From contig JAPOVS010000052.1 of NCBI GenBank assembly GCA_026708055.1, positions 1 through 64,000 on the forward strand: a DNA stretch of 64,000 bases, given 5' to 3'. This stretch comes from a bacterium. Its GTDB lineage: Bacteria > Actinomycetota > Acidimicrobiia > Acidimicrobiales > CATQHL01. The position numbers and the translations under genes were made by a program. Below are positions 1 to 64,000 of this stretch, piece after piece. How positions within the stretch are numbered: the stretch's first letter is position 1; every line of letters starts with the position of its first letter. The notes below the pieces were generated by a model that was not told where the DNA came from, searched no databases, and saw only the letters and a list, made by a program, of their open reading frames with translations.

Positions 1-586
1 CGCCGCCTTCACGGTCACCGCCCGCCCGGCCCCGGCGTCGCCGCTCACGGTCAACGTCGCGGTCGCGCAGACCGGCGACTTCGGCGCACCCGCCGGCGCG
101 ACGACGGTGACGATCCCCACCAGCGGCAGCATCACCCACACCGTCGCCACCCTCGACGACGCAGCCGACGAGGCCGACGGCGCCGTCACGCTCACCGTCA
201 GCGCGGGCGACGGCTACACCGTCTCCTCCAGCAGCGGCGCCGCGACGGTCGCGGTGTCCGACGACGACACACCCGAGGTCAGCGTCAGCGCCGGCAGCGG
301 GATCACCGAGGGCGCCAGCGCCGCCTTCACGGTCACCGCCCGCCCGGCCCCGGCGTCGCCGCTCACGGTCAACGTCGCGGTCGCGCAGACCGGCGACTTC
401 GGCGCACCCGCCGGCGCGACGACGGTGACGATCCCCACCAGCGGCAGCATCACCCACACCGTCGCCACCCTCGACGACGCAGCCGACGAGGCCGACGGCG
501 CCGTCACGCTCACCGTCAGCGCGGGCGACGGCTACACCGTCTCCTCCAGCAGCGGCGCCGCGACGGTCGCGGTGTCCGACGACGAC
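1..586 (+). repeat. 318-bp tandem repeat within the Calx-beta gene
   Basis: Positions 1-268 recur at 319-586 with a period of 318 bp (106 codons), and by eye there are no differences over the compared stretch. Each unit encodes one Calx-beta-like module. DNA-level identity in coding repeats suggests recent duplication or gene conversion. The array probably continues upstream of the window, which may also make assembly here unreliable. Confidence 0.9.
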
Positions 587-1402
587 CAGGCGCCCCCCGA
601 AGCGGACGACGACGAGGGAGGGCCCGGCGACGACGTCGCGGTCGCGGCCTGCGCCAGCGACGACGCCGCCCTCTTGGCCCGAGTCGCCGCCAAGACGCTC
701 GACCCGTGGAACGGCGCCCGGCCCGACCTGCTGGAGATGTTCGCCCGCGCACACGACACCATGCGGGGCGCCGACACCTACACCACAGCGGACATCAAAG
801 CCCGCGCCGACAAACAGCAGTCCAGCTGGCAGGGCGACGGCCCCAACGACCTCTGGCAGAGCATCTACACAGAACTCGACCGACTCCAAGCCTGCCGCGC
901 CGACCACCAAGACCCGCCCCCGCCGACGTCGCAGCAGCAGGACCCCCCGCCGCCGCAACAACAGCAGGACCCGCCGCCGCCGCCTCCTCCCCCGCCTCCT
1001 CCGGCCCCGCCTCCTCCGCCCCCGCCCCCGCCTCCGCCACCGCCTCCGCCGCCGCCGCGGGGCGCGCCGACGCTGTCGGTCCACGACGCCTCAGCCGACG
1101 AGGGCTGGGAGCTCATCTTCGTCGTCACCCTCTCGGCGCCCTCCGACGAGGACGTCACCGTGCGCTGGCACACCCGCGCCGCCGACGACCCCGCCGGGCG
1201 CGCCCACGCCAGGCGCGACTACCTCCACAACAGCGGAACCGTCACCATCCCCGCCGGGCAGACCACCGCCTTCGGCGCCGTGCTCCTCCAACAGGACGAC
1301 CTCCCCGAAGGCGACGAGCAATTCGCCGTCCAACTCACCCACCCCCAAGGCGCCACCCTCGCCGACGCCGTCGGCGCCATGACCATCACCGACGACGACT
1401 AG
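2..1402 (+). CDS. Calx-beta repeat surface protein, 5' end outside window
   Basis: The reading frame is open from the first base, so the gene starts upstream. The visible 466 codons hold, in order: the end of one Calx-beta-like repeat; a complete second repeat ending in SDDD; an acidic linker; an unrecognised helical segment of about 85 residues bounded by cysteines (around 645-905); a Gln/Pro linker passing into an almost pure proline run (about 910-1065); and a last Calx-beta domain ending in TITDDD. Calx-beta domains bind calcium through such acidic loops and occur in large secreted adhesins and matrix proteins. There is no C-terminal anchor or sorting signal before the TAG. Secretion and adhesion are inferred, because the N-terminus is not in view. 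Confidence 0.8.
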   Translation, partial: AAFTVTARPAPASPLTVNVAVAQTGDFGAPAGATTVTIPTSGSITHTVATLDDAADEADGAVTLTVSAGDGYTVSSSSGAATVAVSDDDTPEVSVSAGSGITEGASAAFTVTARPAPASPLTVNVAVAQTGDFGAPAGATTVTIPTSGSITHTVATLDDAADEADGAVTLTVSAGDGYTVSSSSGAATVAVSDDDQAPPEADDDEGGPGDDVAVAACASDDAALLARVAAKTLDPWNGARPDLLEMFARAHDTMRGADTYTTADIKARADKQQSSWQGDGPNDLWQSIYTELDRLQACRADHQDPPPPTSQQQDPPPPQQQQDPPPPPPPPPPPAPPPPPPPPPPPPPPPPPRGAPTLSVHDASADEGWELIFVVTLSAPSDEDVTVRWHTRAADDPAGRAHARRDYLHNSGTVTIPAGQTTAFGAVLLQQDDLPEGDEQFAVQLTHPQGATLADAVGAMTITDDD

Positions 1403-1444
1403 CCGGCCGCCGAGCAGTCCACGGTCACCGCCGGCCCCGCGGCT

Positions 1445-1474
1445 CCGTCATTCCGGCCTCCACCGGAATGGCGG
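1445..1474. repeat. REP-like palindrome
   Basis: CCGTCATTCCGG at 1445-1456 and CCGGAATGGCGG at 1463-1474 form a 12-bp inverted repeat with one mismatch around a 6-nt loop. It lies 43 nt after the Calx-beta stop codon and could act as a hairpin terminator. The ATTCCGG/CCGGAAT core recurs inside the two MITE-like elements at 5789-5951 and 9666-9817. This and the next repeat are the only notable structure in the 275-nt gap before the aldehyde dehydrogenase. Confidence 0.6.
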
Positions 1475-1506
1475 GGCGGGGCGCCGGCGGCCTACTCACC
1501 AGCCGC

Positions 1507-1563
1507 CTGGACTCCGGCCCCGGATCGAGTCCGGGACAGGCTCTCCGCCGGAATGACGCACCG
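1507..1563. repeat. second REP-like segment
   Basis: This segment runs from a CTGGACTCCGG stretch through GGATCGAGTCCGGG to CCGCCGGAATGACG. It contains a GGACTC/GAGTCC inverted repeat and ends in the same CCGGAATGACG seen in the MITE-like elements. It looks like a degenerate member of a dispersed intergenic repeat family. No protein coding is evident. Confidence 0.45.
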
Positions 1564-1677
1564 GGGCGGCGGGCGCATTGCTCGGCAGTCTCCTATAGGG
1601 CCGAGCAACGCCGACGCCGCGTCGGGCCGGTAACGTCTGGCTGGACCGCTGATGCGCCGAACAGGGAGGGAAACGCC

Positions 1678-3117
1678 ATGATCGACGCGCTCGACCGGCT
1701 CGGAGGGCTTCTCGTCGACGGCGACAGCCCCCGCGCCGACGGCAGGCTGGACGTCTTCGATCCCACAACGGGTGACATGATCGCCGGCGTCGCCACCTCC
1801 ACGACCGACGACTGCCTAGCTGCGGTCGAGGCGGCGGCGCAGGCGGCCGAGGGATGGGCGACCTCTCCGCCGCGTGAGCGGGCCGAGATACTGCGGCGCT
1901 GCTACGAGACGATGATGGCCGAGCAGACCGAGATCGCCGAACTCCTGCAGCTCGAGAACGGCAAGCCCATGGCCGAGGCCCTCGGCGAAGTGGCGTACGC
2001 GGCGGACTTCTTCCGCTGGTTCAGCGAGGAGGCGGTGCGCGTCGCCGGGGAGGTCCGCCGGTCGCCGCTGGGCGACAAGCGCATCATCGTGCTGCCCGAG
2101 CCGGTGGGGGTCTCCCTGCAGATCACACCGTGGAACTTCCCCGCCGCCATGCCGGTGCGCAAGATCGCCCCGGCGCTCGCTGCAGGATGCACCACCATCG
2201 TGAAACCGGCGCCGGCCACCCCGCTGACCGCCTACTACATCGCCGACCTGATGGAACGCTGCGGCGCCCCGGCGGGCACAGTCAACCTGGTGCTCCCCGA
2301 GCCGCCGAATGAGGCCACGGCGGCGATGCTGGCGCACCGGGCCGTCCGCAAGGTGTCCTTCACGGGCTCCATAGCGGTCGGCAAGCACCTGCTGCGCCTC
2401 GCCGCCGACCGGGTGCTGCGGACCAGCATGGAGTTGGGCGGCAACGCCCCGTTCGTGGTGCTGGCCGACGCCGACGTGGAGGTGGCCACCGAGGCCGCCA
2501 TCGCCGCCAAGATGCGCAACACCGGCGCCACCTGCGTCGCTCCCAACCGGCTGTACGTACACGAGCGCGTCGCTGACGACTTCACCGAGGCGCTCAGCGC
2601 CCGCATGGCCGGCCTCACCGTCGGCTACGACCGGCAGCCCGACGCCCAGGTCGGCGCGCTGATCAGCACCCGCGAGCGCGAGAAGGTCGCCGGTCTCGTG
2701 ACCTCGGCCGTGGACCGAGGCGCCAAGGTGGTGACCGGCGGGCGGGCGCCGGGGGGCGACGGCTATTTCTACGAGCCGACCGTGCTGGCCGACGTGGCGC
2801 CGGACGCGCCCATCCTGGCCAGGGAGATCTTCGGACCGGTGGCCCCGCTCGTGCGTTTCGGCGACGAGGCCCGCGCGATCGAGATGGCCAACCACACCGA
2901 CGCCGGGCTGATCGCCTACGTCATGAGCGGCGACCTGGGCCACGGTCTGGCCGTCGGCGAGCAGCTCGATGCGGGCATGGTGGCCGTGAACAGGGGGATC
3001 ATCTCCGACGCCTCGGCCCCGTTCGGGGGCGTCAAGGAGAGCGGCATAGGCCGGGAGGGCGGTTTCGAGGGGATCGAGGAGTACCTCGAGCGCAAGTACG
3101 TGGCGAGCAACTGGTAG
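1678..3117 (+). CDS. NAD(P)-dependent aldehyde dehydrogenase, succinate-semialdehyde dehydrogenase type
   Basis: This 479-residue protein has the normal length of the ALDH superfamily. It oxidises an aldehyde to its carboxylate with NAD(P)+, probably in the cytosol. Visible features are the ITPWNFP cofactor-loop motif, FTGS of the Rossmann fold, catalytic Glu in MELGGN (E252), catalytic Cys in GATCVAPN (C286) and EIFGPV near the C-terminus. The sequence resembles the GabD branch, but the substrate cannot be fixed from motifs. The ATG at 1678 follows GGGAGGG with good spacing; the frame remains open further upstream without homology. It points in the same direction as the haem oxygenase and glutaryl-CoA dehydrogenase downstream. 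Confidence 0.9.
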   Translation: MIDALDRLGGLLVDGDSPRADGRLDVFDPTTGDMIAGVATSTTDDCLAAVEAAAQAAEGWATSPPRERAEILRRCYETMMAEQTEIAELLQLENGKPMAEALGEVAYAADFFRWFSEEAVRVAGEVRRSPLGDKRIIVLPEPVGVSLQITPWNFPAAMPVRKIAPALAAGCTTIVKPAPATPLTAYYIADLMERCGAPAGTVNLVLPEPPNEATAAMLAHRAVRKVSFTGSIAVGKHLLRLAADRVLRTSMELGGNAPFVVLADADVEVATEAAIAAKMRNTGATCVAPNRLYVHERVADDFTEALSARMAGLTVGYDRQPDAQVGALISTREREKVAGLVTSAVDRGAKVVTGGRAPGGDGYFYEPTVLADVAPDAPILAREIFGPVAPLVRFGDEARAIEMANHTDAGLIAYVMSGDLGHGLAVGEQLDAGMVAVNRGIISDASAPFGGVKESGIGREGGFEGIEEYLERKYVASNW

Positions 3118-3345
3118 CGGCCGCGGCGGACCGTCCTCCCCCGCCCCGACGGGCGCTGACCGTCACGCCGCGGCGCCGGGGCCGACAGCGGCGGCAAGTG
3201 CCGGACACCGCCCGGCGGATAGAATGGTCGACGGTGTTCTGACGCTCCGTCCGGGGTGACCGAGACCCTCGGTCCGCCACCACACCCGCGGAACCGCGCA
3301 AGAGCCGACCCCCGAGGCCCGATTGCAGTACCGAGTCGACCGGCA

Positions 3346-4524
3346 ATGAACAGACCCCGCGACTACGACAACCCGGGCTACGAGCGGGCCCGCGGGTCGC
3401 ACCCCGAGATGGCGGACAACTACGTCGCGCACACCGTGATCGCCGACCCGATAGCCGACGCGGCAGTGGATGCGCTCACGTCGCTTGATCGATTGGACGC
3501 CAGCCGGCTCGTCGGCGCCTATATGGACAACACGGACGGGGAAGCCCTGCCCGATGCGCCGGCGGCGGTCCGCGAGCTCTTCGAGGACGCCACGACCCCG
3601 CCCGGCTGGCTGGACCTGCCCGCGCTCGCCCCGGCCGTGCGGATGTTCCACAGGAACACGAAGCACGTTCTGGCGGGGATGCTGGCGGGCGTGCTCGTGG
3701 AGGGCTTCTCCACCAACATCAGCGAGTCGTTCTTCATCACCGGCCGCCTCCGCGATCAGGGCGTGCGGCGCCTGCAGCAGAACAACCGCCACATGGTGGA
3801 GATCTTCCTGCCCGGCGGGCTGGAACGGTACGGCGACGGCTGGAAGCTCTCGTTGCGTATCCGGCTCGTCCACGCGCACGTCCGGCGACTGCTGACGAAC
3901 TCCTCCGACTGGGACACCGAGCGGTGGGGGGCACCGCTGAGCGCAGCCCATGTGGGCTACGCCGTCACGGCGTTCTCCGCCCGGCTCCTGAAGCACATGC
4001 GAAGCCTGGGTGCCACCTTCAGCGACGAGGAGGCGGCCAGCTTCATGGCGACGTGGCGCTATTCGGGCCGCCTGATGGGCATCCCCGACTCGATCCTGTT
4101 CCACGACGAGGCTGACGCGCTGCAACTGTTCGAGATCGGCGCCGCCTGCGAGCCGCCGCCCGGATCGTCGTCCATCGTGCTGGCCAACTCGCTCGTCAAC
4201 TCGGCACCCCTCGTCGTCGGCATCACCGACCCGACAGAGCGGCGGAACCTGGCGAAGTACGTCTACAAGGTGTCCCGCTGCCTCATCGGCGACGAGCTGG
4301 CCGATCAGCTGAACTACCCCCCGCAGTCCACCGCCGGGGTGCTGGGCTGGTTCCGGGTCCAGTCGCGCTACGACCGCCTCGTGTCTCGGCACTTCCCGAA
4401 ATACGTGCGGAAGAACAACTACACCAACTTCACGACGCTGCTGTCGGGCTCCCGGTTCGACGACGAGGGAATCAGCTACCGGATGCCCGACCACGTACAC
4501 GCCGAGCGCTCCGGCAGATGGTGA
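3346..4524 (+). CDS. MpaB/Lcp-family haem oxygenase (DUF2236)
   Basis: This 392-residue protein belongs to the family of latex-clearing rubber oxygenase and fungal MpaB. Members use a b-type haem to cleave or oxidise hydrophobic substrates. The conserved core is visible: GFSTNISESF, then RLQQNNRHMVEIFLPGG, then RIRLVHAHVRRLL, where H176 with its flanking arginines corresponds to the family's proximal haem ligand region. No signal peptide or TAT motif is seen, so a cytosolic or membrane-associated protein is likely. The start is ATG 3346; the frame extends a further 90 nt upstream without family similarity and no strong ribosome site is seen. The substrate is unknown. Confidence 0.8.
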   Translation: MNRPRDYDNPGYERARGSHPEMADNYVAHTVIADPIADAAVDALTSLDRLDASRLVGAYMDNTDGEALPDAPAAVRELFEDATTPPGWLDLPALAPAVRMFHRNTKHVLAGMLAGVLVEGFSTNISESFFITGRLRDQGVRRLQQNNRHMVEIFLPGGLERYGDGWKLSLRIRLVHAHVRRLLTNSSDWDTERWGAPLSAAHVGYAVTAFSARLLKHMRSLGATFSDEEAASFMATWRYSGRLMGIPDSILFHDEADALQLFEIGAACEPPPGSSSIVLANSLVNSAPLVVGITDPTERRNLAKYVYKVSRCLIGDELADQLNYPPQSTAGVLGWFRVQSRYDRLVSRHFPKYVRKNNYTNFTTLLSGSRFDDEGISYRMPDHVHAERSGRW

Positions 4525-4559
4525 GGCCGCCGGCGACGAGGAGCGCAGAGGAGGGACCG

Positions 4560-5768
4560 ATGGGCGCTGAGGGGTCCGCTGGACGGCACGGCGTCGGGCC
4601 GGGCGTGACCTCGCCCGCCGATTTCCTGGCGATCGACTCGTTGCTCAACGACGAGCAGGTGCTGCTGCGGGACACGGTGCGGCGCTGGGTGACCGAGCGC
4701 ATCGTGCCGCACGTCGGCGACTGGTTCGAGCAGGGGACCTTCCCCGCAGAGATGCTCGGACCCGAGTTGGGATCCCTGGGCCTGCTGGGCATGCACCTCG
4801 AGGGTTACGGCTGCGCCGGTGCCGAGGCCACCGACTACGGGCTCGCCTGCATGGAGCTGGAAGCGGGGGACTCCGGGGTGCGCAGCTTCATGAGCGTGCA
4901 GGGTTCGCTGGCGATGTTCCCCATCCGCGCCTACGGCAGCGAGCAGCAACGCCTGCAGTGGCTGCCCACCATGGCGGCCGGCGAGGCGGTCGGCTGCTTC
5001 GGCCTGACCGAGCCCGACGCTGGCAGCGACCCGGCCGCCATGCGCACCCGGGCTCGCCGCAGAGGCCCCGACTGGATCCTCAGCGGCACCAAGATGTGGA
5101 TCACCAACGGTTCGATCGCCGATGTGGCGGTCGTGTGGGCGCAGACCGACGACGGCGTGCGCGGCTTCGTCGTGCCGACCGACGCGCCGGGCTTCGGTGC
5201 CCGCGACATCCCCCGCAAGCTCTCGCTGCGCGCCTCGGTCACATCCGAACTCGTCTTTGAGGACGTGCGCCTCCCCGCCGACGCGGTACTGCCGGGAGTG
5301 GTCGGGATGCGGGGGCCGCTGTCGTGCCTCAACGAGGCCCGCTTCGGGATCCTTTTCGGCGCCGTGGGGGCTGCCCGCTCCTGCTACGAGGCCGCTCTGT
5401 CCTATTCCGCCGGCCGCAACGCCTTCGGTGGGCCGATCAGCCGGTTCCAGCTCACGCAGCAGAAGCTCGTCGAGATGATGATCGCCGTCCAGCGGGGCAC
5501 GCTGCTGGCGCTGCACCTGGGACGCCTGCGTGACGCCGGCCGACTCAGCGCCGCGCAGATCAGCGTCGGCAAGCTCGACAACGTGCGCATGGCCCTGGAC
5601 GTGGCCCGCACCGCCCGCGGCGTCCTCGGCGCCAACGGCATCACGCTCGAGTACCCGGTGGTCCGCCACATGAACAACCTCGAATCGGTCTACACCTACG
5701 AGGGCACCCACGAGATCCACACCCTCATCCTCGGCCAGGCGCTCACCGGTCAGTCGGCCTTCACCTGA
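4560..5768 (+). CDS. gcdH: glutaryl-CoA dehydrogenase-type acyl-CoA dehydrogenase
   Basis: This 402-residue flavoprotein oxidises an acyl-CoA at the alpha-beta bond; true glutaryl-CoA dehydrogenases also decarboxylate to crotonyl-CoA. Visible features are FGLTEPDAGSDP and TKMWITNG of the FAD-binding middle domain, and the C-terminal block NGITLEYPVVRHMNNLES followed by TYEGTHEIH. In that block E381 is the expected catalytic base, and the pattern is typical of GcdH rather than short-chain enzymes. The ATG at 4560 has GAGGAGGG just upstream; an in-frame GTG 42 nt earlier is less likely. It would feed the lysine/tryptophan or dicarboxylate degradation pathway, for which the enoyl-CoA hydratase at 9940-10728 is a plausible next enzyme. 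Confidence 0.88.
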   Translation: MGAEGSAGRHGVGPGVTSPADFLAIDSLLNDEQVLLRDTVRRWVTERIVPHVGDWFEQGTFPAEMLGPELGSLGLLGMHLEGYGCAGAEATDYGLACMELEAGDSGVRSFMSVQGSLAMFPIRAYGSEQQRLQWLPTMAAGEAVGCFGLTEPDAGSDPAAMRTRARRRGPDWILSGTKMWITNGSIADVAVVWAQTDDGVRGFVVPTDAPGFGARDIPRKLSLRASVTSELVFEDVRLPADAVLPGVVGMRGPLSCLNEARFGILFGAVGAARSCYEAALSYSAGRNAFGGPISRFQLTQQKLVEMMIAVQRGTLLALHLGRLRDAGRLSAAQISVGKLDNVRMALDVARTARGVLGANGITLEYPVVRHMNNLESVYTYEGTHEIHTLILGQALTGQSAFT

Positions 5769-5788
5769 CCGGCACCCGAGCGCCCGAA

Positions 5789-5951
5789 CGAAATGCATTA
5801 GCGGATAGGCTCTGACCAGGCGCTTTGCAGTCGACTACGGCGGCGCGAATCGCGTCGCCGGAGCCTGGATTCCGGCCTTCGCCGGAATGACGGGAGTTCG
5901 CGGATTGGAATTCTCAGTCGGTGATGGCCGCCTATCCGCTAACGCTCTAAG
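5789..5951. mobile_element. MITE-like element, copy 1
   Basis: This is a non-coding element of about 163 bp. The ends are inverted: GCATTAGCGGATAGGC (5795-5810) pairs with GCCTATCCGCTAACGC (5930-5945) at 15 of 16 positions. Inside lie GCTCTGACCAGG, GCTTTGCAGTCGACT and a palindrome ATTCCGGCCTTCGCCGGAAT (5869-5888). The same sequence recurs at 9666-9817 with about 11 bp less. No transposase is present in the window and no clear target duplication is seen. Confidence 0.75.
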
Positions 5952-5959
5952 GTCGAATC

Positions 5960-8446
5960 ATGTTCCGGTGGCAGGCCCGGACGATTCGGAGGTCACCGGG
6001 ACGGGTGCTCGCGGCCCTCGGCGCGGTGACGCTGGCCCTGCTCGCCGGCTTCCTGGTGCAGGACCGGCCCGAGGGCCCCGTCGACTCCACCGGCATATTC
6101 CTGCCCGCCGGCAGTGACCTCGCGGTCGCCACCGACGCCATCAGGGAGAGCTTCCCCGCCGCCGCCGACTTGCGGGTGGTCCAGATCCTCGCCAAGGGCG
6201 ACGTCCTGACGGCCGAGGGTCTCCGGGCAATCAAGAACCTGCAGACAGCCATCAGCAACGACGCCGGCGTGCAGCCGTTCCTGGTCGCTGAACCGCTCTA
6301 CGGCTATGTCCAGATCATCGAGCTGGCGGCCGCCGAGGCCGGGCTGTCGCTGGCGACGATCACCGATGACCAGCTCTCGCTGGGACTGGCCCGCCTCGCG
6401 CGCGATCCGCAACGGGCAGAACTGCACGACCTGCTGGAGCGCTTCATCGCGCGGAACGCGAGCGGGGAGCCGACGGCGGGGCTCTCCCTGATCATCCTCG
6501 ACGACGCCGGCGACCCGCTCGGCCAGGAGCGAGCACAGCTGCGCGCCCATGAGATAGCCGAGGGGGTGGACACCGGCGGGCTGGACGCCTCGATCATCAC
6601 CCTCGCCAAGAGCGACGCCGAGGCCAAGGAGGCGCGGGACCGGAACCTCGTCACCGTCACGCTCATCGCCCTGGCGGTGATCGTCGTGCTGCTGGCCGCC
6701 TTCTACCGCACCCAGTCCGACGTCCACATCACCATGGCGGGACTCGGCATGGTGATCCTGTGGACCCTCGGCGCGCAGGCCTGGCTGTCGCCGGGCGGCG
6801 CCGGCGTCGTGGACCCCGACAACATCCTGCTCACGCTGGTGCCGGTCCTGCTCATCAGCCTGTCGGTGGACTACGCGCTGCAGATCACCGGACGCTACCG
6901 CGAGGCCTTGCGGAGTGATCCCGAGCGCGGGGCAGAGGCGTCGGGGCGCGCCGTCTCGCGCGCCGTCAGGCTCTGCGGGGTGCCGGTCCTGCTGGCGGCG
7001 GGCACGACCGCCGTCAGCCTGCTCGCCAACCTGACCAGCAGGTTCAAACCCATAGCCGAGTTCGGCATCATCGCCAGCATCGGGGTCGTCTCGGGCTGGA
7101 TCGTGATGACCAGTTTCGTCCCAGCCGCCCGCCTGGTGCTGGACCGGCGGCGCGCCGCCAAGGGACGGGAACCGGCGGTCCAGCCCATAGCCGAGCGGAT
7201 TCCCGGCGCTGCGGCCGCCCTCCCCCGCATCGCCGCGATCGTCGTGCGCCGGCCGCTCCCGGTCCTCGCTGCCGCCATCGCCGTCACGGTCCTAGCCGTC
7301 GTGGCCGCCACTGACCTCAGCACGACTTTCGCGGTGAAGGACTTCCTGCCGCGGGACTCCGAGGTGGCGGAGGACTTCGACTACCTCGACGAGAACTTCG
7401 ACGGGAGCGCCACCCTGATGACGGTGCTCATAGAGACCGATCTCAACAGCGGTCGGGCGGTTCGTGACCTCAGCGACCTCCACACGATCCTGGTCGACCC
7501 CGCCCGGCGCCCGGACGGCATCATCGGGCCTCCCCTGTCCTCGGCCGGGACGCTCCTCGCCGACTGGACCGACGAAGCCGGCCAGGCGGGTGACGGCGAT
7601 GGCACCGCCGTCTCCGGCGCCTTCGCCGAGCTACGCGCCGAGGTGACGGCGCCCGAGGGGGACGTCCGGCGTGCGTGGGAACTGCTCGAAGGCGCCGACG
7701 CCGCCGGTTTCGCCGAGGTCCTGGACTTCCGGGCCGACGGCCCCGACCGCACCATCATCCAGATACCCGTTGCCACCGAGAGCAACGAGACCCTGCAGGA
7801 GCTGATCGGGGAGATCGAGGCGCTGTGGGGCGGCGGCGCCTCGGAGGTCACCGTCACGGGCGGCGACGCGCTCATCGCTCTGATCACCGACGAGTTGGCG
7901 GCCAGCCAGGTTTCCAGCGTGAGCCTCGTCGTCGCTGCCGCGCTGGCGATCCTCATCCTCTACTTCGGCTTGAGCGAGCGCCGCCCGCTGCTCGGACTGA
8001 TCACGATCCTGCCGATCACGGTGACCCTCGCCTGGCTGCTGGGCGTCATGTGGCTGTTCCGGATCTCCTACAACATGAGCACCGCCCTCATGGTGGTGCT
8101 CACGATCGGGATCGGCGTCGACTACACGATCCACCTCACGCACCGCTACCTGGAGGAGCGGAGGGATTCGCCGGAGGTGGCGGAGGCGTTGCGGCGGGCG
8201 ATGGTCACCACCGGCGGGGCGCTCCTGGGCAGCGCCCTCACCACCGCGCTCGGCCTGCTGATGCTGCTGTTCTCCCCGCTGCGGCCGATGCAGGAACTGG
8301 GCATCCTCGCCGCCGTCGCAATCTTCTTGGGGCTCGTCGCCACCTTCGCCGTGCTACCGCCGCTGCTGGTCCTGTGGTCGCACTACCACCGTTGGCGCAG
8401 CCGCGGGAACGGGCTCGAGGCCCCCGAGCCGGCGCCCACGGGCTAG
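5960..8446 (+). CDS. MMPL/RND-superfamily exporter (HAE3 type)
   Basis: This 828-residue membrane protein has the RND two-fold layout: an N-terminal helix, an extracytoplasmic loop (about 40-225), a helix bundle with an FLFS-like sterol-sensing-type region (about 230-395), a second helix near 435 and loop (about 455-640), then a second helix bundle to about residue 810. Conserved patterns include SLSVDYALQITGRYREAL and its repeat GIGVDYTIHLTHRYLEER, the proton-relay regions of the family. It probably exports lipids or hydrophobic compounds using the proton gradient. ATG 5960 has an AAGG at 5949-5952, which overlaps the right end of MITE copy 1. The substrate is unknown, and no partner genes are adjacent. 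Confidence 0.85.
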   Translation: MFRWQARTIRRSPGRVLAALGAVTLALLAGFLVQDRPEGPVDSTGIFLPAGSDLAVATDAIRESFPAAADLRVVQILAKGDVLTAEGLRAIKNLQTAISNDAGVQPFLVAEPLYGYVQIIELAAAEAGLSLATITDDQLSLGLARLARDPQRAELHDLLERFIARNASGEPTAGLSLIILDDAGDPLGQERAQLRAHEIAEGVDTGGLDASIITLAKSDAEAKEARDRNLVTVTLIALAVIVVLLAAFYRTQSDVHITMAGLGMVILWTLGAQAWLSPGGAGVVDPDNILLTLVPVLLISLSVDYALQITGRYREALRSDPERGAEASGRAVSRAVRLCGVPVLLAAGTTAVSLLANLTSRFKPIAEFGIIASIGVVSGWIVMTSFVPAARLVLDRRRAAKGREPAVQPIAERIPGAAAALPRIAAIVVRRPLPVLAAAIAVTVLAVVAATDLSTTFAVKDFLPRDSEVAEDFDYLDENFDGSATLMTVLIETDLNSGRAVRDLSDLHTILVDPARRPDGIIGPPLSSAGTLLADWTDEAGQAGDGDGTAVSGAFAELRAEVTAPEGDVRRAWELLEGADAAGFAEVLDFRADGPDRTIIQIPVATESNETLQELIGEIEALWGGGASEVTVTGGDALIALITDELAASQVSSVSLVVAAALAILILYFGLSERRPLLGLITILPITVTLAWLLGVMWLFRISYNMSTALMVVLTIGIGVDYTIHLTHRYLEERRDSPEVAEALRRAMVTTGGALLGSALTTALGLLMLLFSPLRPMQELGILAAVAIFLGLVATFAVLPPLLVLWSHYHRWRSRGNGLEAPEPAPTG

Positions 8447-8516
8447 GGCGGAGGGCTCCGGCCTGTTCGACGGGACTGCGAAGGCGCTGTCGACCGGGTA
8501 GCGTCGGGGTGCCCCT

Positions 8517-8587
8517 GCGGGTGTAGTTCAATGGCAGAACATCAGCTTCCCAAGCTGAATACGGGGGTTCGATTCCCCTCACCCGCT
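8517..8587 (+). tRNA. tRNA-Gly (CCC)
   Basis: The acceptor stem GCGGGTG/CACCCGC closes a standard 71-nt cloverleaf with discriminator T. The anticodon stem TCAGC/GCTGA encloses the loop TTCCCAA, giving anticodon CCC for the GGG codon. The T-arm GGGGGTTCGATTCCCCT is normal. A CC follows but not CCA, so the 3' end must be completed by the CCA-adding enzyme. Confidence 0.95.
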
Positions 8588-8636
8588 CCGAGAGCCCCCG
8601 CGGGAGCGACATGTCCGAGGCGGGTGCCGGGCCGGT

Positions 8637-9587
8637 TCAGCGGGTGAAGTTCAGCAGCAGTTCGATGGTTCCGACGTCTTCCACCGAGAGCACCACAGGG
8701 GCTCGCGGAGGACTGATCCCGTAGTCCTCGAAGCGGATCTCGAAGGTCCCCCCGACAATAACGACCGCCTCGATCCAGGTGGCCTCGAGGGAGATCTCCA
8801 CCGGGCGGCTGGCACCGTGGATCTCGAAGGCTCCGACGACGGTCGCCGTCACCGACTCGCCCGCGGCGGGCAGGCTCTCGAAGGTGACCGGCTCGGTCAA
8901 CTCGAAGCGTGCCGCGGGGAACTGCTGGGTGTCCAAGGCCCGTCGCACGAGACCGTCGCGCTGGGGCCGGTCGCTGACCACCGTGGTGAGATCAACCTCC
9001 ACCACGGCCGTTACCACCGTCGTCCCGGCGATCTCCAGGGTTCCGGACACAGCCGGAGTCCGCCCCACGGCGTCGGTGGCCCCGATCCCCGAGAGTTCCT
9101 CACCCACGCGGTAGCCGGCCCAGGAACTGGTGTAGTCCTCAAAGTTCCCGAGCGTCGTGTTGACCGACCACACGCCGTCGAGGTCGGCTGCGCCGGGTTC
9201 GGTGGGTTCGGCGGGCGGCGCTGGCTCAGCGGGGGGCGCCGGTTCAGGTTCAGGCGGTGGCGGCGGCGGGTCGGACGCCGACGGCGGAGCAGGTGAGGCA
9301 GGCGGCGCCGGCGGCGCGGTTGGTTCGGCGGGCGGTGCCAGCTCGACAGGGGCCGGTGGAGGAACGGACGCGGCCTGATCGTCGGCCGCGGGCGCCGGCG
9401 CGGGCACCTCTGTCGTTGCCGTCAGTGCCTCGCTGCGTTCGAGCACCGACGGTGGCGGCGGGGCGTCGCCGCGCCACACAAGCAGCCACACCAGCACGAT
9501 CGCCACGATCACGGCCACGACACCGGCTGCCGCAAGGGTCAGGATCTTGCGGCGCCGTGACCAACCGCTGAGACGTTCGAGGATCAT
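8637..9587 (-). CDS. membrane-anchored YceI-domain protein
   Basis: This 316-residue protein starts with a basic segment and one hydrophobic helix (about residues 15-38), followed by a Pro/Ala/Glu-rich linker (about 40-135). The C-terminal YceI lipocalin-like beta-barrel contains the family patterns LDGVWSVN, FPAARFEL and the final FEIRFEDYGISPP. YceI domains bind isoprenoid or other amphipathic lipids. The single helix and linker would hold the domain outside the membrane. ATG 9587 has a GGGAG upstream. The ligand is unknown. It is convergent with tRNA-Gly and does not form an operon. Confidence 0.85.
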   Translation of the reverse strand: MILERLSGWSRRRKILTLAAAGVVAVIVAIVLVWLLVWRGDAPPPPSVLERSEALTATTEVPAPAPAADDQAASVPPPAPVELAPPAEPTAPPAPPASPAPPSASDPPPPPPEPEPAPPAEPAPPAEPTEPGAADLDGVWSVNTTLGNFEDYTSSWAGYRVGEELSGIGATDAVGRTPAVSGTLEIAGTTVVTAVVEVDLTTVVSDRPQRDGLVRRALDTQQFPAARFELTEPVTFESLPAAGESVTATVVGAFEIHGASRPVEISLEATWIEAVVIVGGTFEIRFEDYGISPPRAPVVLSVEDVGTIELLLNFTR

Positions 9588-9939
9588 GAGGGCACTCCCG
9601 CCGCAAGGGTAGGCGGAGCAGGCGGTGCTCCAATCCCGTGCAGCGCTCCGGCAGGCAAGAAGCGCCTAAGAGCACGAGCGGACAGGCTCTGACCAGGCGC
9701 TTTGCAGTCGACTGCAGCGGCGCGAATCGTGTCGCCGGAGCCTGGATTCCGGCCTTCGCCGGAATGACGGGAGAATTCCTCGGTCGGCGGTGGCCGCCTA
9801 TCCGCTAATGCTCTAAGAATCTGCCGCTCGGCTCGGATCAGACTGGCTGAGGACGGCGCCGAGCAGGGGAACGGTCCTGTCAGCCGGGCGCCGCTGACGG
9901 TGGACGCCAGCAGGACGGCGCCAGCCAGTGAGTTCAAAC
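9588..9939. other. 352-nt intergenic region holding MITE copy 2
   Basis: The stretch separates the YceI gene from the enoyl-CoA hydratase, both on the minus strand. It contains the MITE-like element at 9666-9817. In the remaining 9818-9939 I see only a short direct repeat of AGGACGGCGCC and no convincing gene, RNA or terminator. Confidence 0.6.
9666..9817. mobile_element. MITE-like element, copy 2
   Basis: This is a 152-bp copy of the element at 5789-5951. Its 22-nt ends (9666-9687 and 9796-9817) are inverted with about four mismatches, and the inner palindrome ATTCCGGCCTTCGCCGGAAT is at 9746-9765. It differs from copy 1 by point changes and an indel of about 11 bp in the right half. It is non-coding and carries no transposase. 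Confidence 0.75.
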
Positions 9940-10728
9940 TCAGCGTCCCACGAAGCGAGCCTTGCCGGGGCCACCCTCGACGAAGCTCTTGACGCCGATG
10001 CGCGCATCCTCGGTGGCGAAGGCGGCGACGAACTCTCTGGACTCCAGGTCGAGGGCGTCGCCGAGCGGCAGGTCGAAGCCGTCGTTCATGGCGGTCTTGG
10101 CGTGCCGCAACGCCGCAGGTCCCGCGGCGAAGCGCTCGGCCATGGCCACCGCCTGCTCGTACGTCTCCCCTGCCGGGTGCACGGCGTCGGCCAGGCCGAT
10201 GGTCAGGGCCTCCTCGGCGCTCACGCGGCGACCGCTGTAGATGATCTCCTTGGCGCGGCTGAGCCCCACGAGGCGCGGCAGGCGCTGCGTGCCGCCGGCG
10301 CCGGGGATGATGCCCAACAGGATCTCCGGCTGACCGAAGACGGCGTCGTCGGCGGCCACACGGAAGTCGCCGGCCATCGCCAACTCACAACCACCTCCGA
10401 GGGCGTACCCGTTCACCGCTGCCACGAGGATCTGGGGAATGCACTCCAACCGGCGCAGCGCACCAGTGAGGCTCACGGGTGCTCCCGCGCCGTCCGCGCC
10501 CGCGGCGCGGCCCGGCCTGAATTCCTTGATGTCGGCGCCGGCGGCGAAGATCCTGGGGCCTCCCCAAAGCACCGCCGCGCGGATGTCCGGGCGCCGTTGC
10601 AACTCCTCGGCCACAGCGGCGATCTCCGCTGACACCGCATTGCTCAGGGCGTTCATCTTCGGTCGATCCAGGCGGATCGTTGCCACGCCGGGCGCCGTGT
10701 CGGGCTGGAGGTGGACGAATTCGCTCAT
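9940..10728 (-). CDS. enoyl-CoA hydratase/isomerase family protein
   Basis: This 262-residue crotonase-fold enzyme hydrates a trans-2-enoyl-CoA to the 3-hydroxyacyl-CoA in beta-oxidation or a related pathway. The oxyanion-hole segment FAAGADIKEF and the block ALGGGCELAMAGDFRVA are present. Both catalytic glutamates expected of true hydratases are seen: one in GCELAMAG and one in PEILLGIIPGAGGTQRLPR. ATG 10728 gives the full family length. It may act on the crotonyl-CoA made by the glutaryl-CoA dehydrogenase at 4560-5768, but the genes are on opposite strands and several kb apart, so this is an inference. Confidence 0.9.
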   Translation of the reverse strand: MSEFVHLQPDTAPGVATIRLDRPKMNALSNAVSAEIAAVAEELQRRPDIRAAVLWGGPRIFAAGADIKEFRPGRAAGADGAGAPVSLTGALRRLECIPQILVAAVNGYALGGGCELAMAGDFRVAADDAVFGQPEILLGIIPGAGGTQRLPRLVGLSRAKEIIYSGRRVSAEEALTIGLADAVHPAGETYEQAVAMAERFAAGPAALRHAKTAMNDGFDLPLGDALDLESREFVAAFATEDARIGVKSFVEGGPGKARFVGR

Positions 10729-10739
10729 GGCGGGTCAAG

Positions 10740-10952
10740 CTATCCGGCGACGAGACTGGCCAACGCCCAGATGGCCGCAACCGTGCCGACGGCGATCATG
10801 ACGAGGCTCCGCCCCAGGGGCGGGCGGCGCAGGTCCTCGCCGGCTCTGCCGGGGGGCCGAGGACGGGTGAGCGCCAGGATGTTGCCGACGGCCATCGCGC
10901 CGCCGAGGGCCAGGACGAGCCAGCGCAGGATGTCGTCGCCGAGGAAGACCAC
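10740..10952 (-). CDS. small two-helix membrane protein
   Basis: This is a 70-residue protein of unknown function. It has one hydrophobic helix near residues 9-27, a basic Pro/Arg-rich loop, and a second helix near 48-68 ending at the C-terminus. It starts with GTG four bases after the dnaB stop codon and ends 11 bases before the hydratase start, so it is probably co-transcribed with dnaB. I recognise no family. The compact spacing and clean hydrophobicity argue that it is real. Confidence 0.6.
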   Translation of the reverse strand: MVFLGDDILRWLVLALGGAMAVGNILALTRPRPPGRAGEDLRRPPLGRSLVMIAVGTVAAIWALASLVAG

Positions 10953-10956
10953 GCGC

Positions 10957-12399
10957 TCAGAACTCCCCTTCCGATGAGCGCTGGCTGAGGTTGTCGAAGC
11001 GCGTGTAGTGCGGCAGGAAGGCCAGCCTCACGACGCCGGTGGGACCGGTGCGGTGCTTGGCGACGTGCAGTTCGGCGATCCCGCGGTCGGAGGTGTCGGA
11101 GTTGTACATCTCGTCGCGGTACAGGAACATGACCACATCGGCGTCCTGCTCGATGGCGCCCGACTCGCGCAGGTCCGCCAGCATCGGCCGCTTGTCGGCG
11201 CGGCTCTCCGGGGCGCGGGAGAGTTGTGAGAGCGCCATGACCGGGCACTCGAGCTCGCGGGCCAGGATCTTCAGGCCCCGGCTCATCTCGCTGACCTCCA
11301 CCTGGCGGCTCTCGGCGCCGACACGGCCGCCCATCAACTGCAGGTAGTCGACCACCACGAGGCCCAGATCGCCCCATTCGGCGTGCTTGCGGCGCGCCTT
11401 GGCGCGGATCTCCAGAACCGAGGTGCTGGGGTTGTCGTCGATCCACAGCGGCGCCTCGGCGAGATGCCCCACGGCGGCGTTCACGCGCTTCCAGTCGTTG
11501 TCGCTGAGGCGGCCCGAGCGGATGTTCTGCGTGCTGACCTGCGCCTCGGAACACAGCAGCCGCTGGGTCAACTCCAGATGGCTCATCTCCAGGGAGAAGA
11601 ACAGCACCGGCCGGCGGGCGTCCATGGCGGCCGCGGCGGCCAGGCCCAGCGCCAGGGAGGTCTTGCCGATACCCGGCCGGGCACCCAGGATGACCAGCGT
11701 GGACGGCTGCAGGCCCAGCAGGAGGTTGTCCAGGTCGGTGTAGCCGGTCGGCACGCCGGTGAGGCTCTGGCCGTGCTGGTACAGCTTCTCGAGGTGCTCC
11801 ACGCCCTTGTCGATGAGCGTGTAGAGCGACTCCAGCGACGTGGCCGAGGCGCCGCTGGCGACCGAGAAGATCATCGACTCGGCCTGATCCAACGCCGCGT
11901 CGACGTCCGCGGGCCGGCTGTAGGCCAACTCGGCCACCTCGCCGGCCGCGCCGATGAGCCGCCGCAGGGTGGCGTTCTTGGCCACGATGTCGGCGTAGTG
12001 CGCGGCGTTGCCCGCCACCGGCGTGCTGGCCTGAATCTCCACGAGAGCGCCGGCTCCGCCCACGGCCTCCAGCAACCCGTTCCGCTGCAGTTCGGCCGCC
12101 ACGGTGACGGTGTCCACCGGTTCGCCGGCGCCGTACAGCGCGGCCACAGCGTCGAAGACATGGGCGTGCGCGGGCCGGTAGAAGTCCTCCGCGGAGGTCA
12201 ACTCCACCGCATCGGCGATGGCCGCGGCGGTCAGCAGCATCGCCCCCAACAGCGCCCGCTCCGCAGCGAGGTCATGCGGCGGCACCCGTCCCGGCGCTCC
12301 CTGACCTGTTCGGTCCCCTTCGCCACGGCGCGCTGCTGCGGCGCCCTCGCGGGCACCGGATCCGGGCTGCAGAGTGCTCGAAGTGGTGGTCATGGTCAC
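10957..12399 (-). CDS. dnaB: replicative DNA helicase DnaB
   Basis: This is the hexameric 5'-3' helicase of the replisome. The protein has 480 residues from the GTG at 12399; an ATG two codons later (12393) is an equal alternative. It has the N-terminal primase-interaction domain beginning PHDLAAERALLGAML, then the RecA-like ATPase with Walker A GARPGIGKTS near residue 240, Walker B LVVVDYLQLM, and the DLRESGAIEQDADVV motif. No intein is present, unlike in some actinobacterial dnaB genes. The first 35 residues are a poorly conserved Gly/Ala/Arg-rich extension. It lies downstream of ssb after a 192-nt gap with no evident gene. Confidence 0.97.
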   Translation of the reverse strand: MTMTTTSSTLQPGSGAREGAAAARRGEGDRTGQGAPGRVPPHDLAAERALLGAMLLTAAAIADAVELTSAEDFYRPAHAHVFDAVAALYGAGEPVDTVTVAAELQRNGLLEAVGGAGALVEIQASTPVAGNAAHYADIVAKNATLRRLIGAAGEVAELAYSRPADVDAALDQAESMIFSVASGASATSLESLYTLIDKGVEHLEKLYQHGQSLTGVPTGYTDLDNLLLGLQPSTLVILGARPGIGKTSLALGLAAAAAMDARRPVLFFSLEMSHLELTQRLLCSEAQVSTQNIRSGRLSDNDWKRVNAAVGHLAEAPLWIDDNPSTSVLEIRAKARRKHAEWGDLGLVVVDYLQLMGGRVGAESRQVEVSEMSRGLKILARELECPVMALSQLSRAPESRADKRPMLADLRESGAIEQDADVVMFLYRDEMYNSDTSDRGIAELHVAKHRTGPTGVVRLAFLPHYTRFDNLSQRSSEGEF

Positions 12400-12591
12400 C
12401 GCTTCAATGTGCGACGGGGGTGTGACAGCGTCCCCCGAGGGAGTTCGGTTGAACGATGGGGCCCGAGGGCCAAGGGGCCGGACATCCGCAGGCGCGGTCC
12501 CGGCGATATCCCTTGCCGGGACTAACGACCGGCCAGGACGCTCATTCTCGGACGTTCCCCGGGCGTGCCGGGGACATGGGTCCGGATCCGC

Positions 12592-13047
12592 TCAGAAGGG
12601 TTCCTCGTCGCCGTAGGACGGCGTCGCGGCGCGAGCGGGGCTCCCCCCGGGCGCAGCGGTCCGCCGCGGGGCCGTGCCGTTGCCCTCCCGGAACTCGTTG
12701 CGGTTGACCTGAGCGGAGGCCCAGCGCAGGCTGGGCGCCACCTCGTCGGCCACGATCTCCACCTTGTTCCGCTTCTCGCCCTCGGGTGATTCCCAGGAGC
12801 GCTGCTCCAGCCGGCCGGACACGATCACGCGGGCGCCCTTGGTGATCGATTCGGCAACGTTCTCCGCCAGCGACGACCAGCAGGTGATGTCGAAGAACGA
12901 GGTCTCCTCCACCTGCTCGCCACCGCGCTCGTAACGCCGGTTCCACGCCAGGCCGAACGTACAGACCGGTGTCCCTGAGGGCGTGAACCGCAACTCGGGA
13001 TCGCGCGTGGCGTTACCGACAACCGTCACAGTGTTTCCGAAAGCCAT
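12592..13047 (-). CDS. ssb: single-stranded DNA-binding protein SSB
   Basis: This 151-residue OB-fold protein coats single-stranded DNA in replication and repair. It starts MAFGNTVTVVGNATRDPELRFTPSG, has a variable linker rich in Arg/Pro/Gly, and ends in the acidic tip DEEPF used to recruit partner proteins. ATG 13047 was chosen because AAGGAGGA precedes it with good spacing; the open frame continues 96 nt upstream without homology. It has its own upstream region instead of lying between rpsF and rpsR, the more common bacterial arrangement. Confidence 0.96.
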   Translation of the reverse strand: MAFGNTVTVVGNATRDPELRFTPSGTPVCTFGLAWNRRYERGGEQVEETSFFDITCWSSLAENVAESITKGARVIVSGRLEQRSWESPEGEKRNKVEIVADEVAPSLRWASAQVNRNEFREGNGTAPRRTAAPGGSPARAATPSYGDEEPF

Positions 13048-13072
13048 TGGCTCTTTCCTCCTTCGTTCTTCA

Positions 13073-13098
13073 CCGAACAGCATAGTACATGTGTTCGG
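13073..13098. promoter_or_regulatory. inverted repeat overlapping a probable ssb promoter
   Basis: CCGAACA (13073-13079) and TGTTCGG (13092-13098) form perfect 7-bp arms around a 12-nt spacer. On the minus strand the spacer contains TACTAT, a good -10 hexamer, about 35 nt before the ssb start. The arms carry the half-sites of an actinobacterial LexA box, but the spacing is 12 rather than 4, so LexA control is doubtful. The overlap with the promoter suggests an operator of some kind. Confidence 0.4.
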
Positions 13099-13366
13099 AT
13101 AGACTGCCCCGCCCGCTCGACGGAGCGACCGGCATGATTGCATCGCCGCGTTGTAGAACGCTTGTCAGCGACCTAGGGATTTCCGGGGGTAATCCCCATT
13201 CCTCGCGGTGGATTGTCCGCGGTAAGACCGGGGACGCACGGGGGATACCGACAACTCAAGTGTGAACACATCGCCTGAGGGCTACGGGAATCCGCTGCCC
13301 GACGACCGGCGACCAGGGTGGCAGCTACCACTCTACAAGGAAAAGCACTGTAACTCCACCCAAGGA

Positions 13367-13382
13367 GCGGACGAGCGTCCGC
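13367..13382 (-). terminator. possible hairpin terminator after rplI
   Basis: GCGGACG and CGTCCGC pair perfectly around a 2-nt spacer, six nt beyond the rplI stop on the minus strand. No U-run follows, as is common for actinobacterial terminators, so function is only suggested. Confidence 0.35.
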
Positions 13383-13387
13383 CGGCC

Positions 13388-13837
13388 TCAGGTCTCGGCA
13401 ATGACCTCGACGCTCACCTCGGCGGCAACCTCGGGGTGGGGTTTCACCGGAACCACGTAACTCCCGAGTTCCTTGATCGGCTCGGGAATCTCCAGCATCT
13501 CCGGCTCGAGCACCACCCGCTCCTGCGCCGCGATGGCCGCGGCAAGGCTCGCCGCGTTCACGGACCCGTAGAGGCGCCCGGCCTCGCCGGCACGTGCCAC
13601 GACGCGAATGCTGCATCCAGCGAGCCGCTCGGCCATCTCCCGGGCCTCGCTCAGCACCGCGGCGTCGGCGATCTCGCGGCGGCGGCGCATGGCTTCGGCC
13701 TCGCGCTCGGAGCCTCGTGTGGCACGTATCGCCAGGCCCTTCGGAATGAGGTAGTTCTGGGCGTAGCCGTCGGCCACCTCGCAGATGTCGCCCCGCCGTC
13801 CGAGGGACGGCACCTCGTCGCGCAGCACCACCTTCAC
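13388..13837 (-). CDS. rplI: 50S ribosomal protein L9
   Basis: This 149-residue protein has the usual two-domain L9 shape. The N-terminal rRNA-binding domain reads [34 protein letters not shown], followed by a long helix and a C-terminal domain. It starts with GTG, which overlaps the rpsR stop (GTGA), indicating translational coupling in the rpsF-rpsR-rplI operon. Confidence 0.97.
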
Positions 13838-14307
13838 GAGACCGTCTCCTCCGCATCCTCCGGGACCTCCGCGTCCTCGGGAACACCGGCAACGTCCGGA
13901 GCGTCCGCGTCCTCCGGAACCCCGGCGTCCTCGGCCGAGGGGCCCGGCGGGGGCGGTGGCACGCTCGGCGGGCTCGGGGGCGAGCCGTCGCGCCAGCCGG
14001 GGCCTCCCTCGCCGCGCGGGCCGCCGCTGCGGCCGGCGCCGCGCTGGGTCGTGATCCGGTTGGCGTAGGGAAGCAAGGCCATCTCCCGGGCGTTCTTGAT
14101 CGCACGGGCGACGGTGCGCTGTTGCTGGGCGTCGTTGCCCGTCACACGGCGGGCACGGATCTTGCCCCGATCCGACATGAAGCGGCGCAACAGGTCCACA
14201 TCCTTGTAGTCGATGTACTCCACCCGCTTGTGGGTGAGGACGCTGACCTTCTTCTTGCCTCTGCGGATGTTGTCCCGGCTCTTGGCGCGCGGGCGGCTCT
14301 TGGACAT
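13834..14307 (-). CDS. rpsR: 30S ribosomal protein S18 with long C-terminal extension
   Basis: S18 binds the platform of the small subunit together with S6. The conserved core is present ([53 protein letters not shown]). The protein has 157 residues instead of the usual 75-90. After the core comes a Gly/Arg segment, a polyproline stretch, and an acidic tail with repeated PEDA/PEDAE motifs. ATG 14307 is preceded by GGAGGAG and gives the expected MSKSRPRAK start. The extension is in frame and runs to the overlap with rplI, so it is not a simple annotation error. Confidence 0.93.
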
Positions 14308-14329
14308 GGTCTCCTCCGGTACGGGCGGG

Positions 14330-14686
14330 CTAGGAGGCCTCGGCGGCCACGGGATCGGGCGACGTCCCGAGCAGGCCCCGCCGGGCGGCTTCGGAGTCGG
14401 GCAGCCGGATGAGCTTGTGACGGACCACCGCGTCGTGGAGGCGGAGCGACCGCTCGAAGCCCGACAGGTCGAGCCCGTCGCCGACGAACTCGAACACCAC
14501 GTAGTAGCCCTCGTGCAGGTGGTCGATCTCGTAGGCGAACCGGCGCTTGGGCCAGCGGTTGACCCGTTCGGGATCGACTTCGATACCCAGCGATGCCAGC
14601 CCGGACAGCGCCCGCCCGAGTGGCTCATCGACGGCGTCCTCGGCCAGGTCGCCGCGATAGATGATCATCAACTCGTAGGCCCTCAC
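14330..14686 (-). CDS. rpsF: 30S ribosomal protein S6
   Basis: This 118-residue protein has the S6 pattern [14 protein letters not shown] at the start and [21 protein letters not shown] in the middle. It binds 16S rRNA as a dimer with S18. It starts with GTG, ten nt after AGGAGGTG. The leader contains a short hairpin (CCTGC/GCAGG around 14710-14723), where S6:S18 autoregulatory RNA motifs occur in other bacteria; I cannot confirm that motif here. It is the first gene of the rpsF-rpsR-rplI operon. Confidence 0.96.
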
Positions 14687-14808
14687 GGAAACAGGGCACC
14701 TCCTCTGGTCCTGCGGATGCAGGGCCCCGCCGTGCGGTCCGGCGGAGCAGGCTCTCGATTGCAGATCACCCTACCGGGACTCGCCGCCGCCCGGCGCGGC
14801 CGCCGGAC

Positions 14809-15657
14809 TCAGGAGGCGTAGAGCCTCAGCGCGGCGGCTTCGGTGGACTTCAGCGAGTACGACTCCTCCGCCGCCGGGAACCGGCCCGAGCGCACGTCGG
14901 CGGCGAAACGGCCGAGAGCCTCGACGGTGGCGTCGCCGAGGTCGGCGTAGCGGCGAACGAACCGGGGCCGCAGATCGTCCTGCAGACCCAGTAGGTCGTG
15001 GTACACCAGCACCTGGCCGTCGCAGTCCGGACCCGCTCCGATGCCGATCGTCGGCACCCCGACCGCCTCGGTGACCAGCCCTGCCACATCGGCGGGAACG
15101 CCCTCCAGCACGACCGCGAAGCAGCCGGCGTGCTCGAGGGCCTTGGCGCTCTCCACCAGCTGGATCGCCGCCTCGGCGGTGCGCCCCTGAACCCGGAACC
15201 CGCCCAGGGCGTGAACCGACTGGGGTGTCAGGCCGACGTGGCCCATGACCGGAATCTCGGCCGCGACCAGGGCTTCGATCATCGGGACCCGCCCGGTGCC
15301 CCCCTCCAGCTTCACGGCCTGCGCGCCGGCGCGGACGAGCCGGGCTGCATTGCAGATGGTGTCCTGGGGCGACACGTGGTAACTCAGCCACGGCAGGTCG
15401 GCCACGATGAGCGCATCGGGCTCGACCCGGGCCACAGCCGCGGTGTGATGAGCCATGTCGTCGACGGTGACGCCGAGCGTGTCCGGATAGCCCAGGACCA
15501 CCATGGCCAGGGAATCGCCCACGAGCAGCATGTCGACGCCGGCCGCATCGGCCAGTCGCGCTCCCGGAGCGTCGTAGGCGGTCACCATGACGAGCGGCTC
15601 GCCGCCGGCGCGCGCTTTGCGCGCCCGAACGGCGGGAACGGTGAGACGAGTGCCCAT
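14809..15657 (-). CDS. panB: 3-methyl-2-oxobutanoate hydroxymethyltransferase
   Basis: PanB transfers a hydroxymethyl group from methylene-tetrahydrofolate to 2-oxoisovalerate, the first committed step to pantothenate and coenzyme A. The 282-residue protein shows MVTAYDAPGARLADAAGVDMLLVGDSLAMVVLGYPDT, metal-ligand and substrate loops VKLEGG and PVMGHVGLTPQSV, and IGIGAGPDCDGQVLVYHDLLGL. ATG 15657 follows AAGGAGGTG with ideal spacing; upstream in-frame codons lack homology. No other pantothenate gene is adjacent. It lies 122 nt upstream of the rpsF start and could be transcribed into it. Confidence 0.95.
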   Translation of the reverse strand: MGTRLTVPAVRARKARAGGEPLVMVTAYDAPGARLADAAGVDMLLVGDSLAMVVLGYPDTLGVTVDDMAHHTAAVARVEPDALIVADLPWLSYHVSPQDTICNAARLVRAGAQAVKLEGGTGRVPMIEALVAAEIPVMGHVGLTPQSVHALGGFRVQGRTAEAAIQLVESAKALEHAGCFAVVLEGVPADVAGLVTEAVGVPTIGIGAGPDCDGQVLVYHDLLGLQDDLRPRFVRRYADLGDATVEALGRFAADVRSGRFPAAEESYSLKSTEAAALRLYAS

Positions 15658-15855
15658 TGGGCACCTCCTTTCGGTGTCCAGCGCGCAAGGCTGCCGGCAG
15701 GCGCCAGCGTAGCCGGGCGGCGGGATGGCCCCACCCGCCACCGCGGCGGGCGGCAGGCTCCTCGCCGCCTTGTGGTTCCGCCCGCGAGGAGTGCGGCGTG
15801 CCGTCAGGCGGCCCGGGACGCCGGATGCGGCCTCGGGCGGCGTGCGGGCGGACTG

Positions 15856-16251
15856 TCAGCGCGCGCCCGCGACCCCGAAGCGGAACCGGAGGTGGTTCCA
15901 GGAACAGTCCGAGCAGACCTCCACCACGTAGCAGGTGAAGTCCCCCTTGCGCCGGCGGATCCGGTCCCAGTCCCCGTTCGTGGCCACACAGCGACCATTC
16001 GGCGGTAGGCGAGGTCCGAAGACGTACCGGACGAGGACGAGCGGCCCGTCACCGCACAGCGGGCAGGACTCGTTGGTCTGCTCGCTGTAGGACCGCGCCG
16101 CCCGCAGCAATTCCGGATGCGCGTCGCAGGCGTCTGAACGGCTGATGCGCCCCTGGCGGACGCCCGTCAGCGTGGCCTCCCGCAGCAGCCGGTAGTCCAC
16201 CCTTCCCGGCCCTCGGGTGGGGGCGTGCAGCGCTGCCGGATCCGTCGTCAC
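15856..16251 (-). CDS. DUF5318 family protein
   Basis: This 131-residue protein is of unknown function. It matches the actinobacterial DUF5318 pattern: VDYRLLREATLTGVRQGRISRSDACDAHPELLRAARSYSE, then CPLC, then YVVEVCSDCSWNHL at the end. The two CxxC pairs suggest a small zinc ribbon. It starts with GTG 15 nt after the CCA/poly(A) polymerase stop and is probably in its operon. In Mycobacterium a member of this family also lies in the parB-pcnA region, supporting a conserved neighbourhood. Confidence 0.8.
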   Translation of the reverse strand: MTTDPAALHAPTRGPGRVDYRLLREATLTGVRQGRISRSDACDAHPELLRAARSYSEQTNESCPLCGDGPLVLVRYVFGPRLPPNGRCVATNGDWDRIRRRKGDFTCYVVEVCSDCSWNHLRFRFGVAGAR

Positions 16252-16266
16252 AACTCAAGACAGTAC

Positions 16267-17559
16267 TCATCTGTCGGCGCGGCGTTTGCGACCGCGCTCC
16301 CACCACTCGCTCAGGCGCCGCCGGGCCTCGTCGCCATCCAGAGGTCCGCCGGCAATCCGCAGCTCCTCCAGATGGCGCAGTGCGGCGCCGACATCGGGGC
16401 CCGCGTCGATTCCCAGATGCGCCATGACCTCCGATCCGCTGAGCGGTTGGAGCGCCGACAATTCCCCGCGGGACCACAGCTGCTCCCAGCGCTCCACGAA
16501 CGCCGCAACTCCCGCATCGTCCGGCGCCGCCGCCGTGGCGAGTTGCGCTGCCGGCGCGGAGACGTCGCCAGCCTCCGCGGCCCAGCGCCGGACCGGGGCG
16601 TCGCCGGAGGGGGCCGAAGCAGCGTCGAGCAGCGACCGGGCCGCGGTTGCGATGCGCCCGGCGCGGCGGGCCACTGCCCCGGGAAAGCGCAGCCGGCCGG
16701 CGCTGGCCCCGACATCGGGCACCGCCCAGAGCAACGCAGCCAGCCGCAGCGACTCCTCCGGCGCCACCAGGTCCAGGAGTGCCACACCGGCTGCGGCGTC
16801 CGGCTCCGCGGCGGCCAACTCCGGGATGATCTCGACCAGCACGCCCGTCCGCGCCAGCAGGTCGGCCCCGGCGCCGGGAGACTCGGCGACCAGCAGCAGC
16901 GAGAGTTCCCGCGCGCAACGCTCTGCCGACACGATCGCCAGACGGCCGCGGAGTCGACGCATGGCGGCCTCGAGATCCGGCTCGGCGGTCAAGCCCAGCG
17001 TGGCCACGAAACGGCCCGCGCGGAGGATCCGCAGCGGGTCCTCGCTGAAGGAGAGCTCGGCCGAGCGGGGCGTGCGCAGGCGGCCCCGCTCCAGATCCTC
17101 CCGGCCGCCGAACGGATCGATCAACTCGGTGGTCGTCGCCGCCGCCGCGCTGGCGGGCACCTCGAACGCCATGGCGCCGATGGTGAAGTCGCGCCGTGTC
17201 AAATCGGCCAGCAGGTCGCCGCCGTAGGTCACTTCGGGTCGTCGCGAGTCCTCCACGTAGACCTCGGCGCGGTGTGTGGTGATCTCGACGGTCCGCTGCC
17301 CGCGCCGGCAGCCCACCGTGCCGAACTGCTCGCCCTGGGTCCAGACGGTGTCGGCCCAGCCACCCAGGATGCGCCGGACCGTCTCCGGGCGGGCGTCGGT
17401 GGTCATGTCCACCTCGTCCCGGGGACCCAGCGGCGTACCGCCCAGGAGGCTCCGGACCGCTCCGCCCACCACGTACAGCCGCCACGCACCGGCGGCGGCG
17501 AACTGCCGGCCCCAGGGAACCAGCACGGCCGCGGCGGCGCGGATCGTGGCCAGGGTCAT
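16267..17559 (-). CDS. CCA tRNA nucleotidyltransferase / poly(A) polymerase
   Basis: This 430-residue class II nucleotidyltransferase corresponds to the mycobacterial pcnA position. It adds CCA to tRNA 3' ends or A-tails to RNA. Visible are GGAVR of the head domain, REEDPL-like SFSEDPLRILRAGRF of the neck and RRDFTIGAMAFE. Two residues are unusual: the canonical GGxVRD is GGAVRS, and the catalytic D-x-D is E-V-D (RDEVDMTTDA). The HD domain found in some homologues is not evident. ATG 17559 gives the normal N-terminus; the longer open frame upstream lies within the neighbouring gene. tRNA-Gly in this window lacks an encoded CCA, so a working CCA enzyme is needed in the cell. Confidence 0.85.
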   Translation of the reverse strand: MTLATIRAAAAVLVPWGRQFAAAGAWRLYVVGGAVRSLLGGTPLGPRDEVDMTTDARPETVRRILGGWADTVWTQGEQFGTVGCRRGQRTVEITTHRAEVYVEDSRRPEVTYGGDLLADLTRRDFTIGAMAFEVPASAAAATTTELIDPFGGREDLERGRLRTPRSAELSFSEDPLRILRAGRFVATLGLTAEPDLEAAMRRLRGRLAIVSAERCARELSLLLVAESPGAGADLLARTGVLVEIIPELAAAEPDAAAGVALLDLVAPEESLRLAALLWAVPDVGASAGRLRFPGAVARRAGRIATAARSLLDAASAPSGDAPVRRWAAEAGDVSAPAAQLATAAAPDDAGVAAFVERWEQLWSRGELSALQPLSGSEVMAHLGIDAGPDVGAALRHLEELRIAGGPLDGDEARRRLSEWWERGRKRRADR

Positions 17560-17588
17560 CGTCGTCTCACCGGGCGCGGCCCGGCCAC

Positions 17589-18593
17589 TCAGCGATCCAG
17601 GTGCAGCCGGGCGGCAGCGTCCACGACAACACCCCCCGGCCCGCCCGCGGTGACGGGCTCCGGCCGGTACGACACGCCGGCAAGCGCGGCCACGCAGGCG
17701 GCTGCGCTCGCCCCCAGCGCCGCCAGGTCGTACCCGCCTTCCAGAAAGGCCACGACGCGGCCCGCCGGCGCCACGGCCCGCACGGCGGCCGTCAGGTCGG
17801 CGAAGTCGCCGGCGCTCAGACCCAGCATGGTCAGCGGATCGGCCCGGTGGGCGTCGAAGCCCGCTGAGAGCAGCACCCACGTGGGCGCGAACCGCTCGAC
17901 GACCGGTGAGATGACCTCGTCGAAGGCGCGCCGGAAGACGTCGCCGGTGGCCCCCGGCGGCAGCGGAACGTTGAGTGTCGTGCCGAGCCCGGCTCCCGCG
18001 CCAATCTCGTCGACGGCGCCCGTGCCCGGGTAAGCCGGGAACTGATGCAGCGAGACGTACAGCACATCGGGGGACTCGTAGAAGATGTCCTGCGTGCCGT
18101 TCCCGTGGTGGGCGTCGTAGTCCACGATCAGGACGCGCTCGCCCTCCGAAACCAGCCGCGCCGCGGCGATGGCCACATTGTTGAACAGGCAAAATCCCAT
18201 CGACCGGAACGGCGTGGCGTGATGACCGGGCGGCCGCACGGCACAGAAGGCGGCCTCGCCGCGCCCGGCCGCCAGTTCCGCCACGGCGGTGAGGCCGGCG
18301 CCCGCCGCCAGCCGGGCCGCCACAACCGACCCGCCGCTGAGCACAGTGTCGGGATCGAGGGCTCCGCCGCCACCGGCAGCCAGGGCCGTGGCGCGGGCTG
18401 CGACGTCGGCGCCATGCACCATCCGCAGGTCTGCAGCAGTGGCCTCGCCGGGCGCGCATTCCACGATGGCGTCGCCGAGTCCCGCAGCGAGCACGCCCTG
18501 GTGCACTGCGTCGACGCGCCGGGGACGCTCCGGATGTCCCCTGCCGGGATCGTGGTCGAGGCAGCGCTCGTCGGCGAGGAACAGAACCGTCAC
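17589..18593 (-). CDS. histone deacetylase-like amidohydrolase
   Basis: This 334-residue zinc hydrolase of the arginase/deacetylase fold cleaves acetyl-amide bonds in proteins, polyamines or small molecules (AcuC and acetylpolyamine amidohydrolase are relatives). Key blocks are RPPGHHA, the zinc-site segment DYDAHHGNGTQDIFY, SAGFDAHRADPLT and EGGYDL, so the catalytic His pair and metal ligands appear intact. GTG 18593 was chosen because the fold begins at VLFLADERCLDHDPG; an in-frame ATG at 18647 is possible, but neither has a clear ribosome site. The gene lies 29 nt upstream of the CCA/poly(A) polymerase on the same strand, suggesting an operon. Confidence 0.85.
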   Translation of the reverse strand: MTVLFLADERCLDHDPGRGHPERPRRVDAVHQGVLAAGLGDAIVECAPGEATAADLRMVHGADVAARATALAAGGGGALDPDTVLSGGSVVAARLAAGAGLTAVAELAAGRGEAAFCAVRPPGHHATPFRSMGFCLFNNVAIAAARLVSEGERVLIVDYDAHHGNGTQDIFYESPDVLYVSLHQFPAYPGTGAVDEIGAGAGLGTTLNVPLPPGATGDVFRRAFDEVISPVVERFAPTWVLLSAGFDAHRADPLTMLGLSAGDFADLTAAVRAVAPAGRVVAFLEGGYDLAALGASAAACVAALAGVSYRPEPVTAGGPGGVVVDAAARLHLDR

Positions 18594-18697
18594 CGCAGCG
18601 AGCCTAACCCAGCGCCCTTCCGGGACATTCGTGACTGTGGCGCACATTAGGGTGAAGCCCGGAGAACCCACGAGCCCCCCACCGAGGAGAATCCGCC

Positions 18698-19546
18698 ATG
18701 AGCAGCATCCGCATCGTCACCGACAGCGCCAGCGACCTGACCGACGAGCTGATCGAGCAGTGGGGGATCAGCGTCATATCGCTGATCGTCACATTCGGTG
18801 AGGAGCCCCTGGTCGACCGGGCGGAGTTGAAGCCGCAGGACTTCTACGCACGCATGAGCGCCGCCGAGGAGTTGCCCACAACCGCAGCGCCGTCTCCGGG
18901 GCATTTCGAGGAGGCGTTCAGAGCACTCGCCGCCGACGGCGCCAGCGGGATCGTCTGCGTCAACCTCTCCTACGAGCTCTCGGCCACCGGACCGGCCGCT
19001 GTCACGGCCGCCGAGTCCGTGTCCGATCTGGTCGACGTTCGCTGCGTTGACTCGCGCTCGCTGACGAGCGGGCTGGGTTCGATCGTCCTCGAGGCTGCGG
19101 CCGCCGCCGAGGACGGCAAGTCGCTCGACGACATCGAGGCCCTCTGCGCCGACATGGCCGAGCGCACCCGCATGTTCGGCGCCATCGACACCATGGAGAA
19201 CCTTCGCAAGGGCGGCCGTGTGGGCGGCGCCAAGGCGATGGTTGGTTCGATGCTGTCGATCAAGCCCATCGTGGACGTGAGCAGCGGGCGTGTCGAGGAG
19301 GCCGCCAGGACCCGCACCCGGCGCCGTTCCTTCGCCTGGCTGCGTGACCGGATCCTCGCCGACGAACCGGTCACCCACCTCTGCGTCGGGCATGGCGCCG
19401 CCGAGGACATGGACGACTTCCTGGCACTGCTCGGCGAGTCGATCGATCTCGAACGTGTGCGCACCGGCTGGATCGGCCCGGTCATCGGCACCCACGCGGG
19501 CCAGGGAGTGATCGGCGTCACATACGTCGTCGGCGGCGACGACTGA
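18698..19546 (+). CDS. DegV family fatty-acid-binding protein
   Basis: The 282-residue protein has the DegV fold. The signature IRIVTDSASDLT starts it, PTTAAPSPGHFEEAF forms the lipid-binding edge, and a late block reads ENLRKGGRVGGAKAMVGSMLSIKPI. DegV/FakB proteins bind a fatty acid, and FakB members present it to the kinase FakA for phosphorylation. No fakA is in the window. It ends five bases before the pseudokinase GTG, so the two are almost certainly co-transcribed. In mycobacteria the corresponding place holds the MurJ part of MviN. Confidence 0.88.
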   Translation: MSSIRIVTDSASDLTDELIEQWGISVISLIVTFGEEPLVDRAELKPQDFYARMSAAEELPTTAAPSPGHFEEAFRALAADGASGIVCVNLSYELSATGPAAVTAAESVSDLVDVRCVDSRSLTSGLGSIVLEAAAAAEDGKSLDDIEALCADMAERTRMFGAIDTMENLRKGGRVGGAKAMVGSMLSIKPIVDVSSGRVEEAARTRTRRRSFAWLRDRILADEPVTHLCVGHGAAEDMDDFLALLGESIDLERVRTGWIGPVIGTHAGQGVIGVTYVVGGDD

Positions 19547-19551
19547 CGCCG

Positions 19552-21147
19552 GTGACCGCATCCGCCGGAGGCAGCAGCGAGCGACCGCCCGGCGAAGCCG
19601 CGGCCGGGCAGATCCTCAAGGGGCGCTACCGACTTCTGCGCTCGCTGGCCGCCAGTCCTCGAACCGAACTCTGGACGGCGCGCGACGAGGTTCTGGACCG
19701 GACGGTGCTGGTGAAGCTCCTGCACCTCGCGCCGGGCGATGCGGCGGTCCGGGAACGATTCCGCAGCGAGGCCCTTGCTGTGGCGCGGCTCGCCCACCCG
19801 GGCATCGTGGCGATCTACGACACGCTCCTCGAGCCCGATGTCACAGGTCTCGTCCTCGAGCACGTCGAAGCCATGCCCCTCAGCCGGTTCCTCCACGAGG
19901 GCGGTTCGGTGTCGGTGGGCGAGGCCCTGAGCATCGCCCTGCAGCTGGCCGACGCTCTCGCCGTGGCGCACGATCGGGGGGTCCGCCACTGCAACCTGTC
20001 GCCCGACAGTGTCTGGCTCTGCGGCGACCAGCGCATCAAGACCACAGACTTCGGAACCGCCTGGACCCTGGGCGACGTGTCGGCCGGCGACCTGCCTGCC
20101 TCCGCCTGGGCGCAGGAGCAGGCCGACATCCGCGCCCTCGTCGGCGTGCTGCGGGACTGCCTGAGCTCCAGTGGCGACCCCGTCGACCCCGTCGACCTGC
20201 CGGAGGACTTGGCGGCCTTCATCGCCACCGCAGAGTCCCCCCCGCCCAGGAGCCGGTTCGGCTCGATCGCCGAGGCGCGATCCTTCCTGGCGTCGGCGCG
20301 CGGCGTATCCCCGCTGCCGGAGCTTCCCCGCATCGACCTCCCGGCGAGCACTCCCGACCTGCCCTTGCCGGATCCCGAGCCGATCACCCGGCCGCGCCGA
20401 TTCCCCCGTGCCCCGGCGGTCGCGCTCGTTGCCGCCGCGGTGGCGGCGGCGGTCGTCGTCCCGGCACTCACCGGTGACGATTCACCTGCCCCGGATCCCC
20501 CGCTGCCGGTGCCCCCGGTCGTCACGACCCAAGCGCCGGAGGATCCGGCCGGCGGCGAGCAACCCCCGCCGGCGGCCGCCGTACCCGACGAGAACGGCGA
20601 CGCCGAAGTCGAGGACCCCGTCGAAGGCGACGTCGAAAGCACCGGCGACGGATCACCGGCTCCGGAGGCGGATGGATCGCTGCCGCCCGGCGACGCCGGT
20701 GTGGCGATCGTGGACGTGCGGACCGTCACCTTCCGCCCGCCTGCAACCGGCGCGGACGATCCCGACGCCCTCCGGACCCTCGACGGCGATCCCTCCACGC
20801 ACTGGGCCACGCCGGGTCTCAGCGCCGGGGACAGCACCGTCGCCGGCGTCGGGCTGGAATTCCACCTCGCCGAGCGGACCGCCGTGTCAGAGTTGGCGGT
20901 CACCTCCGACACGACCGGCTGGGAGGCGGCGGTCTTCGTCGGCGAGGGCGGCCACGAGCGATTGAGCGACTGGGGCCCGCTCGTCGACCAGCAGGTCAAC
21001 ACCACCGGTCACGTGGTCCTCGGCCTGGCCGACCAGCAAGCAGCCGCGGTCCTGCTGTGGATCCCCGACCCCCGGGCGGCGTTGACCGACGAGATCCGCA
21101 TCGCCGAGGTGATCATCTCGGCGGCACCCGACCCCGCAGTACGCTGA
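19552..21147 (+). CDS. MviN-type pseudokinase with extracellular discoidin-like domain
   Basis: This 531-residue protein has a kinase-like domain (about 24-245), a single helix (about 288-309), a Pro/acidic linker, and an ectodomain (about 385-530) with TLDGDPSTHWATPG and VGLEFHLAERTAVSELAVTS. The kinase fold is inactive by sequence: the glycine loop is lost and HRDLKPxN reads HCNLSPDS (around 146-153), although TDFGTA and a VLVK lysine remain. The order pseudokinase-helix-ectodomain matches the C-terminal half of mycobacterial MviN (Rv3910), where phosphorylation recruits FhaA to control the MurJ flippase. Here the MurJ half is absent. It starts with GTG, followed downstream by a sigma/anti-sigma pair as in Mycobacterium. 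Confidence 0.8.
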   Translation: MTASAGGSSERPPGEAAAGQILKGRYRLLRSLAASPRTELWTARDEVLDRTVLVKLLHLAPGDAAVRERFRSEALAVARLAHPGIVAIYDTLLEPDVTGLVLEHVEAMPLSRFLHEGGSVSVGEALSIALQLADALAVAHDRGVRHCNLSPDSVWLCGDQRIKTTDFGTAWTLGDVSAGDLPASAWAQEQADIRALVGVLRDCLSSSGDPVDPVDLPEDLAAFIATAESPPPRSRFGSIAEARSFLASARGVSPLPELPRIDLPASTPDLPLPDPEPITRPRRFPRAPAVALVAAAVAAAVVVPALTGDDSPAPDPPLPVPPVVTTQAPEDPAGGEQPPPAAAVPDENGDAEVEDPVEGDVESTGDGSPAPEADGSLPPGDAGVAIVDVRTVTFRPPATGADDPDALRTLDGDPSTHWATPGLSAGDSTVAGVGLEFHLAERTAVSELAVTSDTTGWEAAVFVGEGGHERLSDWGPLVDQQVNTTGHVVLGLADQQAAAVLLWIPDPRAALTDEIRIAEVIISAAPDPAVR

Positions 21148-21193
21148 GTCGATCGGTCGCCAGTTCCGTGAGGACCTAGGTCGCAACCCCGCC

Positions 21194-21805
21194 GTGACGC
21201 GCCGTCAGCGCCCGGCACCGGCGAGCCAGCAGCGGAGGCAACTCTCCGACGCCGACCTTGCGAGGGCGGCCGCGAGAGACGACCGGGACGCCATGGAACT
21301 CCTGCTGCGCCGTCACTATCCCCGTGTCTACGCCGTCTGCCGCCGGCTCGCCGGCAACGACGCCGACGCCGCCGACGCCGCGCAGGAGGCGCTCATCGCG
21401 ATCAGCCGCGGCCTGAAGAGATTCGACGGCCGCTCCAGCTTCACGACCTGGAGCTACCGCGTCGCCACCAACGCCTGCCTGGACGAGTTGCGGCGCCGGC
21501 AGCGGCGCCACGCCGGGCCCCTGCCCGAGCACCTCACCGGCGGGCGCCGCGATCCCGTCGGAGAGAGAATCAGCACGCGCCTCGACCTCGACGCGGCGCT
21601 GGGGGCGCTTGCCGAGGAGTTCCGCGTACCGGTGGTACTGCGGGACCAGGCGGGACTCAGCTACGACGAGATCTCCGAAGTGCTCGGAATCCCGCCCGGC
21701 ACCGTGCGATCGCGCATTGCCCGCGGGCGGGCGCGACTCGTCGAGAGGCTCGGCGAGGGGAACCAGATGCCCGCCGGGGAACGTCAGAAGAGCGACGAGC
21801 CATGA
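21194..21805 (+). CDS. ECF sigma factor, SigM-like
   Basis: This 203-residue protein has region 2 (ELLLRRHYPRVYAVCRRLAGNDADAADAAQEALIAISRGLKRFDGRSSFTTWSYRVATNACLDELRRR) and region 4 with its helix-turn-helix (LSYDEISEVLGIPPGTVRSRIARGRARL). The start is GTG 21194. Its stop overlaps the downstream gene (ATGA), the classic arrangement of an ECF sigma factor with its anti-sigma factor. The position before trxB and trxA matches mycobacterial sigM. Target promoters are unknown. Confidence 0.92.
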   Translation: MTRRQRPAPASQQRRQLSDADLARAAARDDRDAMELLLRRHYPRVYAVCRRLAGNDADAADAAQEALIAISRGLKRFDGRSSFTTWSYRVATNACLDELRRRQRRHAGPLPEHLTGGRRDPVGERISTRLDLDAALGALAEEFRVPVVLRDQAGLSYDEISEVLGIPPGTVRSRIARGRARLVERLGEGNQMPAGERQKSDEP

Positions 21806-22839
21806 ACGACCACCGCCTTCCCCCCGACGAACTGGCCTCCGCCTTCCTCGACGACGAGCTCGGCACCGAGGAGGCCACCGCTGTCCGGCGGCATCCCCGC
21901 CTGGCGGCGCGCGCCCGCGCGCTGCGCCGCGCCGCCGAGGCCGTCGGCGAGGACGTGGCGCCGCCGACGGGCGCCGCGGACGTCGCCGTGGAGGCCGCCA
22001 TGGCGGACTTCGACGCCCGTCGCCGGGCGGCGGCGGATCTCGCACAACGGCGTCCCCGCGGCCTCTCGGTCATCGCCGGTGTAGCGGCCGCCGTGGCCAT
22101 CGGCTTCATCGTGGCCGCCGCGGTGGGATTATTCGCCGAGCAGGAGGCGGACCACGCCGCCGCCCCCGCGCCGGAACCGGCGCCCCCCGCCGAGCCTGCG
22201 CCGCCGGCCGGCGAGGCAGCGATGGCACCGACCCCGAGCGCGGCGCAACTGGCCGCAGCGCCGCCGCCGCCCGCGGCCGCCCCGCTGCCTCTCCTCGAGC
22301 CGGCGCCCGCCGCCGACGAACCTGGCGCCGCGCCGGCGGCGGCGCAGGCCGACGCGGAAGCGGCGCTAGCCGAGGCAGAGGAAGCGTCCGCGGCCCAGGC
22401 CGAGGCGGCGGTCGCTCAGCCGGCGCCCGCGCCGGAACCCGCGCCTCCGGCGGACGACGAGATGGAGGCCTTGGACGACGCCGGTCCCGCGGCTGCAGTC
22501 CTCGCGGATCCGTCGCCGGGGGAGGCCTGCGCCGGCGCCATCGGTGCCAGAACCGTCGAACTCCGGCTCACCGTCGGCGGCACACCCATCCTCATCCTCG
22601 GAGCCTCCGACGAGTCGCTCACCGGTCTTGACGGCACCACCTGCGCCGAGATCCCACCACCCGACGGCACGGAGTTGGTCGCCGACGAGGCGCCGGACGG
22701 CTGCGCCGCGGCCATCGGGGACGGCACCGTCGAACTCCGGGTGATCTTCGGCGGCACGCGGATCCTGGTGATCCGGACCGCCGACGGATCGCTCAACGCG
22801 CTCGACGGCACCAGCTGCGGGGGGATCCCGGCCGGGTAA
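21802..22839 (+). CDS. transmembrane anti-sigma factor-like protein with duplicated C-terminal module
   Basis: The 345-residue protein starts with a short cytosolic anti-sigma-like helical region (LPPDELASAFLDDELGTEEATAVRRH), followed by one membrane helix (about 87-111) and a very long Ala/Pro/Glu-rich extracytoplasmic stretch. It ends in two copies of a module of about 45 residues, each with two cysteines and the pattern CxxAIGxxTVELRxxxGGTxILxI. It overlaps the sigma gene by four bases. The HxxxCxxC zinc motif of many anti-sigma factors is missing, so it would belong to the non-zinc class. The C-terminal modules may sense an external signal; that is an inference. Confidence 0.75.
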   Translation: MNDHRLPPDELASAFLDDELGTEEATAVRRHPRLAARARALRRAAEAVGEDVAPPTGAADVAVEAAMADFDARRRAAADLAQRRPRGLSVIAGVAAAVAIGFIVAAAVGLFAEQEADHAAAPAPEPAPPAEPAPPAGEAAMAPTPSAAQLAAAPPPPAAAPLPLLEPAPAADEPGAAPAAAQADAEAALAEAEEASAAQAEAAVAQPAPAPEPAPPADDEMEALDDAGPAAAVLADPSPGEACAGAIGARTVELRLTVGGTPILILGASDESLTGLDGTTCAEIPPPDGTELVADEAPDGCAAAIGDGTVELRVIFGGTRILVIRTADGSLNALDGTSCGGIPAG

Positions 22840-22864
22840 TCGGCCTCGGTAGACTCTCGACCTC

Positions 22865-23212
22865 ATGGCGCTCGACCCGTCGGATCCGCAGCCCCGTGCC
22901 CTGCCGGGGCTGTCCGAGGACTGGCCCCGCCGGGTCGCCGACCGGATCGTGGGGATCGTAGGTCGCATCCGCGGCGCCACCGACCGACCCAGCGCCAACG
23001 TCGCCCGCCGTCTCGTCTACGGGCTGATCATGATCGTGCTGGCCGTCCTGATGCTGGTGCTGGGCGTCATCGGCCTCGTGCGGCTCATCGACACCTACCT
23101 GCCCGGCGACATTTGGGCCACCTACGTCCTCCTGGGGGCATTCTTCTGTGGGATCGGCCTGCTGCTGTGGGCCAAGCGCCCCCGACGCGCCGCCTCGCGG
23201 CAAGCCACGTGA
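22865..23212 (+). CDS. two-helix membrane protein of unknown function
   Basis: This 115-residue protein has a polar N-terminus with amphipathic helices, a hydrophobic segment near 57-79 and a second near 84-104, then a short basic C-terminus. The TGA overlaps the trxB GTG start, so the two are translationally coupled. Short membrane proteins of this shape occur next to trxB in other actinobacteria. I recognise no function. Confidence 0.75.
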   Translation: MALDPSDPQPRALPGLSEDWPRRVADRIVGIVGRIRGATDRPSANVARRLVYGLIMIVLAVLMLVLGVIGLVRLIDTYLPGDIWATYVLLGAFFCGIGLLLWAKRPRRAASRQAT

Positions 23213-24180
23213 CCTCCTCGCCCCGCGAGGTCGTCATCGTCGGCTCGGGCCCCGCGGGACTGACCGCCGCCATCTACTGCGCCCGCGCCAACCTGGCGCC
23301 CCTGGTCTTCGAGGGCGAGCCGTCCTCCACCGGCGACCAGCCCGGCGGGCAACTCATGATCACAACCGACGTGGAGAACTACCCGGGCTTCCCCGACGGG
23401 ATCATGGGCCCCGACCTGATGGCGGCGTTCCGCGCCCAGGCCGCCCGGTTCGGGGCCGAGTTCCGGACCGAGAGGATCAGCCGCGTGGACTTCTCCCAGC
23501 AACCCCTCCGACTCTGGGTCGGTGACGACGCCGCTCCCGGCGCGCTGGCTCGGACCGTGATCGTCTCCACAGGCGCGCAGTCCCTGATGCTGGGGCTCGA
23601 GGCCGAGGAACGCCTCATCGGGCGCGGCCTCTCCACATGCGCCACCTGCGACGGGTTCTTCTTCGGTGGCCGGGAGATCGCTGTCGTGGGCGGCGGCGAC
23701 TCCGCCATGGAGGAAGCGCTCTTCCTCACCAAGTTCGCCACCAAGGTCACCGTGATCCACCGGCGCGACCAGCTGCGGGCCTCCAAGATCATGCAGGAAC
23801 GCGCCTTCGCCTCCGACCGCATCGAGTTCCTGTGGAACCACGTCGTCACCGACATCCTGGGCGACGAGACGCTGGAGGGAGTCCGCGTCCGGCACACCGG
23901 CAACGGCGACGAGCACACGCTGCCGCTCGCCGGGCTGTTCATCGCCATCGGGCACCGGCCGAACACCGATCTCTTCCGGGGCTCGCTTGCCATGAAGCCC
24001 AACGGCTACCTGATCACCGAACCGGGCTCCACCAGCACAAACGTTCCCGGGGTGTTCGCCTGCGGCGACGTGCAGGACGATGTCTACCGCCAGGCGGTGA
24101 CAGCCGCCGGCAGCGGTTGCATGGCCGCCATCGACGCCGAGCGCTGGCTCGAGGCGCAACACGACGCCGGGCACCGCTAG
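23209..24180 (+). CDS. trxB: thioredoxin-disulfide reductase
   Basis: This FAD/NADPH enzyme of 323 residues reduces thioredoxin. It shows the FAD motif VIVGSGPAGLTAAIYCARA, the redox-active CATCDG (near residue 144), the NADPH motif VVGGGDSAMEEALFL followed by HRR, and the second FAD motif GVFACGDVQD. Start GTG 23209 overlaps the preceding stop and places the FAD motif at the expected distance; longer in-frame extension upstream lies inside the previous gene. It forms a thioredoxin system with trxA downstream. Confidence 0.96.
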   Translation: MTSSPREVVIVGSGPAGLTAAIYCARANLAPLVFEGEPSSTGDQPGGQLMITTDVENYPGFPDGIMGPDLMAAFRAQAARFGAEFRTERISRVDFSQQPLRLWVGDDAAPGALARTVIVSTGAQSLMLGLEAEERLIGRGLSTCATCDGFFFGGREIAVVGGGDSAMEEALFLTKFATKVTVIHRRDQLRASKIMQERAFASDRIEFLWNHVVTDILGDETLEGVRVRHTGNGDEHTLPLAGLFIAIGHRPNTDLFRGSLAMKPNGYLITEPGSTSTNVPGVFACGDVQDDVYRQAVTAAGSGCMAAIDAERWLEAQHDAGHR

Positions 24181-24278
24181 CGTTGCGGGGGCGGTGGCGC
24201 GGTGCGCCGCCGGAACCCCTGAACACCTCGGCGCGGCTCCGCAGGGGGTGCTGCGCCCCCACTGGCCCTGGAGGACAC

Positions 24279-24602
24279 ATGGCAGCCATCACGACACTCT
24301 CCTCAGCAAGCTTCGACGAGGCCGTCGGCGCGGCGACGAAGCCGGTGCTCGTGGACTTCTGGGCTGAATGGTGCGGCCCGTGCAAGATGATCGCGCCGAT
24401 CCTCGACGAGCTGGCCGGCGAGCACGGCGAGAGCATCACGTTCGCCAAGCTCAACGTGGACGAGGCGCCGGACGTGGCGCGGCGCCACGGCGTGATGAGC
24501 ATTCCCACGCTCATCGTCTTCAACGGCGGTGAAGCCAGCACGCGCATCGTCGGCGCCAAGAGCAAGGCGGCGCTCCTGGAGGACCTTGCGGAGTACCTGT
24601 AG
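24279..24602 (+). CDS. trxA: thioredoxin
   Basis: This 107-residue protein has the active-site WCGPC (C32 and C35) in VLVDFWAEWCGPCKMIAPILDELA, and the cis-proline loop MSIPTLIVF. It reduces protein disulfides and is recharged by TrxB. ATG 24279 follows a GGAGG. Its TAG stop (24600-24602) is in the same reading frame as the following CwlM-like gene, and no other stop lies between. Confidence 0.96.
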   Translation: MAAITTLSSASFDEAVGAATKPVLVDFWAEWCGPCKMIAPILDELAGEHGESITFAKLNVDEAPDVARRHGVMSIPTLIVFNGGEASTRIVGAKSKAALLEDLAEYL

Positions 24603-24647
24603 GTCGTTGATGGGTCGGCGGCGGCGCCGGGCGGAGGGAGAGCACCG

Positions 24648-25607
24648 ATAGCCGAGGAGGCGCTGCCTCTCCGAATCGGTGCCCGAGGGGCGACCGTACG
24701 CGACCTGCATCGCAAGCTGGCCGCGGCCGGAGAGTTCGAGATCGCCGCGACGGAGGAGTACACGGCTGCCACCGCCGAGGCGGTCAAGCGCTTCCAGCAG
24801 AGCCGCGGGTTGCCGGCCGACGGGGTATGCGGTGCCGGCACCTGGGCCGCACTGGTCGAGGCCGGGCATCGTCTCGGGGATCGGCTGCTGTACCTCCGCA
24901 CGCCCTACCAGCGCGGCGACGACGTGGCCGACCTCCAACGGCGTCTGGGAGCTCTGGGCTTCTCCGCGGGTCGGGTCGACGGGATCCTGGGTCCCGACAC
25001 CGCCGCCGCCATCGGCGCTCTGCAGGAGAACGCCGGACTCACCGCCGACGGGATCTGCGGTCCCGACACCGTCGCGGTCCTGGACCGGATTCCCGCCGGT
25101 GACAGCCACAGCATGCAGATGCTGCTCGAGCGGGAACGACTGCGCAGCAGGCCGCGGCTGCTGCGCGCCGCTCCGATCGCGCTCGCCGGCGCTGATTCGC
25201 TCGTCGTGGCCGCGGCGCGAGTGCTGCGCCGCCGGGGAGCCAGCGTGCTCGTCCTGGCACAACGCGAGGGCTCAGAGGTGGCGGCGGCGGCGAACGAACT
25301 CGACACCTCGGTGCTCCTCGACGTCCAACTGGCGGACGGGCCCGGCTGCGCGACGTTCTACTTCGAGACCGCCGGCTTCACCTCCAGCGGTGGCAAGCGC
25401 CTAGCGGAGATGTTGGCCGCCGCGTTGGGCGGCGTGCTGGACGTGCCGGGAACGGCCGCCGGGATGCGCCTCCCGCTCCTGCGCGAGAGCCGGATGCCGG
25501 CGGTGGCCTGCCAACTCGGATCGCCGGCGGTCGTGGTCGAGCAGCAGGCAGCCCTTGCCGAACAGATCGCGCAGTGCCTGGCCGACTGGATCGCGGCACC
25601 GCTCTGA
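24648..25607 (+). CDS. CwlM-like peptidoglycan-binding pseudo-amidase, apparent ATA start
   Basis: About 319 residues: two peptidoglycan-binding domains (roughly 8-65, with VRDLHRKLAAAGEF; and 85-145, with VADLQRRLGALGFSAGRVDGILGPDT), then an amidase_3-like domain to the end. The domain order and the position between trxA and parB match mycobacterial CwlM, a PknB substrate that activates MurA. The zinc ligands of true amidases are not visible: the expected DPGHGG and SIHNN positions read ALAGADSL and LDVQLADG. No ATG, GTG or TTG precedes the first domain in frame; GGAGGGAG at 24633-24640 points to ATA at 24648. A 13-codon ATG frame (24610-24651) overlaps that site. Confidence 0.75.
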   Translation: MAEEALPLRIGARGATVRDLHRKLAAAGEFEIAATEEYTAATAEAVKRFQQSRGLPADGVCGAGTWAALVEAGHRLGDRLLYLRTPYQRGDDVADLQRRLGALGFSAGRVDGILGPDTAAAIGALQENAGLTADGICGPDTVAVLDRIPAGDSHSMQMLLERERLRSRPRLLRAAPIALAGADSLVVAAARVLRRRGASVLVLAQREGSEVAAAANELDTSVLLDVQLADGPGCATFYFETAGFTSSGGKRLAEMLAAALGGVLDVPGTAAGMRLPLLRESRMPAVACQLGSPAVVVEQQAALAEQIAQCLADWIAAPL

Positions 25608-25637
25608 GCGGTATACGAACACCTGTTCGTATACCGC
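25608..25637. promoter_or_regulatory. perfect 30-bp palindrome with LexA-box core
   Basis: GCGGTATACGAACA (25608-25621) and TGTTCGTATACCGC (25624-25637) are perfect inverted repeats separated by CC. The centre CGAACACCTGTTCG fits the CGAAC-N4-GTTCG form of the actinobacterial SOS box. It lies between the convergent ends of the CwlM-like gene and parB, where no promoter is expected, so it may instead serve as a two-way terminator or another protein-binding site. Confidence 0.5.
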
Positions 25638-25658
25638 GGCAGCGGGGCGCTCCCGCGG

Positions 25659-26552
25659 TCAGCGCGTTACCAAGTGGTAGATGCGTTCGAGATCGTCCAG
25701 ATCAGCGAACTCCACCGTCAGACGACCCTTGCGCTCACCGATCTCCACGCGCACCACCGTCGAGAGGAACTCCGCCAGCAAGTTCTCGAGTTCCAACAAT
25801 GCCGACTCGCTGACTGCGCTGCCGTCGCTCTGCTCGTCGGATTCCGGTGCCCGCTTCGCAGACCCGTCGGCGGCGGCAATCTGCCCGGTTCCCAGAGGTG
25901 ACCGCAGATGGTCCTCCAACTGGCGCACCGACCAACCTTCACGAACGATCTGGCGCGCCAGGCCCACCTGCTCGGCGGAATCGGCGATGCCCACGAGTGC
26001 CCGGCCGTGGCCGGCCGAGAGACGGCGGGAGGCAATGAGTTCCTGTACCTCGCCGGGCAGTTGCAGGAGACGGGTCGTGTTGGTAACCGCCGCCCGGCTG
26101 CGGCCCACCCGGTTCGCCACCGCCTGCTGGGTGAGTCCGAAGTCCTGCTGCAGCTGAAGGAACGCGGCGGCTTCCTCCAACGGGTTCAGATCCTCCCGGT
26201 GGAGGTTCTCGACAAGCGCCTCCTCGAGCGACTCCTGGTCCTCAACCGACCGGACAAGCGCCGGGATCGTCTGTAGGCCGGCACGCTTGGCTGCCCGCCA
26301 GCGCCGCTCACCGGCGATCAACTCGAAGCGGTCTGTCTCAACCTGTCTCACCAGAATCGGCTGCAGCAGGCCGATCCGCCCGATCGAATCGGCGAGCGCG
26401 TCGAGCGGTTCGTCATCGAAGTGGGCCCGCGGCTGGTTCGTATTGGGCACGATGCTGGAGACCGCAATCTCGCGATAGCCGCCCGCGACGCGGCCGCCGG
26501 TCGGTATGAGAGCGCCCAGGCCGCGCCCCAGGCCGCGTTCACCGTGCGCCAT
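25659..26552 (-). CDS. parB: chromosome partitioning protein ParB
   Basis: This 297-residue protein is a CTPase clamp that loads at parS and spreads along DNA. It shows the N-terminal GLGRGLGALIP used for ParA contact, the CTP-binding motifs VPNTNQPRAHFD and GERRWRAAKRAG with ENLHREDLNPLEEA, the helix-turn-helix around GLTQQAVANRVGRSRAAVTNTTRLLQL, and a C-terminal dimerisation segment (LEDLERIYHLV-like). The gene overlaps parA by 14 bases. A perfect parS lies at 27383-27398. Confidence 0.97.
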   Translation of the reverse strand: MAHGERGLGRGLGALIPTGGRVAGGYREIAVSSIVPNTNQPRAHFDDEPLDALADSIGRIGLLQPILVRQVETDRFELIAGERRWRAAKRAGLQTIPALVRSVEDQESLEEALVENLHREDLNPLEEAAAFLQLQQDFGLTQQAVANRVGRSRAAVTNTTRLLQLPGEVQELIASRRLSAGHGRALVGIADSAEQVGLARQIVREGWSVRQLEDHLRSPLGTGQIAAADGSAKRAPESDEQSDGSAVSESALLELENLLAEFLSTVVRVEIGERKGRLTVEFADLDDLERIYHLVTR

Positions 26553-27315
26553 TGGCCTCGAACTCCTTGGCCAGAATGCGATACGTCAGCGCAGCCCGCG
26601 AACGCGGCGAGAATACCGTAATGGGCAGGCCCCGCGCCGGAGCTTCCGCAAGGCGCACCGACCTCGGGATCACGGTGTGGCAGACGCGTTCGTCGTAGAG
26701 GCTGCGTACCTCCTGGGAGACCTGCCGGGACAGGTTCGTCCTGCTGTCGTACATGACGAGCAGCAACCTGGACACGCTCAGCTCAGGATTCAGATGCCGG
26801 CGAATCTGGTCCACGTGTATCGTCAGCTGCGCGAGCCCCTCGAGGGCGAAGTACTCGCATTGGATCGGTACGAGAACCTCGCGCACCGCCGTCAGCGCGT
26901 TCACCGCCAGTAACCCGAGAGCCGGCGGGCAGTCCACGAAGAGGTAGTCGAACTGCCCGATGACGGGCCCCAGCGCCGCAGCAAGACGCCGCTCCCGGTT
27001 GAAAGCCGACTGCAATTCGATCTCGGCGCCTGCCAGATCCAGGTGCGATGGGACAGCCATCAGGCCCTCGACAGGCGTCGAGACGATGCACTCGACCATC
27101 GACTTTCCATCCAGCAGGACGTCGTAGACCGAGACCGTGAGGTCCCGGGGATCGAGGCCGATGCCTGTGGTGGCGTTCGCCTGGGGATCCATGTCCACCA
27201 CCAGCACACGACGCCCCAACTCGGCAAGAGCAGCAGCGAGGTTGATCGCCGTCGTGGTCTTCCCGACGCCGCCCTTCTGGTTGGCGACGGCGATCGTGCG
27301 GCATTCAGACGTCAC
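26539..27315 (-). CDS. parA: chromosome partitioning ATPase ParA
   Basis: This 258-residue Walker-type ATPase moves origin regions with ParB. It has the deviant Walker A KGGVGKTT with the signature lysine (VANQKGGVGKTTTAINLAAAL), Walker A' VLVVDMDPQANATTG and DYLFVDCPPALG. The start is GTG 27315. It lacks the long N-terminal DNA-binding domain of plasmid ParA type Ia, as expected for a chromosomal Soj. Confidence 0.97.
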   Translation of the reverse strand: MTSECRTIAVANQKGGVGKTTTAINLAAALAELGRRVLVVDMDPQANATTGIGLDPRDLTVSVYDVLLDGKSMVECIVSTPVEGLMAVPSHLDLAGAEIELQSAFNRERRLAAALGPVIGQFDYLFVDCPPALGLLAVNALTAVREVLVPIQCEYFALEGLAQLTIHVDQIRRHLNPELSVSRLLLVMYDSRTNLSRQVSQEVRSLYDERVCHTVIPRSVRLAEAPARGLPITVFSPRSRAALTYRILAKEFEANGAR

Positions 27316-27382
27316 AGGAGTAACACCTCCAACAGGGCCGGCTCCTCACGAGTCTAACCGCCGGGCCCTCGCCGGAGGGTGA

Positions 27383-27398
27383 TGTTTCACGTGAAACA
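27383..27398. other. parS: parS centromere site
   Basis: TGTTTCACGTGAAACA is an exact match to the conserved bacterial parS palindrome. It lies between parA and rsmG, about 4 kb from dnaA, where ParB would nucleate. I noticed no second perfect copy in this window. Confidence 0.95.
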
Positions 27399-27451
27399 CA
27401 GGGTTCGGAGCACACGGCCGTCGGCGGCGGGCCGGCAACGTCGAACGTGCT

Positions 27452-28159
27452 CTAGTAGAGAGGGTTGCGCCGCATCGCGGCAGGCCGACGTGGAAAGCGA
27501 TCCTCGTGCGGCGTCACCTTCCGGAGTTCAGCGAAACGCGGCCCGGTTCCGGTCGTGTGCAGTTCCAGACCCAGCCGCGTCAGGGGCACGGACGGCCAGC
27601 GGGTCGCCGTCTCGTGCTCCGGCTCGCTCACGACAAGGCGTCCTCCGAGCGCCAGGAAGCCCGTGGCGCACTCGGCGGTGAGCGGCGGTGGCCCGAATGC
27701 CCTGGCGACCACCAGTGCAAATGCTCCCGCCAGCGTCACCTCACGCGCCAGTTCGGCCGCCTCGCCGCGCCGGAAAGACACCCGCTCGGCCATGTCCAAC
27801 ACGCCGATCGCCCACCGGACGAAGCTCTCACTGCGCACCCGCCGGTCGGTCAGCAGCCACCGTGTGGCCGGCCAGCAGGTTGCCATGACGAGCCCGGGCA
27901 GGCCCGCGCCGGTTCCCAGATCCAAGCAGCGGCTCTCGCCGGGATCGGTGAGTTGCCGTGTGATCGCCGCGGCGTGCATCCACTCCTGTCGGGGCGTTGT
28001 GGCGCGACCGAGCAGGCCCTGCTCCTGCGCGCGCTCGAATACCGGATCGAGGCGATCCGCCGCGGGCGAGAGTGCGGCTGCGTCGGACCCCAGGTCAGCC
28101 CCCCGGGCGCACCACGACGCGCCGACGGGGCTCCTCCCCTTCCGATGCGGTCTCCACAC
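27452..28159 (-). CDS. rsmG: 16S rRNA (guanine-N7) methyltransferase RsmG
   Basis: RsmG methylates G527 of 16S rRNA with SAM. The 235-residue frame holds the SAM site CLDLGTGAGLPGLVMA, a conserved ERVSFRRGEAAELA segment and VVARAFGPPPLTAECA. The only ATG before the fold is at 28159, which makes the gene overlap the end of jag by 65 nt; no GTG or TTG lies closer to the conserved part, so the start is uncertain. It sits in the conserved parA-rsmG-jag-yidC order. Confidence 0.9.
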   Translation of the reverse strand: MWRPHRKGRSPVGASWCARGADLGSDAAALSPAADRLDPVFERAQEQGLLGRATTPRQEWMHAAAITRQLTDPGESRCLDLGTGAGLPGLVMATCWPATRWLLTDRRVRSESFVRWAIGVLDMAERVSFRRGEAAELAREVTLAGAFALVVARAFGPPPLTAECATGFLALGGRLVVSEPEHETATRWPSVPLTRLGLELHTTGTGPRFAELRKVTPHEDRFPRRPAAMRRNPLY

Positions 28160-29006
28160 CGGTCAATTCCACGATGGCGTCATGCACGATCTTGCGGTCC
28201 ACCGCGTTCATCGGCTCAAGGATCCTCGGCTGCCCGGTCTCGACGACTTCGGCGGCGATGCGCCGCGCGAAGGACTCCAGCGCCTCCTTCCGGCGTCGCT
28301 TGTACCCGCCGACCTCCAATCGCACCTTGCTGGAACGACGCCCCTGCGCCCTTCGCTGCACCACAACCCGCAGAAGCTCCTCGATGGCGGCCAGCGTCGT
28401 GCCGCGCCGGCCGATCAGCAACCCCACCTCGTCGCCGTCGACGGCCACCTCGAGAGCGCCGTCGTCAGTACGCGTCGTCGTCACCGACGCATCCACTCCG
28501 AACGCCTCGATGAGGCCCACCGCGAACGAGCGAAGCAGTTCTTCCTCGTTCGCCAAGTCCAATCCGTCCTCTCCGCCATTGGCGTCAACCGTGTTCATCT
28601 TCTCTCCTCTGCCCTTCGATCTGGACGCTGCCGTTGATTTCTGTGTGCGGCCCTTGGGCGCAGTTGCCGACGCCCGGCGCTCGGGCCGCTTCTCCTTCGT
28701 CTCCGGCGCGCGCCGCTCGCCGCCGCTGCGTGCGTCGTTGGACGATGGTTGCTTCTCCCGACCGGACTTCTGCTTCCGCTCCCCGCTACGGGCACGCCGC
28801 TGCCGGCCACGGCGATCCGGCGGGGTCTCCACACGAGGCATGACCCGGGCTCTTACCTGCGCATTGGCCCGGCCGAGTCCCAGCAGGCCGCGCTGCGGTT
28901 CCGCGAGTACCTCGAACTCGGCCTCCCGCTCGTCGACGCCGAGCTCGTCGAGGGCCGCCTCCTTGGCGTCCGCGACCGTACGCGCCTCCGTCACTATCCA
29001 CTCCAT
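28095..29006 (-). CDS. jag: Jag/KhpB RNA-binding protein (Jag_N, KH, R3H)
   Basis: The protein has 303 residues. The N-terminal Jag domain (MEWIVTEARTVADAKEAALDELGVDEREAEFEVL) is followed by a long Lys/Arg/Ser-rich linker (about 65-140), a KH-like domain with VGLLIGRRGTTLAAIEELL, and an R3H domain (ALESFARRIAAEVVETGQPRILEPMNAVDRKIVHDAI). It binds RNA and is linked to cell-wall control. ATG 29006 follows GAGAGG and lies eight nt from the yidC stop; the longer upstream frame is in the yidC tail and not conserved. Confidence 0.93.
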   Translation of the reverse strand: MEWIVTEARTVADAKEAALDELGVDEREAEFEVLAEPQRGLLGLGRANAQVRARVMPRVETPPDRRGRQRRARSGERKQKSGREKQPSSNDARSGGERRAPETKEKRPERRASATAPKGRTQKSTAASRSKGRGEKMNTVDANGGEDGLDLANEEELLRSFAVGLIEAFGVDASVTTTRTDDGALEVAVDGDEVGLLIGRRGTTLAAIEELLRVVVQRRAQGRRSSKVRLEVGGYKRRRKEALESFARRIAAEVVETGQPRILEPMNAVDRKIVHDAIVELTGVETASEGEEPRRRVVVRPGG

Positions 29007-29013
29007 AGGCCTC

Positions 29014-30282
29014 TCACTTCTTGTAGCGCTTGCTCCGCTGCTGCTTCGCGCCCTTCGGTGTGACGCGACTCGGCACGGGTTTCGGCGGCGGTGTGTCCTT
29101 TTTCTTCGAACGCCTGTTCGTTCCTTCGCTCTTGCGGCGGTCCGGCCGTGTGACCTGCGTGCGCGCTGCACCGGGCTTGCCCGTCGCCCGAGACGACGGC
29201 TCACGCGCCGGCCGTGGCGGTGCTGCCTTGGCTGCCGGTGGAACGGACTTCGGCTTTGGCGCAGCCCCGCTCACCGGACGCTCCCGGCCATGCCGTCGCG
29301 GATCGGGAGGGCTGGCAAGGCCCAGTCGCTCCGCCAACCCGCGTGGCGCCTCGGGCCGGCGGACCGGTTCCGGTTCCGGTTCCTCGCCGCGCTCGACCGC
29401 CTCTTCCGCCGCCTTGCGGGCGGCTTCCTCTTCGGCAAACGGTCGGTACAGCTTCCGCGTGATCATCGCCTGCTGCCCGATGCGAATGACGCTCTGCGCG
29501 TTGTAGTACAGCACCAGCCCCGCCGACAGGCTGAACGAGATGATCGGCAGCATGATCGGGATGATTCGCATCATCATGCGTGCCTGGGGCGTCTGCTCGT
29601 CGGCGGACATCCGCCCGCTGATCTGACGCTGCTGGTAGTAGCCGAGGCCCGCCACCAGGACGATCATCCCGAGGTACGGCAGCCCCGTCACGAAGGAGTT
29701 CCCCAGTGCGGAACTGGCGGTCTCCGCCAGGTCCAAGCCCCAGCCCCGCATCTCGGTGCTGACCACCAGGTCCTGGTAGAGCCGGCTGTCGGGGTTCAGG
29801 TAGTCCGGATTGAACGTCTGTTTGGGTGCGCTGGTCAGCTGCGGCGCGCATTCGGTGCCAGGAGACGCCGCGCAGGTCGCGGCCGCCTGCCCGGACGACC
29901 AGCCCAGCACCGAGGTCCGCCGTGTCAAGCCGCGCAGCACGTAGAAGAGCGAGATGAAGATCGGCGACTGCATCAACAGCGGCAGGCATCCGCCCAGCGG
30001 ATTGACGCTGTTGGACCGGTACAGCGCCATGACCTCCTCGTTCATCCTCTGACGGTCGTGGCGGTACTCCGCTTGCAGCCGCTTGACCTCCGGAGCCAGA
30101 CGCCGCATGGCCAGCATCGACTTGGTGCTGCGGATCGTGACGGGCGTGAGGATCGTCATCACGCACACCGTCAGCAGCACGATTGCCCCCGAATAGCTCG
30201 GCCACACGTCGTAGAAGAACGAGAGCACGCGCGCCACCAGCGTCATCAGGGGATTGAACGCCCGACCGATTGCGTCGAACAT
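29014..30282 (-). CDS. yidC: membrane protein insertase YidC
   Basis: The 422-residue protein folds other membrane proteins alone or with Sec. It is the short type without the large periplasmic domain: a first helix near 25-48, a cytosolic hairpin (LAPEVKRLQAEYRHDRQRMNEEVMALYRSNSVNPLGGCLPLLMQSPIFISLFYVL), and further helices around 205-280. The tail (about 295-422) is basic and Pro/Lys/Arg-rich, as expected for ribosome contact. It overlaps yidD by one base. Confidence 0.95.
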   Translation of the reverse strand: MFDAIGRAFNPLMTLVARVLSFFYDVWPSYSGAIVLLTVCVMTILTPVTIRSTKSMLAMRRLAPEVKRLQAEYRHDRQRMNEEVMALYRSNSVNPLGGCLPLLMQSPIFISLFYVLRGLTRRTSVLGWSSGQAAATCAASPGTECAPQLTSAPKQTFNPDYLNPDSRLYQDLVVSTEMRGWGLDLAETASSALGNSFVTGLPYLGMIVLVAGLGYYQQRQISGRMSADEQTPQARMMMRIIPIMLPIISFSLSAGLVLYYNAQSVIRIGQQAMITRKLYRPFAEEEAARKAAEEAVERGEEPEPEPVRRPEAPRGLAERLGLASPPDPRRHGRERPVSGAAPKPKSVPPAAKAAPPRPAREPSSRATGKPGAARTQVTRPDRRKSEGTNRRSKKKDTPPPKPVPSRVTPKGAKQQRSKRYKK

Positions 30283-30536
30283 CAGGCAGCGCCCTCAGTT
30301 GTGATCGGCTCGCCGCGCCGCGGCGGCACCGGATCAACCCCGTACGGCCCGAGCGGATGGCACTTCAACAGCCTTCGGGCGGCGTAGCAGCAGCCGCGCC
30401 AGGCACCGTGGGTCCGGACCGCTTCCAGGGCGTACGCCGAGCAGGTCGGCAGGAAGCGGCATCGGGGCGGGCGCACCGCGCTGAACGCCTGGTAGAGGCG
30501 GATCGCCCCGACGAGTGAACGTCTCGGGAGGCTCAC
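30282..30536 (-). CDS. yidD: membrane protein insertion efficiency factor YidD
   Basis: This 84-residue protein carries the family core [60 protein letters not shown] with its conserved cysteines. It helps YidC-dependent insertion and sits between rnpA and yidC as in most bacteria. Its start overlaps the rnpA stop by four bases. Confidence 0.94.
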
Positions 30537-30886
30537 GGCGCGTCCCCACCCTCGACGATGCGCTCCAGCAGGCGCTCGGCGTCCTGCTGCAATCGGGCGA
30601 AACCGGCGGTGCCGGCGGTGCGGCGCGCCCGGATCAGATAGGCGCCGCTCGGAAGGGCCGGCAGACGGGCGGGATCAGCCAACTCACGCATCACAGCGCG
30701 CAACCGTCGCCGCAGGCGGTTCCGTACCACCGCCGAGCCGGTGCTGCGAGACACGGCGAACGCCACCCGCGGTGGGTCGCCGCCCCCGTCGAGGAGATAG
30801 CGGATCTCGAGTAGTCCATGACGGACGACTCGACCATCCCGGCGAAGCCGCTCGAATGTCGTCCCGGCCCGGATTCGCCCGATCAG
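30533..30886 (-). CDS. rnpA: ribonuclease P protein component, apparent CTG start
   Basis: RnpA is the protein subunit of RNase P, which matures tRNA 5' ends. The 117-residue protein begins (M)[18 protein letters not shown] and contains the RNR motif region [17 protein letters not shown]. No ATG, GTG or TTG lies at the expected start. The CTG at 30886 overlaps the rpmH TGA (CTGA) and has AGAGG eight nt upstream. The next usual start in frame is a GTG at 31048, beyond the whole of rpmH, which would add more than 50 unconserved residues. Confidence 0.85.
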
Positions 30887-31017
30887 GCTGACAACCTCTG
30901 GCGACCGCGCCGCCGCCTCGCCCTCAGAACAGCCCGGCCACCGCGACTGCTCATCCGCTTCCGGAACCCGTGCCGCCGAGACCGGCGACGTACATTCGGC
31001 TGGTACGTCCGCTTCAC
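30883..31017 (-). CDS. rpmH: 50S ribosomal protein L34
   Basis: This 44-residue protein reads [22 protein letters not shown] and ends in RGRQRLSA, the full L34 family length. It starts with GTG 31017, preceded by AAGGAGGAAC. It is the first gene of the rpmH-rnpA-yidD-yidC-jag-rsmG run that diverges from dnaA. Confidence 0.97.
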
Positions 31018-31463
31018 TTCCGTTCCTCCTTGCGCCGGGCCAACCCACTCCTGCCGATGCACACGCAACGAGTGGCTCCCGCGCGCCGGATCCTCGGGCC
31101 GGGTGCCGCGAGGACCGTCGAGACAAGTGGTCCGGACAGGCGACCGGACACAACTCGACCGTCTCACGCTACGGGGACACGATGGCCGCCACAACCGAGC
31201 CGCTCGGACGCTTCGGCCCGCGCCCGCGGCGTACTCATCCGACGACTTCCACGCTCATGGTCGGCGTCACGAAAAAAATTAAAGAAATCACGCAGAAAGC
31301 ACTTGAATCAATTTCTGCCGCCAACACGCGCCGAACCGTGCGGCTAGATTGCCCGCCACGACGAACACCGCAGGCCCGTCAAGCAGCCGACCAGTGTGAC
31401 CACTCGCCCTCCGCCGACAGTTGGAGCCGGTAAGGCGGTCCCCATCAGAACTGAGCCGCAACC
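31018..31463. other. rpmH-dnaA divergent intergenic region, candidate origin element
   Basis: This 446-nt gap has no convincing gene. It must carry the promoters of rpmH (minus) and dnaA (plus). The segment 31271-31316 is by far the most A/T-rich stretch I noticed and could be a DNA-unwinding element. I see no clear TTGTCCACA-type DnaA box in it. A TTGATT/TTTAAT pair on the minus strand inside the A/T-rich segment could belong to the rpmH promoter. Confidence 0.5.
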
Positions 31464-32888
31464 GTGAACGACCCAGCGCATCTGTGGAGCGCATGCGCGA
31501 CCACGATCCAGAACCACGTCTCCGATGCCGTCTGGCACTCGACGTTCCGGGACATCCGACCGTACGATCTGACGAGCGACGGCCTGCGCGTCCACGTCCC
31601 CAGCAGCATCGCCCGGGACAAGATCGAGCGGCGCTACCGGCATCTCATCGAGGACGTTCTCACGGAGATCACCGGCCAGCCACTGACGCTGCTCATCGAC
31701 ATCGAACCCGTCTCGCTCGAGCCCGCCGACCCCCTGGCGCTCGAGGAGTTACTGCTGCCCGCCGCCGAGGACACGACCGCCGTCCGCCGGATCGAGGAGC
31801 CCCGCCAGGTAACGGCGCCCGCCGGCGCTGAGGGACTCTTCGCCGATGAGCCGCTCAACCCGCGGTACAAGTTCGAGCATTTCGTCTGCGGTCCCTCCAA
31901 CTCCTTCGCGCAAGCCGCCGCGTTCCAGGTCGCCGAACAGCCGGGCAAGGTGTACAACCCCCTGTTCATCTACGGCGGCGCAGGCCTCGGGAAGACGCAC
32001 CTGCTCCATGCGATTGCCCACTACGTGAATGAGCACTACCCGGCATCGCTCGTGCGCCTGGTGTCCACCGAGACCTTCCTGAATCGTTTCGTCTACGCCA
32101 TCCGGTCCAACCAACTTCCCGCCTTCAAGGATTACTACCGGCGCCTCGACGTGCTGCTGGTGGACGACGCCCAGTTCTTCGCCGGCAAGGAAGGTCTCCA
32201 GGAGGAGTTCTTCCACACGTTCAACACGCTTTACGAGACCAGCAGCCTGCTCGTCATCACCTGCGACCGGCCACCTGACTCGATTCCGACACTCGAGGAC
32301 CGCCTGCGCAGCCGGTTCAAGATGGGGCTCATCACGGACATCCAGCCACCCAATATCGAGACCCGACTCGCCATCCTCGAGCACCGCGTACCCGAGGAAT
32401 GCCGTCACCTGCTGTCCAACAAGGTGCTCGAACTGATCGCCGAGCGTGTGACCAACAACATCCGCGAACTCGAGGGAGCGTTGACCCGGGTCTGCGCGTT
32501 CGCCACGCTCAACCGCCAGGAGATCTCCGTCCCGACTGCCCAGGAGCTGCTGCGCGACGTCTTCACACCGCAGAAGCAGCAGGTCGTCATGCCCGTACAC
32601 ATTATGAACGCGTGTTCGAGTATGTTCGGCATCTCAGTCGAGGAGATCGTCGGCACGAGCCGGCGTCGCCAGCTGGTCACGGCACGGCACATCGCTATGT
32701 ACGTGATGCGAGAACTCACCGACCTCAGCTTCCCGGCGATTGCAACCGAATTCGGCGACCGCGACCACACCACGGTCATTCACGCTGTGAACAAGATCAA
32801 GCAGATGATGTCAGAAAAGCAGCAGGTCTACGAACAAGTCACTCAACTTACCCGTATGCTGCGCAGCAACGTCGGGAGTGCCGCGTAG
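31464..32888 (+). CDS. dnaA: chromosomal replication initiator protein DnaA
   Basis: This 474-residue AAA+ protein opens the origin. It has domain I (WSACATTIQNHVSDAVWHSTF), a short linker, the ATPase domain with Walker A YGGAGLGKTHLLHAI (about residue 170) and Walker B VLLVDDAQFFAGKEG, and domain IV with the DnaA signature reading FGDRDHTTVIHAVNKIK. Start GTG 31464 fits the conserved N-terminus. Compared with model actinobacteria, domain II is short. The box II region TLNTLYETSSLLVITCDRPPD is intact. Confidence 0.97.
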   Translation: MNDPAHLWSACATTIQNHVSDAVWHSTFRDIRPYDLTSDGLRVHVPSSIARDKIERRYRHLIEDVLTEITGQPLTLLIDIEPVSLEPADPLALEELLLPAAEDTTAVRRIEEPRQVTAPAGAEGLFADEPLNPRYKFEHFVCGPSNSFAQAAAFQVAEQPGKVYNPLFIYGGAGLGKTHLLHAIAHYVNEHYPASLVRLVSTETFLNRFVYAIRSNQLPAFKDYYRRLDVLLVDDAQFFAGKEGLQEEFFHTFNTLYETSSLLVITCDRPPDSIPTLEDRLRSRFKMGLITDIQPPNIETRLAILEHRVPEECRHLLSNKVLELIAERVTNNIRELEGALTRVCAFATLNRQEISVPTAQELLRDVFTPQKQQVVMPVHIMNACSSMFGISVEEIVGTSRRRQLVTARHIAMYVMRELTDLSFPAIATEFGDRDHTTVIHAVNKIKQMMSEKQQVYEQVTQLTRMLRSNVGSAA

Positions 32889-33119
32889 CCCCGGCGGCTT
32901 TGGGGAATCCTGTGCACAACCGACGGGCAACATCTTACGGATCACCACCGCTTCCGCCGGTGACCGTCTGCTCGCCGCTCGCCGCTCGGGAAAAGCGGGC
33001 ATGGCCTCCACAGACAGCCGGCCGGCTGACCTGCGCCGCGAGCGCGAAATGCACAATCCCCAGCCCTACTACCACTACAAACTCATGTACAACAAGAACC
33101 TGAGTGAAGGACGGAACCT
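32889..33119. other. dnaA-dnaN intergenic region, possible oriC
   Basis: In many actinobacteria oriC lies between dnaA and dnaN. This gap is only 231 nt. It contains TGTGCACAA at 32911-32919, the complement of TTGTGCACA, eight of nine matches to TTGTCCACA. I find no further good boxes and no pronounced A/T-rich zone. Its promoter function for dnaN is likely; origin function is uncertain. Confidence 0.4.
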
Positions 33120-34214
33120 GTGAAGTTCAAATGCGAACGGGACACGCTCATCAGCGCCCTCAGCAGAGCCGGTCGCGCCGTGACGACCAAGGCCGGACCT
33201 GTCGTGGGTCTGTCGGGAGTCCTGCTCGAGTTGTCCGGCGACAGTTTGTCCGTTACCGGAAGCGATGTCGACCTGACGATCGCGGACCGGATCACCGTCA
33301 GCGGCAGCGAGAACGGCGCCGCGCTGGTCCAGGCCCGTCTGCTGACCGACATCGTCCGTTCGTTGGATCTGGGAGCGGTGGAGATGGAGTTCGAGGATCA
33401 GGCGCTGAGCGTGCGCGCCGGTCGCTCGGAGTTCTCGCTGCGGACGATGCCGGCGTCGGATTTCCCGCGGATCCCATTGCTCGGCGAGGCCACCGTCACC
33501 GTGGACGGCCAGGCGTTGGTGGGTGGGCTGCGGCAGGTGGTGTCGGCCGCCGGCCGCGACGAGTCGCGTCCGGTTCTGACGGGAGTGTTGCTGACGGCGT
33601 TCGGTGGCGGCTTGCGAGTCGTGGCGACCGACTCGTACCGGTTGGCGCAGCGGGATCTCACCAGTGTGTCGATGGAGGTCGGCGAGAAGGGCGTGCTGGT
33701 GCCGTCACGGGCGCTGGAGGAGGTCAGCCGGCTGGTCGTCGGCGACGTGCGCGTCGGCGTCCAACTCGACGACAACACCGTGCTGTTCGAAGTCGGTGAG
33801 ACGCGCCTGTCGGCGCGCCTGATCAATGGGGACTTTCCGAGCTACGAGGGCCTCATCCCGACCGATCACCCCAACCGGTTGCTGACGAACCGGCAGAACC
33901 TGCTCGATGCCATCCGCCGTGTTCGCCTGCTGGCCCTGGAGCAGGTGCCGATGCGAGTGAGCATGCAGACCGGCGGATTGACGTTGTCCGCACGCGCCCA
34001 GGACGTAGGCGAGGCCACGGAGGAGGTGGCCGCCTCGTATGAAGGTGAGGACTTGGTCATCGCCTTCAACGCGCAGTACCTGCACGACGGTGTGGAGGCG
34101 CTCGACTGTGAGGAGATCGCGTTGCTCACCGCCGACAAGTTGAAGCCGGCGCTGCTGCGCACCCCGGAGGAGGACGACTTCCTGTACGTCCTCATGCCGC
34201 TGCGCATCACCTGA
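33120..34214 (+). CDS. dnaN: DNA polymerase III beta sliding clamp
   Basis: This 364-residue three-domain ring clamp tethers DNA polymerase III. It begins MKFKCERDTLISALSRAGRAV and ends FLYVLMPLRIT, the usual C-terminus of the family. Conserved clamp segments include RPVLTGVLLTAFGGGLRVVATDSYRLA. The GTG start at 33120 has AAGGAC upstream. The recF gene follows after nine bases. Confidence 0.97.
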   Translation: MKFKCERDTLISALSRAGRAVTTKAGPVVGLSGVLLELSGDSLSVTGSDVDLTIADRITVSGSENGAALVQARLLTDIVRSLDLGAVEMEFEDQALSVRAGRSEFSLRTMPASDFPRIPLLGEATVTVDGQALVGGLRQVVSAAGRDESRPVLTGVLLTAFGGGLRVVATDSYRLAQRDLTSVSMEVGEKGVLVPSRALEEVSRLVVGDVRVGVQLDDNTVLFEVGETRLSARLINGDFPSYEGLIPTDHPNRLLTNRQNLLDAIRRVRLLALEQVPMRVSMQTGGLTLSARAQDVGEATEEVAASYEGEDLVIAFNAQYLHDGVEALDCEEIALLTADKLKPALLRTPEEDDFLYVLMPLRIT

Positions 34215-34223
34215 GGAGGCGCG

Positions 34224-35321
34224 CTGCTTCGCTGGCTGGAGGTCACTGACTTCCGTCTGCACAAGAGTGTCGCGCTCCAGCCCGCAGAGGGCTTGACGAT
34301 CGTTCGCGGCCCCAACGGGTCGGGGAAGACGTCGCTCCTGGAGGCGGCGGGCTACCTGGGCACGCTGTCGTCGTTTCGTGGAGCCGGAACGGCTGACCTC
34401 GTCCGGGCCGGCGCCTCCCAGGCGGTGCTGCGCGGGGAGTTCGAGGTGGCCGGTCGCCGGCTGCTGGTGGAGATCGAGCTCCGGCCGGCAGCGGGCCGCA
34501 ACCGGACCCAGGTGAACCGTCAGGCCCTACGCCGGGCCGCGGAACTCCAGGAGCACGTTCCGGTGCTGACCTTCCAGCCCGACGATCTCCTGGTGGTCAA
34601 GGGTTCTCCCGGCGCACGCCGCGATGCAATCGACGGCGCGATCGTCAGCTTGCGGCCCCGCACCGCCGAGGATCGTCGGCGCCTGGCCGCCTGCCTGCGG
34701 CAGCGCAATGCCCTGCTGCGCCAGATCGGCCCCGGGCATCGCATGGACGCCGACAGCGCTCGCTCACTCGACATCTGGGACGATCGGCTCGCGGCGGCGG
34801 GCGAGGTGTGGGCGGGGCATCGGCAGGGCGCGGTCCGCGAACTTCAGCCGCGCATGGAGCGTCTCTTCCGGGAACTCAGCGGTGACAGCTCGAGTGCCGT
34901 GGAGATGTCGTACGAACCGGCCTGGCTGGCTGCGGGGCTCCAGGCCGCCCTGAAGGAGGCTCGCGGCGAGGACCTGCAGCGCGCGGTCACGACTGTCGGT
35001 CCGCACCGCGATGACCTGGACTGGCGGCTTGACCGCCTGCCGGCCCGAACGCACGCTTCGCAGGGCAACCAGAGGTGCCTTTCCCTCGCCCTGCGCCTGG
35101 CACTGCACGAGACGATGACTGCGGCGTCCGGCGTACCCCCGCTCCTGTTGCTGGACGACGTCTTCTCCGAGTTGGATCCCGAGCGCCAGGAGCGACTGCT
35201 GGCTTTGCTGCCGGCCGGGCAGATCCTGCTGGCGACCGCCGGAGAGGTTCCCCCGGCGGCACGCCCGGCACAGGTCTTGTGGGTCGAGGAGTTGCCGGCG
35301 GCCCCCGCGGCAACCCCATGA
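34224..35321 (+). CDS. recF: DNA replication and repair protein RecF, apparent CTG start
   Basis: RecF is an SMC-like ATPase that loads RecA at gaps. The 365-residue protein has Walker A GPNGSGKTSLLEA, signature SQGNQRCLSLALRLA and Walker B PLLLLDDVFSELDPERQERLLALL. The conserved N-terminus (LRWLEVTDFRLHKSVALQPAEGLTIVRGPNG) begins at CTG 34224, four nt after GGAGG. The first usual start in frame is a TTG at 34293, which would delete the first beta-strand just before the P-loop. It lies between dnaN and dciA and overlaps dciA by four bases. Confidence 0.88.
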   Translation: MLRWLEVTDFRLHKSVALQPAEGLTIVRGPNGSGKTSLLEAAGYLGTLSSFRGAGTADLVRAGASQAVLRGEFEVAGRRLLVEIELRPAAGRNRTQVNRQALRRAAELQEHVPVLTFQPDDLLVVKGSPGARRDAIDGAIVSLRPRTAEDRRRLAACLRQRNALLRQIGPGHRMDADSARSLDIWDDRLAAAGEVWAGHRQGAVRELQPRMERLFRELSGDSSSAVEMSYEPAWLAAGLQAALKEARGEDLQRAVTTVGPHRDDLDWRLDRLPARTHASQGNQRCLSLALRLALHETMTAASGVPPLLLLDDVFSELDPERQERLLALLPAGQILLATAGEVPPAARPAQVLWVEELPAAPAATP

Positions 35322-35662
35322 GCCGGGCATCCGGCAGCCGGCGCGGGCCGCGCCACGTCTCCGATGGCCTGAACCGGCTCTTGGGGGGGCTCGGCTCGCC
35401 TTCCGCGGATGTCCTGGTGGCCCTTTTCGAGCACTGGCCGGAGGTCGCCGGCCCCACACTCGCCGAGCGCGCCCGGCCGGCGCGCCTCGTCCACCGCCGG
35501 CTGACCGTCGATGTTGACGATCCGGCGCTGGCTGCGCAGGTGCGTTTGCTGGAGAGCGAATTGCTGGCCCGTCTGGCCGAGCGGCTGGGCCACGGGAAAG
35601 TGCAGTTCATTCGCCCGAGGGTCGCTGGCAGAAGCAACCGGGACGGGCGGCGGAGGCGGTAG
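35318..35662 (+). CDS. DciA-like DUF721 protein
   Basis: This 114-residue protein has the DUF721 core: WPEVAGPTLAERARPARLVHRRLTVDVDDPALAAQVRLLESELLARLAERLG. The DciA family loads the replicative helicase DnaB in bacteria lacking DnaC/DnaI. The ATG overlaps the recF TGA (ATGA). The position recF-dciA-gyrB is conserved in actinobacteria. The C-terminus is a short basic tail. Confidence 0.85.
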   Translation: MSRASGSRRGPRHVSDGLNRLLGGLGSPSADVLVALFEHWPEVAGPTLAERARPARLVHRRLTVDVDDPALAAQVRLLESELLARLAERLGHGKVQFIRPRVAGRSNRDGRRRR

Positions 35663-37834
<2,172 letters not shown>

Positions 37835-37839
37835 ACGGC

Positions 37840-40314
37840 GTGAGCGGCAAACCGCCGGACGGTCCAATCGAGGACGTGACACCTTCCGCCGCGGCCGGCG
37901 ACGGGGTCGAGACCATCGAGATCCAGACCGAGATGGAGCAGTCCTTCCTGGACTACGCCATGTCGGTCATCGTGGCTCGCGCCCTGCCTGACGTGCGCGA
38001 CGGTCTCAAGCCGGTCCATCGGCGGATCCTGTGGTCGATGGCGTCCAACGGGCTTCGCCACGACAGGGGTCACGTGAAGTGCGCCACCGTGGTCGGCGAC
38101 GTGATCGCGCGTTATCACCCCCACGGCGACACAGCCGTGTATGACGCCCTGGTGCGCATGGGCCAGGATTTCAGCCTGCGGCATCTGCTGATCGATCCTC
38201 ACGGCAACTTCGGCTCACCGGCCGACCCGCCGGCTGCCTACCGCTACACCGAGTGCCGCCTGTCGGAGCTCAGCGGCGCCATGTTGGCCGGACTCGACGA
38301 GGAGACGGTGGACTTCGTCGCCAACTTCGACGGTCGCCACCGCGAACCCGAAGTGCTGCCGTCGCGTTTCCCGAATCTGCTGGTGAACGGCAGCCAGGGA
38401 ATCGCCGTGGGGATGGCGACCAACATCCCGCCGCACAACTTCGGCGAGATCGCCGATGCCGTGCTGCACCTGCTCGCGCACCCCGACGCCACTGTTGAAG
38501 AACTCATGCAGTTCGTGCGCGGCCCGGACTTCCCCACCGGCGGGCAGATCCTGGGCCGTTCGGGGATCGAGGAGGCCTACCGGACCGGGCGCGGCACGCT
38601 GCGCCTGCGCGGGCAGGCGGAGATCGCCACCGAAGGACGCGCCACCCGCATCGTCGTCAGCCAGATCCCCTACCAGGTCAGCGTGGAGGCCATCGAGCGC
38701 CGTGCCGCCCACCTGGTGGAGACCAAGGTACTGACGGGTATCAGGGACATCCGCAACGAGTCGGCCAAGGGGCGGACCCGGCTGGTCTTCGAGTTGACGC
38801 GTGACGCCCCGGCATTGGTCATCCTGAACAACCTCTACAAGCACACCCCGCTGCAGGTGTCGTTCTCGGTGAACATAGTGGCGCTCGTCGACGGAGTGCC
38901 GCGCACGCTCAGCCTGGCCGAGTTGCTTCGGGCGTACGTGGCCCACCAGGTCGAAGTCGTGCGGCGCCGCTCGGAGTTCCGCCTCGCGCGGGCGACCGAG
39001 CGGGCACACATCGTCGAGGGCCTGCTGCGAGCGCTCGACATGCTGGACGAGGTGATCGCCCTCATCCGCTCATCGGACGACCGACCCGAGGCCCGCAGCG
39101 GCCTCATGGCCGAGCCCTTCGACTTCAGCGAGGTGCAGGCCAATCACATACTGGACACACCGCTCGGACGCCTCACCCGTCTGGGGCGCAGCGAGCTGGC
39201 TGCGGAGTTGGACGAGTTGCGTGCCACCATCGCCGAGCTGGAGGCCATCCTGGCCGACGAGTCGCGGCTGCGGGGGGTCATCCGCGGCGAGTTGTCGGCG
39301 CTGCGCGAGCAGTTCGTCGACGCCCGGCGCACCGAGTTGGCGATCGATCCGGGCGAGTTCGACATCGAGGACCTCATCGACGACGAGGACCTCGTGTTCA
39401 TCATGACCGGCGGCGGCTACGTGAAGACCACCTCCGCCGATGCGTTCCGCACCCAGGGCCGCGGCGGGCGCGGCGTGGCGGGCGCCAAGCTTAAGGAAGG
39501 CGACTACATCAGCGCCGTCATCCACACCTCGGCGCACGCCTACCTGCTGTTCTTCACCAACCGCGGTCGTGTGCACCGGCTGCGGGCGCATCAGATCCCC
39601 ATGGCTGGCCGCTCGGCGCGCGGTACCGCCGTCGTCAACCTGCTGCAGCTGGCGGAGGGGGAGCGGGTGGCGGCGGTGATCGACACCCGTGACTACGAGA
39701 CCAACCCCTATCTGGTGTTCGCCACTCGCCGCGGCCGGGTGAAGAAGACCAAGTTCTCCGCGTACCAGAGCCGGTACCGGGGGCTGCGGGCCATCAACCT
39801 TCGCGATGATGACGAGTTGGTGCAGGTCCTGCCGTTCGGCGAGGGTGATCACGTCTGCCTCGTGACCCGGCGCGGCAACCTGCTGCGATTCACCTCCTCT
39901 GCCGAAGAGGTACGCGCCACCGGGCGGGAGACCCAGGGCGTGCAGGGGATGAGGATGCGCCAGCGCGACGAGGTGGTCGCCATGGTGCGTGAGCGGCCCG
40001 ATCAGCAGCTGCTGATCGTGACCGACGAGGGATTCGGCAAGCGCACCGGCTTCGACGCCTTCACGTCGCGTCACCGCGGCGGGCTGGGCATGCGGGCGGT
40101 GCGGCTCGTGGAGCGGAAAGGCGAGGTGGTGGCAGCCCTCGGCGTCTCCGAGAGCGATGAGGTGATGGTGGTGGCGAGTGACGGCGTCGTCATCCGCCTG
40201 CCGGTGGCGGATGTCTCTGCGCAGGGCAGGGACGCCACCGGTGTCAAGGTCATGAAGATCGACGGCGACCGGAAGGTCAGCGCGGTCACGTTGGTTCCCC
40301 GCGAAGAACCCTGA
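37840..40314 (+). CDS. gyrA: DNA gyrase subunit A
   Basis: This 824-residue subunit cuts and rejoins DNA. The winged-helix region has YHPHGDTAVYDALVRMGQDFSLRHLL with the catalytic tyrosine in AAYRYTECRLSE. At the position of E. coli Ser83 a Thr is present, followed two residues on by V-Y-D, so the quinolone-site Asp is kept. The beta-pinwheel begins near FIMTGGGYVKTTSADAFRTQGRGGRG, where the GyrA-box reads QGRGGRG. Start GTG 37840 lies five bases after the gyrB stop. Confidence 0.97.
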   Translation: MSGKPPDGPIEDVTPSAAAGDGVETIEIQTEMEQSFLDYAMSVIVARALPDVRDGLKPVHRRILWSMASNGLRHDRGHVKCATVVGDVIARYHPHGDTAVYDALVRMGQDFSLRHLLIDPHGNFGSPADPPAAYRYTECRLSELSGAMLAGLDEETVDFVANFDGRHREPEVLPSRFPNLLVNGSQGIAVGMATNIPPHNFGEIADAVLHLLAHPDATVEELMQFVRGPDFPTGGQILGRSGIEEAYRTGRGTLRLRGQAEIATEGRATRIVVSQIPYQVSVEAIERRAAHLVETKVLTGIRDIRNESAKGRTRLVFELTRDAPALVILNNLYKHTPLQVSFSVNIVALVDGVPRTLSLAELLRAYVAHQVEVVRRRSEFRLARATERAHIVEGLLRALDMLDEVIALIRSSDDRPEARSGLMAEPFDFSEVQANHILDTPLGRLTRLGRSELAAELDELRATIAELEAILADESRLRGVIRGELSALREQFVDARRTELAIDPGEFDIEDLIDDEDLVFIMTGGGYVKTTSADAFRTQGRGGRGVAGAKLKEGDYISAVIHTSAHAYLLFFTNRGRVHRLRAHQIPMAGRSARGTAVVNLLQLAEGERVAAVIDTRDYETNPYLVFATRRGRVKKTKFSAYQSRYRGLRAINLRDDDELVQVLPFGEGDHVCLVTRRGNLLRFTSSAEEVRATGRETQGVQGMRMRQRDEVVAMVRERPDQQLLIVTDEGFGKRTGFDAFTSRHRGGLGMRAVRLVERKGEVVAALGVSESDEVMVVASDGVVIRLPVADVSAQGRDATGVKVMKIDGDRKVSAVTLVPREEP

Positions 40315-40373
40315 CGCTCCGCCGGCGACGGTCTCCCCGGTCGCTGGGCCGCGGCGGGGAAGGGGGCCAGATC

Positions 40374-40874
40374 ATGCCTCTGGTGTTGCTGTGCGTCGTG
40401 GCCGTCGCCGCGGCCGGACTCGTGTTGGCGCAGCTGGCGGGGCGTGCGCAGTTGATGGCCCGTGCGCAGACCGCCGCGGACGCGGCCGCCTTGGCGGGGG
40501 CGGGGGACCGGCGCGGCGCCGCGGTCGAGTTGGCCGCGGCCAACGGGGCCGAACTCACCGGCTTCGAGGCGGACGGCAGTGTGGCTCGGGTGGAGGTGAG
40601 GCTCGGCGGCGAGGTCGCCGCGGCCGCGGCGGAGCGGTCGCCGCCGCCTGTGGCACCGGCGCTGGCGGCGGCGCTGGACCGGGCGAGTGAGATCCTGGGC
40701 AATGACGTCGCCGGCTCGGTTCGGCTGCTCGGCCCGCTGGGAGCGGGTGGGATCGAGGTGCCGCGATCGCTGGCAGTGCGACTGGCGGTGCTGAGTCATC
40801 GCACCGGGCTGTGCCGAGCCGGAAGTGGTCGTCCCGTACACTTCGTGCTGTGTCCGGGGATCCATCGGGACTGA
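40374..40874 (+). CDS. TadE/TadG-like secreted or membrane protein
   Basis: This 166-residue protein has an N-terminal hydrophobic helix (about 2-22) followed by the pattern GRAQLMARAQTAADAAALAGAGDRRGAAVELAAANGAEL, typical of TadE/TadG-like pilus-assembly and actinobacterial 'secretion/TadE-like' proteins. The rest has no recognised domain. ATG 40374 follows a GGGG-rich stretch. It is inserted between gyrA and the DUF3566 gene, which are usually adjacent. No tad ATPase or other pilus gene is nearby. Confidence 0.65.
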   Translation: MPLVLLCVVAVAAAGLVLAQLAGRAQLMARAQTAADAAALAGAGDRRGAAVELAAANGAELTGFEADGSVARVEVRLGGEVAAAAAERSPPPVAPALAAALDRASEILGNDVAGSVRLLGPLGAGGIEVPRSLAVRLAVLSHRTGLCRAGSGRPVHFVLCPGIHRD

Positions 40875-41443
40875 GCCCCTCGGCCGCGCCGCCCGATGCC
40901 GGGCACCGGCGGGGAGCCGAAGCCGAGGAGCGGGGCGGTCGGCGGTCGGCCGGCGCGGCGCCGTCCGAGCGCTGGACGATGGGCGAACGCCGCCGCCGCC
41001 GCCGGCTGCAGATCCGCAGCGTGCGCCGGATCGTGCGTCGCGTCGAGCTCTGGTCGGTGCTGAAGCTGTCGCTGATCCTGTATCTCTGCCTGTGGGCGGT
41101 GCTGCTGGTGGCAGCGTTGATCTTGTGGAGCGCGGTGGACTCGACCGGCCTGATCGACCGCATCGAAGCGTTCGTGACGCAGATCTTCGGGCTCGAGAGC
41201 TTCGAGTTCGTGCCGGGGCAGATCTTCCGGGTGTACGCCCTGGCCAGCCTGGTGATGGCGTTCCTCGCCACGGTGTTCAACGTCATGGCGGCCGTCCTCT
41301 TCAATCTCATCAGCGAGCTGGTGGGCGGCCTGCGGATCATGCTCGTGGAGGAGGAGTCGACGCGCTTCCGCCCGCCACGTGCCCGCCCCCGGCCGCTGCG
41401 GGATCGGGTGCCGTCCAGGGGACCGGTCAGGTCACACCGCTGA
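40850..41443 (+). CDS. DUF3566 membrane protein
   Basis: This is a 197-residue protein if GTG 40850 is used; an ATG at 40979 would give a shorter form beginning MGERRRRRRLQ, and neither has a strong ribosome site. The C-terminal domain has two helices (about LKLSLILYLCLWAVLLVAALILW and YALASLVMAFLATVFNVMAAVLFN), with the family ending LVGGLRIMLVEEE. DUF3566 proteins follow gyrA in actinobacteria (Rv0007) and have been linked to cell division. The N-terminal part is disordered, Gly/Arg/Ala-rich. Confidence 0.8.
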   Translation: MSGDPSGLSPSAAPPDAGHRRGAEAEERGGRRSAGAAPSERWTMGERRRRRRLQIRSVRRIVRRVELWSVLKLSLILYLCLWAVLLVAALILWSAVDSTGLIDRIEAFVTQIFGLESFEFVPGQIFRVYALASLVMAFLATVFNVMAAVLFNLISELVGGLRIMLVEEESTRFRPPRARPRPLRDRVPSRGPVRSHR

Positions 41444-41503
41444 GCGCTCCGGCGGCCGCCGCCGGTGGGCGCCGGGTGGGGCGGCGCTAGCGTTGAGTCT
41501 TCC

Positions 41504-41577
<74 letters not shown>

Positions 41578-41599
41578 CGCGGTCGCTAGAGTCGCCGTT

Positions 41600-41746
41600 G
41601 TGCGCGACGTGTTCGGGCGGATGGCGACGTTCGTTCTGGCCGCCCTGGCGATCCTCGTCATGGACCGGATCATGCGGATCTGCACCGAGGTCCAGCCGGC
41701 CCGCCAGGGAGGCTGGCGACCGTTGCGCGGTCCGGGCCTGACCTGA
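41600..41746 (+). CDS. possible 48-residue membrane peptide
   Basis: A GTG-started frame after tRNA-Ile encodes a single hydrophobic helix (FGRMATFVLAALAILVMDRIM) and a short basic tail. It ends 26 nt before the oxidoreductase ATG. No ribosome site is evident and no family is recognised, so it may be chance; the hydrophobic pattern and tight spacing are its support. Confidence 0.35.
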   Translation: MRDVFGRMATFVLAALAILVMDRIMRICTEVQPARQGGWRPLRGPGLT

Positions 41747-41772
41747 ACCGCCGCGCCCGCGGGCTGGAGCGG

Positions 41773-42753
41773 ATGCGTCTCGGGGTCGTCGGCACCGGTG
41801 CGGTCGGGGCGCGCCTCGCCCGGATTCTCGCCGCCGCCGAGGGCGTGGAGTCCGTGGCGGTGTGTGGGCGGAGTCCGGCCTCGGCCGCCGAGGTCGTGCG
41901 TGCGGTTCCTGGCACGATTGCCGCCGGTCTGGGGGACTTGCAGCGCGCTGATGCCGCGGTGCTGGCGACGCCGTCGGGCACGCAGTGGCCCATGGCGGTC
42001 CAGCTGGTCCGGGCCGGTGTGGCGGTCGTGTCGGTCTCTGGAGATCCGGGCGAGGTCCGGGGACTGCTGGCACTGGACGCCACGGCACGCGAGCGGGGGG
42101 TGCCGGTCGTGCTGGGGGCGGCCTTCTCGCCCGGGTTGACGTGCGTGCTGGCGGCTCACGCCGCCGGCTGGTTCGACACGGTGATTGCGGTTCACGTCGC
42201 CCGCCAGGGCACGGGCGGGCCGGCCTGCGCTCGCCGCTACCACGCGGCGCTGGGCCGCAGTGCCTGGATCTGGCTCGACGGCAGTTGGGTACGCCGTCGC
42301 GGCGGTTCGGGCCGCGAGTTGTGCTGGTTCCCCGACCCGGTCGGCCCGGCGGACTGCTATTTCGGCGCGCTCGCCGAGCCGCAGCTCCTGAACCGCCTGT
42401 TCCCGGACGCGACGACCCTCACAGCTCGGCGGGCCGCCGATCGTCAGGATCGGCTGACATCGCATCTCCCCATGCTCACACCCCCGTATGCGGAGGGCGG
42501 CCTCGGGGCTGTGCGGGTGGCTGTCAGCGGAACGCTGCAGGGCGAGAGCGCCCAGCGAGTGCTGGGCGTGGCGCACAATCCCGCTGCGGCCACTGCCGCG
42601 GTGGCCGCCACGGCAGTCCTGTCACTGGCGGCCGGCAGGGCGCGCCGTCGCGGCGCCATGGGGCTGGCGGAAGCGCTCGCGCCCTTGAGCTTCCTGAGCG
42701 CCTTGACCGAGCGGGGGATTACTCCCGTGCTCTTCGAGGGCGTCGGCCTCTAG
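41773..42753 (+). CDS. NAD(P)-binding oxidoreductase, saccharopine-dehydrogenase-like
   Basis: This 326-residue protein begins with a Rossmann motif MRLGVVGTGAVGARLARILAAAEG followed by VAVCGRS and the strand ADAAVLATPS. It resembles saccharopine dehydrogenase/Gfo-Idh-type proteins, but I cannot assign a substrate. The middle region (GAAFSPGLTCVLAAHAAGWFDTVIAVHVARQGTGGPAC) is the type found in amino-acid dehydrogenase-like proteins. No signal peptide is seen. It is convergent with the phosphatase gene. Confidence 0.75.
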   Translation: MRLGVVGTGAVGARLARILAAAEGVESVAVCGRSPASAAEVVRAVPGTIAAGLGDLQRADAAVLATPSGTQWPMAVQLVRAGVAVVSVSGDPGEVRGLLALDATARERGVPVVLGAAFSPGLTCVLAAHAAGWFDTVIAVHVARQGTGGPACARRYHAALGRSAWIWLDGSWVRRRGGSGRELCWFPDPVGPADCYFGALAEPQLLNRLFPDATTLTARRAADRQDRLTSHLPMLTPPYAEGGLGAVRVAVSGTLQGESAQRVLGVAHNPAAATAAVAATAVLSLAAGRARRRGAMGLAEALAPLSFLSALTERGITPVLFEGVGL

Positions 42754-42756
42754 ACG

Positions 42757-43539
42757 TCACCGCGTCAGCAGCCGCACGACCGCGTCGTGCACGTGGCCGT
42801 TGGTGGACACCACGTCGCCTGCCTGCGGCAATGGGGCGCCGTCGTAGTCCGTGATGGTTCCGCCCGCCTCCGGAACGATGACGAGCATCGGGGCGACGTC
42901 CCACAGGGCCAGGCCGGCGTCGAGCATGATCTCCGCTCGCCCGGTGGCCAGCAGCACGTACCCGTAGCCGTCGCCCCAGGTCCGAACGAGCGGGCCGGGT
43001 TCCAGCAGCAGGCGGAGCCCCCGTTCCGGTAGGTACTCGATGCCGCTGGTCACCAGGTAGGACTCCTCGAGGTGCCCGGTGTCGCTTACCCGGGCGGGGC
43101 GCACCTCTCCGGCGTAGTTGTGTTCGGCGCCGAGGCCCCGGCCGGCGGCGACGGACTCGCTCAGCGGCGGGACGTGAGCGACTCCGACGGCGGGTCCGAC
43201 CTCGTCGATCAGCGCCAGCAGGGTTGTGAAGAGGGGCACGCCGCGCACGAAGCTGCGTGTCCCGTCGATGGGATCGATCACCCAGCTTCTGCCACTGCTG
43301 CCCTCGACGTTGCCGAACTCCTCGCCGATGACGGCGTCGTCGGGGTAGCGCCGGGCCAGTTCGAGCCGCAGGAACTCCTCGGCGGCCCGGTCGGCCTCGG
43401 TGACCGGGCTGCCGTCGGTCTTGGTCCGGCTGGTCAGGCTGCGAGGCGAGAACCACCGCATCGCCACCTGCCCGGCCCGCGCCGCCAGTTCGGTGGCCTC
43501 CGAAACCAGTTCGGCGTCGACCGCCCGGGCAGAAGTCAC
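42757..43539 (-). CDS. inositol-monophosphatase family phosphatase, histidinol-phosphatase-like
   Basis: This 260-residue Mg-dependent phosphatase shows GEEFG, the metal motif DPIDGTRSFVRGVPLF and the second motif WDVAPMLVIVPEAGG. The GDGYGYVLLATGRAEIMLD block matches the HisN type of histidinol-phosphatase in actinobacteria, but inositol phosphatase activity is also possible. It starts with GTG 43539. No other histidine gene is adjacent. Confidence 0.85.
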   Translation of the reverse strand: MTSARAVDAELVSEATELAARAGQVAMRWFSPRSLTSRTKTDGSPVTEADRAAEEFLRLELARRYPDDAVIGEEFGNVEGSSGRSWVIDPIDGTRSFVRGVPLFTTLLALIDEVGPAVGVAHVPPLSESVAAGRGLGAEHNYAGEVRPARVSDTGHLEESYLVTSGIEYLPERGLRLLLEPGPLVRTWGDGYGYVLLATGRAEIMLDAGLALWDVAPMLVIVPEAGGTITDYDGAPLPQAGDVVSTNGHVHDAVVRLLTR

Positions 43540-43662
43540 GACCGCAGGCTAACGGTGCGGCACCGCAGCACTGGTCGGCGACGGGTTGCGGTGCACGGCC
43601 CGTGCGGGCGGTCCGAGCCGTTTGGCCATGGCGGCGACCGCGGGCCCGCGGACCGCCACGAG

Positions 43663-43737
43663 CGCGCTCGGAGGGACTCGAACCCCCAACCTTCTGATCC
43701 GTAGTCAGATGCTCTGTCCAAATTGAGCTACGAGCGC
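43663..43737 (-). tRNA. tRNA-Arg (ACG)
   Basis: On the minus strand acceptor GCGCTCG pairs with CGAGCGC; the anticodon stem TCTGA/TCAGA encloses CTACGGA, giving anticodon ACG. The T-arm GGGGGTTCGAGTCCCTC is regular. CCA is not encoded. Confidence 0.95.
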
Positions 43738-43815
43738 ATGGGTGCCGGCCGACGGTGGCCGGACGGCGGTTCCCAAGTATGGCCCAGCGGCGGCGCTTTG
43801 GCTCGGCCGTGTCGG

Positions 43816-43900
43816 CGGAGGGAGGGGGATTCGAACCCCCGGGGTCGTGAAACCCAACGGTTTTCAAGACCGTCGCAATCGTCCGCTCTGCCATCCCTCC
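43816..43900 (-). tRNA. tRNA-Ser (TGA)
   Basis: This 85-nt minus-strand tRNA has a long variable arm, as expected for Ser. Acceptor GGAGGGA pairs with TCCCTCC; the anticodon stem ACGGT/ACCGT encloses CTTGAAA, giving anticodon TGA. The discriminator is G, as required for serine. Confidence 0.96.
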
Positions 43901-43928
43901 CGCGGCGAGGCTACCCGCGGTGGCCTCC

Positions 43929-44876
43929 TCAGTCGCTGAGGTGCTCCCGGATGTCGGCAAGCCACTTCTGTGCCCGCTGCCAGGCGGCGTCGGCGTCCCG
44001 CCGCGTGGCGTCGCCCTCTCGCCACGTGGCCGCCGGGTACGAGCCGAGGAACTTGACGTCGGCTTTCTTGGCTTGGATGTTCAGCAGGCTGTCGGCCAGG
44101 AGGTCGTCCGATATGTGCCCCTCGAGGTCTATGACGAAGCAGTAGTCCCCCAGTGCCTCTTTGGTTGGGCGAGATTCCAGCTTGGTGAGGTTGATGGATC
44201 GAGCGGCGAACTCGTGCAGGATGCCGGCCAGCGATCCCGGCACATCCTCGCGCTGGAAGATCACGATCGAGGTCTTGTCGTGACCCGTGGGTGCAGTGAT
44301 GCCGGTCGCTGCCACCGCCACGAAGCGGGTGTGCTGCTCGTTGTCGTCACCGATGTCTGCCGCGAGTGACGCCAAGCGGTAGATCTCGGCAGCCCGGCCG
44401 GCTCCGATGGCGGCGGTATGCGGGGCGGCCTCCTCGGCAACGACGCGGACCGCCTCGGCGGTGGACGTGGCCGATTCGACGTTGGCGTGCGGGATGTTCG
44501 TTCGCAGGAACGTCCGGCACTGCGCGGTAGCCATCGGGAAGGACACGACCCGTCGTACATCGGCGAGTTCCGTTCCCGGAGGCGCCAGCAGGCTGAGTTG
44601 GACGGGTATGACGCTCTCGCGCTGGATGAGCAGTTCGGACTCCAGAGCCAGGTTGTCCAGGGTGACGTTCACCGACCCACCGAGGGAGTTCTCGATGGCG
44701 ACGAAGCCGAAGTCCACGTCTCCGCAGGCGGCGGCCTCCAGCACGTCGGGGATCGTCGACATCGGTAGGTGGATGTCCTCGCAGAACGCCGGCTCCAGCC
44801 GCAGCGCTTCCTCGGTGAAAGTGCCTGGGGGTCCGAGGTAGGCGACGCGGCGGGGCGCCGCGGGACGGCGGGTCAT
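43929..44876 (-). CDS. pheA: prephenate dehydratase
   Basis: PheA converts prephenate to phenylpyruvate in phenylalanine synthesis. The 315-residue protein has the catalytic domain with VAYLGPPGTFTEEA, FVAIENSLGGSVNVTLDNL and the TRF motif (HTRFVAVA), then a C-terminal ACT regulatory domain (KTSIVIFQREDVPGSLAGILHEFAARSINLTKLESRPTKEALGDYCFVIDLEGH) that should bind phenylalanine. There is no chorismate mutase domain. ATG 44876 fits the fold start; the frame runs on upstream into the larB region without homology. Confidence 0.95.
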   Translation of the reverse strand: MTRRPAAPRRVAYLGPPGTFTEEALRLEPAFCEDIHLPMSTIPDVLEAAACGDVDFGFVAIENSLGGSVNVTLDNLALESELLIQRESVIPVQLSLLAPPGTELADVRRVVSFPMATAQCRTFLRTNIPHANVESATSTAEAVRVVAEEAAPHTAAIGAGRAAEIYRLASLAADIGDDNEQHTRFVAVAATGITAPTGHDKTSIVIFQREDVPGSLAGILHEFAARSINLTKLESRPTKEALGDYCFVIDLEGHISDDLLADSLLNIQAKKADVKFLGSYPAATWREGDATRRDADAAWQRAQKWLADIREHLSD

Positions 44877-44975
44877 GGGCGGCAAGGATACAGAAGCACC
44901 GGTAAGGTCGCCCTGTGGCACCGCGGTCGGCGTATTGCGGCCTCGGGTCACGGTGTCATCGGAGGTCGAAACAGT

Positions 44976-45728
44976 ATGGACGAGGGCGTCTTGCGTGAGC
45001 TGCTCGCCGGCGTGCGGGCGGGGGAGATCCACCCCGACGAGGCCGTGCGGGAGCTCCGGCGTCTCCCATTCGGCGATCTGGGCTTTGCCAGGGTCGACCA
45101 TCACCGGCGGCTGCGCTCACCGATCGGCGAGGTCGTGTACGGCCCGGGCAAGGAGCCTGGCGAGTGCGCCGCCATCGTGGCCGAGCTGCTGGCTGCGGGG
45201 TCGGGACCGGTCCTGCTGACCCGGGCGAGCGCGACCCAGGCGACCGCCGCCCTGGCCGCCAACCCGGGTGGGCGGGAGCATGGCTCGGTGATCGTCTGGC
45301 GTCCGGGGGAGCCGGTCCGGGCGAACGTCGTGATCGCCACCGCGGGCACCGCTGACGGGCCTGTGGCGGCCGAGTGTGACGCGGTCCTGGCGGCGCACGG
45401 TGTGGCAGCGCGGCGACTGAACGACGTGGGCGTGGCCGGAGTGCACCGCCTGCTCGTGGAGGTCGGCGCTTTGCAGGACGCCACCGCCGTGGTCGTCGTG
45501 GCAGGCATGGAGGGGGCTCTGCCGAGCGTGGTGGGAGGTCTCACCGCGGCTCCGGTCGTGGCCGTGCCCACCAGCACGGGGTACGGGGCCGCCTTCGAGG
45601 GCGTGACCGCGCTGCTGTCGATGCTGGCTTCGTGCGCCGCCGGGGTCACGGTCGTGGGCATCGACAACGGCTTCGGAGCGGCCGCTGCCGTGTTGCGAAT
45701 GCTCGACGGTGCCGCTGGCCCGGCGTGA
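44976..45728 (+). CDS. larB: nickel pincer cofactor biosynthesis protein LarB
   Basis: LarB carboxylates nicotinate adenine dinucleotide to make the precursor of the nickel-pincer cofactor of lactate racemase and related enzymes. The 250-residue protein has an AIR-carboxylase-like C-terminal part (VVVVAGMEGALPSVVGGLTAAPVVAVPTSTGYGAAFEGVTALLSMLASCAAGVTVVGIDNGFGAA) and the N-terminal FARVDHHRRLRSPIGEVVYGPGK. ATG 44976 follows a GGAGG. It precedes larC by 22 nt. Confidence 0.93.
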   Translation: MDEGVLRELLAGVRAGEIHPDEAVRELRRLPFGDLGFARVDHHRRLRSPIGEVVYGPGKEPGECAAIVAELLAAGSGPVLLTRASATQATAALAANPGGREHGSVIVWRPGEPVRANVVIATAGTADGPVAAECDAVLAAHGVAARRLNDVGVAGVHRLLVEVGALQDATAVVVVAGMEGALPSVVGGLTAAPVVAVPTSTGYGAAFEGVTALLSMLASCAAGVTVVGIDNGFGAAAAVLRMLDGAAGPA

Positions 45729-45750
45729 GTCGCCTGGCAGTGGAGGGCGG

Positions 45751-46983
45751 ATGGACGATCCCGATCTGAGCCGACCGGCCGCCGCAGTTGACGCAGTCGT
45801 GCCGGCCGTGGCGTGGTTCAACTGCTTCTGCGGTGTCGCCGGCGACATGGCTCTGGGCGCGTTGGTGGATGCCGGCGCCGAGGTGGACGCGGTCCGCGAC
45901 ATCCTCGACGGCCTGACCCTGCCGGGTTGGGAACTCCTGGTGTCGCCGACTCTGCGGGGCGGGATCGCCGCCTCCGATGTCACCGTCAGGGTGTCGGAAT
46001 CCGGCGTAGTGCGCACGGCGTCACACATCCTGGGTCTGATCGGCGATGCCGAGCTTCCCGAACGCGTGCGGCGCCGCGCCTTGGCGGTGTTCCGGGCACT
46101 GGCCACGACCGAGGCCCGCTTGCATGGCCGCCCCGTCGAGCAGGTGCACTTCCACGAGGTCGGCGGTCTGGACGCCATCGTCGACGTGGTCGGCACCTGC
46201 GCGGCGCTCGAGGCCCTGAATGTGTCCGAGGTGTACGTGAGTCCGATCGCGCAGGGCCAGGGAATGATCCGCAGCGCTCACGGCCACTTGCCCATCCCGG
46301 CGCCGGCGACCGTCGAGCTCCTGCGGGGCGCGCCGACATTCGGGACCGACGTTCCCCTCGAACTCACCACGCCCACCGGCGCGGCTCTGATGACGGCTCT
46401 GGCCTCGGGTTTCGGCGCGATGCCGGCGATGACGGTCTCGTCGGTCGGCTACGGCGCCGGCGACCGGGACCTGCAGGATCGGCCCAACGTGACCCAGGTC
46501 GTCATCGGGCGGAGCGAGGCGACGCTCAGCGCCGGCCAGGAGGTCCAGTTGCTCGAAACGAATGTGGACGACGTGACGGGCGAGATGCTCGCCTACACCA
46601 CCGGGGCGCTGCTTCAGGCGGGGGCCCACGACGCCTGGATCACGCCGGTCGTCATGAAGAAAGGTCGCCCGGCCCACGTGGTCAGCGCGCTGGTTGATCC
46701 CGCGCTGGCTGCCACCGTCGCCGACGTGATGCTGACCGAGACCGGCAGCCTCGGCATTCGCGCCACGACGCTGCAACGCTGGCCCCGTTCGCGCGAGCAG
46801 GTCGAGGTACACGTCGACGGCCTGCGGGTTCGCCTGAAGGTTGCCCCGGGCCGGGTGAAGGTGGAGCACGACGATGCCGCCGCGGTGGCCGCCGCAACCG
46901 GCCGTCCCCTGCGCGAGGTCGTGGAGCTGGCCGTCGAAGCCTGGCAACGGCCGCACGCGGCCCCCGAACCGCCCGGGGAGTGA
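45751..46983 (+). CDS. larC: nickel insertion protein LarC
   Basis: LarC inserts nickel into the pincer nucleotide by CTP-dependent cyclometallation. The 410-residue protein is one continuous frame, whereas some bacteria need a ribosomal frameshift between larC1 and larC2. Family blocks are WFNCFCGVAGDMALGALVDAGA, VHFHEVGGLDAIVDVVGTC, HGHLPIPAPATVELLRG, ELTTPTGAALM and LLETNVDDVTGEMLAYTTGALLQAGAHDAWITPVVMKKGRPAH. ATG 45751 follows GGAGGG. The sulfur transferase LarE is not in the window. Confidence 0.94.
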   Translation: MDDPDLSRPAAAVDAVVPAVAWFNCFCGVAGDMALGALVDAGAEVDAVRDILDGLTLPGWELLVSPTLRGGIAASDVTVRVSESGVVRTASHILGLIGDAELPERVRRRALAVFRALATTEARLHGRPVEQVHFHEVGGLDAIVDVVGTCAALEALNVSEVYVSPIAQGQGMIRSAHGHLPIPAPATVELLRGAPTFGTDVPLELTTPTGAALMTALASGFGAMPAMTVSSVGYGAGDRDLQDRPNVTQVVIGRSEATLSAGQEVQLLETNVDDVTGEMLAYTTGALLQAGAHDAWITPVVMKKGRPAHVVSALVDPALAATVADVMLTETGSLGIRATTLQRWPRSREQVEVHVDGLRVRLKVAPGRVKVEHDDAAAVAAATGRPLREVVELAVEAWQRPHAAPEPPGE

Positions 46984-47019
46984 GCCTCCGGACAACTCGC
47001 CGCCCGTAGGCTCGCCTCC

Positions 47020-47733
47020 GTGGACGAGCGCTTCTACTTCCGGCAATTGCTTTCGGGCGCGGACTTCGCCCTCGGCGACGAGTTGGCCCGGCAGATGCGC
47101 AACTTCGTCTACCTGATCGGCGACCGGGAGACCTCCGAAGCGCTCGTCATCGACCCGGCCTATGACCCCGCCGGCATCGTGGACCTCTGCAATGCCGACG
47201 GGATGCGCCTGGCCGGCGTGCTCGCCACCCACTACCACCCCGACCACGTCGGGGGCAGCATGATGGGCCTCTCGATTCCCGGCATCGCCGAACTCTTGGA
47301 AGTCGTCGACGTGCCGGTGCACGTACAGGCCGACGAATTGGCCTACATGTCCGCCGTGACCGGCCTCGGCCCCCCGGAACTCCGCAGCCACAGCGGGGGC
47401 GACGTGGTCAGCGTCGGCGGATTGGAGATCGAGTTGATCCACACGCCGGGGCACACGCCCGGGAGTCAGTGCTTCCTCGTCCGCGGCAGCCTGCTGTCGG
47501 GGGACACGCTGTTTCTCGAGGGCTGCGGGCGCACCGACCTCCCCGGCGGCGATCCGGCGGCCATGTACGAGAGCCTCACACGCCGGCTGGGGCGGGTGCC
47601 CGATGACACGGTGCTCTTTCCGGGGCACTACTACGCCGCGGGTCCGTCCGCACCTCTCGGACGGACCCGCAGGTCGAACTACGTCTTCAAGCCTCGCAAC
47701 GCGACGGAGTGGCTGGCGATGTTCGGTGGCTGA
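47020..47733 (+). CDS. MBL-fold metallo-hydrolase, glyoxalase II-like
   Basis: This 237-residue beta-lactamase-fold hydrolase has the metal-binding THYHPDHVGG and the later histidines in HTPGHTPGSQCF and FPGHYY, with the Asp in SGDTLF. Such enzymes split thioesters such as lactoylglutathione or act on persulfides. It starts with GTG 47020, 36 nt after larC, and may be co-transcribed. The substrate is unknown. Near its 3' end lies a perfect 11-bp inverted repeat (47640-47668). Confidence 0.85.
   Translation: MDERFYFRQLLSGADFALGDELARQMRNFVYLIGDRETSEALVIDPAYDPAGIVDLCNADGMRLAGVLATHYHPDHVGGSMMGLSIPGIAELLEVVDVPVHVQADELAYMSAVTGLGPPELRSHSGGDVVSVGGLEIELIHTPGHTPGSQCFLVRGSLLSGDTLFLEGCGRTDLPGGDPAAMYESLTRRLGRVPDDTVLFPGHYYAAGPSAPLGRTRRSNYVFKPRNATEWLAMFGG
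47640..47668. repeat. perfect inverted repeat inside the MBL hydrolase gene
   Basis: GGGTCCGTCCG and CGGACGGACCC pair over 11 bp around a 7-nt loop. It is within the coding region, 65 nt before the stop. Its G/C-rich stem could stall polymerase or ribosome, but it may be chance from Gly/Pro/Arg codons. Confidence 0.6.
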
Positions 47734-47894
47734 ACGGCGTCCTGTCGGCGGTCGGTGCTCCGCCCGAACATGGGAGCCGCCGGTCTCGGAGTGCGCGGAG
47801 TTAGGCTGTCCTGGGCAGTGGAGCGGAGTAGTGCCGGAAACCGCACTTGGCGGATGCCGGCATGACAGGGCAGATCCGCGATAAAGGAAACGAC

Positions 47895-48965
47895 ATGATC
47901 AGGCGATCTTCTCTTGGCCGCGCCGCGCCGCGCCGCTTGGCGCTTCGGACTCTGGCGCCGGTGCTCGTCCTGGCGCTCGCCGCCGCCGCGTGCGGGAACG
48001 CCGAGGTGGGCCCCACCCTGACCGCCGAGCGGCCGCCGCCGCCGACGTCCGCGACACCCGCGGCGACGACCGCTCCCGCTGTCGAGCCGCCCCTGGCCGC
48101 TCCCACGACGACCGCGGTGCCTCTCAGCCGGACGACCGAGCCCACGATCCTCGTCACGGCGCCTCCAGCGCCGCCGGGCGCCGAGGGCGGCGATCCGCCC
48201 GTGCCCCCGCCGTACCTGCCCGACGTGCCGCTGCCGGAGGAGATGGAGGATCCCAGTCTCACTGTTCTGCCGGTGGAGGAACTCCCGCCGCCGCCACCGC
48301 CCACGGCGGCCCCGACCACGGCGCCTCCCTGGGAGCCCGTCACGATCCTGACCTCCAGGGACGATGTGAACACCATCATTCCGGTGTACGACGCCCCCAA
48401 CGGCACGCGTCTCGCCTTCCCCGACGGGGATCTCTGGAGTTACACCTTCCGCCGTAACCGTCTCGTGGCGCGAGTGCTGCAGGGGGCCGAGGGCGACGAA
48501 TGGGTGCAGGTGGAGTTGCCGGTGCGGCCCAATGGGGCGCGCGGCTGGATTCGCGCCGAGCACTTCAACTGGTCGACTGTCAGCCACCATGTCCTCATCG
48601 ACGTCTCGGATCGCAGCGTGGCGCTCTACGAGGGCGACAACCTGGTCGCGTCGACGAGGGCGATCGTCGGCAAGCCGGCGACACCCACCCCGACGCTGTC
48701 GGGGTTCCTCGTGGAGAAGCTGCCGAACCACGGCCAGCAGAACGCCAGCATCGTGCTGGGGGACTGGATCCTGATGCTGTCGTTCTTCAGCGAGGCGCTG
48801 AACAGCTTCGGCGGCGGGTTGCCGCGCATCGCCGTGCACGGCACGCACATTCCCGAGCGCGTCGGCGAGGCGCTGTCCAACGGCTGTATCCGCATCCCCA
48901 ACGACATTGTGGAGACCATCGCCCAGCAGGCCCCGCTGGGAACCGTGGTGAACATCGTCGCCTGA
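47895..48965 (+). CDS. lipoprotein L,D-transpeptidase, copy 1
   Basis: This 356-residue protein starts with a basic segment and hydrophobic helix ending in the lipobox LAAAAC (near residue 33), so it should be a lipid-anchored exported protein. A Pro/Thr/Ala-rich linker follows, then a beta-rich domain and the YkuD domain with HGTHIPERVGEALSNGCIRIP; C331 is the expected nucleophile. Such enzymes make 3-3 crosslinks in peptidoglycan or attach proteins to it. ATG 47895 follows AAAGGA. It is strongly similar in sequence to the next gene. Confidence 0.9.
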   Translation: MIRRSSLGRAAPRRLALRTLAPVLVLALAAAACGNAEVGPTLTAERPPPPTSATPAATTAPAVEPPLAAPTTTAVPLSRTTEPTILVTAPPAPPGAEGGDPPVPPPYLPDVPLPEEMEDPSLTVLPVEELPPPPPPTAAPTTAPPWEPVTILTSRDDVNTIIPVYDAPNGTRLAFPDGDLWSYTFRRNRLVARVLQGAEGDEWVQVELPVRPNGARGWIRAEHFNWSTVSHHVLIDVSDRSVALYEGDNLVASTRAIVGKPATPTPTLSGFLVEKLPNHGQQNASIVLGDWILMLSFFSEALNSFGGGLPRIAVHGTHIPERVGEALSNGCIRIPNDIVETIAQQAPLGTVVNIVA

Positions 48966-48976
48966 GAGGGGCGCCG

Positions 48977-50311
48977 GTGCGGTCCTTGCAACGTCGAAGC
49001 AGAGTTGGTGCACCCGCCTGCGGGTCGAGTCCCCGCCGCGGTCGGCGCGCGGCGCGGGCGACGGCGATCGCGGCGACGATTGCGCTGCTGGCGTCGTGCG
49101 GTTCGGACACCGAGCAGGTGGTCGTGGAGCCTGCTCCTCCCGAGACTGCCGCCACGACAGAGCAAGCGGCGACTCCGGCGACTCCTCCTCCGGCGTCCGC
49201 CAAGTCGGCAGCTCCCGATCCCGCCGAGACGCGTGCGTCACCTCAACCGCCCCCGGACCCTCCCCCGCCGCCGGATCCCGCGCCCTCGCCCTCGCAGCCG
49301 CCGGATCCGGTGCCCCCGGAGCCGCCCCCGCCGCCGCCCGAGCCGCCGGTCCCGGACCCCGACCCGCCGCCTCCTGAGCCCCCGGACCCCGAGCCGCCGC
49401 TCCCGGACCCCGACCCGCCGCCTCCTGAGCCCCCGGACCCCGAGCCGCCGCTCCCGGACCCCGACCCGCCGCCTCCTGAGCCCCCGGACCCCGAGCCGCC
49501 GCTCCCGGACCCCGAGCCGCCGCCTCCTGAGCCCGCGGCCGCGCCCGAGCCACGCGCTCCCCCGGAGCCCGCTGAGGACCCCGAAGTGGCGGAACCGCCG
49601 GCGTCCGGCCCTCCCCCGGATCCACCGGCGCCCCCGCCGCCGACCCGGGCGCTGCAGCCACCGGCGACCCCCGCGTGGAGTCCGGTCACCGTCCTCGTCT
49701 CCAAGGAGACCGTGAACGGCATCATCCCGGTGTACGACGCCCCTGAAGGGGACCGGCTGTCATTCCGCGACGGTGAGGTCTGGAGCTACACCTTCCGCGG
49801 CAACCGGTTGGTGCTTCGAGTACTCCGGACCTGGCCGGGCGACGAATGGGCCGAGGTGGAACTACCCGTCCGTCCCAACGGCAGCCGCGGCTGGGTCCGC
49901 ACGGAGAATTTCACCTGGTCGACGGTGAACCACCACGTCCTCATCGACCTCTCGGACCGCCTGGTGGCCCTGTTCGACGGCGACGACCTGGTGACCTACA
50001 CCCGCGCCATCGTGGGCAGGCCGAACACGCCAACCCCGGCGCTGCGAGGCTTCATTGTGGAGAAGTTGCCGAATCACAGCCAGCAGAATGCCAGCGTCGT
50101 GTTGGGTGATTGGATCTTGATGCTGTCGTTCTTCAGCGAGGTGCTGGAAAGTTTCAGCGGCGGGTTGCCGCGCATCGCCGTGCACGGCACGCACATCCCC
50201 GACCGCGTCGGCGAGGCGCTGTCGAACGGCTGCATCCGCATCCCCAACAACATCATCGAGGTCATCGCCCGCACCGCCCCCCTCGGCACGGTCGTGAACA
50301 TCACGGCCTGA
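48977..50311 (+). CDS. lipoprotein L,D-transpeptidase, copy 2, with long proline linker
   Basis: This 444-residue paralogue of the preceding gene begins 11 nt after its stop. The N-terminus is basic then hydrophobic, ending in a lipobox-like LLASC. The linker is much longer, with a 17-residue P/D/E repeat (encoded at 49351-49537). The C-terminal YkuD domain carries HGTHIPDRVGEALSNGCIRIP with C419. From about residue 235 on it aligns along its length with copy 1. The start is GTG 48977 with GAGAGGGG upstream. The different linker lengths would place the two active sites at different distances from the membrane. Confidence 0.88.
   Translation: MRSLQRRSRVGAPACGSSPRRGRRAARATAIAATIALLASCGSDTEQVVVEPAPPETAATTEQAATPATPPPASAKSAAPDPAETRASPQPPPDPPPPPDPAPSPSQPPDPVPPEPPPPPPEPPVPDPDPPPPEPPDPEPPLPDPDPPPPEPPDPEPPLPDPDPPPPEPPDPEPPLPDPEPPPPEPAAAPEPRAPPEPAEDPEVAEPPASGPPPDPPAPPPPTRALQPPATPAWSPVTVLVSKETVNGIIPVYDAPEGDRLSFRDGEVWSYTFRGNRLVLRVLRTWPGDEWAEVELPVRPNGSRGWVRTENFTWSTVNHHVLIDLSDRLVALFDGDDLVTYTRAIVGRPNTPTPALRGFIVEKLPNHSQQNASVVLGDWILMLSFFSEVLESFSGGLPRIAVHGTHIPDRVGEALSNGCIRIPNNIIEVIARTAPLGTVVNITA
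49351..49537 (+). repeat. 51-bp proline-rich tandem repeat
   Basis: The unit starts at 49351, 49402 and 49453, with a partial copy from 49504. Each encodes PDPDPPPPEPPDPEPPL. The copies look identical at DNA level, so repeat number probably varies between strains. It is coding, in the linker of the second L,D-transpeptidase. Confidence 0.9.
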
Positions 50312-50318
50312 GCGCCGG

Positions 50319-51524
50319 TCAGCGCAGGGCGTCGGCCATGGTGTCGATGAGGCGGTCGATCTCGGCGTCGCTGATGATCAGGGGCGGGCACATGGCCAGG
50401 GCGGAACCGATCGGGCGCACGATGACCCCCGCCTCCAGGATCTCGGCGCGCACGCCGGCGGCGTCGCGGCCGAGTTCGGCCGCCCAGACGGCGCCGGTTC
50501 CCCGGTAGCCGGCTACGAGGCCGTCATCGGCCATCGCCCGCAGGCCGGCCGAGATGCGCGCGCCGATGTGCGGCGCCCGCCCCACCAGACCCTCGGCATC
50601 CATGAGCTTCAGGTTCGCCACGCCGGCCGCGCAGGCGGCAGGGTGCCCCGAGTAGGTGTATCCGGTGCGCAGCAGGAAGCCGTCCGCTTGGGCCTCGAAG
50701 GTCTCGCAGACCCGCCGTGACAGGATCACCCCGGCCAGCGGCTGGTAGCCGGAGGTGATTCCCTTGGCGAAGGTCATGACGTCGGGGGTGACGTCGTAGT
50801 GCTGCGCGCCGAACCATTCGCCGGTTCGGCCGAATCCGCAGATCACCTCGTCGAGGATCAGCAGCGCCCCGTGGGTGTCGCAGAGTCGCCGCAGGCCCTC
50901 CAGGTAGCCCTCGGGGGGCGGCCACACCCCGCCGGCGCCCTGCAGCGGTTCGGAGATCACCGCGGCCAGTTGCTCGTCCTGGGCGGCCATCGCGACCGCC
51001 GCGGCCTCCAAGTCGTCGTGGGGCACCTCGATGAAGTGCGGCACCAGATCGCCCCAGCCTTCGCGGTTGGGAGCGATGCCCTGTGCCGCGGTACCGCCGA
51101 AGTTGGTGCCGTGGTAGCCGTTCGTGCGGGTGATCACGGTTTGCCGTCCGAGGTCGCCGCGCAACTGGTGCCACTGGCGGGCGATCTTCAACGCGGTGTC
51201 CACTGCCTCCGAGCCCGAGCAGCACAGGAACACCCGCCCGCCGGAGAGCGGGGAGCGCTCGACGATCATGGCCGAGACTTCGTCCGCTGCGGGGTTCGTG
51301 AACGGCGCGAACGTGTTGTAGGCCTCCAGGTTGCGCATCTGGTCGGCGACGGCATCGATGATCTCGGCCCGACCGTGTCCCGCCTGGCAGTACCAGAGGC
51401 TGGCCATGGCGTCCAGGTAGCTGTTGCCGGCGTCGTCCCACAGGGTGCAGCCCTCGCCACGCACGAGGTTGATGTACCGCTCCAGGGTCGGCGGCGAGAA
51501 CGGGTGGAGGAACGCGCTCGGCAT
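50319..51524 (-). CDS. class III pyridoxal-phosphate aminotransferase
   Basis: This 401-residue enzyme has the omega-amino-acid:pyruvate type of motifs: WYCQAGHGR, GSEAVDTALKIARQWH, YHGTNFGG, LILDEVICGFGRTG and the lysine in TFAKGITSGYQPLAGVI, which binds PLP. It transfers an amino group from an amine or omega-amino acid. ATG 51524 follows AAGGAG. The frame continues upstream over dcd without homology. It ends 8 nt from the convergent L,D-transpeptidase. The substrate is not determined. Confidence 0.9.
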   Translation of the reverse strand: MPSAFLHPFSPPTLERYINLVRGEGCTLWDDAGNSYLDAMASLWYCQAGHGRAEIIDAVADQMRNLEAYNTFAPFTNPAADEVSAMIVERSPLSGGRVFLCCSGSEAVDTALKIARQWHQLRGDLGRQTVITRTNGYHGTNFGGTAAQGIAPNREGWGDLVPHFIEVPHDDLEAAAVAMAAQDEQLAAVISEPLQGAGGVWPPPEGYLEGLRRLCDTHGALLILDEVICGFGRTGEWFGAQHYDVTPDVMTFAKGITSGYQPLAGVILSRRVCETFEAQADGFLLRTGYTYSGHPAACAAGVANLKLMDAEGLVGRAPHIGARISAGLRAMADDGLVAGYRGTGAVWAAELGRDAAGVRAEILEAGVIVRPIGSALAMCPPLIISDAEIDRLIDTMADALR

Positions 51525-51575
51525 GACGCCTGCTCCTTTCGATCCGGAACGATTCGAGGGTAACGTCGCCCCGGA

Positions 51576-52136
51576 ATGATTCTGTCCGATCGGTCCATCC
51601 GGGAACAGATCGCCCTCGGGCGCGTCGCCATCGAACCGCTGGCCGACGACGCTGTCCAACCCTCCTCGGTGGATCTGCGCCTCGACCGCTACTTCCGGGT
51701 CTTCCGGAACCACACGATGGGCTGCATCGACGTCAAGAAGGATCTCGGCACCCTCACCGAACCCCTGGAGATCGGCCCCGACGGCGTGTTCATCCTGCAC
51801 CCCGGCGAGTTCGTGCTGGGCTGCACGCTCGAGCGGGTGAGCCTGCCGGACGATCTGGTCGGGCGCCTCGAGGGCAAGTCGAGCCTGGGTCGGCTCGGGC
51901 TGTTGATTCACTCCACCGCCGGGTTCGTGGACGCCGGCTGGCAGGGTCAACTCACGCTGGAACTCTCGAACGTGGCAAACCTGCCGATCACGCTCTATCC
52001 GGGGATGAAGATCGGCCAGATCAGCTTCATCGCCATGAGCACCGCCGCGGAGAACCCCTACGGCTCGCGGGCGGTCGGCTCCAAGTACCAGGGCCAGGTC
52101 GGTCCGATCCCCAGCCGCTACTGGGAGAACTTCTGA
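51576..52136 (+). CDS. dcd: dCTP deaminase
   Basis: This 186-residue protein converts dCTP to dUTP, or to dUMP in the bifunctional form. It shows [16 protein letters not shown] and the active-site block [35 protein letters not shown], with the catalytic Glu and Ser/Arg residues. The length fits the family. It stands alone between two minus-strand genes. Confidence 0.96.
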
Positions 52137-52142
52137 CCTCAG

Positions 52143-54779
52143 TCAGTTCTCGTCACCGAAGCGCTCCAGGAGATCCTGCGCCTGCGCCACCCAGTTCCAC
52201 TTCTGGATGCGGCCCGGCGCGCCGATGGCCTCCGCCAGTGCCTCCACCCCCGCGTCGTCGAGACCGGCGATCTGGTCGTATCCCGTGATCCCCTGCTTGG
52301 CCAACTCGGCCAGCAGCATGGGATCGGTGCCCTTGATGAGCCGCAGATCGTCGCGCCGGGGGGCGGCCGTCTCTCTCTCCGGTGGTGGTGACGGCGGTAC
52401 CGGCGCCGGAGCCGGCACTCCTGCGGGTGCCACGGCCGGGGCGTCCCGGGTAGGCGAGGGACGCAGCCGCGCCATCGGAGCGAGGTCCAACCCGGAGACC
52501 GAACCGGCCACCGGTACGCCGGTCGTGGCGGGTTCGCCGATGATCACAGGCGCGATCATCTCGGCGTCGCGTCGCTCGGCCGCCTCGTCCTCTCCCCGGC
52601 GGATGGCCTCCAGAACGTGCAGCGCGATGTCGCCGACGTTCACGTCTTCGGGCGCCACGCCTTCGCCGCGCACACCGTCGTCGATCATCACGTAGCAGAA
52701 CGGGCAGGCGGTGGCGATGCGGTCGGCACCGGTGGCGAGCAGCTCCCGGCTGCGGACCACGTTGACCTGCTCACCGACGTGCTCCTCCATCCACATGCGT
52801 GCGCCGCCGGCCCCACAGCACATGCCCTTGGTGCCGTTGCGGGGGGCCTCGACCACTTCGAGGCCGCCGATGGATCCCACCACGCGGCGCGGCGACAGGT
52901 ACACGTCGTTGTGCCGGCCCAGGTAGCAGGAGTCGTGGTAGACGAGGCGCTCGGGCAGCCGGGCCTCGGACAGGTCGAGGCGGCCGCTGTCCACCAGTTG
53001 CTCCAGCAGTTGACTGTGGTGGATCACTTCGTAGTGCCCGCCGAGCTGCGGGTACTCGTTGCCGAGCGTGTTGAAGCAGTGCGGGCACTGGGTGATGATC
53101 TTGCGCACTCCCATGCCGTTGAGCGTCTCGACGTTCTGCATGGCGAGCATCTGGAACACGTACTCGTTGCCGGAGCGCCGCGCTGGGTCGCCGGTGCACA
53201 TCTCGGCGGGGCCCAGCACAGCGAAATCCACGCCGGCCCGTTGCATGAGTTCGGTCATGGCGCGGGTGACCTTGCGGTTCTTGTCGTCGTAGCTGCCGGC
53301 GCAGCCCACCCAGTACAGGTACTCGGCCTCGATGGGGTCGCTGCCGTCGAGCACCACGACGCCCTCGAAGTCGCCCGCCCAATCGGCGCGGGCGGACTGG
53401 GCCATGCCCCACGGGTTCCCGGAGTTCTCCATCGAGCGGTACGCGGTGCCCAACTCGGTGGGGAAGTCGCTCTCCATGAGCGACAGGTAGCGCCGCATGT
53501 CCAGGATCTTGTCGAGGATCTCGATGTTCACGGGGCAGATCTCGTCACAGGCGCGGCACGAGGTGCAGGCCCACACCTCCTCGGAACTGACGCGTTCGAA
53601 CACGTTGGCGCTCGTCACAGTGATCTCGGCGTCGGCGCCGATGGGCGGCGATGTGGCGGGGGTTCCGCTGGCGGCCATCACCTGGCCCACCTTCAGGACG
53701 ATCTCGCGCGGGTCCAGCGGCTTGCCGGTGGCGTGCGCCGGGCAGACCGACGTGCAGCGCCCGCACATCGTGCAGGCGTCGAGGTCCAGGAGTTGCTTCC
53801 AGGTGAAATCCTCCACGGCCGTCGCCCCGAAGGAGTCCAGGTCGGTCTCCATGAGGTTCGGCAACTCGCGCATGGCCCCCTTGGGGCGTTCCCGGTCGCG
53901 CAGGTACATGTTCACGGGCGACGTGAAGATGTGGCGCAGCATCGTGACCGGGATCAGCAGCACGAACACCACGAACGACACCACGTGCAGGATCCACCAC
54001 ACCTGATGCCAGCCGGCCACGTTGGTCAGGCCGTCGGCGATGGTGGCGAGCGGGTAGCCGATCACGGACCAGCGCTCGAATGAGGGTGTGCCGGCTTCGG
54101 CGATGCGGAAGGCCTCGGCCCCGAATCCGGTGACGCCGATGAGCAGCATCGTCGTCAGGATCACGGCGTGCTCGGGCCGGGTCTTGTGGCGGATCCGGTA
54201 CGGGCGCAACCGCCAAGGCCCCCAGCGTCGCAGGATCGCCCAAGCCACGCCCACCAGGAACACCGCTCCGGCCAGGTCGCCGGTGAGGGAGTAGCCCTGG
54301 TACACGCGGCCGGTGAGGAACTTGGCGCCGTCGGGCAGTTGGTGCTCGATCTCCAGCGTAATGGTCACCGCCAGAAGCACCAGGAAGCTGAAGTAGATGA
54401 GGGAGTGCATCAACCCGGCCACCGGCTCGCGCAGAAGGGTGCGCATGTACACCCCTGCCCGCAGATCGGCCAGCCTGCGGTGCACGTTGCGCCAAGTCGT
54501 GCGACGCTCCTCGGCGGCACCACGCTGCCAGTTGCGCACCCTGTGGGCGAACAGCAGCGAGGCGTACAGCAGAGCGATCGGGATGACGGTGTAGAACGCC
54601 GCCCGCAGCGGCCCGGGAATGTTGCCGAACACCTCCCGGGTCACGCCGGCGGTGCTGTGGAAGCCCGTGATCGCCGCGGCGATGCCCGACGCGACGGTGA
54701 CCAGAGCCAGTCCGAGCCCCGCCAGGATCACGAGGCGGTTGGGCGCGAGCCGACTGGAGCGGGATGATTCGGTGCTCAT
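52143..54779 (-). CDS. EtfD-type membrane Fe-S oxidoreductase
   Basis: 878 residues: six or so membrane helices related to nitrate-reductase gamma (about 15-290), two 4Fe-4S motifs (CTMCGRCTSVCP near 336; CTSCRACDEICP near 403), and two CCG heterodisulfide-reductase domains with CPHC, HDSCYLGRHNDVY and CCGAGGARMW. Mycobacterial EtfD (Rv0338c) has this architecture and passes electrons from electron-transferring flavoprotein to menaquinone during fatty-acid oxidation. A Pro-rich linker and a C-terminal helix-hairpin-helix-like domain (LIKGTDPMLLAELAKQGITGYDQIAGLDDAGVEALAEAIG) follow. No etfAB genes are in the window. The acyl-CoA dehydrogenase at 4560 would need such a system. Confidence 0.87.
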   Translation of the reverse strand: MSTESSRSSRLAPNRLVILAGLGLALVTVASGIAAAITGFHSTAGVTREVFGNIPGPLRAAFYTVIPIALLYASLLFAHRVRNWQRGAAEERRTTWRNVHRRLADLRAGVYMRTLLREPVAGLMHSLIYFSFLVLLAVTITLEIEHQLPDGAKFLTGRVYQGYSLTGDLAGAVFLVGVAWAILRRWGPWRLRPYRIRHKTRPEHAVILTTMLLIGVTGFGAEAFRIAEAGTPSFERWSVIGYPLATIADGLTNVAGWHQVWWILHVVSFVVFVLLIPVTMLRHIFTSPVNMYLRDRERPKGAMRELPNLMETDLDSFGATAVEDFTWKQLLDLDACTMCGRCTSVCPAHATGKPLDPREIVLKVGQVMAASGTPATSPPIGADAEITVTSANVFERVSSEEVWACTSCRACDEICPVNIEILDKILDMRRYLSLMESDFPTELGTAYRSMENSGNPWGMAQSARADWAGDFEGVVVLDGSDPIEAEYLYWVGCAGSYDDKNRKVTRAMTELMQRAGVDFAVLGPAEMCTGDPARRSGNEYVFQMLAMQNVETLNGMGVRKIITQCPHCFNTLGNEYPQLGGHYEVIHHSQLLEQLVDSGRLDLSEARLPERLVYHDSCYLGRHNDVYLSPRRVVGSIGGLEVVEAPRNGTKGMCCGAGGARMWMEEHVGEQVNVVRSRELLATGADRIATACPFCYVMIDDGVRGEGVAPEDVNVGDIALHVLEAIRRGEDEAAERRDAEMIAPVIIGEPATTGVPVAGSVSGLDLAPMARLRPSPTRDAPAVAPAGVPAPAPVPPSPPPERETAAPRRDDLRLIKGTDPMLLAELAKQGITGYDQIAGLDDAGVEALAEAIGAPGRIQKWNWVAQAQDLLERFGDEN

Positions 54780-54807
54780 CTCGCCGCCGAGGCTATGGGG
54801 ATCGACG

Positions 54808-54825
54808 CGGGCACGAAAGTGCCCG
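54808..54825 (+). other. hairpin with GAAA loop upstream of amt
   Basis: CGGGCAC and GTGCCCG pair perfectly around GAAA, a stable GNRA tetraloop when read on the plus strand. It lies 225 nt before the ammonium transporter start, in the 271-nt divergent gap with the EtfD gene. It could be part of the amt leader; no known riboswitch is recognised. Confidence 0.35.
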
Positions 54826-55050
54826 GCCGCAACGCGGTGGATTGCTCATCCCGCCGGGGAGGTTACGGCCATCGTGGTGCCTTCGCGTTGATTTGGGTGT
54901 CCCGGCGCCGGCGCGGAAATCGCGGGCGGTGTCGGGCAAAGAAGGGTGGCAAGCGCCGCGCGGGGAGGTACGGTGCCGGTGCGCCAAGGGAGTCGCCCCT
55001 TCGTCCCTCGCCGGGCTCGACCGGCACGACTCGATCAGAGAGGCACTCCC

Positions 55051-56445
55051 GTGAAACGTCGAACATTGGTGGCGCTCGGCGTCACCGGCGCAGCAATCGC
55101 GGTCCTCACCACGCCGGCGGTGGCCCAGACCGATGATCCGTCGGTCGCCGTGCAGGCCGTTCTGGACAATGTCTGGGTCCTGGTGGCGGGCGCGCTCGTT
55201 TTCTTCATGCAGGCGGGTTTCGCGCTGCTGGAATCGGGGCTGACGCGGTCCAAGAACGTCACGAACATCATGGCCAAGAACCTGGCCGACATGAGCGTGG
55301 GTGTTCTGGCCTTCCTGGCGGTGGGCTACGCCCTGGCCTTCGGGGCCGGCAACGCCTGGTGGGGCACCGAGGGATTCTTCCTATCCGGCAGCGCCCTCTT
55401 CGAGTTCGGCTCCAGCGGCGTCGGCAACCTCTCGACGGCAACCTTCTTCTTCTTCCAGGTGGTATTCGCCGCCACGGCGGTCACGATCGCCTCGGGCGCG
55501 ATGGCCGAGCGGGCGCGCTTCAAGGCCTACCTGCTCTTCAGCCTCGCGATGTCGGCGGTCATCTACCCGCTGGTCGTGCACTGGACCTGGGGCGGTGGCC
55601 TCATCGCCGACATCTCCATCGGCGGAGCCGTCTACAGCGACTTCGCCGGCTCGACGGTGGTGCATTCCACCGGCGGCTGGGCGGCGCTCATGGGAGCCAT
55701 GTTCCTGGGGCCGCGCCTGGGCAAGTACGGGCCGGGCCGCACGCCGCGGCCGATCCCGGGCCATTCCATGCCGATGACGATCCTGGGCGTGTTCATCCTG
55801 TGGCTGGGCTGGTTCGGGTTCAACGCCGGCTCCGAACTCGCCGCCGACGGCGTCGTGATGGTCGTGGCGCTCAACACGGCCATCGCCGCGGCCGCCAGCA
55901 CGCTGACAGCCGGCGCCGTCGTCTGGCTGAAGACCGGCAAGCCCGACGTCGCCATGGCCGGCAACGGCACGCTGGCGGGGCTGGTGGGCATCACCGCCGG
56001 CTGTGCCACCATGAACGTGCTGGGCGCGGTCGTCACCGGTGCGGTGGCCGGGGTGCTGGTCGTCTACTCGGTGTTCTTCATCGAGCGCAAGGGGATCGAC
56101 GACCCGGTCGGCGCCGTGTCCGTGCACGGTGTCTGCGGGGTGTGGGGCACGCTTGCGGTGGGCTTTTTCGCCCGCTACGACGACGCCTTCCTGGGCAGGG
56201 ACAACGCCGGACTCTTCTACGGCGGGGGCGGCTGGCAGCTGCTCGTCCAATTGGTGTTCGTGCTGATCGTGCTGGCCTGGACCGTGGTCACGACGGGGAT
56301 CCTGTTCGCCGCGCTGCGTCGCTTCGGTGTGTTGCGCGTCTCCGCCGCCGAGGAGGCCCGGGGCCTCGACCTCGCCGAGCACGGCGCCGGCGCCTACCCG
56401 GCCGATCCCATGCCCCGCGACGAGCGCGCCTACGAGCAGCCGTGA
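55051..56445 (+). CDS. amt: ammonium transporter
   Basis: This 464-residue Amt protein has an N-terminal signal peptide (about 1-25, ending VAQTDD) and eleven predicted helices. Signatures include FFMQAGFALLESGLTRSKNVTNIMAKN, VVHSTGGWAALMGAMFLGPR, the twin-His region and GVCGVWGTLAVGFFA. It transports ammonium, probably under nitrogen control. GTG 55051 follows GAGAGG. No glnK/PII gene follows, unlike in many bacteria; instead a hydantoinase operon that would release ammonia or amino acids comes next. Confidence 0.94.
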   Translation: MKRRTLVALGVTGAAIAVLTTPAVAQTDDPSVAVQAVLDNVWVLVAGALVFFMQAGFALLESGLTRSKNVTNIMAKNLADMSVGVLAFLAVGYALAFGAGNAWWGTEGFFLSGSALFEFGSSGVGNLSTATFFFFQVVFAATAVTIASGAMAERARFKAYLLFSLAMSAVIYPLVVHWTWGGGLIADISIGGAVYSDFAGSTVVHSTGGWAALMGAMFLGPRLGKYGPGRTPRPIPGHSMPMTILGVFILWLGWFGFNAGSELAADGVVMVVALNTAIAAAASTLTAGAVVWLKTGKPDVAMAGNGTLAGLVGITAGCATMNVLGAVVTGAVAGVLVVYSVFFIERKGIDDPVGAVSVHGVCGVWGTLAVGFFARYDDAFLGRDNAGLFYGGGGWQLLVQLVFVLIVLAWTVVTTGILFAALRRFGVLRVSAAEEARGLDLAEHGAGAYPADPMPRDERAYEQP

Positions 56446-56582
56446 CGTCGGGGGTTGCCGCGAGCCCGCTTCGCCCCCGCCGCCGGACGGCCCCGCCGGC
56501 GCTCGTCCCGACGGTGCGCTGCGCAAGTGCCGCTGTGCACGGGCGCGTCTAGGATCGCGCCAGTCGCGGGGAGGAGAACCGG

Positions 56583-58604
56583 ATGCGGGTCGGGGTTGAC
56601 ATAGGCGGGACGTTCACCGATGCGGTGTCCGTCGACGACGATGGGCGTATTCGCACGGCCAAGGTCCTGACCACGCCGCGGCGGCTGCACGACGGCGTGC
56701 TCGAGGCGCTCGAGCGGCTGGAGGTGGACTGGGGACGCCTTGACTCCATCACCCACGGCACCACCGCCGGGCTCAATGCGTTCCTCGAGCGCCGGGGCGC
56801 CCGCGTTGCGCTGCTGACGACCCGCGGCTTCCGCGACGTCTACGAACTGGGTCGGGCGAATCGCCCCGACATGTACAACGTGAAGTACCGGCAACCGACG
56901 CCGCTGGTGCCGAGGCGCTGGATCTTCGAGATCGACGAGCGCACCTCGGCCGACGGCTCGTCACTGATCGAGCCCGACGAGGACGCCGTACGAGCCTTGG
57001 GGCGCCGCCTCGCCGCGGAGTTCGAGGCGGTCGCCGTCTGCTTCCTGCACTCCTACGCCAACCCTGACCACGAGCAGCGAGTGGCCGAGTTGCTGGCCGA
57101 CGTCGCGAGCGGGCTGGCGGTCGTCTGCAGTCACGAGATCGCGCCGGAGTGGCGCGAGTACGAGCGGACGAGCACGACGGTGATCGCCGCCTACGTGGCG
57201 CCCATCGTGCAGAACTACCTCGTCGAGTTGGAGCAGGAGGTGAGCGACCGCGGACTGCGCGGTCCACTGCGGGTGATGCAGTCCAACGGCGGTGTGATGA
57301 TGGCGGCGATGGCCCGCCGCAAGGCGATCCAGACGCTCTTCTCCGGACCGGTCGGAGGCACGATCGCGTGCGTGGCGGTTGCCGAGGATCTGCGCGACGA
57401 AGTGGACGTGAGCCGGCTCATCTGCATCGACATGGGCGGCACGTCCTTCGACGTGAGCCTCGTGGTCGACGGCGAGGCCGACGTGGAGTTGGAGTCCGAA
57501 CTCGAGCGCCATCCCGTCCTCGCACCGACGGTTGCCATCCACACGATCGGAGCCGGCGGCGGCAGCGTCGGCCACGTGTCGGCCGGTGGCCTGCGCGTGG
57601 GCCCCCGCTCGGCCGGCGCCGAACCGGGACCGGCATGCTACGGCGGCGAAGGGATCGAGCCCACCGTCACCGATGCCAACCTGCGCCTGGGCCGTCTCCC
57701 GTCCGTCGCCCGCCTGGCAGGCGGCATGGCTCTCGAGGCCGGCGCCGCCGAGGCTGCCCTGGAGACAGTCGGCGAGACGTTGGGACTGGACGCCGACGCG
57801 CTCGCCACGGGCATCGTGGCGGTCGCCGACGCCACGATGGCCAATGCCATTCGCGAGATCACGGTGCTGCGCGGCATCGATCCCCGCAGCTTCGCCCTCG
57901 TGGCCTTCGGCGGTGCCGGGCCGCTGCACGCCCCCGCCATCGCCGACGAGTTGGATATCGACACGGTGATCGTGCCTGCCGATCCCGGTGTCCTGTCGGC
58001 GTACGGCATGCTGCACGCCGACATCCGCCACGATGTCGTGCAGAGCTTCTATGTCGGAGTCGCCGAAGTCGAACCGGAGACGCTGGAGGCGACGTTGGCC
58101 GAGTTGGCCGAGCGTGCCCGCCTGCTGGCCAAGGAGGACGGCGTCGACGAGCGCGCCATCGACCTGGAATCCTCGGCCGATCTGCGTTACGTCGGCCAGG
58201 AGTACACGGTCACGCTCCCGGTGGGGACCGACGAGCCCACAGAGCAGATGCTGGCGGATCTGCCCCAGCGCTTCGCCGAGGCGCACGAGGTGCGCTATGG
58301 GCACAGCAATCCGGCCGAGGACGTGGAGTTCGTGAACCTGCGGATGGCGGCCCGCGGCTCGCTGCAGCGGCCTTCGGCCGTTGACCTGCCGACCGGTGCG
58401 GCGGGTGAGCCGATCGCCGTCGAGCGCACGTGGTTCGGGGGCACCTGGTTCGAGACGCCGGTGCATCGCCGCGAGGCCCTCCCGGCAACCGCCGCCATAG
58501 ACGGCCCGGCCATCGTCCTCGAAGATGCCTGCACGACCCTTGTGCCGCCCTCCTGGACGGCGACCGTCTCGGCGCGGGGCCACCTCGTGCTGCGCCGGTC
58601 CTGA
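56583..58604 (+). CDS. hydantoinase/oxoprolinase family subunit A (HyuA)
   Basis: This 673-residue ATP-dependent hydrolase opens hydantoin, N-methylhydantoin, oxoproline or related rings. The ATPase core shows MRVGVDIGGTFTDAV, THGTTAGLNAFLERRGARVALLTTRGFRDV, a phosphate loop near LFSGPVGGTIACVAVAEDL, ICIDMGGTSFDVSLV and the C-terminal block AFGGAGPLHAPAIADEL. A GGAGG precedes ATG 56583. The B subunit is at the end of the window, separated by a racemase and a four-gene transporter, so the six or more genes look like one operon. Confidence 0.9.
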   Translation: MRVGVDIGGTFTDAVSVDDDGRIRTAKVLTTPRRLHDGVLEALERLEVDWGRLDSITHGTTAGLNAFLERRGARVALLTTRGFRDVYELGRANRPDMYNVKYRQPTPLVPRRWIFEIDERTSADGSSLIEPDEDAVRALGRRLAAEFEAVAVCFLHSYANPDHEQRVAELLADVASGLAVVCSHEIAPEWREYERTSTTVIAAYVAPIVQNYLVELEQEVSDRGLRGPLRVMQSNGGVMMAAMARRKAIQTLFSGPVGGTIACVAVAEDLRDEVDVSRLICIDMGGTSFDVSLVVDGEADVELESELERHPVLAPTVAIHTIGAGGGSVGHVSAGGLRVGPRSAGAEPGPACYGGEGIEPTVTDANLRLGRLPSVARLAGGMALEAGAAEAALETVGETLGLDADALATGIVAVADATMANAIREITVLRGIDPRSFALVAFGGAGPLHAPAIADELDIDTVIVPADPGVLSAYGMLHADIRHDVVQSFYVGVAEVEPETLEATLAELAERARLLAKEDGVDERAIDLESSADLRYVGQEYTVTLPVGTDEPTEQMLADLPQRFAEAHEVRYGHSNPAEDVEFVNLRMAARGSLQRPSAVDLPTGAAGEPIAVERTWFGGTWFETPVHRREALPATAAIDGPAIVLEDACTTLVPPSWTATVSARGHLVLRRS

Positions 58605-58683
58605 AGCGCCCGGATCCGCCGCCCGCTGCCACGACCAACGATCGAAGCGACCGAGTGAGACCGCAACCGAGGAGACGCCCGCC

Positions 58684-59430
58684 ATGCGCATTCTGCTGAT
58701 CAACCCACTGGGAGTGAATGTCTACGACGAGCTCGTCGACGAAGTGGTGCGACCCGCACTCAGTTCGGACACAGAGCTGACGGTGCGCTCGCTCGCCGGT
58801 ACCGGCGTACCCGAGACGGCGTTCCTGCCGGCGGCGTCACTGCTCCTGAACCAGCTGCTTTCGGCTGTGGAGCAGGGCGAGCGCGACGGCTACGACGCGG
58901 TCGTGATCGGCTGTGCCTCCGATCCGGGGTTGGTGGATGCGAAAGAGCTCGTGTCGATCCCGGTCACGGCGCCCATGGAGGCGGCCGTCGCCACCGGGCG
59001 CGCCTTCGGGCGGCTGGGCGTCGTGGCGCCGCGCATCGAGAGCGGCGAGGGCGAGAACCTGCCGCAGGACGCCAACTGGGCGCGTCGCCTCGTGAGTTCG
59101 TACGGAGGCGACCCGATCTTCGCGGGCGTGTTCTCGGCGCCCTGCCCGCACCCGCCCGCCGACCTGGTGGAGGAGCTGCTCGCCGAGGATCCGCGGAAGC
59201 TGCGGGCCACCGTTCGCGACGGGATGGCGTCGTCGATCTCGGGACCGGCGGGCGACGCCGCCGAGGCGGCCTGGCGCGATCACGACGCCTCGGTGCTGTT
59301 CTTCGCCTGCACGATCTGGTCGGGCCTGCTGGATCCGGTTCGCGACCGGGTGCCCGTGCCGGTGCTGGATCCGCTGATCACACCGGTCCGCTATGCCGAG
59401 ATGCTGGCCGGCGCAGGCCGGAAGTTCTGA
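58684..59430 (+). CDS. Asp/Glu/hydantoin racemase family protein
   Basis: This 248-residue protein has the two catalytic cysteines of the family: C77 in VIGCASDP and C209 in FACTIWSG. It starts MRILLINPLGVN, typical of hydantoin/aspartate racemases. It would invert a substituted hydantoin or an amino acid so that a stereospecific enzyme can use both isomers. ATG 58684 lies 79 nt after hyuA. Actual substrate unknown. Confidence 0.85.
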   Translation: MRILLINPLGVNVYDELVDEVVRPALSSDTELTVRSLAGTGVPETAFLPAASLLLNQLLSAVEQGERDGYDAVVIGCASDPGLVDAKELVSIPVTAPMEAAVATGRAFGRLGVVAPRIESGEGENLPQDANWARRLVSSYGGDPIFAGVFSAPCPHPPADLVEELLAEDPRKLRATVRDGMASSISGPAGDAAEAAWRDHDASVLFFACTIWSGLLDPVRDRVPVPVLDPLITPVRYAEMLAGAGRKF

Positions 59431-59486
59431 CTTCATGACCCACCGCCCGATCGCCCCGGTCGGAGGATCCCTCAGGGAGCGCTGAC

Positions 59487-60494
59487 GTGCCGCTCGCCAT
59501 CTACATCGGTCGCCGCCTGGTGTTCCTGGTGGTGGCGTTGTTCGGCGTGTCACTCATCACATTCGTCGTCACTCGGGTCCTGCCCGGCAATCCCGCATAC
59601 CTGATCGTCGGCGTGCAGGCCGACGAGTCCACCGTCGAGGCGGTCATCGAGCGCCTGGGACTCGACGAGCCGATCATCAACCAGTACGGCCACTACATGC
59701 GCCAGCTCTTCACCGGCGACCTGGGTGACAGCTGGCGCACCAAGAACCCCGTGACGACCGACATCGCCGACCGCTGGCCAGCCACCATCGAGTTGGCCAC
59801 GGCCGCGGCGATCCTGTCGATCTGCTGGTCGGTGCCCTTCGGCATCGTCTCCGCACTCCGGCGGCGATCGCTCTCGGACCGTCTGGCCAACGTGGCCTCG
59901 GGCCTGGGCGTGTCGATCCCCGAGTTCTGGTTGGGGATCATCCTGATCCTGGTCTTCTTCTTCCACCTGGACTTCGCGCCCGCGCCCATCGGGCGGTCGC
60001 TGGGGACGGTACCGCCGGAGGTCACGGGGCTCTACACGCTCGACTCGGTGATCGCGGGCGACTGGGGGGCGCTGCGCTCGTCGCTGGCGCAGCTCGCCCT
60101 GCCGGCCGTCACGCTGGCCATTACCACCGGCGGGCCGCTGTTGAGGGTCACCCGCGGGTTCATGCGCGAGACCATGGCCTCGCACCACATCCGCTCGGCG
60201 CGGGCGCTGGGCGTGCCGGAGCGCTCGATCGTCCTCCGTCACGCCCTGCCGAACGTGTTGCTGCCGGTGTCCACGATGGTGGCCCTCATGTACGGCTACC
60301 TGCTGGGCGGCACGGTGCTGGTGGAGTTCGTGTTCGCCTGGCCCGGCATAGGCAAGTACGCCATCGACTCCATCGCCGCCTCGGACTACGCGCCCGTGCT
60401 CGCCGCCGTGTTGCTCAGCGCCTGCAGCTACATCCTGGTCTACCTGGTGATGGACATCCTGCACTTCATCATCGACCCGAGGACGCGCACGTGA
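59487..60494 (+). CDS. ABC transporter permease, DppB/OppB type
   Basis: This 335-residue protein has six helices, beginning YIGRRLVFLVVALFGVSLITFVVTRVLPGNPA, and the EAA loop HHIRSARALGVPERSIVLRHALPNVLLPVSTM that contacts the ATPase. It is one half of a peptide/opine/nickel-class import channel. The start is GTG 59487. It overlaps the next permease by four bases. Confidence 0.93.
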   Translation: MPLAIYIGRRLVFLVVALFGVSLITFVVTRVLPGNPAYLIVGVQADESTVEAVIERLGLDEPIINQYGHYMRQLFTGDLGDSWRTKNPVTTDIADRWPATIELATAAAILSICWSVPFGIVSALRRRSLSDRLANVASGLGVSIPEFWLGIILILVFFFHLDFAPAPIGRSLGTVPPEVTGLYTLDSVIAGDWGALRSSLAQLALPAVTLAITTGGPLLRVTRGFMRETMASHHIRSARALGVPERSIVLRHALPNVLLPVSTMVALMYGYLLGGTVLVEFVFAWPGIGKYAIDSIAASDYAPVLAAVLLSACSYILVYLVMDILHFIIDPRTRT

Positions 60495-61510
60495 GCGTCG
60501 TCTCGCCGCGCGCCTCGGGCAGCACCGCCCCGGAGGGAATGGGGCGGGTCGTTGCCGCGGCCCGTGCGCGACCGGTCCGCGTTCTCGTGGCCGTCGCCAT
60601 GATGGCGGTCCTCCTCGTCGCCCTCGTGTGGGACCCGGAGTGGCGGGAGCTCCGCGTGGTCCTGACCGTGCTGGCGATCCTGATTGCCCCCGCTGTCTGG
60701 GACGCTCAGCGCCGAGAGGTCCGCCCCGCCGTGGCCGTGATGCTGGCCCTGATCCTGCTGGCCCTCATCGGGCCGCTCTTCACGCGCGATCCGCTCATGC
60801 TGAACGTCGGTGAGGCGCTGGGGGCGCCCGGCGGCGACCTCTGGTTCGGCACCGACCAGCACGGCCGCGACATCTTCGCCAGGGTGATACACGGCGCACA
60901 ACTCGACCTGGGCGTGGGCTTCAGCGCAGCCGCGCTCGCCGTGGTGGTGGGCATGCCCCTCGGTGCGCTGTCGGTGTTCGCCGCCGCGCACATCAAAGGG
61001 GGCGGCCTGTTCGACTCGGTGCTGCTGCGCATCTCGGAGTCGTTCCAGGCCTTCCCCACCCTGCTGCTGGCGCTCGGCATCGTGGCCGCCGTCGGCCCGA
61101 GCATCCCCATCCTGATCTTCATCATCTCCATCGTGAACGTGCCGGTGTACCTGCGCCTCACCCGCAGCGCCGTGGCGCCCATCGTCAATGCCGACTTCGT
61201 GTTGGCGGCCCGCTGCGCCGGCCAGCCGGTGCTCAGGATCCTGTTGCGTCACATCCTGCCCAACGTCAAGCAGGTGGTCCTGGCGCAGTTCTCGGTGAAC
61301 GTGGCCTGGGCCATCCAGATCCTGGCGGCTCTCAGTTTCGTGGGCCTGGGCGTGCCCGTTCCCACACCGGAATGGGGCGCCATGGTGCGCGACGGCTACG
61401 AGCAACTGGTCTACGGCCGGTGGTGGGTGGCGCTGTTCCCCGGCCTGGCGATCCTGTTCGCCGTCCTGACGCTGAACCAGCTCTCCGATCGCGTGAGGCA
61501 CACGACGTGA
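60491..61510 (+). CDS. ABC transporter permease, DppC/OppC type
   Basis: This 339-residue second permease has the motif LWFGTDQHGRDIFARVIHGAQLDLGVGF characteristic of DppC and the EAA loop ADFVLAARCAGQPVLRILLRHILPNVKQVVL. An extended N-terminus carries two extra hydrophobic segments before the DppC core. GTG 60491 overlaps the preceding stop. Confidence 0.93.
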   Translation: MSVVSPRASGSTAPEGMGRVVAAARARPVRVLVAVAMMAVLLVALVWDPEWRELRVVLTVLAILIAPAVWDAQRREVRPAVAVMLALILLALIGPLFTRDPLMLNVGEALGAPGGDLWFGTDQHGRDIFARVIHGAQLDLGVGFSAAALAVVVGMPLGALSVFAAAHIKGGGLFDSVLLRISESFQAFPTLLLALGIVAAVGPSIPILIFIISIVNVPVYLRLTRSAVAPIVNADFVLAARCAGQPVLRILLRHILPNVKQVVLAQFSVNVAWAIQILAALSFVGLGVPVPTPEWGAMVRDGYEQLVYGRWWVALFPGLAILFAVLTLNQLSDRVRHTT

Positions 61511-62529
61511 GCGCCGCGGACGGGAACGGGATGACGGTTCCGCACGCTGTGGATCCGGCGGCGCCGGATGGTGGCGAGATCCCCGTCCTCGACGTGTCCG
61601 ACCTGACGGTCGGCTTCGGTTCGGCCGACAAGCGGCGCTCCATTCCCCTGCAGGGGATCCGCCTGCAGGTCGCCGCGGGCGAGCGGATGGCCCTGGTCGG
61701 CGAGTCCGGGTCGGGCAAGAGCCTGACCGCGGCGGCGGTCCTGGGGCTCCTGCCCGAGGGTGCCGAGGTCATCCGGGGCTCCATCCGCCTCGACGGCGAG
61801 GAGCTCATCGACGCACCCGAGCGCCGGCTGCGCGAGTTGCGGGGCGGTCGCATGGCGATCATGTTCCAGAACCCCCGTGCGTCCCTGAACCCCGTCCTGA
61901 CCGTGGGCGGGCAGATCGCCGAGGTGATCCGGGTGCACGGCGACGCCGGTCGCAGGGAGAGCTGGACCCAGGCAGTGGACCTGCTGGCGGAGATGGGCAT
62001 TCCCGACGCCGGCCGCCGGGCCAAGGACTACGTGCACCAGTACTCGGGCGGCATGGCGCAGCGGGCCGCGCTGGCCATGGCGCTGTCCTGCCGTCCCGAT
62101 CTGCTCATCGCCGACGAACCCACCACCGGTCTCGACGCCACGCTGCAGCAGCAGGTGCTGGAGTTGGTGGTCGAGCAGGTGGCCTCGCGGGATGCGTCGC
62201 TGTTGCTGATCACCCACGACATCGCCGTGGCCCGCGCTCACTGCGAGCGGACGACGGTCATGTACGCGGGTCGTGTGATGGAGGTCGGGCCGACCGACGC
62301 CGTCGTCGAGAGCCCGAAGAATCCGTATACGAGCGCCCTGCTCAAGGCGTTCGTGACGGTCGATCAGCGCCGGATGTACGCCATCAGCGGCGTCGTGCCG
62401 ACACTGGTCGGCGAGCTCGGTGAGTGCGCCTTCGCCGACCGATGCCCCCTGGCCGGCCCCGAGTGCCGAGAGGACGTCCCCGCCCTGCGTCCCGTCGGAG
62501 ACCGCCAAGTGGCGTGCGTGAAGGCATGA
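61507..62529 (+). CDS. ABC transporter ATP-binding protein, DppD/OppD type
   Basis: This 340-residue ATPase has Walker A ALVGESGSGKSLTAAAVLGLL, signature YSGGMAQRAALAMALS, Walker B LLIADEPTTGLDATLQQQVLELV and the H-loop ITHDIAVARAH. The oligopeptide-type C-terminal segment GECAFADRCPLAGPECREDVPAL carries cysteines for an iron-sulfur site seen in the family. GTG 61507 overlaps the preceding stop. Confidence 0.93.
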   Translation: MSAADGNGMTVPHAVDPAAPDGGEIPVLDVSDLTVGFGSADKRRSIPLQGIRLQVAAGERMALVGESGSGKSLTAAAVLGLLPEGAEVIRGSIRLDGEELIDAPERRLRELRGGRMAIMFQNPRASLNPVLTVGGQIAEVIRVHGDAGRRESWTQAVDLLAEMGIPDAGRRAKDYVHQYSGGMAQRAALAMALSCRPDLLIADEPTTGLDATLQQQVLELVVEQVASRDASLLLITHDIAVARAHCERTTVMYAGRVMEVGPTDAVVESPKNPYTSALLKAFVTVDQRRMYAISGVVPTLVGELGECAFADRCPLAGPECREDVPALRPVGDRQVACVKA

Positions 62530-63539
62530 ACGCAGAGGCCACCGCCGCCGGCCCGGTCGTCGAGGTCCGCGAGCTGGTGAAGGACTACGTGACCCGCGAC
62601 GCCCGGCTGCGACAGCGCATCTCGCGCGCCGTCGACGGTGTCAGCTTCCGGATCCACGCGGGCGAGACGTTCGCGATCGTCGGCGAGTCCGGGTCGGGCA
62701 AGACGACGGTGGGGCGGGTGCTGCTGAAGCTCACGTCGGCAACCGACGGCACGGTGGTCTTCCGCGGCGACGAGATCCTGGACATCAAGGAGCGCCACTT
62801 CCGTCCGGCGCGGCGCCACATGCAGATGGTCTTCCAGGATCCGCTGGCGGCGTTCGACCCGCAGGCGACCATCCGCTCGAGCCTGCGCGAGTTCACCCGG
62901 CTCCGCGGCATCCAGACCCGTGCCGAGGAGAACGAAGCCATCGCCGAGGCGGTGCGGAGCGTCGGCCTCGAACCCGAGATCGCCAACCGCCGGCCGTCGC
63001 AGGTCAGCGGCGGGCAGCTTCAGCGTCTCAGCATCGCCCGCTCGTTGCTGCCCGAACCCCACCTGCTGTTCCTCGACGAGCCCACGTCGTCGCTCGACGT
63101 CTCCATCCGCGGCCAGATCGTCAACCTGCTGCTGGACCTGCAGGAGCAGAACGAGCTGGCCTTCCTCCTCGTCGCCCACGACCTTCGGGTGGTCTACGCC
63201 ATGGCCCACCAGGTGGCGGTCATGTACCTGGGCCAGTTCGTGGAAGTGGGTTCACGGGATCAGGTCTACGCCAACGCCCGGCATCCCTACACGCGCGGCC
63301 TGCTGGACGCCGCCGAGTTGGACGAGCCGCCGCGCCGCGGCGAGCCGGTCCGCCTCGTCGGCGAGATCAGCGAGGAGGCGGCCAAGAAGCCGGGCTGCCG
63401 CCTGACGCTGCGTTGCCCGTTCGCGGTCGACCGCTGCGAGGAGCCGCAACCCCTCCGAGAAACCGAGGCCGGGCATCTCGTGCGATGCTGGCGGGCGATC
63501 GAGCAGCCCGTCGAAATCGGCCTTCCGTCCGACGACTGA
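62526..63539 (+). CDS. ABC transporter ATP-binding protein, DppF/OppF type
   Basis: This 337-residue ATPase is the partner of the preceding gene. It shows Walker A AIVGESGSGKTTVGRVLLKL, Q-loop MVFQDPLAAFDPQATI, signature VSGGQLQRLSIARSLL and Walker B LLFLDEPTSSLDVSIRGQIVNL. The C-terminal RCPFAVDRCEEPQP is again the Fe-S segment. ATG 62526 overlaps the preceding stop. No substrate-binding protein is in view; it may lie downstream of the window. Confidence 0.93.
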   Translation: MNAEATAAGPVVEVRELVKDYVTRDARLRQRISRAVDGVSFRIHAGETFAIVGESGSGKTTVGRVLLKLTSATDGTVVFRGDEILDIKERHFRPARRHMQMVFQDPLAAFDPQATIRSSLREFTRLRGIQTRAEENEAIAEAVRSVGLEPEIANRRPSQVSGGQLQRLSIARSLLPEPHLLFLDEPTSSLDVSIRGQIVNLLLDLQEQNELAFLLVAHDLRVVYAMAHQVAVMYLGQFVEVGSRDQVYANARHPYTRGLLDAAELDEPPRRGEPVRLVGEISEEAAKKPGCRLTLRCPFAVDRCEEPQPLRETEAGHLVRCWRAIEQPVEIGLPSDD

Positions 63540-63557
63540 GAACCAAGGAGCATCCCC

Positions 63558-64000
63558 ATGTCACAAGGCGCCCCGCCACAGGTCGATCCGGTCACCACCG
63601 AGGTGATCCGCAACGCCTTCATCTCGATCGCCTCGCAGATGAACAACAACCTGGCGCGGTCGGCGTACACGCCGATCATCTACGAGATGAAGGACTGCTC
63701 GGTGGGCCTGTTCAACCAGAACGCCGAACTGCTGGGCCAGGCGCCGGGCCTGCCCATCTTCCTGGGGAGCCTCGAAGCGGCGATCAACGCCACGACCGAG
63801 CACTTCGGCGGTCCGGAGATCTACCGGCCCGGCGACGTCTACGCCGTGAACGACAGCTATCTGGTCGGCAGCCACCTCAACGACGTGAGCGTCTTCTCCC
63901 CGATCTTCTACGGCGGCGAGTTGGTGGGGTTCGGCGCCACCAAGGCGCACTGGATGGACATCGGCGCCAAGGATCCCAGCCAGACGAACGACGCCACGTC
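63558..64000 (+). CDS. hydantoinase/oxoprolinase family subunit B (HyuB), 3' end outside window
   Basis: The first 147 codons are seen. They read DPVTTEVIRNAFISIASQMNNNLARSAYTPIIYEMKDCSVGLFN, then FLGSLEAAINATTEHFGG and PGDVYAVNDSYLVGSHLNDVSVFSPIFYGGELVGFGATKAHWMDIGAKDPSQTNDA, the family's conserved N-terminal half. It works with HyuA as an ATP-dependent ring-opening enzyme. ATG 63558 follows AAGGAG. The gene is in the same operon as hyuA, the racemase and the transporter. Confidence 0.9.
   Translation, partial: MSQGAPPQVDPVTTEVIRNAFISIASQMNNNLARSAYTPIIYEMKDCSVGLFNQNAELLGQAPGLPIFLGSLEAAINATTEHFGGPEIYRPGDVYAVNDSYLVGSHLNDVSVFSPIFYGGELVGFGATKAHWMDIGAKDPSQTNDAT

Follow-up and report, generated by a model that had tools for sequence, protein, structure and literature searches.

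The locus considered here raises the question of whether a gene resembling the pseudokinase and ectodomain of the Mycobacterium tuberculosis protein MviN (Rv3910) is a module detached from the MurJ flippase, as the first-pass annotation proposed, or a protein with a history of its own. The window is the whole stretch of 64,000 nt that was analysed (contig JAPOVS010000052.1, positions 1 to 64,000, forward strand). We consider the gene and its surroundings, its motifs and selection, its relatives, and its possible role.

The gene pair and its wall locus

The region 18698-21147 contains two ORFs. The degV gene (18698..19546, +) encodes a DegV-family (FakB-like) protein of 282 aa (Pfam DegV, E 1.8e-75; above the NCBIfam DegV cut-off). 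It is followed after 5 bases by an ORF of 531 aa (19552..21147, +; GTG start at 19552, stop at 21147) that joins a degenerate kinase, a membrane helix and an ectodomain. The first-pass annotation described the ORFs and domains correctly, with pseudokinase and ectodomain in one gene apart from MurJ. The kinase domain covers about residues 18-250 (19603..20301, +) according to Pfam, motif alignment and structure comparison, the Pfam Pkinase match being confined to residues 49-173 (E 1.4e-14). A single membrane helix is predicted from hydrophobicity at about residues 287-306 (20410..20469, +; helix 290-302 in the model), and the kinase side is predicted to be cytoplasmic because the N-terminal flank of the helix is Arg-rich. 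Structure comparison recognizes a kinase fold (Z 14-16, rmsd about 6-9), but in a low-confidence model of the whole protein (mean pLDDT 56.7, pTM 0.38). The MviN pseudokinase is absent among the matches listed in that comparison (best 50) and among those listed in a search of solved structures by sequence (best 60).

The ectodomain covers about residues 379-531 (20686..21144, +). Its AF2 model, based on a six-sequence alignment, has a pTM of 0.70, and Foldseek matches it to 34 chains at E 5.4e-5 to 8.6e-4, including CBM32, APC10/Doc1, SUN, fucosidase and fucose-binding lectin domains. A galactose-binding or discoidin/CBM32-like jelly roll is likely as the fold class but not in detail, because the TM-scores are just about 0.4-0.55 and the rmsd is mostly large, about 9-11. 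Sequence comparison relates the domain to its MviN counterpart: profile A1, constructed from 17 Acidimicrobiia ectodomains including that of the window, matches seven MurJ-fused proteins of family f110 (E 4e-25 to 3e-20 for those read).

The pair lies in the wall locus that holds mviN in mycobacteria. A sigM-like ECF sigma factor gene (21194..21805, +; Pfam Sigma70_r2, 4.8e-22; syntenic in relatives) begins 46 bases downstream of the pseudokinase gene. Its stop is overlapped by the start of a gene for an anti-sigma-like protein (21802..22839, +), named from its position and a weak zf-HC2 match below cut-off. Next come trxB (23224..24180, +; start uncertain) and trxA (24279..24602, +), both named by resemblance to syntenic homologues, and a cwlM-like gene (24684..25607, +; start uncertain) recognized by Pfam and synteny, where Pfam finds peptidoglycan-binding domains only (ORF 24810-25604). 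They are followed by parB (25659..26552, -) and parA (26539..27315, -), named by resemblance on the basis of ORFs and synteny. On the other side, a histone-deacetylase-family gene (hdac; 17589..18671, -; Pfam Hist_deacetyl, 6.1e-85) is divergent from degV. Beyond it is a cca/pcnA-like gene (16267..17559, -), named by resemblance on synteny with homologues in relatives; Pfam gives no match for 16267-17560, scanned in a frame one base off. Rfam finds no RNA family in 18000-22000.

The hdac ORF and degV are separated by 26 bases. In many relatives this site holds a DUF6049-like gene, and in some murJ as well; neither is seen in the stretches fetched for f1, the family of the window. An assembly artefact was considered as the reason for the missing murJ; hdac, the 26-base gap and degV all lie inside one contig, and the adjacency is repeated in six other f1 genomes (G193, G278, G276, G274, G277 and G258).

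The first-pass annotation suggested looking for murJ elsewhere in the genome, and it is found once, on another contig (G000:C84:1404-2534). Two observations were named there as refuting the proposal, a genome lacking murJ and an ectodomain unrelated to that of MviN; neither was made, since the genome has a murJ and sequence comparison relates the ectodomain to that of MviN. Seven of the nine f1 genomes have one MurJ copy each. In a MurJ tree (3 of 101 rows omitted as repeats), four f1 MurJs form one clade within a deep group, apart from the usual locus type of the class, with which f1 MurJ shares only about 24-30% identity. FhaA_N is found in none of the nine f1 genomes and in all four order members tested, each of which has an intact kinase; note that absences of FhaA_N and murJ in f1 refer to draft genomes that are 75-96% complete. 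The window's genome also encodes a PASTA kinase. In G035, fhaA-like and FHA-like genes, pstP, rodA, pbpA and pknB (named by resemblance) lie together. In the window's genome and in G258, the homologues of pknB and pstP are direct neighbours, and the ORFs of the stretches concerned (20 kb and 16 kb, respectively) show no match to the G035 genes between pknB and pstP.

Kinase motifs and selection

Judged by its motifs, the window protein has lost catalytic residues in the way that generally defines a pseudokinase. The glycine loop is replaced by ASPRTELW, and HCNLSPDS occupies the place of the expected HRDxKxxN, with the HRD Asp changed to Asn and the catalytic-loop Lys and Asn lost. The activation segment is largely deleted, and the C-lobe also contains large deletions. 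The protein keeps the beta3 Lys (in VLVK), the alphaC Glu and DFG, so that ATP binding or weak activity might persist; the corresponding Lys55, Glu73 and Asp166-Phe-Gly are invariant across six aligned f1 sequences. The catalytic motif is H[CGQ]N in f1, whereas order members outside f1 have HRDxKPxN, DFG and an activation segment. In the tail region (residues 247-306), no Ser or Thr is invariant among the six sequences. Ser238 is invariant in f1, and a phospho-site elsewhere, such as this one, or another FHA protein may serve the f1 protein.

The dead kinase domain is under purifying selection: its dN/dS between the window copy and those of four genomes of the genus is 0.21-0.40, compared with 0.50-0.75 for the linker, 0.27-0.47 for the ectodomain and 0.14-0.18 for degV. 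Five further members of the genus have homologues with 57-82% identity (the G277 copy being split over two contigs), and the sister genus has one with 36% identity. Altogether, seven of the nine f1 genomes searched have the separate pseudokinase gene, and it was not found in the two others, which are incomplete. Because homologues exist in both genera and dN/dS of the kinase part is low, these comparisons indicate that the degenerate kinase gene is not a chance feature.

Separate and fused, intact and dead relatives

We surveyed 104 loci, a hand-picked rather than random spread over family codes, each chosen for holding the kinase or the ectodomain; the first class set was selected for its resemblance to the window kinase, so that some forms may be over-represented. 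The sources are genomes with an ectodomain match (172 of 396 in the phylum, 109 of 218 in the class) or some kinase match (141 of 148 in the class), and genomes without a match lie outside the survey. Dropped before counting were L047, whose kinase has no detectable ectodomain, L104, a partial G277 contig, L227, in which no kinase could be read in frame, and 19 genes that lie outside the locus, of which 17 look intact and two do not; L105, the other half of G277, was kept out of the second survey.

A separate gene is the common form (97 of the 104 locus genes read). Fusion to MurJ is seen in the seven f110 proteins that were read; in one of them, L164, the pseudokinase matches three solved chains of M. 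tuberculosis MviN (3OUN, 3UQC and 3OTV; E 1e-132 to 1e-133). Kinase motifs are intact in 22/46 class loci and 30/58 loci of other classes, and in the window's order, f1 excepted, the kinase looks intact at all 13 loci. At 36 of the 46 class loci, murJ was not seen in the surrounding sequence that was fetched (about 6-20 kb, in some cases reaching a contig edge), and 12 of these have an intact-looking kinase.

A tree of TrxB, CCA and CwlM, that is, of three locus genes analysed by a short search with many rows under half filled, includes 98 of the 104 rows, the other six having too little sequence; composition warnings apply to five f1 rows. On this tree, active and dead states change 7 times when Lys, HRD Asp and DFG Asp are all required, 8 times by HRD Asp only (L244, with HGD, counted active) and 6 times by a kinase score below 200, and the starred branches force at least 6 changes. 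MurJ fusion is a single change, adjoining a clade whose kinases are dead and encoded by separate genes. A smaller, mixture-model tree (78 of 84 rows, two of them long, L210 and L167) gives 8, 8 and 6 changes with one fusion, the starred branches forcing 7. Parsimony on these trees treats loss and gain alike; loss is the direction assumed here, since each dead clade has different lesions.

The f1 rows lie inside active rows, under branches with 96* and 100*. Since f1 is thus nested in a clade of intact-looking kinases, its kinase seems to have been inactivated independently rather than to be an inherited MviN pseudokinase, and since relatives indicate that the MurJ-fused version came later, the f1 module was probably never detached from MurJ. 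The detached MviN module was rejected on the tree and the motif table, fusion looking derived. The other option offered, that the separate form is ancestral, fits the survey of separate and fused relatives.

The genes next to the kinase also vary among the loci. In the class, the DUF6049-like gene was seen in 22/22 loci with an intact kinase and 0/24 with a dead one; this is no rule, because dead kinases co-occur with the gene in other classes. The degV gene is seen in 29/46 class loci, including all ten that have murJ, where it is placed between murJ and the kinase. It is not seen in 14/24 dead and 3/22 intact class loci, nor in 55/58 loci of other classes. The description of DegV as the upstream partner thus stands as to family and 5-base spacing, but DegV does not take the place of MurJ, since murJ loci of the class carry both.

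A possible role and comparison with known systems

In our estimate there is an even chance that the f1 protein is a dead form of a receptor-type Ser/Thr kinase, serving as a ligand-sensing scaffold in wall synthesis by a route other than FhaA. The gene would be the f1 form of the receptor-type kinase that Actinomycetota carry in their murJ-sigM-cwlM-parAB wall locus. Relatives indicate that its ancestor was a working kinase, catalysis having been lost within f1, and the MurJ fusion would have arisen after kinase loss. The ectodomain would bind wall glycan or a precursor, and the ligand state would be transmitted across the membrane to the dead kinase fold. This fold would act as a scaffold or as an allosteric partner, perhaps gated by nucleotide, with the PASTA kinase as its most plausible counterpart. 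Peptidoglycan synthesis would be adjusted as a result, with co-expression of degV and sigM. The f1 protein is not covalently tied to MurJ.

In MviN, a Thr of the pseudokinase tail that is phosphorylated by PknB docks FhaA. Since f1 lacks FhaA_N, shows neither murJ nor a DUF6049-like gene at the locus and encodes a murJ of a distant type, this route should not operate there; it was rejected for f1 on the absence of FhaA_N from the genomes. A rival reading of these partner losses is that the whole f1 wall-growth system is reduced and the receptor was kept by chance.

The protein could instead be an MviN-like regulator in trans, binding the unlinked MurJ and setting flippase activity. The locus is the same as that of the MurJ fusion and of separate murJ genes, the genome has a MurJ, and MurJs of the f1 group adjoin intact-looking locus kinases in families f111, f118 and f125, so that one interface could serve; with murJ unseen at most class kinase loci and f1 MurJ so distant from the usual type, we consider this unlikely. 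DegV might also bind a fatty acid or polyprenyl lipid and report lipid supply to the pseudokinase. Its position and its frequency in the class agree with such coupling, as does a Dak2-domain protein (Dak2 being a domain of FakA) encoded elsewhere in the genome, but many loci show no degV and DegV scores 155.9 bits with the NCBIfam FakB1 model, below the cut-off of 350, which makes this reading improbable.

An atypical active kinase, which would hold ATP through the beta3 Lys and DFG and transfer phosphate without the HRD Asp, accounts for the invariant Lys55, Glu73 and Asp166-Phe-Gly; it is quite improbable given the loss or change of the glycine loop, HRD Asp, catalytic-loop Lys and Asn, and activation segment. 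Least credible of all is a kinase losing its function en route to deletion: large deletions and the two incomplete genomes in which the gene was not found are in its favour, but none of the seven f1 copies seen, one of which is cut by contig ends, has an interrupted ORF, purifying selection acts on the dead domain and the ectodomain, and the protein is conserved between two genera. Pseudogene decay was rejected on the dN/dS of the kinase part.

We tentatively suggest that the conserved job of this Actinomycetota receptor kinase is not catalysis, that its kinase domain was switched off at least six separate times with retention of ectodomain, membrane helix and locus, that only one of the dead lines then fused to MurJ to give MviN, and that the common partner is neither FhaA nor MurJ. 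Because f1 keeps the dead receptor without FhaA and the usual MurJ neighbour, this partner may be something else, for example PknB or a wall-linked ligand. The MviN pseudokinase looks like one product of a receptor kinase that occurs throughout the phylum and repeatedly died in place, and f1 is a lineage where the FhaA explanation should not apply; the partner of the module should not be inferred from MviN alone. Intact and dead kinases at one locus in related families offer natural before-and-after pairs for the study of pseudokinase function.

Compared with MviN, whose pseudokinase structures include 3UQC and 3OUN, the window protein has the same wall locus, the order pseudokinase-helix-ectodomain, a homologous ectodomain and an activation-loop deletion. 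Unlike MviN, it has no MurJ domain, the ORF starting at 19552 and the one murJ lying on C84, and it keeps the beta3 Lys, Glu and DFG, where the MviN sequence reads VALT and Lsidhpsr and lacks DFG (Table 1 of PMC12599244). No counterpart of the phospho-Thr docking of MviN is seen in f1, which shows neither an invariant Ser/Thr in the tail region nor FhaA_N. According to the same paper, ActPs3 pseudokinases have completely degraded VAIK, HRD and DFG motifs and an activation-loop deletion; the window protein shares the deletion, but its VLVK Lys and DFG are kept and only HRD is lost. PMC10166564 describes the MviN pseudokinase as present only in arabinogalactan-bearing organisms. It also contains the one mention of a separate locus kinase that we found in the open-licence literature, the S6 Fig legend, where a 'protein kinase family protein' is often downstream of an unextended mviN. 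Other Actinomycetota locus proteins occupy the same position with similarity along kinase and ectodomain, and differ in that about half of those surveyed have intact kinase motifs. The window DegV belongs to the DegV family but falls short of FakB1. Finally, the kinase-helix-ectodomain layout is that of PknB, StkP and PknA, and the solved structures nearest the window kinase by sequence, among the matches listed, are StkP, PknA and then PknB; unlike those, the window kinase is dead and is joined to a jelly roll instead of PASTA repeats.

A separate kinase-like gene at the wall locus

The ORF pair that the first-pass annotation placed at 18698-21147 is real and correctly positioned: degV (18698-19546; Pfam DegV, 1.8e-75) is followed after five bases by a 531-aa ORF (19552-21147; Pfam Pkinase, 1.4e-14, residues 49-173). 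The latter encodes a stand-alone member, apparently inactivated on its own, of a phylum-wide receptor kinase of the wall locus. In this protein the kinase domain is degenerate and is followed by a single hydrophobic helix with arginines before it, a linker rich in Pro, Glu and Asp, and a C-terminal domain. A model of this ectodomain built from six sequences (pTM 0.70) gave Foldseek matches at E 5.4e-5 to about 1e-3 to CBM32 modules, to APC10/Doc1 and SUN, and to domains of lectins or fucosidases; TM-scores were about 0.4-0.55 and the rmsd was mostly large, so that a jelly roll is likely as the fold class but not in its fine detail. Although the model of the whole protein is of low quality (mean pLDDT 56.7, pTM 0.38), its residues 14-264 align with kinases (Z 14-16, rmsd about 6-9).

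Seven homologous loci were found among named records. Six of them lie in MAGs labelled Acidimicrobiia, Acidimicrobiales or 'bacterium' (33-93% identical), for which reason the window is taken as Acidimicrobiia; the match to the seventh (32% identical) is confined to the kinase part. The consensus gene order, drawn at first from 19 kinase regions (one of them, L052, without the locus) and later from further loci, is cca - hdac - [DUF6049-like] - [murJ] - degV - kinase - sigM - anti-sigma - trxB - trxA - cwlM - parB - parA, where DUF6049-like is the label used here for the ~700-aa protein occupying the place of Rv3909. In the window, only 26 bases (18672-18697) separate the divergent hdac ORF and degV, an adjacency common to six other genomes of the window's family (f1, nine genomes) examined for it, whereas the corresponding few kb of other class loci hold the DUF6049-like gene and, at some of them, murJ as well. 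Downstream, sigM begins 46 bases after the 531-aa ORF and ends in an overlap with the start of the anti-sigma-like ORF. DegV, a putative lipid-handling protein, may be co-regulated with the pseudokinase gene. In the cwlM-like ORF (24684-25607), Pfam gives peptidoglycan-binding domains only; its amidase half looks degenerate or unrecognised.

Intact, dead and fused kinases

In the first set of class relatives, an ectodomain could be detected in 18, the off-locus L052 among them. The kinases of all 18 have a loop rich in glycine, the beta3 Lys and alphaC Glu, HRDxKPxN and DFG motifs, and an activation segment resembling GT-Y-L-PEQ; the kinase also counts as intact in all 13 locus genes of the window's order outside f1. 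Seven of the nine f1 genomes hold the gene, one copy being split over two contigs; in the two others, which are incomplete, the kinase search gave other kinases only. In the seven copies, H[CGQ]N replaces HRD, the glycine loop is gone and the activation segment is unrecognisable, while Lys55, Glu73 and DFG are invariant across six aligned sequences. By the Nei-Gojobori method, dN/dS between the window and four genomes of its genus is 0.21-0.40 for the dead kinase domain, 0.50-0.75 for the linker, 0.27-0.47 for the ectodomain and 0.14-0.18 for degV; in the comparison with the sister genus, the kinase gives 0.47 at dS 1.4, while the synonymous sites of the ectodomain are saturated. These ratios show that the dead gene is still used and under constraint.

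A second dead clade of the class (18 loci; f17, f20, f23, f26, f28 and f31) bears different lesions: the Lys is replaced by Arg, HRDxK mostly reads HGxID (HGD in L244) and DFG reads GFG or AFG. The kinases of f123 (L220-L223) and f100 (L155, L211, L212) seem to be part-way to inactivation. They retain Lys and Glu, DFG reads DFA or DFS, and the catalytic loop (HGD, HGN, HRN or HGS) varies between close relatives. Seventeen intact-looking kinases with the same ectodomain sit outside the wall locus (L052, L152, L156-L158, L162, L168, L170, L171, L179, L180, L182, L183, L186, L204, L216, L232). At one locus (L227, G533:C21), the ectodomain ORF has no readable in-frame kinase, which may reflect a disrupted frame, an error in the assembly or loss of the domain.

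An ectodomain match was obtained in 172 of the 396 genomes of the phylum and in 109 of the 218 of the class. The survey of split and fused forms proposed by the first-pass annotation covered 104 hand-picked locus genes, 97 separate and 7 fused. Within the class, murJ lies at 10 of the 22 loci with an intact-looking kinase (12 are without it) and was seen at none of the 24 dead loci, in fetched stretches of about 6-20 kb, some ending at a contig edge; the DUF6049-like gene was seen at 22/22 intact versus 0/24 dead loci (L034-L051, L233-L235, L239-L258 and f1), a pattern that breaks down in other classes. In those classes, murJ accompanies 20 of 30 intact-looking and 20 of 21 dead separate kinases, and seven dead kinases are fused to MurJ. 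The fused genes have Thr at the beta3 position (7/7) and LSIDHP at the HRD position (6/7; L161 is gapped there), and PMC12599244 lists the same readings for M. tuberculosis MviN (Table 1). One of them, L164, matches 3OUN/3UQC/3OTV (E 1e-132 to 1e-133); 3UQC and 3OUN are MviN structures according to PMC12599244 and PMC10166564.

On a locus tree of TrxB+CCA+CwlM, made under LG+G4 by a short search from 98 of the 104 rows, active/dead status needs 7 changes when Lys, HRD Asp and DFG Asp are all required, 8 by HRD Asp only and 6 by a kinase-model score <200; the starred branches force at least 6 changes. Fusion needs a single change, and the clade adjoining the fused one holds six rows, all dead and separate. 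A mixture-model tree (78 of 84 rows; long-branch warnings for L210 and L167) gives 8, 8 and 6, with one change for fusion, and its starred branches force 7 active/dead changes. Parsimony counts carry no direction of change; we read the active/dead changes as losses because the full motif set is implausible to regain and the lesions differ between dead clades. On that reading, we infer that the ancestral form was a separate kinase, that the MviN line died and then fused, and that f1 died separately. On the tree and the motif comparison, the view of the gene as an MviN module detached from MurJ is rejected in favour of that of a separate wall-locus kinase.

MurJ, FhaA and a possible mode of action

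As the first-pass annotation had suggested checking, murJ was located elsewhere in the window's genome, as one copy on contig C84, away from the kinase locus. Exactly one MurJ was found in seven of the nine f1 genomes and none in the other two (75 and 88% complete). The MurJ tree (98 of 101 rows used, 94 different) splits into two deep groups. All four f1 MurJs tested fall in one, of 20 rows, and the locus MurJ usual in Acidimicrobiia in the other, of 78. The MurJ of f1 is thus of a distant type that shares about 24-30% identity with the usual one and may have come by transfer or been retained as an old paralogue. Its nearest relative on the tree is L068 (f79, window's order), and its group also holds L071 (f47, same order), from a DUF6049-murJ-degV locus. 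In four order members whose locus is without murJ (G110, G083, G035, G023), a MurJ of the usual type is encoded at another place in the genome. Within Actinomycetota, one type seems to take the place of the other, and MurJs of the f1 group occupy the sigM locus in f111, f118 and f125.

FhaA_N was found in none of the nine f1 genomes (searched genome-wide; 75-96% complete) and in all four order members tested, each with an intact locus kinase. In addition, residues 247-306 of six f1 proteins contain no invariant Ser/Thr. With these two results, the mechanism of MviN, in which the pseudokinase docks FhaA via phospho-Thr, should not be carried over to the f1 protein. In G035, fhaA-, rodA- and pbpA-like genes sit with pknB and pstP homologues (names by resemblance); the latter two adjoin in fetched stretches of the window's genome (L269, C27:64001-84000) and G258, which have no ORF matching the other three (rows L269, L271 and L270 for the pknB-pstP stretches). 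The fha-pstP-rodA-pbpA-pknB cluster looks reduced in f1.

At the sequence level, anatomy, locus, catalytic motif loss and constraint are established, and the partners FhaA_N and a murJ at the locus were not found. The window's genome encodes a PASTA kinase and a Dak2 protein. The jelly-roll ectodomain would bind a ligand outside the cell and pass the signal to the dead kinase fold, which would serve as a scaffold or act allosterically, the PASTA kinase being the most plausible partner.

Comparison with MviN and ActPs3

The main interest lies in recurrent kinase inactivation and FhaA loss; a limited open-licence literature search, covering sources in part, found no description of repeated inactivation or of the death-then-fusion order. 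PMC10166564 reports that mviN orthologues lacking the extension are often followed by a gene for a 'protein kinase family protein', and that the extended pseudokinase is confined to arabinogalactan organisms. PMC12599244 defines ActPs3 and describes its members other than MviN as being without the carbohydrate-binding domain of MviN, whereas the separate homologues studied here do have an ectodomain homologous to that of MviN.
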